DNA from: a virus
DNA length: 24,861 nt
IMG/VR virus record: IMGVR_UViG_3300025087_000285
Coordinates: 1 to 24,861 of that record
Reading direction: 5' to 3' (one strand)
Shown: in pieces, positions 1-24,861 of the stretch
Layout: each line of letters starts with the position of its first letter
Position numbering within the stretch: the first letter of the stretch is position 1
The notes under the pieces: generated by a model
Seen by the model: the letters and a program-made list of their open reading frames with translations, nothing else
Database searches by the model: none
What the model was told of the DNA's origin: nothing
Program-made: the position numbers and the translations under genes

Positions 1-214
1 GGGTACTGGCATCGAAGGTCTGGTCGGTTGAGGTGCCCCATCGAAGGCTGCCCCCGCCGCCTGGCACCCAGAGGTAGACGCCACTCCGGAAGCTGAGCGC
101 CGTGGTCGGCAGGGCGGTCGTCCCCGTCGTGCCAACCGAGACTCTCGTGACCGTGACAGAACGCCAGGGGATTTGGGTCGTAGTTCCCAGTTCAGCCGTG
201 ATTTGATAGGGCAT
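1..214 (-). CDS. Partial virion-surface-like protein, 3' end cut by window edge
   Basis: The first 71 codons of a leftward ORF are visible; its start overlaps the stop of the upstream hydrolase gene as TGATG, so initiation is probably coupled. The visible protein is rich in Thr, Val and Gly and looks like beta structure. A stretch around residues 33 to 70 (ALPTTAL followed by a VPGGGSLRWGTS segment) resembles the small beta domains seen in phage capsid or tail accessory proteins, where an LPTxxL motif is followed by a short strand-turn-strand unit. This is resemblance by eye only. No signal peptide and no cysteine are visible. The function is not known, and the gene continues beyond the left edge. 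Confidence 0.5.
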   Translation of the reverse strand, partial: MPYQITAELGTTTQIPWRSVTVTRVSVGTTGTTALPTTALSFRSGVYLWVPGGGGSLRWGTSTDQTFDAST

Positions 215-624
215 CAGCGTTGCCTGGGTTGCAAGGTCACATGGCGTCCAACGGTTTGCACCGGTTCCATCTGATTGAGCCAATGGCGTTTTGGGAGCCT
301 ATCCCGACGATTGAATAATTCTGAGGTCACGTAGTGCTGTGTAGAATACAGAGGAAGATAGTCGGGTTGCCGGACTTGTTGAGCCACCAGCATCGCCATC
401 TCTAAGGCATCGGGGGGCTGACGACGGACAAACGTAGCTAGGTCAGGCCGTTGCATCGCGGAGAACTGTTTGGGCTCTCTGATAATCTGCTCCAACGATT
501 TCTTCTTGGTTCGCGCCCGATTGAAGATAGTGTCTCCAACCAATCGCATCCCTTCCTCCCCCTCCCCAGCCGCTTCCCCCAGGAGGGCTTGGACGAGGGG
601 GTCGTCATAGGGGCTTGACGGCAT
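214..624 (-). CDS. SleB-type cell wall hydrolase, likely virion-associated or lysis enzyme
   Basis: This 136-residue protein matches the SleB/cell wall hydrolase 2 fold: GEAAGEGEEG at residues 16-25 corresponds to the family's GEARGE motif with the catalytic glutamate (E17), followed by VGDTIFNRAR, a QFSAM segment, and a Tyr/His region (STQHY) that corresponds to the ATHYY motif. Such enzymes cleave peptidoglycan glycan strands. It has no signal peptide, so it would either be carried in the virion and act during entry, or reach the wall through a holin at lysis. Its place directly after the internal virion protein genes favours a virion role, but this is inference. There is no clear Shine-Dalgarno sequence before the ATG; a stop codon upstream in frame leaves no better start. 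Confidence 0.82.
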   Translation of the reverse strand: MPSSPYDDPLVQALLGEAAGEGEEGMRLVGDTIFNRARTKKKSLEQIIREPKQFSAMQRPDLATFVRRQPPDALEMAMLVAQQVRQPDYLPLYSTQHYVTSELFNRRDRLPKRHWLNQMEPVQTVGRHVTLQPRQR

Positions 625-715
625 GGGAAGAAGCCAGTAGACTCTGTCGTATGGGATGGTTGATTGTCGTTGCCCTCTTTGTCATCATTTGCCAGAATGA
701 AGCTGCTCGACGGCG

Positions 716-2476
716 TTAACGAGTTAACTTCCGCAATTCACTCACTCCGTAGACGCCACCTCCGATAATTCCAATCTTTCCAAGAATCTCCCAAAATCGT
801 TTTGCTCGTTCAGCCTTCTCTGCCAATGTAATCTCAAGATTGGTGATTGAAGCCCTTCCCGCCGTTGCTGACCGAGCAATCTGCGCTCGTCCTGCCTGAG
901 TCTGAATCCCAATCCGCTCTAGTTCAGCAAGTTTCGCTGCTTCCATCGCTAATTGATGCCGTTCGATTGCGGTCATCTTTGCAACAATCGGGCGCATGGG
1001 TTTTGCGAAGTCTCGTCCGATATACTTCTCAATTTCGCTAAAGTATTTCTCGTTGTTCATAGTACGGTCAGTTCGTGCATATTGCATGAGCTTATTGACA
1101 AAGGCATCAGTAACCGTCTCAGATTGCTCAAAGAATCGAGTGCCTTGCAGGAGTCGCTTCTGTACAGGTTTCCACTTTGCCCACTCAGCTTTAGCTTGAC
1201 GAATGCCGGTCAGATCAAGACCACGCGCGACTCCTTTTTGCTCAATGATTGTCAGTAACGTATCCCTTAACTCATCCGCCACATGATCTTCAAACGTGTA
1301 GGCTTGCGTGGGAGATCGCTGAATCCCAAGTCCAAGTCGGTCAATTTCATTCACGACTTCTTGGGGACTATAAAACTGGTTCACCACCTGGCCGTATTCA
1401 TCAAGCACATTCAGTTTGAGTTTTTCATACGCGAGGTTAAAGGCTTTAGGATTATCGGCAAACCGTTTCTCAATCGCTTGTGTAATCTCCTGTGGTGTCA
1501 ATGGAGAAATCTTCTCTGATTTGCTAATCGCGCTTCGTGCCACGTCAGCATAGCGATCAGACTGTTGTTTCAGGAGTGGGCCAATATCGGTCGTCTTAAG
1601 TTTCAAGGCCACATGATAGGCTTGATTCTGAAGCTGCTTTTGTAGTCGCTCAGTTTCAGTGTTGAGATTTGATAACGTCTCTCGATCTAAACGATTGAGT
1701 TCCAACTTCGCAGCGCGAGTTGAAGTAGTCAACTCCCCTCGTTCTGTTTGAAGTTGCTGAGCAAGTTGAGTACGACGCTCACGGATATACAGGTCTCGAA
1801 TTGCAGGGGGAAGCTTCCCAACTTTTCCTGGTGGAGTTGCCAGGAGGTCTTCACGCATCATCGGTGGCTTTTTCTGAAAGAGCCGATTGATGACCGGAGG
1901 CAACACCACATTCCCCGCAGCCCCCAACGCGACATTCCGCCCATACGTTTCTGGCTGCGTGACATCGAAGGCAGCGCCTCCAACCCCACCAGCCAGAGCG
2001 CGTTGTATAAACGCCGGAATCTTCGGGGCATACTTTGCGACGGCTCCGGCGGTCTTTGTGAACGCCTTGCCGGGCAAGCCAACGAAGGCGCCAATCCCCG
2101 TGTCAATGGCCGTCATCACCTTACCTTCAGGCGTGATCGGTTCAGGAAATCGTCGAGGCTCTTGAGAGGGCGTGTAGCCAAAGGCTTCCAGACGAGGATT
2201 AGGTGTAATCGGATGTTCGTAGGCTGATTTGAGGAATCCGCCTGTCGCGGCGTTCACACCATGTAAAGCTGCTACCCCCGTATCACGAAGTCCCAGCCCA
2301 AGTGCTTGAGTAAAATTGAGGTTGTCAGGTTGTCCTGGCCTTGCTGCCTGTTCCCGTTCCTGAAGTTGTTGCAACAACACCTCATCGGGCAAGTTCCGAA
2401 TGATCTCTTCATCCGAGAGGGCGCTGAGGTCAGATGATTTATCCAGATAGGCTTGTGCTTCTTCGACTGCGGTCAT
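716..2476 (-). CDS. Large internal virion (DNA ejection-like) protein
   Basis: This protein of 586 residues has no recognisable catalytic motif. It has an acidic, Gln-rich N-terminus, Ala/Gly-rich hydrophobic stretches at about residues 125-190 (for example GVGGAAFDV and GAAGNVV), a long charged, coiled-coil-like region at about 215-300, and a hydrophobic C-terminal helix (IIGGGVYGV) followed by basic residues. It contains no cysteine. Large proteins mixing coiled coils and Ala/Gly-rich membrane-active segments, encoded last in a podovirus structural operon, are usually internal virion proteins ejected with the DNA to build a channel across the envelope. The start overlaps the preceding stop as TAATG. 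Function is inferred from position and composition. Confidence 0.6.
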   Translation of the reverse strand: MTAVEEAQAYLDKSSDLSALSDEEIIRNLPDEVLLQQLQEREQAARPGQPDNLNFTQALGLGLRDTGVAALHGVNAATGGFLKSAYEHPITPNPRLEAFGYTPSQEPRRFPEPITPEGKVMTAIDTGIGAFVGLPGKAFTKTAGAVAKYAPKIPAFIQRALAGGVGGAAFDVTQPETYGRNVALGAAGNVVLPPVINRLFQKKPPMMREDLLATPPGKVGKLPPAIRDLYIRERRTQLAQQLQTERGELTTSTRAAKLELNRLDRETLSNLNTETERLQKQLQNQAYHVALKLKTTDIGPLLKQQSDRYADVARSAISKSEKISPLTPQEITQAIEKRFADNPKAFNLAYEKLKLNVLDEYGQVVNQFYSPQEVVNEIDRLGLGIQRSPTQAYTFEDHVADELRDTLLTIIEQKGVARGLDLTGIRQAKAEWAKWKPVQKRLLQGTRFFEQSETVTDAFVNKLMQYARTDRTMNNEKYFSEIEKYIGRDFAKPMRPIVAKMTAIERHQLAMEAAKLAELERIGIQTQAGRAQIARSATAGRASITNLEITLAEKAERAKRFWEILGKIGIIGGGVYGVSELRKLTR

Positions 2477-3198
2477 TACTTCAGGAGTCCTCGACGACGA
2501 GCTTCTGCGACATAAGGGTCTTCAAGTCTCCCTTGGTCAGTCTGTCGTGTTCCCACTTGACCTAAAGCTTCATTGACCGAATTAAGTTTCATCTGCAAGT
2601 CCGTCACCAAACCCTCCCGCTTCTCCTGACGTGAAATTGTAGTATCATCATCAGCGGGGAAGCCGCCTTTTAGAATCCGGTCGATGTCCTGATTGGTGAG
2701 GACTCCGACTTCTCCAAGCGATTTGAGACTGGGCGTGGCTCTTGCACGAAGGCTACTCAACGTCCCTCGTTGCTTCTCCCGTAAGCCGAGCTCTCGTCCC
2801 ACAAGCCGTCCAAGACGCTGACCTGGCAGCATTCCACGCGACACATCCGCTGGTCGCTCAATGACTGGAATATCCGTCTCCGCCTCATCAAAGATTTTGT
2901 TGAAGAGGGCAATCCCCTGCTCCAATTGGAGTTTCTGGTCTGCGGCTTTCCTAAGCAGCTGCCGACGAGCGGTCGACTCCTCAGCCAGCCGCGTCTTCGA
3001 TTCTTGTTGCTGGAGTTGGCGCTGCATTTCAGATACAGGAGGAGGAATGTTCACTCGCAGCCCGCCTTTTGTGAAGGACGCAGGGTAGGCGACGCCCGCA
3101 ATCTCAGGTGGAAGCGTGCCAGGAATTGACTGGGGTGTCGGTTGAGACGTGCCGAGCAATTGGTCAAGTTGGGCTTTCTCCTCATCCGTCAATGGCAT
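2476..3198 (-). CDS. Putative internal virion protein, coiled coil
   Basis: This 240-residue protein is largely helical and charged, with a proline-rich N-terminal third and a coiled-coil-like region around residues 55-105. A segment near residue 165 (VGVLTNQDIDRIL) resembles a short motif I associate with phage ejection or virion proteins, where a similar LTxQDI stretch precedes a helix. It has no cysteine and no signal peptide. The gene is coupled on both sides by TAATG overlaps, and AGGAG lies upstream of its start within the end of the preceding gene. A role as a second internal virion protein is inferred from neighbours. Confidence 0.5.
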   Translation of the reverse strand: MPLTDEEKAQLDQLLGTSQPTPQSIPGTLPPEIAGVAYPASFTKGGLRVNIPPPVSEMQRQLQQQESKTRLAEESTARRQLLRKAADQKLQLEQGIALFNKIFDEAETDIPVIERPADVSRGMLPGQRLGRLVGRELGLREKQRGTLSSLRARATPSLKSLGEVGVLTNQDIDRILKGGFPADDDTTISRQEKREGLVTDLQMKLNSVNEALGQVGTRQTDQGRLEDPYVAEARRRGLLK

Positions 3199-3797
3199 TA
3201 GGGCTCCTGAAGCAGTTGGAGAATTAACCGTAATTTGGTGACGGCCTGCTCATCACCCGCGTCGGCTTGCTGGCGGAGGGTGCTGAGAGACGCAGCAAAT
3301 CCTTCTCCGCTGGGCTGTCTTTGCGGTTGATTGGCTGCCGTCAGAGATCGAATGTACTGATTGACAGGACTATTCGGATCAAGGTCTTGCTGAGCTTTCT
3401 GCAACTGCACTTGCTTCGTCTGATAATCCAGATCGGGCCGCATACCTAAGCGGGTTGGCTGCGTATAGCTTACCCCGCCCGTGTTCGGCTGACCGAATGG
3501 CACTATCTGTCCTTGACGAGATGGCACCCCTCCCATTTGCTGAAGCTGCTCCATCTCTAGCGGACTGGTGCGAGTCGTGGCCCCAGAAGGAAAGGTCAGT
3601 TGGCTTGGATTACTAGGCGTAGGAGTCGTAGGAACTTGACCTGACTTATAGGCTCCACCAGTCATCGCAGCCAAGATGGCATCTCTGATTGCATCGGCGG
3701 TTTCTCGTTGATAGTTACCCACTCCATAGCCCAAATCGCTATACCATTTGGGACGGACAATCTCACGCTGGACTTGATCAATTCCAATAGTAGGCAT
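3198..3797 (-). CDS. Putative virion protein, Q/P-rich, unknown function
   Basis: This 199-residue protein has an ordered N-terminus (residues 1-50, with an Ala-rich helix AIRDAILAAMTGG) followed by a Pro/Thr/Gln-rich linker and a helical C-terminus. It has no cysteine. The start ATG follows a TAAGGA sequence that is at once the stop of the preceding gene and a ribosome binding site, at good spacing. It sits inside the block of low-complexity, Gln-rich proteins typical of podovirus ejection modules. I do not recognise a family. Confidence 0.5.
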   Translation of the reverse strand: MPTIGIDQVQREIVRPKWYSDLGYGVGNYQRETADAIRDAILAAMTGGAYKSGQVPTTPTPSNPSQLTFPSGATTRTSPLEMEQLQQMGGVPSRQGQIVPFGQPNTGGVSYTQPTRLGMRPDLDYQTKQVQLQKAQQDLDPNSPVNQYIRSLTAANQPQRQPSGEGFAASLSTLRQQADAGDEQAVTKLRLILQLLQEP

Positions 3798-3806
3798 TCT
3801 GATTCC

Positions 3807-4619
3807 TTAATAGAAGGTCGGTTGTTGCTTTCCAAGTCCACGTAGATAAGACTGGAATGCTCCAGGACTCCCAGGATTCCCCGGCTGATAGACTGGTTGT
3901 TGAATAATCTGCCCTTGCATGATCGCGGCAAGAAGGGCATCGGCCCCCGGCACCACCCCCTGTCCGAACTGCGGCGCTCCGACCTGTGGCGCCCCTGGTT
4001 GCTGGACTTGAGGAAACACCACCTGGGAAGAGGCAATGAGTTCTTGCAGGGTTTGGGCGCGTTGTTGCTGTTGTAAGCCGATGTCCTGCTGGGCATACTG
4101 GCGGCTTAACTCAGCTAATCCTTCCTGTTCCTGCAACTGCCGATTGCCACTGTAGAGATTCCCTCCAAGATTGGCTTGGGTACGAATTCCACGGGTAAAC
4201 CGTTCCTGTTCACGGTTACGGATGAAATCTTGAGCTGAGAGTTGTTCTGGCGTCAGACCTTGTGGACTCTGCAACCGCTGAAGGGCTTGCCGCGCAAGGG
4301 TTTCCTGCCCCTGGACCTGAGTGGGAAACAGTTGTTCATACAATGAACGATAGAGAGGCCCGTACTGTTGTTGCAATTCATACTCGGATTGGGCGAGGCG
4401 CGGCGCTTGTTGACGTTGAATATCCACCTGGGATTGCGCCAGTTGGGGGCCGTACTGCTGCTGAAGTTGAGCAGCTTGGGCGGTTAACTGTGGGTTGTAT
4501 TGAAGCTGCGCCTGGTACAAGTCAGCCGCATTCTGTTGGATATTGGGCGGAGGCGCTTGGGTAATCTGTGGAGGAGGCGGTTGAATAAACTGAGGTTGTT
4601 GAGGCTTCGATCCACCCAT
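3807..4619 (-). CDS. Gln-rich internal virion protein
   Basis: This 270-residue protein is extremely rich in glutamine, with a Pro/Gln N-terminus and at least two copies of a QQQYGP unit (about residues 48-53 and 88-93) embedded in helical repeats. The C-terminal third is Pro/Gly/Gln-rich. Gln-rich helical proteins with such repeats occur among ejected or structural proteins of podovirus-like phages. It has no cysteine and no signal peptide. Translation should be strong: AAGGAGGTGA, close to the perfect anti-16S complement, lies 7 bases before the start, inside the end of the upstream gene, and the start overlaps its stop as TAATG. Confidence 0.5.
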   Translation of the reverse strand: MGGSKPQQPQFIQPPPPQITQAPPPNIQQNAADLYQAQLQYNPQLTAQAAQLQQQYGPQLAQSQVDIQRQQAPRLAQSEYELQQQYGPLYRSLYEQLFPTQVQGQETLARQALQRLQSPQGLTPEQLSAQDFIRNREQERFTRGIRTQANLGGNLYSGNRQLQEQEGLAELSRQYAQQDIGLQQQQRAQTLQELIASSQVVFPQVQQPGAPQVGAPQFGQGVVPGADALLAAIMQGQIIQQPVYQPGNPGSPGAFQSYLRGLGKQQPTFY

Positions 4620-4909
4620 TAGACGCTCACCTCCTTACGCAGTTGGAGTTGCTCACGACGAAACGCATGAGGTCGTGGAAACTCATCATGCTCCCGACGC
4701 CAGAAGACTCCTAACGCTCCTGGAACCGACAGACCAATGTCGTGTACCATGCGCCGTCGGATAGAGTGAAGATTCATCTTAGGGGCAACTTCCAGTTGGT
4801 GCAGGAACACATAGCGGCCTTGTGGAGTCCAATATCCCTGCTCATCGACCAGCCACCACTCGCAGACGGCTTGGAGGTGTCCCGACTCACTCCGCAAGAC
4901 CCAAAGCAT
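4619..4909 (-). CDS. Small conserved-looking phage protein, unknown
   Basis: This 96-residue protein has a compact, Trp- and Arg-rich sequence (CEWWLVDEQGYW, then VFLHQLEV, and FWRREHDEF) and one cysteine. No signal peptide is visible. The start lies inside the 3' end of the preceding gene (23-base overlap), preceded by GAGGTGA. I do not recognise the family; it sits between the secreted tail-like proteins and the Gln-rich internal proteins, so a virion or assembly role is possible. Confidence 0.5.
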   Translation of the reverse strand: MLWVLRSESGHLQAVCEWWLVDEQGYWTPQGRYVFLHQLEVAPKMNLHSIRRRMVHDIGLSVPGALGVFWRREHDEFPRPHAFRREQLQLRKEVSV

Positions 4910-5255
4910 TCACCTCATCCTCACTCAACCCCAGCGCCTTGAGCTTCACATGACCCGTCACGCGGTCTGCTCGACGTTTGGCCTCAGCGGTCACCGTCGC
5001 TTGCCGCTTGGCCTTGTCTGGGTTGTTGGTATGGTCGCGCCAGGCCGCCAGGTGGATGGCGCGTTCCGGCTCGGTTACGGTGAGCTGCTCGATATCGGCG
5101 GCAGGGATCCCGGCGCTCATGAGGTTCCGGGCGCAGTGGCCGTCCGGTTGGGTGGCGGAATAGGTCTCAGCGACTTGCTCCGTTGAGATCACGCGACAGA
5201 CCGTGGCGGCCTCGGCAATTGGCATCCACAGGCACAGGACCAGTAAGATTCGCAT
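4887..5255 (-). CDS. Small secreted protein in the tail gene cluster
   Basis: I choose the ATG at 5255, because GGAGG ends four bases before it and the longer reading frame would run far back into the preceding gene. The 122-residue product begins MRILLVLCLWMPIAEA-AT, a good Sec signal peptide with an AxA cleavage site. The mature part is mostly helical, with Glu, Arg and Ala-rich repeats (AKRQATVTAEAKRRAD), and has exactly two cysteines (in TVC and GHC), which could form one disulphide. A second in-frame ATG at 5258 directly abuts the ribosome binding site and is less likely. Its function is unknown; it could act in the periplasm, in the envelope or on the virion. Confidence 0.6.
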   Translation of the reverse strand: MRILLVLCLWMPIAEAATVCRVISTEQVAETYSATQPDGHCARNLMSAGIPAADIEQLTVTEPERAIHLAAWRDHTNNPDKAKRQATVTAEAKRRADRVTGHVKLKALGLSEDEVNALGLAE

Positions 5256-5265
5256 CATCCCTCCG

Positions 5266-6141
5266 TTAGAAGTCATAGGCCGCATAGGTGCAGTCCGTGT
5301 TGCCAGTCGGCGTGCCCGTCTTCGTCCAGACGATATCGAAGGCGCCGACGGCAAAGTTGCCGATGTCCCCAGAGACACTGTTGCCCGCGGTTTGCTGGGT
5401 TAAAATCGCCTCAGCGGTGCTGGCAAACCAGGTATTCGCGGTGACCGCGTGCTGGTTGAACACGCTGCCATCCGTCGTGCTGTTTGAGATTCCCACGGAG
5501 GTCTCGCTGGTCGAATCCTCCCCGCAGACGATGATGACCACCGAGGGTGTGAGTCCCAAGCCGCTGACGGTTTGGGTCGCACTGGCAAGGGACTGGTCAC
5601 GGGTGAAGCTGCCCACGGCCACGGTGGCCGTGGTGGAGGAGGACGTTCCACATGAGAAACTATTCGTCGATTGGGTATAGTTGAGATGGTTCCCACCCGT
5701 ATCGGTGCAGTCGGTGACCGTCCGCCATGTCCCAGCGCTAGAGGAATCAGCGACAAAGGCTTTGTCATCCGCCGCCGTGCCAGTCGTCGCCATGTCCACG
5801 ACATCCACGGCGCCGGCCGCAATCTCCGCTGCACCGACGCCATCGGTGGCAATTTCGCTTGTCCCCACGGCTCCCGCAGCAATCTCATCGGCTCCCACGC
5901 CATCCGTCGCAATCTCTGCAGTCCCCACGCCCCCGTCAGCGATCGCCGCCGCATTGACAGACCCTGCCGAATACGTATCGATTCCTCCTTGAAGATAGGA
6001 GTAGATGTTATCCTCGTTGGTCGTCACTTGGCTGGGGTCAATGGTTTGGCCTGTGGTGTAGGTGTAGGTGCGACTAGGCGCGGCTCCCAGCAAGAAGGGA
6101 AGGCAGAGCACCAGCAGCAGGTTACGGAGCGGTAAAGGCAT
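5266..6141 (-). CDS. Fibre-like protein with signal peptide and decapeptide repeats
   Basis: The 291-residue protein starts with a signal peptide (LLLVLCLPFLLGA followed by APS). Residues 61-120 are six consecutive decapeptides of pattern (A/G/S)V(G/N)xxEIAxxG, of which the middle four alternate as two near-identical 20-residue pairs. Such Val/Ile-spaced repeats with a final Gly are typical of phage fibre shafts. The C-terminal half (about 165-291) is Ser/Thr/Val-rich and likely a beta-structured tip domain. The mature protein has four cysteines (TDC, FSC, IVC, TDC). GGAGG lies ten bases before the start, inside the preceding gene, with a 20-base overlap. A tail or head fibre role is inferred; the signal peptide is unusual for one. 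Confidence 0.62.
   Translation of the reverse strand: MPLPLRNLLLVLCLPFLLGAAPSRTYTYTTGQTIDPSQVTTNEDNIYSYLQGGIDTYSAGSVNAAAIADGGVGTAEIATDGVGADEIAAGAVGTSEIATDGVGAAEIAAGAVDVVDMATTGTAADDKAFVADSSSAGTWRTVTDCTDTGGNHLNYTQSTNSFSCGTSSSTTATVAVGSFTRDQSLASATQTVSGLGLTPSVVIIVCGEDSTSETSVGISNSTTDGSVFNQHAVTANTWFASTAEAILTQQTAGNSVSGDIGNFAVGAFDIVWTKTGTPTGNTDCTYAAYDF
5821..6000 (-). repeat. Coding repeats for the fibre decapeptides
   Basis: The DNA encoding residues 61-120 of the fibre-like protein repeats with a 30-base period and a 60-base higher-order period. The two EIATDGVG units and the two EIAAGAV units are more similar to each other than to their direct neighbours. This implies growth by duplication of a two-unit block and allows length variation by recombination. 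Confidence 0.6.
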
Positions 6142-6463
6142 TGGCAGTGCACCTCCAGGTCGTTCCCGTCGTGGACACGGCGGTTGTCGCTGTCGTATTC
6201 ACGCACAACTTATACGATCCTGACAAATTAAAGAACACCAGATCGCCATTGGTTCCCGCTCTCGATCCATTCGGATTCGTGGTGGTTACATCAACCGTAT
6301 AGCGACCATTGGTCAACTGCCAAACTGATTCCAGCCAGATGTTCAGTTGAGACGCCGTGCTCTCATCCCACTTGGTGATGGTCGGAGGCTTGGAGATTCG
6401 AGCCGCCTGGGAGTCAGGAGAGGCAACCAGGAGAACAAGAAATACTCCAACGAGACATCTCAT
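6122..6463 (-). CDS. Small secreted tail/fibre-like protein
   Basis: This 113-residue protein has an N-terminal signal peptide (MRCLVGVFLVLLVA, with a likely site after SQA). The mature part begins with a PPTITKWDE segment and LNIWLESVWQLTNGRYT, which resembles the N-terminal adapter portions of phage fibre-associated proteins, followed by Thr/Asn-rich strands. It has two cysteines after the signal peptide (KLC and WRC). The start overlaps the stop of the nozzle gene as TAATG. It lies directly before the decapeptide-repeat fibre gene, so the two may be partners. Function is inferred. Confidence 0.55.
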   Translation of the reverse strand: MRCLVGVFLVLLVASPDSQAARISKPPTITKWDESTASQLNIWLESVWQLTNGRYTVDVTTTNPNGSRAGTNGDLVFFNLSGSYKLCVNTTATTAVSTTGTTWRCTANAFTAP

Positions 6464-8331
6464 TAATTCCGACTCACTCGGTCGTACAACACCTGCCAGC
6501 CATGCGCTCGGAAGTTCTCATCCCGATCATCTTCGGTAAAGGTGAACCGCCACCAACGACCTTCGTCATCCAAACTGATCTTCTTGCCTGAACTCCCGAT
6601 GAACACAATATCGCCCCCGCCCCAGACAGCTGTCCCCCAAATCGCCGTACCCCACAACGATCCTTCTGAGGGTGTCAAACTGGCCGTTGGGGTAGCCGTA
6701 TTGGACTGAAAATCTACGCCATAACCCACGTCCAGCGTAGACCCAATATCGGCATCGGCGACCAGGAACAGTTCGATGCCCTGCTTAATCCACGACGGAT
6801 CGCCAAAATCATCCCAGCGCGTAGTGTAGTACGCATTGATGCGTCCCACTTCGAAGGTCGTGGTGGAATCGGGGGTGGTACTGAAGTCTCGTGCGACGAT
6901 CAAACCCGTCGAGGTATTATCGACGATCACACCAATCAATCCACTCGCGCCTCCTCCCACCAGCTCAATCGGAGCTCCAATCAATCCACTCGCTGTGTAA
7001 GACGCGGAGGCATCGTACAACACTTGGAGGGAGGACGCATGAATGGACGGATACCGGGAGACGCTATCGACCGTACCGCTCGCTCCTCCGACATCGTTGT
7101 CAAGGCTGGTCTCAGTCAGTTGGTACACAAAGCTATCGCCCGTCCCCACATACACTTGGGAGATCGTGCTGCTATCAATGACTTTCGCCATCGCGTTCAT
7201 GCCAGTCAGGCCCGTAAAGGTCGATTTGCTCCACTCACCGATTTGATAGTTGTAATCGAGGCATAAATTGTTGGTCAAGGCGCCTCCGTTTGAAAGACAA
7301 AGATAATAATGCTCCCCGTCCTCGGCGCTCACGGCATACTGAAGGCGAGCCCCGTTGACCGCATTCAGGGTCGTATGGATGAGTCGGCTGACTTCCATCG
7401 GCACCGTCCCGTTGAAGAAATACACCCGCTTCTTGCTGTCGAGGAAAATCAATCCTGTCTGGCTGTTGGAGAACGTAATCTGCTGAAGGGAGTTCTTCGC
7501 CACACAGCCGACTTCATTGGAGACTTTCGTGAAGGCAAAGGTGCCTGAGCCTCCCACAAGGGACATGCGGTAGAGCGAGCTGGTAAACCCCAGGTAGACA
7601 TCCCCGTAGAGCTGTCCGATACAATTCAACTCTTGACCGGCCGAGGCATCCACATCCACATAATCAGCATCCGTCCACGTATTAATCGTCCCGACATTGC
7701 CCCACCGAATACGAGTCGGATATTCAATGCCGTTCTCCTGAGTATTTCCAAAAATCAGGTAATTCTGGAAGAAAGTCGCTACCTTAGCTTTCTGAATGGG
7801 AGCGGTCAATCCTGAGAAACTTACTCCAAGCCAGAAATCGTCGGCTCCTCCAGCCCACTGCGCTGGAGCATCCGCATCATTTGTCGCAATCAGGTTAGCC
7901 AAGGCTGGGGTGAAGACAAACTGGTTGTTCTGCCCTGCGGTAATGAGAGTCGCGTTGACCGTGTTGCTGATGTCGGTAAAGGCCGCTCCGTTCAAATACG
8001 ACGCACGCTGACCACAGATCGCCACGGTACGTGAGGTGCCTCCTGAGAAGGGAACATGAATCAGTCCTGTCACCGTACAGAAATCCTCCCCTGGTGCATC
8101 GAGGGTCTCTCCGATGACTTTCAGCCCTACCCGCTTCCGGAGGTCTCCCGTCAAGCCAATGCGGACATTCTGCAACGTGCTGGCTCGTCCAGGTTGAACT
8201 CTCGTTGGCACAGAGGTGTCATCCAATCCTAAGAACGGCTGAAGACCTGTTGGAGGATAGACTTCCAAGTCGCCAGCCCAGATGGAAGAGATACTACTAA
8301 GCATGAATCCAATGACGAGCATCCATCGCAT
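6463..8331 (-). CDS. Tail nozzle / stabilisation-like protein with signal peptide
   Basis: This protein of 622 residues shows after its N-terminus the pattern LQNVRIGLTGDLRKRVG, characteristic of podovirus nozzle or stabilisation proteins (T7 gp12-like or P22 gp10-like roles), then a long all-beta region with repeated YxGxG and YFFNGT-type strands suggesting a propeller-like fold. Unexpectedly it begins with a hydrophobic signal-peptide-like segment (MLVIGFMLSSISSIWAG). The mature part has six cysteines. The ATG at 8331 directly follows the TAG of the adaptor gene, so the start is well placed; a later in-frame TTG near the predicted cleavage site has no ribosome binding site. Length and neighbours fit a tail tube distal protein. 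Confidence 0.7.
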   Translation of the reverse strand: MRWMLVIGFMLSSISSIWAGDLEVYPPTGLQPFLGLDDTSVPTRVQPGRASTLQNVRIGLTGDLRKRVGLKVIGETLDAPGEDFCTVTGLIHVPFSGGTSRTVAICGQRASYLNGAAFTDISNTVNATLITAGQNNQFVFTPALANLIATNDADAPAQWAGGADDFWLGVSFSGLTAPIQKAKVATFFQNYLIFGNTQENGIEYPTRIRWGNVGTINTWTDADYVDVDASAGQELNCIGQLYGDVYLGFTSSLYRMSLVGGSGTFAFTKVSNEVGCVAKNSLQQITFSNSQTGLIFLDSKKRVYFFNGTVPMEVSRLIHTTLNAVNGARLQYAVSAEDGEHYYLCLSNGGALTNNLCLDYNYQIGEWSKSTFTGLTGMNAMAKVIDSSTISQVYVGTGDSFVYQLTETSLDNDVGGASGTVDSVSRYPSIHASSLQVLYDASASYTASGLIGAPIELVGGGASGLIGVIVDNTSTGLIVARDFSTTPDSTTTFEVGRINAYYTTRWDDFGDPSWIKQGIELFLVADADIGSTLDVGYGVDFQSNTATPTASLTPSEGSLWGTAIWGTAVWGGGDIVFIGSSGKKISLDDEGRWWRFTFTEDDRDENFRAHGWQVLYDRVSRN

Positions 8332-9330
8332 CTACCACCATCCCACGCCATACGACGGGAAGGCATCATCGACAGAATCATTGTAGTATTTGACAATGGC
8401 TGGCAGCATGAGGGGACGACGCCCCACGACTTTCACCATATCATAGGCGACGGGATCGTCAGCCTGTTTCATCAACTTTAATCCCCGTTGAAACGCCACT
8501 GTCGCGGCAATCGCTTTTTCATCCTCCCGTTTGAATCGCCAGAGGTGCTGAAGCGCTCCTTCTTGAAGCACCCAATTCCATTGCACATCGAACTGCGGCA
8601 CATCGGCATCCGCCACAAGGAGTTGAAGTCGTTCCAGGTATTCCAGATACATCGTAATGACCGCCGAGGGGATCGGATAAAGCGCAATGATCTTGCTCCG
8701 AGGGCTCGCTTCTGTCGGAGCGATCCGAATGAGGACTGTCGAGCCTGTCGTCCTCCTGACGGAAATGACCCCGGTGGTGTTGGCGGACTTGGACACTCGC
8801 AAAAGGCTGGCTTCGTCAAAGGTATTGGTGCTAGTGACCGCCGTGGTTCCATTCAGAGTGAGCGTTTCAGCAATGGAAATCCCATTGGTGTTCCGTCCCC
8901 AGACTCGCACATTGAAACCTGATCCGTCACTGGTCGAGGAAGAAACTACCTCAATGGTGTCATCAGCGGCCAAGCTGGTCGTAAAGCCGGTTTCTTCCCA
9001 CTGGCGGTAGTAACGGGGTGTGCCTGTTCCTCGATCTTCTGGGGCGGGGATGTGACGGTAAAAGTCTCGATCAGGAACATACGTGAGCACCGTCGGGGTG
9101 GTTCGCTGCCGCAACAACATGATCTTCTCCACTTCCTCATCGAGCCGGTACTCCTCTTGACTGGCGACCGTAGAGAAGGTCGTCTTGCGCCGGAGGCTGC
9201 TCCACGGATGGGAGTAGTACAACTCTGAGAGGGCGAGGTTGAGGCAATCCGTGATCGTGGAGTTGATCGTCGTGTCCTTGATGATCGTCCCTAAGTAACC
9301 CCGCTGCTCGGAAAGCGTCCGAATCGCCAT
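8332..9330 (-). CDS. Tail adaptor / tail tubular A-like protein
   Basis: The product of 332 residues begins MAIRTLSEQRGYLGTII, followed by IxxxLNLALSELYYSHPWSSLRRKTTF and SQEEYRLDEEVEKI. This layout (helix, then a PWxxL motif and a strand ending in a YxLP-like turn) is typical of podovirus head-to-tail adaptors such as T7 gp11. A beta insertion follows (about residues 115-210), then a helical C-terminus. It has one cysteine and no signal peptide, unlike its neighbours. I chose the ATG at 9330 because it overlaps the upstream stop as TAATG; an in-frame start further up would lie inside the preceding gene. It would dock the tail onto the portal. Confidence 0.72.
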   Translation of the reverse strand: MAIRTLSEQRGYLGTIIKDTTINSTITDCLNLALSELYYSHPWSSLRRKTTFSTVASQEEYRLDEEVEKIMLLRQRTTPTVLTYVPDRDFYRHIPAPEDRGTGTPRYYRQWEETGFTTSLAADDTIEVVSSSTSDGSGFNVRVWGRNTNGISIAETLTLNGTTAVTSTNTFDEASLLRVSKSANTTGVISVRRTTGSTVLIRIAPTEASPRSKIIALYPIPSAVITMYLEYLERLQLLVADADVPQFDVQWNWVLQEGALQHLWRFKREDEKAIAATVAFQRGLKLMKQADDPVAYDMVKVVGRRPLMLPAIVKYYNDSVDDAFPSYGVGWW

Positions 9331-10487
9331 TAGACGATTGTCCCTTCTGGAAGGACATAGACTCCACAATACCCAATGAGCCCCAACGAGGCTAAGACCC
9401 ACAGATGATCGACAAAATGGAAGTTGCTACTTATCATAAAGATGAGGAAGAGGCTCCCGCACACCCAGGCCAACGGATGAGACCGGACGCGCCACCAACG
9501 TGTCCAATACGCCGCGAGGCCCCACAGGACAATCCCCAACCCAATGACCCCTAACTCCATGAGAATTTGGAGCAGGGCATTGTGAACGTGCTTCCAGAGC
9601 TTCAATGGACTTCCCAGAGGCGCAGCCTGAGCTCGCGCAAGCGTATAGCCAAGCCCGAATCCCGTGATCGTCGGTTTGGACTGGTGGCGTTCCAGAGATG
9701 GACTGGCATAGTCCTCCCAGTTAAGCCGCCAAACTTCCAGGCGTCCTTCAGGACTTCGATACGCCGGATGATTCCACGCAAAGACGCCTCCCAAAAGGCC
9801 AAGACTCACCGGTAGCCAGATCAGCCGCTGGCGGAAGCGCAAGCACCACCATCCTACAACGATCAACGCGCCTCCGAACCCCACCGCCGATTTCGTCAAA
9901 GCGATCATGCCGACCATTCCCGCTGCGAGCAGCTTCCAATACCATCGAGGTTGCCACAGGACAATTGGCAGGAGAAGGGCGAGATGGATTCCAAAGTGAG
10001 ACGTATTCCCAATCGTCCCAATCAGCGGATCGCCCAAGTTCCATTCCACATGACGGTAAAACTGGTCAAGATTCGCCATCTGAAGCAACCCATAGCCGAA
10101 GAGGACTGTCGCGCCTCGCGCAAGCCAGCGAAACAACTCTTCCAGCACTCTGGGCGTCCATTGCGTCACCGCCGCAAGGTAGAACAACGGAAGACACATC
10201 ACATGAAGCCACGGCATCAAGAGCCCTGTGGGATAATGTTGGCTCCCTGGAAGGCTTGTTTGCCAAATGAAGAGCGTCTGCCAACACACCCACAGAACCA
10301 GGCAGGACAAGGGCAGGTTTCTGACAATTGGACGTTCTGAGCGGCTCAGGCTTAGAGCGAACATCCCTGCCAATCCTGCCTGCGCCAACGCCGTTTGGAC
10401 GTGCCAGATATCCAACCGATGACTGAAGAAATGAGCAAACGGGAGACCGGCCAGATAAACGATCCAACCGATCTCCCGCCCACTCAT
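9330..10487 (-). CDS. Wzy_C-type membrane protein (O-antigen ligase / protein O-oligosaccharyltransferase-like)
   Basis: This 385-residue polytopic membrane protein has roughly ten or more hydrophobic segments. It shows the family landmarks of WaaL, Wzy and PglL proteins: a GTIGNTSHFGIHLALLLP motif at residues 157-174 (like the GTFGNPNxxG signature), a GRLEVW motif in a periplasmic loop with R249, and a WKHVHNALLQILMELGVIGLG motif with H302. In known members the equivalent Arg and His take part in transfer of lipid-linked glycan to lipid A or to Ser/Thr of exported proteins. It lies four bases after the secreted decoration-like gene and overlaps the adaptor gene as TAATG, so it is a genuine part of the virion operon. 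Whether it modifies host lipopolysaccharide or virion proteins cannot be told from sequence. Confidence 0.75.
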   Translation of the reverse strand: MSGREIGWIVYLAGLPFAHFFSHRLDIWHVQTALAQAGLAGMFALSLSRSERPIVRNLPLSCLVLWVCWQTLFIWQTSLPGSQHYPTGLLMPWLHVMCLPLFYLAAVTQWTPRVLEELFRWLARGATVLFGYGLLQMANLDQFYRHVEWNLGDPLIGTIGNTSHFGIHLALLLPIVLWQPRWYWKLLAAGMVGMIALTKSAVGFGGALIVVGWWCLRFRQRLIWLPVSLGLLGGVFAWNHPAYRSPEGRLEVWRLNWEDYASPSLERHQSKPTITGFGLGYTLARAQAAPLGSPLKLWKHVHNALLQILMELGVIGLGIVLWGLAAYWTRWWRVRSHPLAWVCGSLFLIFMISSNFHFVDHLWVLASLGLIGYCGVYVLPEGTIV

Positions 10488-10491
10488 CTCG

Positions 10492-11013
10492 CTATGGGAC
10501 GCACACGATGTTGACTTCCACTGGCGCCAAGCAGTGGACTGATCCGGTGGAACACACCTGCGTCGTGGGTTGATGAAGGTTTTCCCTCAACACTCCCAGG
10601 ACGCAGACGTTGTTCCCTGCCGTCGAATCCCCTGCCCGTCCTGCTGTCGCCCCTGTCGAAATGAGCGTGTCTTCAGTGAGTCCTGTGGCAATATCCACCA
10701 GCGCCCACCCTTTCACGACCATCTCACACAGTTGCTGGTCAGGACAACTGGCGTTCAAAATCACCCCAGCCGTGTCAATGTCATCCGAGGTCGTGGTGGT
10801 CGTCACATACCGATACCCGGAGCGATCATACTCCGTATCGTCGGTATCCCACACCGCAAGTTGACCAGAGACAAGCTCTCCTCCAGAGTCGTTAAAGACC
10901 GTCATCGTCCATGACGATTGGGTCGTTGAACCTACCGTCAGCGGCATAGCATCCGCCCACACCACGCCCTGCGCTGCCAAGACGAGGGCGAGACTTGCCA
11001 GCAATCGTTTCAT
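10492..11013 (-). CDS. Secreted Cys-rich capsid-decoration-like protein
   Basis: This 173-residue protein directly follows the major capsid gene (13-base gap) with a very good ribosome binding site (GGAGG, spacer five). It starts with a classical signal peptide (MKRLLASLALVLAA, cleavage near VWADA). The mature part is an all-beta, Thr-rich protein (with a run of five Thr near residue 70) and has a GELVSGQLAVWD and GWALVDIATGLTEDTLIS layout reminiscent of small head decoration proteins. Six cysteines (in ASC, QLC, NVC, QVC, VHC and IVC) suggest three disulphides. The position after the capsid gene is the usual slot for decoration proteins, but a secreted one is unusual. It could instead be an envelope protein unrelated to the virion. 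Confidence 0.6.
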   Translation of the reverse strand: MKRLLASLALVLAAQGVVWADAMPLTVGSTTQSSWTMTVFNDSGGELVSGQLAVWDTDDTEYDRSGYRYVTTTTTSDDIDTAGVILNASCPDQQLCEMVVKGWALVDIATGLTEDTLISTGATAGRAGDSTAGNNVCVLGVLRENLHQPTTQVCSTGSVHCLAPVEVNIVCVP

Positions 11014-11025
11014 CTGCGCCTCCGC

Positions 11026-11976
11026 TTAGCTCGTGATGCCGGTGATGACGCCCTGGGTTCTCCGCGAACCCGTGGTCAACTGACCGAACAAGTACATCAG
11101 CGCCACATCGGACAACTGGTTTGAGGACGGGATGAACTCGGTCGTCACCAAATTGCCCTGGGACAGCACTTGCAACCAGAGCGAGTCAGTATCCACTCCG
11201 TACATCAAGCCCGTGTCGATGTTGTCGTCCCAGAGGACTGGCCGCCGCCCGAAGTTCAAGTGCTCAAAGTGGGCGTCCGCTAACTCCTCGTTGTAGTAGC
11301 GGATGTTCCCCGCCTGGCTGAGGTAATACAGGTTGTACACGGCGGAGGTCGTGAAGATCGCCCTCGGCGAGTTCTTGCCGAAGGTGGTTCCACGAATCAT
11401 CGAGTCCATTGCGGAAATGCCGTTGTTGCTGCTGTTGAAGGCTCCCGCAATGGCGGCGGAATAGTTCCGCCAGGAGGCATCGGACCCCGCAATGGTGCCA
11501 ACGGTGGTGCTATTCGTCGTGCTGATGATGGTCTCCAAGGAGTCCCACGAAGGAGCCGTCCCTGTGCCATCCACCAATTCATCCCCAAGAACCTCGGCAA
11601 TGGAGACCGAGGCCGACTGCTTCTTCTCTTCCAGATACTTGAGGATGACGGCTTTCCCCTGATTCATGGCTTGATGGAGCTTGAACAGGGTAATTGACCC
11701 ATCAATGACCGCCGGTGTCCACTCCGAATGCGTATGGGTCTGAGCATCCGGGGTGGGAATGGTGGCATCGTGGGCGCGCGCCGCAAAGCTGGAGTTCAAA
11801 GCATACATGAGCGGGTGCGTAAAGGTGCGCCCGCCTACCGTCACCTTGATATTGCCAGACTGCCGCAACATCCAGACCAACGAATTATTGGTCGAGATGC
11901 CATCAAAGACCTCATCCCCGAAGTTGGGCTGCGTCCTTGTTGTTTGGGCAGTCGCAAAATTCGTCCCTGCCGGCAT
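11026..11976 (-). CDS. Major capsid protein
   Basis: This 316-residue protein lies between scaffold and decoration genes, the standard position for the major capsid protein. It has an extended, flexible N-terminal arm (TTRTQPNFGDEVFDGI), a long helix (about residues 95-125, LFKLHQAMNQGKAVILKYLEEKKQ), and a C-terminal beta-rich part with FEHLNFGRRPVLWDDNI and LWLQVLSQGN, consistent with an HK97-type capsid fold. It has no cysteine. AAGGG lies about eight bases upstream of the ATG. The exact capsid family cannot be assigned by eye. Confidence 0.8.
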   Translation of the reverse strand: MPAGTNFATAQTTRTQPNFGDEVFDGISTNNSLVWMLRQSGNIKVTVGGRTFTHPLMYALNSSFAARAHDATIPTPDAQTHTHSEWTPAVIDGSITLFKLHQAMNQGKAVILKYLEEKKQSASVSIAEVLGDELVDGTGTAPSWDSLETIISTTNSTTVGTIAGSDASWRNYSAAIAGAFNSSNNGISAMDSMIRGTTFGKNSPRAIFTTSAVYNLYYLSQAGNIRYYNEELADAHFEHLNFGRRPVLWDDNIDTGLMYGVDTDSLWLQVLSQGNLVTTEFIPSSNQLSDVALMYLFGQLTTGSRRTQGVITGITS

Positions 11977-11991
11977 GACACGACCCTTTCG

Positions 11992-12906
11992 TTAGCGCCG
12001 AGTCCCTCCGAAGATGGCATTGGCTGCGTCTCGGAAGCTGCCTCCCTTGTCAATAATGGCGCCCACCCGTTCCCGCCAGTCGCCAGGTTTTGGTGGCAGG
12101 CCGGCGGATTGGGGGATGCCGGGAGAACTTTCGATTTGCGCCGCTGCTCGCTTCGCAGGAGTCAACGCCTGTTTTGATTTGTAGGCTCGATTTTCCGCTT
12201 CGAGCCGTTTGACGACGGCATTGTTCCGAGCCGAGTCGATTGGGTGACGCACCCCATCCACACGCCCTTCCATGTAGGCGATGATCAGTGCTTCTTCCTG
12301 AGACCCCGGCTGAATATCCGGGTTCTCTTGTCGGAAGTTCTTGGTATCAATCGCCGCAAGTTTCTGCATCCCCGCATGGATGACAGGCTGCAGCTCCGCA
12401 ATGGCTCGCTGCTTACCGGTTTCCACCGCCAGTTCAAACATCTGCTTCTGCCCTTGCCAGTATTGCGCGGTGACAGGATCAGGATGGTTGACCCGGCCTT
12501 CCCAGAAATCCGGCTGGGATGCGGGCTGGGGTTGGGGTGCCACCCGTTGCATCGTCTCCAACAACAACTGGTTCTGCCGTTGGAGCTCGGCTTTCTCTTG
12601 CCGTTCCCGCGCTAGCTCATTCTGCCGCTCAATCCAGCGCGGGTGCTTGTGGAACGGGACATCAGCCACAGGTTCAGCCAGGGTTGATGACGGAGTGCCC
12701 TCCTCCGATGGCTGAGCGGCTGCTGGGGTCTGTTCGGCCTCTTCCGCTAACGGGGCGGCGGCTTCGTCGGAGGGTAGCGACTCCTCCACTGGTGGCGCTT
12801 CGGGAGCAGGCGGGGAGGCTGCCGGGGAGGTCGTCTTGCTGCTTGACCACCCAGGCGCGTTCCCGTACGTCTGCCGATCCTGTGAGACTTCGTCCACGGT
12901 GGGCAT
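11992..12906 (-). CDS. Scaffold protein
   Basis: I chose the ATG at 12906 because AGGAGG lies at ideal spacing before it, although the frame is open for nine more codons. The 304-residue product has a Pro/Ala/Glu-rich disordered N-terminal third, a charged coiled coil (about residues 80-115, ERQNELARERQEKAELQRQN), a central helical region and a basic, Gly-containing C-terminus (GGSFRDAANAIFGG) suited to binding the capsid protein. It contains no cysteine. Composition, size and position just before the capsid gene fit a scaffold that directs procapsid assembly and then leaves. Confidence 0.78.
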   Translation of the reverse strand: MPTVDEVSQDRQTYGNAPGWSSSKTTSPAASPPAPEAPPVEESLPSDEAAAPLAEEAEQTPAAAQPSEEGTPSSTLAEPVADVPFHKHPRWIERQNELARERQEKAELQRQNQLLLETMQRVAPQPQPASQPDFWEGRVNHPDPVTAQYWQGQKQMFELAVETGKQRAIAELQPVIHAGMQKLAAIDTKNFRQENPDIQPGSQEEALIIAYMEGRVDGVRHPIDSARNNAVVKRLEAENRAYKSKQALTPAKRAAAQIESSPGIPQSAGLPPKPGDWRERVGAIIDKGGSFRDAANAIFGGTRR

Positions 12907-12993
12907 CCTGCCCTCCTGCTGCTTCCCAGGCACGGCTCTGGGTACGTGCGGCCTGTGACGAGCAGGCGAATCGTCGTGATCGGCCAGACCAAC

Positions 12994-13031
12994 AAAAAGA
13001 GCCAGCAGGGTAGTAGGCCCCTACTGGCTCT
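12994..13031 (-). terminator. Rho-independent terminator upstream of the scaffold gene
   Basis: On the minus strand an 8-bp stem (AGAGCCAG pairing with CTGGCTCT) encloses a second smaller inverted repeat (AGTAG and CTACT) and is followed by a run of T (five in a row counting the last stem base). It follows the small Lys-rich gene and precedes the scaffold gene by about 90 bases. It would reduce or end read-through from the packaging genes into the capsid genes. I see no convincing promoter between it and the scaffold start, so read-through or antitermination is likely. The remaining 12907 to 13073 stretch holds nothing else recognisable. Confidence 0.7.
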
Positions 13032-13073
13032 AAAACTTTGTTGGCGCTCTAACGGATCAGGCTAGAGCTACGA

Positions 13074-13175
13074 TCAATAGGACTTCTTACGAGACTTCTT
13101 CTTCACGGGTTTTTTCTTCCCCATGGCTGGACGTGTCCTTGTCTGTTGGGCGTTCCAATTCGGGCTAGAAGGCAT
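13074..13175 (-). CDS. Tiny Lys-rich basic protein
   Basis: This 33-codon ORF has a polar N-terminus and a strongly basic C-terminus (residues 19-31: GKKKPVKKKSRKK). Its start overlaps the upstream stop as TGATG, the usual pattern of this operon, which supports it being real despite its size. The basic tail suggests nucleic acid binding, for example DNA packaged in the head or RNA. No family is recognised. Confidence 0.6.
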   Translation of the reverse strand: MPSSPNWNAQQTRTRPAMGKKKPVKKKSRKKSY

Positions 13176-13654
13176 CAGTAATTACTCCCAAAGGTGCGGC
13201 TGCGTGAGCGATGCATTCCCTCCACCAACGCGGTCTCTAGGGCATCTAGACGATTCGTCAACCCTTTCGGCATCTCCACGGTGACGTTCGTCTCCATGGG
13301 CTTTCCCATCGAATGCTTCTGGAACTCCTGATATTGCCGGTTCAAGGTCTGCTTCAAGTCTCCTGGCAACTCGGTGATGGATTGTTTCAGGCGTTGCAGG
13401 GAGCCAATCATCTCCTGCGTGGGAGCCTGAGCTTTCATGGCGTGGCTGACCATCGCCATCAAGGACTCCATCGCCTTGACGAACTTCGCCTGTTGATCAG
13501 CTAGCCCTTCCATCATCATGGAGTGCATCTGATGCTTGGAGGAGGTTTGGTCTTTCACCAGCCCCATGAGCTGGCGCTGCATTTCAGCAAACTGGCGCAC
13601 CAGAGCCGCTTCCATCCCTGTGTGCTGCTCAGGAATGTCCACGCTAACGCGCAT
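13175..13654 (-). CDS. Coiled-coil Met/Gln-rich protein, unknown
   Basis: I chose the ATG at 13654, with AGGGG four bases upstream and an 11-base overlap with the preceding gene. The 159-residue product is nearly all helix, with a Met/Gln-rich region (RQFAEMQRQLMGLV, MHSMMMEGLA) and later coiled-coil segments; the C-terminus is basic. It has no cysteine. Helical Met-rich proteins between portal and scaffold could be assembly chaperones or internal proteins, but no specific family is recognised. Confidence 0.55.
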   Translation of the reverse strand: MRVSVDIPEQHTGMEAALVRQFAEMQRQLMGLVKDQTSSKHQMHSMMMEGLADQQAKFVKAMESLMAMVSHAMKAQAPTQEMIGSLQRLKQSITELPGDLKQTLNRQYQEFQKHSMGKPMETNVTVEMPKGLTNRLDALETALVEGMHRSRSRTFGSNY

Positions 13655-13829
13655 AAGACCCCTTGGAGCGTTTGATCGGAGGCGCAAAGTTACTGAAGTT
13701 GGTTGGAACGCTGAACCTATCTCCCTTAAAAGGCTTGGGGGAGTTCGTCAACCAGGCGCGTTCCTTCTCTATTCCTCGTTTCCACCACTTATTGACTTCC
13801 TTCATGTCCCAGCCAGCGAGATTGCCCAT
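13644..13829 (-). CDS. Small basic protein, unknown
   Basis: This 61-residue ORF starts at the ATG that overlaps the upstream stop as TGATG; a GTG one codon earlier is also possible but less fitting. The product is basic and Trp-rich near its start (MKEVNKWWKRGIEKERAW) and ends in a Pro/Lys/Arg-rich tail. The arrangement in a tight series of small ORFs supports it. No function can be assigned. Confidence 0.55.
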   Translation of the reverse strand: MGNLAGWDMKEVNKWWKRGIEKERAWLTNSPKPFKGDRFSVPTNFSNFAPPIKRSKGSYAR

Positions 13830-13969
13830 CACCGTTTCCGCTTGGGTTTGCGCCCGGTGGCAAGGGAACGCCCTGTCCGAGACTGAGCGATCCGAGCTGC
13901 GGATGCCTTCGACTTGCCTTGACGGAGCAACGCCTTGTAAACCTTATGCACCTTGCTACCGACTGGCAT
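13829..13969 (-). CDS. Small basic phage protein with KSKASAARIA motif
   Basis: This 46-residue protein contains a VYKALLRQGKSKASAARIAQSRTG stretch and a basic tail (GRKPKRKR). A KASAARIA segment followed by TG and a GRKP-like tail is, to my knowledge, a common small phage protein pattern, though its function is unknown. GAGGTAACGG lies directly before the ATG, and its stop overlaps the next start as TGATG. It probably binds nucleic acid, judged only from charge. Confidence 0.65.
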   Translation of the reverse strand: MPVGSKVHKVYKALLRQGKSKASAARIAQSRTGRSLATGRKPKRKR

Positions 13970-13972
13970 CCG

Positions 13973-14176
13973 TTACCTCACGGTTCGACTCCCTGGCCGA
14001 CGCTTCCCGCCCGTATTCATCGTCCCGCCACTTGCACCAATCCCCGCAAACTTCCCTGTCGCATCCCCGCTGCGGGGACGAATCTGGGTCTGGTTATACG
14101 AAACCCGCTTGGCCACCTGGCGCTTCAAGACTGACGCCGTGACATCCGCTTTCCGATACGATCCTCCAGTTGGCAT
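13973..14176 (-). CDS. Small basic protein, unknown
   Basis: The ATG at 14176 follows GGAGGGTGAG, so I prefer it to the in-frame ATG four codons upstream. The 67-residue product is basic, Ser/Gly/Lys-rich and lacks cysteine (SYRKADVTASVLKRQVAKRV, then IRPRSG). It could be a DNA-associated or minor head protein. Three bases separate it from the next gene. No family is recognised. Confidence 0.58.
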   Translation of the reverse strand: MPTGGSYRKADVTASVLKRQVAKRVSYNQTQIRPRSGDATGKFAGIGASGGTMNTGGKRRPGSRTVR

Positions 14177-14177
14177 C

Positions 14178-14321
14178 TCACCCTCCATTCATCCGTTTCA
14201 ACAGCCCTTCAATCCCACCACGGGATGCTTGGGTCGTCTTCATCTCATGCATGAAGTATAACTTGTCCAGTTAAGCGCAAGCCACTTCCAAGAGTCCATA
14301 CGCCAGCACCTTATTCCCCAT
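14178..14321 (-). pseudogene. Small ORF slot broken by an in-frame TAA
   Basis: A single frame of 48 codons runs from an ATG at 14321 to a TGA at 14178 and exactly fills the space between neighbouring genes, but it contains a TAA at 14273-14271. Downstream of this stop, an ATG at 14252 would give a 24-residue peptide (ending IEGLLKRMNGG) without a ribosome binding site. The peptide's C-terminus resembles the end of the 120-residue protein encoded just upstream (RGGVNGLLDRI against RGGIEGLLKRM). It may be a gene inactivated by one nonsense change, or a very short remnant gene. It could equally be chance. Confidence 0.35.
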
Positions 14322-14333
14322 CGGCAGTTGAAA

Positions 14334-14441
14334 CTAAATCTCATTGTTGGGGTGCAATGTCACCGAGAGAGTGACGCTTCTCCCTTCTGATTTAAGAAGC
14401 GGTGGCTCCGCTTCAAACTGCTTCGCCACTTCATCAGACAT
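14334..14441 (-). CDS. Tiny protein, unknown
   Basis: This 35-residue ORF has a good ribosome binding site (AAGGAAGG, four bases before the ATG) and overlaps the preceding gene by eight bases. The product is acidic at the N-terminus (MSDEVAKQFEAEPP) and ends in a Ser/Thr/Val strand-like stretch. The context supports translation, but the function is unknown. Confidence 0.5.
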   Translation of the reverse strand: MSDEVAKQFEAEPPLLKSEGRSVTLSVTLHPNNEI

Positions 14442-14796
14442 AGATGCCTTCCTTTCGTTGAATGCGGTCGAGCAACCCGTTGACCCCTCCCCTGGCTTGG
14501 ATGAAGGCTTGCCGCTGCCGATGGGCTTGCTTCTTCTCCCAACTGAGCTTAGTCGCCTTGTGCGTAGGGCCATCCCACCGCTTGCCTGGTACGACAATTC
14601 CTCCCTCTCTCAACCCATATTTTTTGAGCCAACTTCGTTTCTCCAACTTCGACTGGAAGGTTCGCTTGGCTGAGGGATCGTAGCTGGGCACTCCCCCCTT
14701 GTTGAAATAGACGGGTCGCGCCAGGGTGGGAATGGAGTCTGAGACCTTCCGCACCTGGCCGTCAACGACCGCATAGGTGCCAGTGAAAGCGCTCAT
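14434..14796 (-). CDS. Portal-adjacent small phage protein
   Basis: This 120-residue basic protein begins directly at the end of the portal gene (ATGA overlap). It has a YFNKGGVPSYDPSAKRTFQS segment followed by RSWLKKYGLREGG, a pattern (a serine- and lysine-containing stretch, then a helix ending in a GLREGG turn) that recurs in small proteins beside phage portal genes, although I do not know its role. It has no cysteine. The C-terminus carries the RGGVNGLLDRI motif discussed with the broken ORF downstream. A head-completion or regulatory role is conceivable. Confidence 0.6.
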   Translation of the reverse strand: MSAFTGTYAVVDGQVRKVSDSIPTLARPVYFNKGGVPSYDPSAKRTFQSKLEKRSWLKKYGLREGGIVVPGKRWDGPTHKATKLSWEKKQAHRQRQAFIQARGGVNGLLDRIQRKEGIYV

Positions 14797-16748
14797 ACCG
14801 GACTGGCTCCCTGACCTCGTTCTCCTGCAGCGGCAGAGATGAGGTCAGCTCGGTTTGGCACCTGCCCTGCCAAACGATCCGTCCCATTGCCATTCGTTTG
14901 CTCAGGCTTCTGACCGTAGGTCAGCAAGGAGTTGAGGACATTGGGGTCTTGCACCGGCACGATGAGCTTACTGAGATTCCCCAACCCGTATTCCTCAAAG
15001 AAGCGGCTCCATTGTCGCACCGCTTCTTGGACAGAGACTCGTTTGCCATCGAGTGCAAGTCCCTGGGTGACCACTGGCTCCATGAGCGCCCGCATGAAGG
15101 CCTCGAACTGCGCCCGGATAATCTCCAGGTTGGGCTTCTGCATGGAGGAGACTTCCAAATCGAAGCGGAAACGACTGGCCTTGAGGCGATCCGCGCGGGC
15201 TTGGTCAAGCGGAGGATACCATTGGGTCTGCTGCACCCCGGTTTCCGCATTCAGCATCCCCGCATCCTTGATGAGATCGATCTCGGTCAGGTCTTGGAAC
15301 TGCGCCTTGACCCGCCAGTATTTGGTGATGACGCGGGTAAACCACGCCGAGACCGTGTTGGACTCATCGGTTCGGCGGAGATTCTGGCCAGACTGCCCGA
15401 TCTGCGCTTCCGTGGCGGTCTGGGCGGTCGTCAGGCCGGTCAGTTGGGCGCGAGTGAGTCCCGTGATGAGAATCACCAAATCGACCACTTGGTTGACCAA
15501 TCCCAGCATGTCAGCTTGGACTTGGTTCATGGTGATCACTCGAATCGCCCCTTGGACATCCTCGGTGCCGCTAATCTTAACCCTAGTTCCAATAGTCGGC
15601 TGATCCAACGCTTGCTCACCTTCCGGCAGGACACGTTCGTTGTAGGCGATCTTCGCCATGAACTTGTCCACTTGCTCCAACACGGCATCGAAGGTGGAAT
15701 TGATGCGGTCAATCAGGGGACGGATCACCGAGATGGTGGAGATTGGATAGAGCCGATGGCCGTGCTTGTTCTCAGTCAACTGCTCGTATTGCCATCCGCC
15801 CAAATCATAAGGATTGTCCTCATGGAGGAGGGCTTTCGTCTGCTCCTGGGTGGCTGCAAACGTCAACACTCGAATCCCCGTCTCAGCTCGAGCATCCTTA
15901 TAGTGGACTTCCCAGACATCCACGGTCTGAAACTCTTCGATGAACGTCTCAGCAATCCGAGAATCATCCACGGCATCGGGGGTCAGTTCAGACTTGGCTC
16001 GGCTGTAGCGACGGTCTCGCTTGACTTCCGCCAGGGTGCGGCGAATCCGCTGCGCGACCCACCGGGCATCCGTGATCTCACGCGCCCTGGGGTCAATCAC
16101 CACATCGAAGGGGCTGATCCACTGGATGTACGGATGCTCGGAACGAATGGATTCTTCGACGTGGATGGGTTCTGGCTCAGGAGGCTCAGGCGGGGTGGAA
16201 GCCCTTAACCCGGTGACCGTGAGCACATTGTCCACCACCTGCTTCACCTGCTCCTTGAGCTTGTCACGGAATTTCTTGCGTTCTTCAACCTCCGTAGGGA
16301 GGATGTCGGCTCCGAACTCGGTGGCATAACCGATCTTGACATAGCCGAGTGCTAAGACATAGCCGTCGAACACAGACAGCTGTACCGTGTCTTTGATTCG
16401 AAGCAAGGGGTCGCGCAGGTCTCGGTTGATGAGCTCAGAGACGTAAAACGCATCTTCCCCCGCCGTCTCACTGCGGAACTCCGGCATGGCCGTGACGCGG
16501 GGATTCTGGAAGAAGCGAGTGGGCACGACATTCTTGATGATGGGAAAGACGAGGTTGAGCGGGAGCTCGAAGTCGTCGTTCCTCGCCCCCTGCTCAAAGT
16601 AATCGAGGTTCCGGCCAGCGAGGGTCGTGGTGGGCGGCGAGCCAGGCTGGGCTTGGCGATAGGTGCCGAACTCCTTGTCGCGGAACTCGACGCCAAGCTC
16701 CACCTCGGCTCGCCACCGAGCCAGTTCATCCGGCGTGATGGGGATCAT
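14793..16748 (-). CDS. Portal protein
   Basis: This protein of 651 residues follows the terminase genes and precedes small head genes, the standard portal position. It shows a long N-terminal region with a FPIIKNVVPTRFFQNPRV stretch, a HPYIQWISPFDVVIDP segment typical of podovirus-type portals (a conserved F-x-V-x-x-D-P turn), a KHGHRLYPISTISVIRPLIDRINSTFD helix, and a long helical C-terminal part, as in the crown and wing of portals. It has no cysteine. It would form the dodecameric DNA channel at one capsid vertex. The ATG lies three bases after the previous stop. Confidence 0.85.
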   Translation of the reverse strand: MIPITPDELARWRAEVELGVEFRDKEFGTYRQAQPGSPPTTTLAGRNLDYFEQGARNDDFELPLNLVFPIIKNVVPTRFFQNPRVTAMPEFRSETAGEDAFYVSELINRDLRDPLLRIKDTVQLSVFDGYVLALGYVKIGYATEFGADILPTEVEERKKFRDKLKEQVKQVVDNVLTVTGLRASTPPEPPEPEPIHVEESIRSEHPYIQWISPFDVVIDPRAREITDARWVAQRIRRTLAEVKRDRRYSRAKSELTPDAVDDSRIAETFIEEFQTVDVWEVHYKDARAETGIRVLTFAATQEQTKALLHEDNPYDLGGWQYEQLTENKHGHRLYPISTISVIRPLIDRINSTFDAVLEQVDKFMAKIAYNERVLPEGEQALDQPTIGTRVKISGTEDVQGAIRVITMNQVQADMLGLVNQVVDLVILITGLTRAQLTGLTTAQTATEAQIGQSGQNLRRTDESNTVSAWFTRVITKYWRVKAQFQDLTEIDLIKDAGMLNAETGVQQTQWYPPLDQARADRLKASRFRFDLEVSSMQKPNLEIIRAQFEAFMRALMEPVVTQGLALDGKRVSVQEAVRQWSRFFEEYGLGNLSKLIVPVQDPNVLNSLLTYGQKPEQTNGNGTDRLAGQVPNRADLISAAAGERGQGASPV

Positions 16749-16751
16749 CGT

Positions 16752-16910
16752 CTAGGCCTTCGACTCCCTCCGCCTCCACGTCCCCTTGACCATCTGCCGG
16801 GCGTCATAGGCATCTTGGCGCACCCACCCTTTGGGGAGGCGTTCCATCAACTGTTTGGGTTTGACGACCTTCAACGGAGGCAAGGTCTTTCCCCACAACT
16901 CCTCCGTCAT
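16752..16910 (-). CDS. Small basic protein before the portal
   Basis: This 52-residue ORF begins in an ATGA overlap with the upstream gene and ends three bases before the portal start. The product is basic (PPLKVVKPKQ, then a C-terminal WRRRES) with no cysteine. The tiling supports translation. No family is recognised. Confidence 0.58.
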   Translation of the reverse strand: MTEELWGKTLPPLKVVKPKQLMERLPKGWVRQDAYDARQMVKGTWRRRESKA

Positions 16911-17242
16911 GTCAGCTCAGGCGTTGGAGGCACACTCTCCGGAGACGTCCCAGGCAAAAACCGTGCCTTCAACTCCGCCATCTCCGCCTTCAATCCCTGA
17001 ATCATGGAGACCAAGAGGGAAGTCTCTTGAGGCCTCACCTGAGTCGCTGGCGCGGACCGTTCCAACTGACCTTCCAGATGCTGGATCGCTTCCTCAATCA
17101 GTTGCCGCTCCCCGTCATCCCGCACCCCGGCATCCAGTTTCGCACGGAAGGCCGTGATGCGATCCCGCGTGCGCGTCAGGTGGGCTTGCCAGGCGATCTC
17201 CACCCGCTGGGGGTCGTTGACCAACGTGTCAGGCGTGAGCAT
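16907..17242 (-). CDS. Small coiled-coil protein, unknown
   Basis: This 111-residue protein is helical, with an Arg/Asp-rich heptad-like region at about residues 20-65 and a second near 78-93 (MIQGLKAEMAELKARF), and a Pro-rich C-terminus. The start overlaps the upstream stop as TGATG and the end overlaps the next start as ATGA. Its place between terminase and portal suggests a packaging or head-assembly accessory, but there is no known family match. Confidence 0.55.
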   Translation of the reverse strand: MLTPDTLVNDPQRVEIAWQAHLTRTRDRITAFRAKLDAGVRDDGERQLIEEAIQHLEGQLERSAPATQVRPQETSLLVSMIQGLKAEMAELKARFLPGTSPESVPPTPELT

Positions 17243-17412
17243 CAGACTGACCGTACCAAGGGAGGCGCCCCGCCTTCCTCCGCTTTCGCCTGAGCCACCT
17301 TGATGGCCTCACGCCGATCCACCTCTACTTGCCGTGCTGTGCGAGCCGACGCCTCTGCCGCGTTCCTCCGCGCTTCCTCATCCCGATCTTCCAACGATCC
17401 TTCACGAGCCAT
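17242..17412 (-). CDS. Small charged helical protein, unknown
   Basis: I chose the ATG at 17412 because GGAGG lies four bases upstream; the open frame extends to an ATG at 17487 that would overlap the large terminase by 40 bases and lacks a ribosome binding site. The 56-residue product is strongly charged and Ala-rich (EARRNAAEASARTARQ), probably a single long helix. Its function is not known. Confidence 0.5.
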   Translation of the reverse strand: MAREGSLEDRDEEARRNAAEASARTARQVEVDRREAIKVAQAKAEEGGAPPLVRSV

Positions 17413-17447
17413 TCGACCTCCACGGTTGAGAGACGCCAATCTCTCGG

Positions 17448-19121
17448 TTAGCTGAATGCGAGTTGGGGTGTCGCGGGTCTTCGCCATCGGGGGGCTCGTT
17501 GCAACTCCTTGAGTTGCTGCGGGCGCCAGATTTCCCGCTCATACCAGGCAGCGGAAGTCCGGGGATACTCCACCTCCTGCGGTCGCTCATAGCCAGCTTG
17601 CTTGAGGTTCAGATGGTACGCCAGGGAATCGAGCGCATCATCATGTTGGCTGTGAGGAAACTCGATCATCTGATAGGCCAATTTACTCCACACGCCCGTC
17701 AGGGTTTCGACCGAGGTGCCGGGGAAGCGAATCAGACCTTGTTCATGCCAGGGTTGGAGTCCTTCAATGCGGCGCTCCTTGTTGCCCTGCGTCACCCCGT
17801 TGAACTCCACAATCTCAAACGGGTGGTACTGAGGCTTGGATCGCAGCTCACGCAGCTTCAGCTCCAGTGTGGATTTCAACATCTTCTGAAACGCATTGGT
17901 CTCTAAGCCGAACTTCCGGAACCGCCACTTGGCATGAAGCGCTAACGCCCAGTCGATTTGCTGCTCAGGGCTCATCCGCTGCGCCACGGCATCCAGGAGA
18001 AACATCGTATGGGCTGCATCCGTTCCGACGACGGTAATCGCCGCATCGTCCCCATGATCAGACGTGGGCGGCGGAATGGCATCCAGAACACCGGTGATGT
18101 ACAGCGTGGCCAGCCACCGGTCGAAGTATTCGTTATGGGCGGGTTGGTAGAACCGAAAATGCTCGTGCTTAAACGTCGCGGTCTCATCATCCTGGGGGCT
18201 CATCCGATAGAGGCATGAGTATTTCTTGGTGCCTTGCGCGGCTTTCTGGCGCATCAGGAAGTCTTGGGTCAAGCCAATGGCCGCGTAGGGAAACGGCTCC
18301 CCCCTGGGGGAGACTTCCGCATCCCGTTGCCAGACTTGCCAATGAGCCGCGTCTTTGGCGAGGATGCGGCCATACAGTTCCCCAAAGTGCCATCGCGTCC
18401 CCAGCATGACGAGCTCGCCGTCTGGCATCAGCAACGAGAGCGCATCCCGATAGCAGTTATCCACCTTATCCATCTGGTCGATGGTGGTAATGTTCCGGTC
18501 AGTCACGATGTCATCGAAAATGATGAGGTCATAGTGCATCCCCGCCTTACTCGTCTCAATGCCCGCTACATCGATCGAGGGCACGAAGTGACCTTGCGTT
18601 CTGGCCGAAATGACAATGGCGGACTGGTTCCACGTCTTCTCCTGGGGATTCACCTCCCACGTCTGCTGATGCGTCAGGTAGCGAAAGCCTGACTGACCTT
18701 CCAGCCCCAAGATGTGATTCTTGATCGAGAGTAAGAAGCGCTCCGCTTTCTCCGTGGTGTCTGAGTAGATCAGGATTTTCAGGTTGGGGTTATTCAGCAA
18801 CTTCCACAACGCATACCCGATGGTGGCGAGCGATGACTTAAACGAGCCTCTCGGCATGAGGATCAGCTTCGGCGTTCCCTGATTCGCCTGCATCCACTGA
18901 CAGAGGCGCTCATGGTCAGGGAGCATCTTGGCGTAGCCGAGGGTGTGCCGGCAGAAGTGGGCGAAGTCCCGTTTGTTGCGCACAAGATTCTTGGCAGTCA
19001 GCCATTCGAGCTTGGCGCGTTCTGGGCCGAGCTGCTCTAGAATCTCCAGGTACTTGTCCCGCTCCGCCTGGGAGAGGAAGGTGCGCTCGACTACAGAATC
19101 AATGACTACTGACATGAGCAT
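17448..19121 (-). CDS. Terminase large subunit
   Basis: This protein of 557 residues shows a terminase ATPase with a Walker A-like motif MPRGSFKSS (residues 89-97), a Walker B motif DLIIFDD (198-204), and a coupling motif GTRWHFGELYG (241-251). The C-terminal nuclease domain has D347, D377 (MFLLD) and the HDDALDSLAYHL motif with D494, D495 and D498, as in RNase H-like terminase nucleases. It would drive DNA packaging and cut the concatemer. The ATG at 19121 overlaps the zinc ribbon gene by 23 bases and lacks an obvious ribosome binding site; an in-frame ATG two codons further is equally possible. Confidence 0.9.
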   Translation of the reverse strand: MLMSVVIDSVVERTFLSQAERDKYLEILEQLGPERAKLEWLTAKNLVRNKRDFAHFCRHTLGYAKMLPDHERLCQWMQANQGTPKLILMPRGSFKSSLATIGYALWKLLNNPNLKILIYSDTTEKAERFLLSIKNHILGLEGQSGFRYLTHQQTWEVNPQEKTWNQSAIVISARTQGHFVPSIDVAGIETSKAGMHYDLIIFDDIVTDRNITTIDQMDKVDNCYRDALSLLMPDGELVMLGTRWHFGELYGRILAKDAAHWQVWQRDAEVSPRGEPFPYAAIGLTQDFLMRQKAAQGTKKYSCLYRMSPQDDETATFKHEHFRFYQPAHNEYFDRWLATLYITGVLDAIPPPTSDHGDDAAITVVGTDAAHTMFLLDAVAQRMSPEQQIDWALALHAKWRFRKFGLETNAFQKMLKSTLELKLRELRSKPQYHPFEIVEFNGVTQGNKERRIEGLQPWHEQGLIRFPGTSVETLTGVWSKLAYQMIEFPHSQHDDALDSLAYHLNLKQAGYERPQEVEYPRTSAAWYEREIWRPQQLKELQRAPRWRRPATPQLAFS

Positions 19122-19329
19122 CTACTGAGGGCTTCAGGGCTACGTCCCTGATAGGCTGCGGTGCACTGGCTACAATACTGCGAGTGAACTGCTCAAAGCT
19201 CTTGGTGCCTGTCAAGGACTGATTGTGGAGAACGACTGGATTTCCGCATTGTGTACAGCGACGATCCCCTTCGAGCAGGTAGCGGCCAACCACCTGGCAG
19301 GTCTCGCAGAGCATCGTCACGAGAGGCAT
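19099..19329 (-). CDS. Zinc ribbon protein upstream of terminase
   Basis: This 76-residue protein has a CETC and CTQC pair at residues 8-11 and 25-28 (CX2C, 13 residues, CX2C), a classical zinc ribbon, followed by a polar C-terminal tail that overlaps the terminase start. It could bind DNA or a protein partner, perhaps with the terminase, but this is inference from position. The start is uncertain: an ATG five codons later is also possible. Confidence 0.55.
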   Translation of the reverse strand: MPLVTMLCETCQVVGRYLLEGDRRCTQCGNPVVLHNQSLTGTKSFEQFTRSIVASAPQPIRDVALKPSVDAHVSSH

Positions 19330-19559
19330 TCACTTACCGTGACAATTTTTGGTGTGCGCGGAGGAGGGGTGGAATGAGAAGGGATATTCATAGACTCAGC
19401 GGTGGGGTGGGGGGTCTCCGTCGCTGACCGTGCCTCCGCTCGTCGCTGACACCACGCCAGCGTCTGCGCAAGCCGGTCAATCCTCGTCGCTGATCCAATC
19501 ACCGTCGGGGCAGCGTCGGTAGATTTAACAGAATCTCCATTATAAGACATTCTAAACAC
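19317..19559 (-). CDS. Small Pro/Thr-rich protein after the small terminase
   Basis: This 80-residue ORF begins with GTG in a TAGTG overlap with the upstream stop (an ATG three codons later is an alternative). It contains a STDAAPTVIG motif that repeats the SDAAPTVQV of the upstream gene at the DNA level, then an Arg-rich helix and a Pro/Ser/Thr-rich C-terminus. No known family is recognised. Coupling supports translation, but evidence is modest. Confidence 0.45.
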   Translation of the reverse strand: MFRMSYNGDSVKSTDAAPTVIGSATRIDRLAQTLAWCQRRAEARSATETPHPTAESMNIPSHSTPPPRTPKIVTVSECLS

Positions 19560-19710
19560 TAAGTGCTTGTGGGCGTGTGGGTTAGGTGCTGTTCAGGGCT
19601 GGAGATAAGCTGTGGATTATCGGACATTACGGGCAGACCACTAGGGGTAGTGGCCAGGCCAGCCTCTAGGAACCTCAGCAATCCGACTTGCACCGTCGGG
19701 GCAGCGTCGG
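19500..19710. repeat. Pair of exact 20-bp direct repeats
   Basis: An identical 20-bp sequence (CACCGTCGGGGCAGCGTCGG on the plus strand) occurs at 19500-19519 and 19691-19710, 191 bases apart. Both copies lie in reading frames encoding (S/T)DAAPTV. A degenerate third copy near 19799-19816 encodes DAAPKI. The arrangement in and just after the small terminase gene could mark a terminase binding (pac) region or a partial gene duplication. Confidence 0.6.
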
Positions 19711-19978
19711 AGTCGATGGGCATGATCCATTTCCTGGCATCATTGAGCGTCCCAGGTGCACGATCCTTGACACAGGCGGTTACATACGCCTTCGCGATCT
19801 TCGGCGCAGCGTCGAGGAGGACATCAATTGAGTTCCGACTCCCTTTAGGCCGGCCACCACCATTGAGGGGAGCATGTCCAGGCTGAAATTGATAGGCTTT
19901 CAAATGGGCTGCCTTGCGAAAATTGGCACTTTGATTGACACTATCGGCAGTTGGCACAGCGGACAAAATGGCAGGCAC
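19559..19978 (-). CDS. Putative terminase small subunit
   Basis: I chose a GTG at 19978 because GAGGAAG sits six bases upstream; the frame is open seven codons further. The 139-residue product has a QFQPGHAPLNGGGRPKGSRN stretch, the GRPKGS AT-hook-like motif found at the start of small terminase-like phage proteins of the DUF5681 type, followed by a helical core. Small subunits recognise the packaging site and present DNA to the large subunit. The location directly before the large terminase supports the assignment, but it is not certain. Confidence 0.6.
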   Translation of the reverse strand: MPAILSAVPTADSVNQSANFRKAAHLKAYQFQPGHAPLNGGGRPKGSRNSIDVLLDAAPKIAKAYVTACVKDRAPGTLNDARKWIMPIDSDAAPTVQVGLLRFLEAGLATTPSGLPVMSDNPQLISSPEQHLTHTPTST

Positions 19979-20003
19979 AGAACGCTTCCTCAACAACACA
20001 AAC

Positions 20004-20044
20004 CCCAGCCGCCCCGCATCCTCACTCGATGCGACACGGCTGGG
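20004..20044 (-). other. Leader hairpin before the small terminase
   Basis: An 8-bp stem (CCCAGCCG and CGGCTGGG) with an inner 5-bp stem (GCATC and GATGC) and a 7-base loop lies between the putative promoter and the GTG start, about 13 bases before the ribosome binding site. It is not followed by a T-run, so it is not a plain terminator. It could be a translational control or processing element, or a packaging signal. Confidence 0.5.
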
Positions 20045-20082
20045 AGACCTCCACGAGGTAAACCAGCGATGATCCTAAAATA

Positions 20083-20112
20083 CTTATACCGCAGCAGGAA
20101 CGCACAAATCAA
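20083..20112 (-). promoter_or_regulatory. Putative late-operon promoter
   Basis: On the minus strand a TTGATT -35 (20112-20107) and a TATAAG -10 (20088-20083) are separated by 18 bases. Transcription would start near 20076, giving a leader of about 100 bases to the GTG of the small terminase gene, including the hairpin. Another TATAGT box is near 20130. It is the best candidate found for this operon. Confidence 0.4.
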
Positions 20113-20178
20113 CCTATTTCCTCACTATAGCAGAAAATATAGCCTCTGTGACTCGATTACAGACACGATCTCGAAGGT

Positions 20179-20198
20179 TGCCGTGCAATCACACGGCA
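20179..20198. promoter_or_regulatory. Operator-like dyad in the divergent region
   Basis: A perfect inverted repeat with 7-bp arms (TGCCGTG, CAATCA spacer, CACGGCA) lies between the divergent promoters, 44 bases upstream of the XRE promoter's -35. Such dyads are typical repressor sites, and the XRE protein encoded beside it is the obvious candidate ligand. Confidence 0.5.
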
Positions 20199-20242
20199 TG
20201 GATTGAGCACACCCACCCAGACAGAAATAGTTGAAAAATCGC

Positions 20243-20277
20243 TTGACAGCAGGTAAGCTTATACTATAATAAACACT
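20243..20277 (+). promoter_or_regulatory. Near-consensus sigma-70 promoter for a leaderless mRNA
   Basis: A perfect TTGACA (20243-20248) and a perfect TATAAT (20265-20270) are separated by 16 bases. The ATG of the regulator gene begins at 20278, eight bases after the -10, which is where transcription should start. There is no ribosome binding site before the ATG. Confidence 0.85.
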
Positions 20278-20463
20278 ATGAACCAGATTGATGGAGCAAA
20301 ACTGCGAGCCTGGAGAACCGCGCAGCGGCGGAGCATTGAGAACGTGGCACGGGAGATTGGCATTAGTTACGTGACGCTGCAACGGTGGGAGACGGGAAAA
20401 TTGAAAACGCGCATCTCACCACTCGGCCAGCAGGCGCTAGCAAAAATCGGGTATCGGGAATGA
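20278..20463 (+). CDS. XRE/Cro-type helix-turn-helix regulator
   Basis: This 61-residue protein is a compact helix-turn-helix domain: residues 20-41 (IENVAREIGISYVTLQRWETG) match the XRE pattern with a recognition helix. It has no dimerisation or cleavage domain, so it is Cro-sized, not CI-sized. It lies divergent from the late operon and beside an operator-like dyad, so it probably controls the switch between early and late transcription. Its mRNA should be leaderless, like lambda cI from PRM, implying slow or special translation. Confidence 0.75.
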   Translation: MNQIDGAKLRAWRTAQRRSIENVAREIGISYVTLQRWETGKLKTRISPLGQQALAKIGYRE

Positions 20464-20514
20464 GTTTTTTTCGGTCGGAATGTAGCAAAACATATAACAG
20501 GAAAGGGGGGAAAA

Positions 20515-20838
20515 ATGAAAGGTCTTGAAAAGGTTGGGGGGATTATGGTACAGATGGAACGAGCACATGAAACTGAGACATGGACGGAAAGCAACCACGT
20601 CTATTACCAAGTGACCGTGACCGCAACGGCCACCGCCAGCCCAAGTAACCATATTTACGGATTCACACGGAAAATCCCTGGGCATACTACGCACTGCCAG
20701 AGGGAAATAAAGCATGAAGGAACGATCACGCGCTATTGCCCACACTCACACATCAGCGAAGCGGAAGCCCTGTCACTCGTCCGCAAAGGGCAAGGCAGCG
20801 TGTATCGGATAACACAAATTAAACAACGGCTGAAGTAA
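20515..20838 (+). CDS. Early-type small protein, unknown
   Basis: This 107-residue protein has a strong ribosome binding site (a run of six G, five bases before the ATG). It carries a Tyr/Val/Thr-rich segment (VYYQVTVTATATA), two cysteines, and a helical region ending in EAEALSLVRKGQG. No family is recognised. It is probably an early gene of the rightward set. Confidence 0.55.
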   Translation: MKGLEKVGGIMVQMERAHETETWTESNHVYYQVTVTATATASPSNHIYGFTRKIPGHTTHCQREIKHEGTITRYCPHSHISEAEALSLVRKGQGSVYRITQIKQRLK

Positions 20839-20856
20839 GGAGAGAGGAGCAGGACG

Positions 20857-21060
20857 ATGATTTGCCATGCAGTGATTGTGAACGCAGATTGTAGCCTCTC
20901 GCACTGTCAGGAACAAATGGTGTTCGCAGGATATGGCGCGTATCCGTACAACTGTATCGCCAAAGATGAGGCACCACAAGCACCGATCTTCATCAACTGT
21001 CCGCAGAACCACCAAACGTGGTGTGTCGGAACCAACAATCAGGAGGAGGCGGAACAATGA
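20857..21060 (+). CDS. Small Cys-rich protein, unknown
   Basis: This 67-residue protein has six cysteines and a mixed polar sequence. AAGGAGAGAGGAGCAGGACG precedes the start. The stop overlaps the next gene's start as ATGA. Cysteines may bind metal, but the spacing does not match a standard ribbon. The function is unknown. Confidence 0.5.
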   Translation: MICHAVIVNADCSLSHCQEQMVFAGYGAYPYNCIAKDEAPQAPIFINCPQNHQTWCVGTNNQEEAEQ

Positions 21061-21497
21061 GCAGCGCCGGAGGACAAACAATAAGCCGTCAGCGCGTCAC
21101 CAAGAAGCAAGAACAAGCTCAGCGAATCCGTAACGCGATTCAGCAGTTACAAGATATGATCCAGCCAGGAGACACGATCTCAACGGTGTTGAAGAGCCGT
21201 GCCAAGTCAGGAATGTACCGGCACATCGCCGTCATCGTCAAGGATCGAAACATCAGCGGGCTGGTGTCAAGCGCCGTTGACAGCCGTTGGCATGATGACG
21301 ACAGCGTAGGAATGTCAGGATGTGGAATGGATATAGGCTTCGCTGTCGTCTATGCCCTCTCCGACGCACTCTTTCCTCAAGGGTTTGTCTGTGTCGGAAA
21401 TCGCTGCCCGTCGAATGACCATTCGAACGGAGACAGAGACTATACGCCACATCATCATATCAGCGGCGGGTATGCCCTACGGCAGCGATGGCTCTAA
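21057..21497 (+). CDS. Conserved phage protein with SGCGMDIGF motif
   Basis: I chose the ATG at 21057, which overlaps the previous stop as ATGA and follows AGGAGGAGG. The 146-residue product has a SRAKSGMYRHIAVIVKDRNI segment followed by MSGCGMDIGFAVVYALSDALF and ends in GGYALRQRWL. This order (a SRSGM-type helix-strand unit, then SGCGMD and a terminal GYxLxxxWL) is familiar to me from many phage genomes as an uncharacterised small protein. Its function is unknown. Confidence 0.68.
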   Translation: MSSAGGQTISRQRVTKKQEQAQRIRNAIQQLQDMIQPGDTISTVLKSRAKSGMYRHIAVIVKDRNISGLVSSAVDSRWHDDDSVGMSGCGMDIGFAVVYALSDALFPQGFVCVGNRCPSNDHSNGDRDYTPHHHISGGYALRQRWL

Positions 21498-21680
21498 ATG
21501 ACCACCATCGAATACGTCAACTTCCTGGTCGATGGCGTGATTGATCCATCCGTCCCGCTGACGATGTATCGCGGCTCCGATGAGCCCCAACCGCTGAATC
21601 TCAGCCGCTTCCTGTGGCTGGCCTCACAGCAAAGCCAAATCCAGTTTGAAATGAACCTCCTGACGACGTGGCGCAATTAA
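21498..21680 (+). CDS. Small early-type protein, unknown
   Basis: This 60-residue ORF starts directly after the stop of the preceding gene. It contains a hydrophobic, acidic N-terminus and a helical C-terminus (WLASQQSQIQFEMNLLTTW). There is no cysteine and no recognised family. Coupling supports translation. Confidence 0.5.
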   Translation: MTTIEYVNFLVDGVIDPSVPLTMYRGSDEPQPLNLSRFLWLASQQSQIQFEMNLLTTWRN

Positions 21681-21695
21681 TTGGAGAAGAACACC

Positions 21696-21869
21696 ATGAC
21701 TAAGGAAACTGAGGAATTGGTCATTGCCATAAGGCGGTTAGTGGCTCGTGCAGAGGATGGGCTGAGGTTCATAGTTCGCTTCGATGATGAAAAGATGGTA
21801 AGCGATTTAGAAATAGCCATCACGCTTGCTAAAGAAGCCATCGTCCACGCGGTGGAACAGCGAGGATGA
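21696..21869 (+). CDS. Small acidic helical protein, unknown
   Basis: I chose the ATG at 21696, preceded by GGAGAAG at six bases. The 57-residue product is all helix (ETEELVIAIRRLVARAEDGL, then EKMVSDLEIAITLAKEAI) and acidic. Its stop overlaps the next start as ATGA. It may be a small regulator or an inhibitor of a host protein, but this is only speculation. Confidence 0.52.
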   Translation: MTKETEELVIAIRRLVARAEDGLRFIVRFDDEKMVSDLEIAITLAKEAIVHAVEQRG

Positions 21870-22057
21870 GCACCAACGGCCCGATTCCCAGCTGTGAGGT
21901 CTGCGGACTCCTGGCCACCGCCGCCCCGTTGGCGGAGCATGGCGAGGGGGTCTGGTTCTGCGGGGACCACGAGGCGATCGCGCATGACGTATTGCTCGGG
22001 CCAGACAGCTTGTACATGGACGATCTGACGAAGAGCGCAGACGAGGCGCAGGGGTAA
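21866..22057 (+). CDS. Small zinc-finger-like protein
   Basis: This 63-residue protein has C10, C13, C32 and H35 (SCEVC, then WFCGDH), a CX2C and CXXH arrangement consistent with a zinc-binding treble clef or finger. The rest is acidic. It is the last gene of the rightward early-type set. The partner is unknown. Confidence 0.55.
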   Translation: MSTNGPIPSCEVCGLLATAAPLAEHGEGVWFCGDHEAIAHDVLLGPDSLYMDDLTKSADEAQG

Positions 22058-22171
22058 CAACGCCCTGAACCAACCGCGTGTAGAATCGACGCCTTGCCCT
22101 ACTTTAAGGCAGAGGTTTCAACGATCTCCCTGAAAACGTGTCTTGGCCCCACCCTGTGACCAGAACCCGTT

Positions 22172-22209
22172 GCTGAGCTTTGTGGCTGTCCCTTGCTGGG
22201 CTGAGCTTT
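22172..22209. repeat. Short direct repeat GCTGAGCTTT
   Basis: GCTGAGCTTT occurs at 22172-22181 and 22200-22209, each soon followed by a TGTCCC. They lie in the 350-base gene-free stretch. Function unknown. Confidence 0.4.
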
Positions 22210-22255
22210 CTGTCCCGTCTTTAAGAAGCCCATGGAGTGCATCAATTATGGCCTT

Positions 22256-22399
22256 GTGTACCCTTGTGTACCCCTCTATGCAGCCGTTCTATAACTCCCC
22301 ACTATAGAATTGAAAATCTATATCTTTAAGGGTACATAGGGTACACAGGGTACACATCGTTGTGCGACAATAACTTACGTGTGTACCCTTCGTGTACCC
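22256..22399. other. Iteron cluster, candidate replication origin
   Basis: Seven copies of GTGTACCC occur within 144 bases of a gene-free region (22058-22407): forward at 22256, 22266, 22381 and 22392; reverse (GGGTACAC, one with T for the last base) at 22330, 22339 and 22348. The reverse copies repeat every 9 bases. Between the first pair and the reverse trio is an AT-rich stretch (about 22288-22330). The cluster is directly adjacent to the primase-helicase gene. This layout is that of an iteron-type replication origin. The rest of 22058-22255 holds nothing recognisable besides a short direct repeat. Confidence 0.6.
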
Positions 22400-22407
22400 A
22401 ATTTTGG

Positions 22408-24327
22408 TCATACGGACACATCAGTATCCGCCGCCAGCGCTTCGTCTCCCGCCTGCCGTTCCGCGCGCCGCCAGCGCTTCACCGTGTCGTCTCCCCGCCG
22501 GATCGTTTTGCGCTGCCATCCGAACTTCGTCAGAATGGCGGCGGCGCGGCGTTGCTCGCTGCGGCCAATCTGCCCGACGGGAATATGCAGCCCGTCGGTC
22601 AAGACTTCTGCAATCGTGACATCAAGGCGATCCAGCAAGAAATCCCGTAAGGGCGGTTCCCAGGCATCTTCTTCCCGTCGTTCATCCTGTTCCGCCGCCG
22701 TCTCCTCAGGCATTTCCCACCACGTCGCCTGCGCCCGAATGTCGTGGGCCGCTTCCGCAAAGAGCTGCTCGCGCACGCGCGCCAGTCCAACGAGGTCCAG
22801 CGTCGTGCACGGCACCGGCCAAAACCGACGGTTCCCCGTCATGTCCCGGAGGTAGTAGAGGTCATTGGTCGTGCCCACGAAGACCGATTGCCGCGCGCAC
22901 GTTTGAGGGAAGCGGCCATAGGAGGCGCGAAAGCTGTCTGACGGGGTGGAGATAATTTGTTTGATGCGGGTCACTTCGGCATATTGAAAGCTGTCGAGCT
23001 CGGCGATTTCCACCACGAGATGTCCAGGGAGGAGTTGAAAAAAATCTTTCTTCAGCACCGATTCGCTCATGGCGAGATACCACGCGCCGCCGATGACTCG
23101 CAAGGCGCTGGTTTTCCCCTGGCCTTGCGGGCCTTCCAGCACCACCATATGATCCACTTGGCAGCCGGGACGCGCGATCCGCGCGGCGAGACTCCGCCAG
23201 AAGTTCCGGCTGACGGCGCGGATGTACGCCGTGTCTGGCGCGCCGAAGTACCGCGTCACGCACGACTCGATGCGTGGCGTCTCGTCCCACGCAATCGTCT
23301 TGAGCCAGTCCACCACTTCATGACGCCGGTGCCGAGTGCCCAGGACGCCCAAGGCGTCGCTGACCGCCTCTTTACTGAGGCGCGTCAGACGCATCTCGTG
23401 TTGGAGAAATACCAGCAGTCGTTGCGTATCCGTGTCCTGCCACTCCGAGGGGCTCGGCTTTTCCCATGTGGTCATCAGGCGATTGCGAAAGCCATCAAAC
23501 CAAATCGCCTCGTGAAAGAGCGGGTGGTGTTCCAACAATTCGACCGCCGCCGCGGCGTTACAGACGGGTTGCATCCCCTTGCCGGTGGTGGGGAGGTGAT
23601 AGGCCACCCACGGCGGCGCATCCTCTGGCGTCTCTACCAACTTCGCCGCTCCCGCCATCCAGCGATCAATATCCGCCTCGGTAAACGGCTTGGAGGGGTC
23701 TTGCGGGCAGGCCAGCAGTGCAGTGGTCAATCCCGCGCGGATCGTTTCAGGGGACAAGCCCTCCCGCGTCAGCTTGCAGGCCAGGCGGTGGAGCTCATCG
23801 TCCTGCTGGCCGCGTGGAATGACGCCATTGGGGGCGATGGGCTGAGACGCTTTAACGGGTTTCATCGCGGCCAGCCAGTCGGGCAGCGACGCCAGCGGTG
23901 CGCCATCCAGCACCGTATAGCCATCGCTTGGGGGCGCGACGACGTAGCCGCCATCCCCGCGCACGTCCACGCCACGGCTCAAACCGGCGCCAGTCGGCGC
24001 GGTGGTAGTGGTCGTAAAATAGTAGTGCCGCCCGCCACGTGGCGTCTGCACGGTGTACGTGCGCGGCAGCAGGCCGTGATCCGCCTCCCAATCTTGAATC
24101 GTGGCTTCCCCGTCATGGTGCTTATCCACGTCCAACACGTAGAGCCCGTGGCCCGTCGCAATTCCGAGGTTGCAGGGTTTCGCAAAGAGCTGGCGGATCG
24201 TCGCGGGATCGGTCGTCGCGTCTTTGAAGCCGTGCTGGGTGGCGGGCTTCTTCGAGTCCAGCTTGCATGGGAACACCCGCCATCCGAGGGCAGCATAGGC
24301 GAGGGCGGCGTCAAGGCAGGAGGGCAT
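22408..24327 (-). CDS. Phage primase-helicase (PrimPol plus VirE-type ATPase)
   Basis: The 639-residue protein has an N-terminal bifunctional primase/polymerase domain (LGWRVFPCKLDSKKPA near residues 14-29, a metal-binding LDVD at 65-68, GGRHYYF at 98-104). The C-terminal half is a VirE-type superfamily III-like ATPase with Walker A GPQGQGKT (399-406), Walker B-like VVEIAELD (438-445), and FVGTTNDLYYLRDMTGNRRFWPV (483-505) with the arginine of sensor/finger type. It would prime and unwind DNA at the adjacent iteron cluster. It has an AAGGAG ribosome binding site five bases before the ATG. Its stop lies eight bases from the last iteron. Confidence 0.85.
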   Translation of the reverse strand: MPSCLDAALAYAALGWRVFPCKLDSKKPATQHGFKDATTDPATIRQLFAKPCNLGIATGHGLYVLDVDKHHDGEATIQDWEADHGLLPRTYTVQTPRGGRHYYFTTTTTAPTGAGLSRGVDVRGDGGYVVAPPSDGYTVLDGAPLASLPDWLAAMKPVKASQPIAPNGVIPRGQQDDELHRLACKLTREGLSPETIRAGLTTALLACPQDPSKPFTEADIDRWMAGAAKLVETPEDAPPWVAYHLPTTGKGMQPVCNAAAAVELLEHHPLFHEAIWFDGFRNRLMTTWEKPSPSEWQDTDTQRLLVFLQHEMRLTRLSKEAVSDALGVLGTRHRRHEVVDWLKTIAWDETPRIESCVTRYFGAPDTAYIRAVSRNFWRSLAARIARPGCQVDHMVVLEGPQGQGKTSALRVIGGAWYLAMSESVLKKDFFQLLPGHLVVEIAELDSFQYAEVTRIKQIISTPSDSFRASYGRFPQTCARQSVFVGTTNDLYYLRDMTGNRRFWPVPCTTLDLVGLARVREQLFAEAAHDIRAQATWWEMPEETAAEQDERREEDAWEPPLRDFLLDRLDVTIAEVLTDGLHIPVGQIGRSEQRRAAAILTKFGWQRKTIRRGDDTVKRWRRAERQAGDEALAADTDVSV

Positions 24328-24354
24328 ATGGGCTCCTTTTTATGTGGTGCAGAT

Positions 24355-24370
24355 TAGACACGATTGTCTA
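24355..24370. promoter_or_regulatory. Operator-like palindrome upstream of the primase gene
   Basis: TAGACA, CGAT, TGTCTA form a perfect 6-bp-arm dyad 28 bases upstream of the primase ATG. It overlaps the spacer and -10 region of a weak minus-strand promoter (TTGTCA at 24378-24373, TAATCT near 24352-24357), so binding there would repress primase transcription. Confidence 0.45.
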
Positions 24371-24371
24371 T

Positions 24372-24400
24372 TTGACAACATCTTGTGTGTGAGATACACT
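24372..24400 (+). promoter_or_regulatory. Putative promoter for the zinc-ribbon regulator gene
   Basis: A perfect TTGACA (24372-24377) and a TACACT -10 (24395-24400) are separated by 17 bases, pointing right. Its -35 overlaps the minus-strand -35 (TTGTCA) of the primase gene. The two promoters would compete for polymerase. Confidence 0.5.
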
Positions 24401-24427
24401 ACATTTTGGTGTGAGATGCACTACATT
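24387..24427. repeat. Tandem 19-bp operator-like repeats
   Basis: GTGTGAGATACACTACATT (24387-24405) and a copy differing by one base (24409-24427) lie 22 bases apart, about two DNA turns. The first covers the predicted -10 and the second the start site of the rightward promoter. They are likely binding sites of an autoregulatory protein. Confidence 0.6.
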
Positions 24428-24452
24428 AAACAACCATAGAAGGGGGGGGCAA

Positions 24453-24716
24453 ATGACGACGAAGCGATATAAAGTGGTCATATTAGGGTGTAAAAAGTGT
24501 TATCATCAGTGGGCTAAAAGGGGTCTTAACGATCCTCGTCGGTGTCCATCATGCCGCAGTGTATTATGGAATCATCCGAACCTATGGGAAATCAACTGCT
24601 TCTCATGTACTGAGCCTATTTCGGCGTTTCTGTGTCCAAAGTGTGGCATCGAAAACGTGTTTCAAAAGAACATCGAAGCGGTTCTCGCCCAACGCCATGC
24701 GCCTTCGGAGGCTTAA
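24453..24716 (+). CDS. Double zinc-ribbon protein, probable regulator
   Basis: I chose the ATG at 24453, which follows a run of eight G; an upstream in-frame GTG lies within the operator. The 87-residue protein has four CX2C pairs: C13/C16, C31/C34, C49/C52 and C61/C64, forming two zinc ribbons. The first half (CKKCYHQW, then PRRCPSCRSVLW) resembles DNA-binding zinc ribbons of prokaryotic small regulators. The tandem repeats lie directly upstream, so autoregulation is plausible. Confidence 0.6.
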   Translation: MTTKRYKVVILGCKKCYHQWAKRGLNDPRRCPSCRSVLWNHPNLWEINCFSCTEPISAFLCPKCGIENVFQKNIEAVLAQRHAPSEA

Positions 24717-24724
24717 ATCCACGC

Positions 24725-24802
24725 TCATCGCATCCTCGCCACGCACACGGCGATGATGACATACTGGACAATCAGCAGTGTCAGGAGCCAGTCGCCGAGC
24801 AT
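24725..24802 (-). CDS. Single-TM micro-protein
   Basis: The 25-codon ORF encodes a mostly hydrophobic helix (LLTLLIVQYVIIAVCVA) ending in basic residues. AGGAG precedes the ATG by two bases, and the start lies within the end of the upstream frame. It converges on the zinc-ribbon gene. It could be a holin-like or regulatory membrane peptide, or chance. Confidence 0.35.
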   Translation of the reverse strand: MLGDWLLTLLIVQYVIIAVCVARMR

Positions 24803-24861
24803 AGCTCCTCTACCCTCCGCACCACCCGCGCCCGCCCCCCTGCCCGCCGAATCCTTGCGAG
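24781..24861 (-). CDS. C-terminal fragment of a gene cut by the right edge
   Basis: An open frame from the right edge to a TGA at 24783-24781 encodes an Arg-rich end (RIRRAGGRARVVRRVEEL). It overlaps the micro-protein start. Too short to identify; it may not be a gene. Confidence 0.3.
   Translation of the reverse strand, partial: LARIRRAGGRARVVRRVEELCSATGS

Follow-up and report, generated by a model that had tools for sequence, protein, structure and literature searches.

Predicted Sec signal peptides and a WaaL-type ligase gene in the virion module of an uncultured phage family related to Mx8

The window analysed here is the whole of IMG/VR record IMGVR_UViG_3300025087_000285, a stretch of 24,861 bases. 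In reading direction, its virion module encodes the terminase, portal, scaffold and capsid, followed by a decoration-like protein (P0005), a 10-TM ligase (P0006), an adaptor (P0007) and a nozzle-like protein (P0004). On the 3´ side of the nozzle-like gene lie P0003, the fibre-like P0002, P0001, a small protein at the place of a GNAT gene, and the internal proteins. The features relevant to this analysis are the following:

14793..16748, minus strand: portal protein (phrog_1216, 5.2e-9); no signal peptide, no Cys
11026..11976, minus strand: major capsid protein (phrog_9953, 4.1e-28); no signal peptide, no Cys
10492..11013, minus strand: decoration-like protein P0005, 173 aa, directly after the capsid; predicted Sec signal at about residues 1-20 (nt 10954-11013), 6 mature Cys
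9330..10487, minus strand: Wzy_C/WaaL-type glycan ligase P0006, 10-TM, 385 aa; R249 and H302 invariant
8332..9330, minus strand: head-tail adaptor P0007 (Pfam SU10_adaptor, 6.7e-15); without signal peptide
6463..8331, minus strand: nozzle-like protein P0004, 622 aa; predicted Sec signal at about residues 1-19 (nt 8275-8331), 6 Cys
6122..6463, minus strand: small putatively exported protein P0003, 113 aa, downstream of the nozzle; predicted Sec signal at about residues 1-20, 2 Cys
5266..6141, minus strand: fibre-like, putatively exported protein P0002, 291 aa, with TDGVGAAEIAAGAV repeats; predicted Sec signal at about residues 1-21, 4 Cys
4887..5255, minus strand: small putatively exported protein P0001, 122 aa; predicted Sec signal at residues 1-16, 2 Cys
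4619..4909, minus strand: small protein at the place of the Mx8-like GNAT acyltransferase gene, which in Mx8/Mx9/BUCT555 likewise follows the tail genes; no Pfam match

The homologous capsid, the SU10-type adaptor, the nozzle and their common order place the locus among Mx8-like podophage virion modules. The nozzle-like P0004 matches phrog_3287 (3e-27), as do all 16 of the nozzle-like family members. One decoration-like homologue matches the head decoration family phrog_122 (8.5e-4), and the fibre-like P0002 has a weak match to the tail fibre family phrog_892 (0.003).

A sequence-only reading of this DNA had assigned Sec-type N-termini to five open reading frames, and all five were found on the minus strand as described. 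Cleavage is predicted after MRILLVLCLWMPIAEA (before ATV), MPLPLRNLLLVLCLPFLLGAA (before PSR), MRCLVGVFLVLLVASPDSQA (before ARI), MRWMLVIGFMLSSISSIWA (before GDL) and MKRLLASLALVLAAQGVVWA (before DAM). Signals were scored by a rule of our own, distinct from SignalP, which demands a basic n-region, an eight-residue hydrophobic core without polar residues, and small residues at -3 and -1. Four of the five proteins pass, and the Glu at position -2 of the A-E-A motif is the sole reason why the remaining one (4887-5255) fails. Shuffled whole proteins pass the same rule in 0.5% of cases (54/10500). By rule and reading together, the basic n-region, hydrophobic core and small -3/-1 residues of Sec and signal peptidase I substrates are present. 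In P0004 the predicted signal is an add-on before the conserved domain, since the phrog_3287 match begins only at residue 30.

Relatives were gathered by IMG/VR scans with nozzle, ligase, capsid and adaptor queries. They comprise 33 further family contigs from many metagenomes, with a GC content of 33-59% and an invariant gene order; a number of them nearly duplicate one another (002223_000033 and 002460_000354, for instance), and the counts given below are therefore not independent. Decoration-like homologues carry a signal in 31/31 intact cases, two further N-termini being truncated or disrupted. Among nozzle-like homologues the rule accepts 26/29, and the three that it rejects (L007, L025 and L044) are clearly signal-like by eye. 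The same holds for the P0003 family (20/20), the P0002 family (19/20 by rule, the last one by eye) and the P0001 family (3/3: L007, L031 and L008). Signals are also present on several more tail or fibre-like genes of L008 and L062, and on one small gene near the scaffold in L003, L005, L006 and L017.

No signal was found in any of the 169 intact capsid, portal, scaffold, adaptor, terminase and putative internal proteins of the family contigs (capsid 0/32, adaptor 0/29, scaffold 0/31, portal 0/25, terminase 0/19, and 0/14, 0/15 and 0/4 in the 4619, 3807 and 3198 families). Outside the clade, the homologous modules of eight annotated relatives (Mx8, Mx9, Bradyrhizobium ppBjS10J-1, Stenotrophomonas BUCT555, Ruegeria 45A6 and three Manatee Spring genomes) lack the ligase, and none of their 80 genes bears a signal. 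Faecal contig L065 is also without the ligase, and the gene at its nozzle position is signal-free. In the distant L014 and L015 the nozzles are signal-free and GT2/GT1 glycosyltransferases replace the ligase between the capsid region and the adaptor. One fibre-like gene of L015 (10708-12444) bears a signal. Relatives without hydrophobic N-termini had been named as evidence that would count against export; all clade members keep these N-termini, and only the more distant, ligase-free phages lack them. The predicted signals are confined to a single clade and, there, to its putative exterior proteins, and it is very likely that the proteins bearing them are exported and cleaved.

Searches beyond the family contigs returned little. 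No nozzle or ligase match was found in 84,980 species genomes, collections of phages and plasmids yielded nothing closer than distant matches to terminase, capsid and primase, and a ligase scan with the AT-rich subset retrieved only further members of the same family. Because AT-rich members use strong Shine-Dalgarno sites, signal ends of the '...AQ' type were not counted as proof of Bacteroidota.

The cysteine content of the module was largely as first described. After predicted cleavage the five proteins contain 2, 4, 2, 6 and 6 cysteines, and the capsid, portal, scaffold and internal proteins of the window have none, exactly as had been claimed; the adaptor has one and the terminase four, and capsids of other clade members have 0-4. 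The proposed evenness of cysteine numbers stood for most decoration (20/23) and nozzle (13/16) sequences and broke down in the two small downstream families, whose AT-rich members have 0, 1 or 3. An even count is therefore a tendency only among these sequences.

Co-variation of cysteines was followed in 23 decoration and 16 nozzle sequences, with permutations that ignore relatedness. Among the decoration sequences, C90 and C96 are both conserved as cysteines in 9 and both missing in 14 (9/9 paired), the equivalents of C23 and C35 are both present in 3 and both absent in 20 (3/3), and C137 and C171 occur together in 5 sequences and one alone in 1 (5/6); C154 and C161 are found in the window sequence only. 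In the nozzle family, C345 and C357 are both present in 8 sequences and both absent in 8 (8/8), and the equivalents of C140 and C149 occur together in 2 (2/2). Cysteines are thus gained and lost in pairs, as disulphides predict, and it is probable that the signal-bearing proteins are disulphide-bonded. The predicted nozzle model (pLDDT 54) is too poor for cysteine geometry.

A further component, overlooked in the earlier reading, is the ligase P0006, whose gene is syntenic and lies between the decoration and adaptor genes in all contigs that span this region. Its presence in a set of genes for putatively exported proteins offers a reason for export. The Pfam profile Wzy_C matches 27/27 ligase homologues (best 1.4e-18), with the window P0006 alone scoring 6.5e-4, under the curated cut-off. 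The AF2 model of P0006 (pLDDT 84.9) aligns with WaaL (7tpg) over 334 residues (Z 21.7, rmsd 4.4), the next matches being RodA/FtsW at Z 9-12. The family profile and the full-length multi-TM fold together place P0006 in the Wzy_C superfamily (WaaL/Wzy/O-OTase). Furthermore, R249 and H302 are invariant in the 27 members and align with the R-L-x-x-W and H-x-H-N motifs of 7tpg, whose Arg and H-x-H-N His we take to be the catalytic residues of WaaL.

The nearest named family varies with the query, from the OST 9rmk (2.6e-4, with 8 sequences) to WaaL 7tpg (with 27 sequences), and the subfamily profiles found among the 27 homologues are TfpM in 1 (1.1e-7), PEP_O_lig_1 in 2 and IctB in 4. Given this shift, sequence does not settle the acceptor of the ligase. 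The case for a protein acceptor is one of context: the constant place in a virion operon, the co-presence with putatively exported proteins, and the occurrence, in distant relatives, of glycosyltransferases close to this position. The chance that the ligase acts on exported virion proteins is put at a little under even. The Ser and Thr content of the exported proteins (14-25%) overlaps that of controls and was not used as evidence. In L014 and L015, the position of cytoplasmic-type GT2/GT1 glycosyltransferases just upstream of the adaptor and nozzle suggests virion glycosylation by two routes.

In the mechanism that we propose, capsid, scaffold, portal, adaptor, internal proteins and DNA packaging would be kept in the cytoplasm, and the decoration, nozzle, fibre-like and small tail proteins would be exported by Sec through cleavable signals, a translocation that we infer. 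The exported exterior proteins would form disulphides outside the cytoplasm, in what is assumed to be the periplasm of the host. There, the phage WaaL-type ligase would most likely move host undecaprenyl-linked glycan onto them by O-glycosylation, if its acceptor is indeed a protein. At lysis, when the inner membrane is breached by the large lesions that holins make, the exported proteins may dock on filled, adaptor-closed heads. In P22-like phages the packaged head is, as a rule, sealed by the nozzle while still in the cytoplasm. In the present model the non-exported adaptor is the candidate plug before the nozzle arrives and would have to retain the DNA alone, which counts against the model.

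The initial proposal is upheld in part. Export and disulphide bonding are well supported by the signals across about 33 contigs, their absence from non-clade homologues, the placement of the nozzle signal ahead of the conserved domain and the paired cysteines, whereas the proposed periplasmic step of virion maturation is conjectural. That the exported proteins are still virion components is likely. We see about an even chance that the module belongs to an uncultured family of Mx8-related podophages whose particles are built in two compartments. The complete picture is more tentative, somewhat below even: cytoplasmic, DNA-filled heads that receive an exported, disulphide-bonded exterior set, coated with host surface glycan by the phage's own WaaL-like ligase before final assembly.

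The best-surviving alternative keeps export and disulphides as proposed, for folding alone, and lets the WaaL/Wzy-type ligase alter the host LPS or O-antigen during infection, which would serve superinfection exclusion or free progeny from receptor-laden debris. The top structural match is indeed the O-antigen ligase WaaL, and acceptor classes are not distinguishable by sequence. However, in all covered contigs the gene occurs only at its place between decoration and adaptor, ligase and signals are co-present and co-absent, and no integrase was found: Phage_integrase is missing from 9 and Resolvase from 5 of the longest records, which makes lysogenic conversion less likely, although the records may be fragments. 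This explanation is rather unlikely, but it retains real weight.

It is improbable that the exported copies have no place in the virion and act instead on the infected cell, at its surface or in its periplasm, for example in a superinfection block like that of T4 Spackle. Known exported phage proteins do include exclusion or lysis factors, such as T4 Spackle gp61.3, which is exported to the periplasm with its signal peptide cleaved (PMC7650644). Yet the signal-bearing set holds the module's only nozzle gene and only decoration gene, both of conserved structural families, and no second, signal-free copy was seen in the family contigs.

Slightly less probable still is that the hydrophobic N-termini are assembly or membrane-interaction helices retained in the virion, for instance for ejection, rather than Sec signals. 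The weaker cleavage motifs of some nozzle homologues, with a strict A-x-A in 5/16, would fit such helices. Against them, at least five proteins that are unrelated to one another, a head decoration protein among them, share the same n/h/c architecture; the decoration family is enriched both in K/R at residues 2-5 (23/23, null 2.6) and in strict A-x-A (15/23, null 6.4); and the paired cysteines fit an oxidising compartment. Chance or a gene-start artefact has a negligible probability, refuted by conservation over about 33 contigs, by the strong Shine-Dalgarno sites that precede many decoration-gene starts in the family contigs and by the low pass rate of shuffles.

The usual view of tailed phages is that assembly takes place entirely in the cytoplasm. 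A literature search, mainly of open-access papers, found no precedent for exported virion proteins of this kind, for phage-encoded oligosaccharyltransferases or for a phage WaaL. The signal sequence of JG068, considered as a precedent, belongs to a SAR endolysin and not to a virion protein. The two-compartment reading suggests that the exterior of the particle is folded outside the cytoplasm, and perhaps also coated with sugars there, before final assembly. If this is true, heads can be completed and tails attached later, in another compartment, phages have a route to disulphides and to en-bloc protein glycosylation, and virions may be disguised in host glycan. The annotation rule that a signal peptide means a non-virion protein would then become unsafe for phages.

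Several known systems share part of this arrangement. Filamentous phages (Inoviridae) have coat proteins that are virion proteins with Sec signals, but they are ssDNA phages extruded through the membrane, whereas the phage described here is tailed, has dsDNA and would make its heads in the cytoplasm. Mycobacteriophage virions are glycosylated by cytoplasmic glycosyltransferases; this system, like the candidate GT cassettes of L014/L015, also places glycan genes beside virion genes, but its enzymes are cytoplasmic and the nozzle and decoration proteins are not exported. T4 Spackle, the nearest functional contrast, is likewise phage-encoded and exported with a cleaved signal, but is a lysozyme inhibitor and neither a nozzle nor a decoration protein. 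The Mx8-like module (Mx8/Mx9, ppBjS10J-1 and BUCT555) has a homologous capsid and the same order of capsid, decoration, adaptor and nozzle, then a GNAT-type gene, but it has no signal peptides (0/80) and no WaaL-type ligase. Finally, WaaL (7tpg) and the Wzy_C superfamily, which includes the PglL- and TfpM-type protein O-oligosaccharyltransferases, share with P0006 the full-length fold and the catalytic Arg and H-x-H, and differ in that P0006 is encoded inside a phage virion operon.

In AT-rich members of the family, the interval between the decoration gene and the WaaL-type ligase gene holds a small additional gene whose Cys-rich product (e.g., CNFCHKRC) is lipoprotein-like, with a lipobox (LSGC/LTGC):

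L046:10512-10712
L051:8025-8237
L049:11544-11777

One more signal-peptide gene, for which no counterpart was found in the window, lies directly upstream of the scaffold gene in four contigs:

L003:2843-3151
L005:2891-3244
L006:2986-3315
L017:6098-6445

The fibre-like protein of the window (5266-6141, - strand) carries short, near-identical tandem repeats, TDGVGAAEIAAGAV.

The capsid of family member L007 (L007:2662-3633) is only 39% identical to that of the window, compared with about 80% for most other members, while its adaptor and nozzle show about 50% identity; these values suggest a possible capsid swap within the family.

Two further genes were recognized in the window:

22408-24327, - strand, primase-polymerase (Prim-Pol, 2.7e-40) fused to a VapE-like helicase domain (2.3e-63)
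214-624, - strand, cell wall hydrolase (Hydrolase_2/SleB-like, 2.9e-8), likely an endolysin

Finally, cassettes encoding GT2/GT1 glycosyltransferases and methyltransferases lie upstream of the adaptor and nozzle genes in two distant relatives (L014:1485-5200; L015:4540-7103), as if virion glycosylation were performed there by cytoplasmic enzymes.
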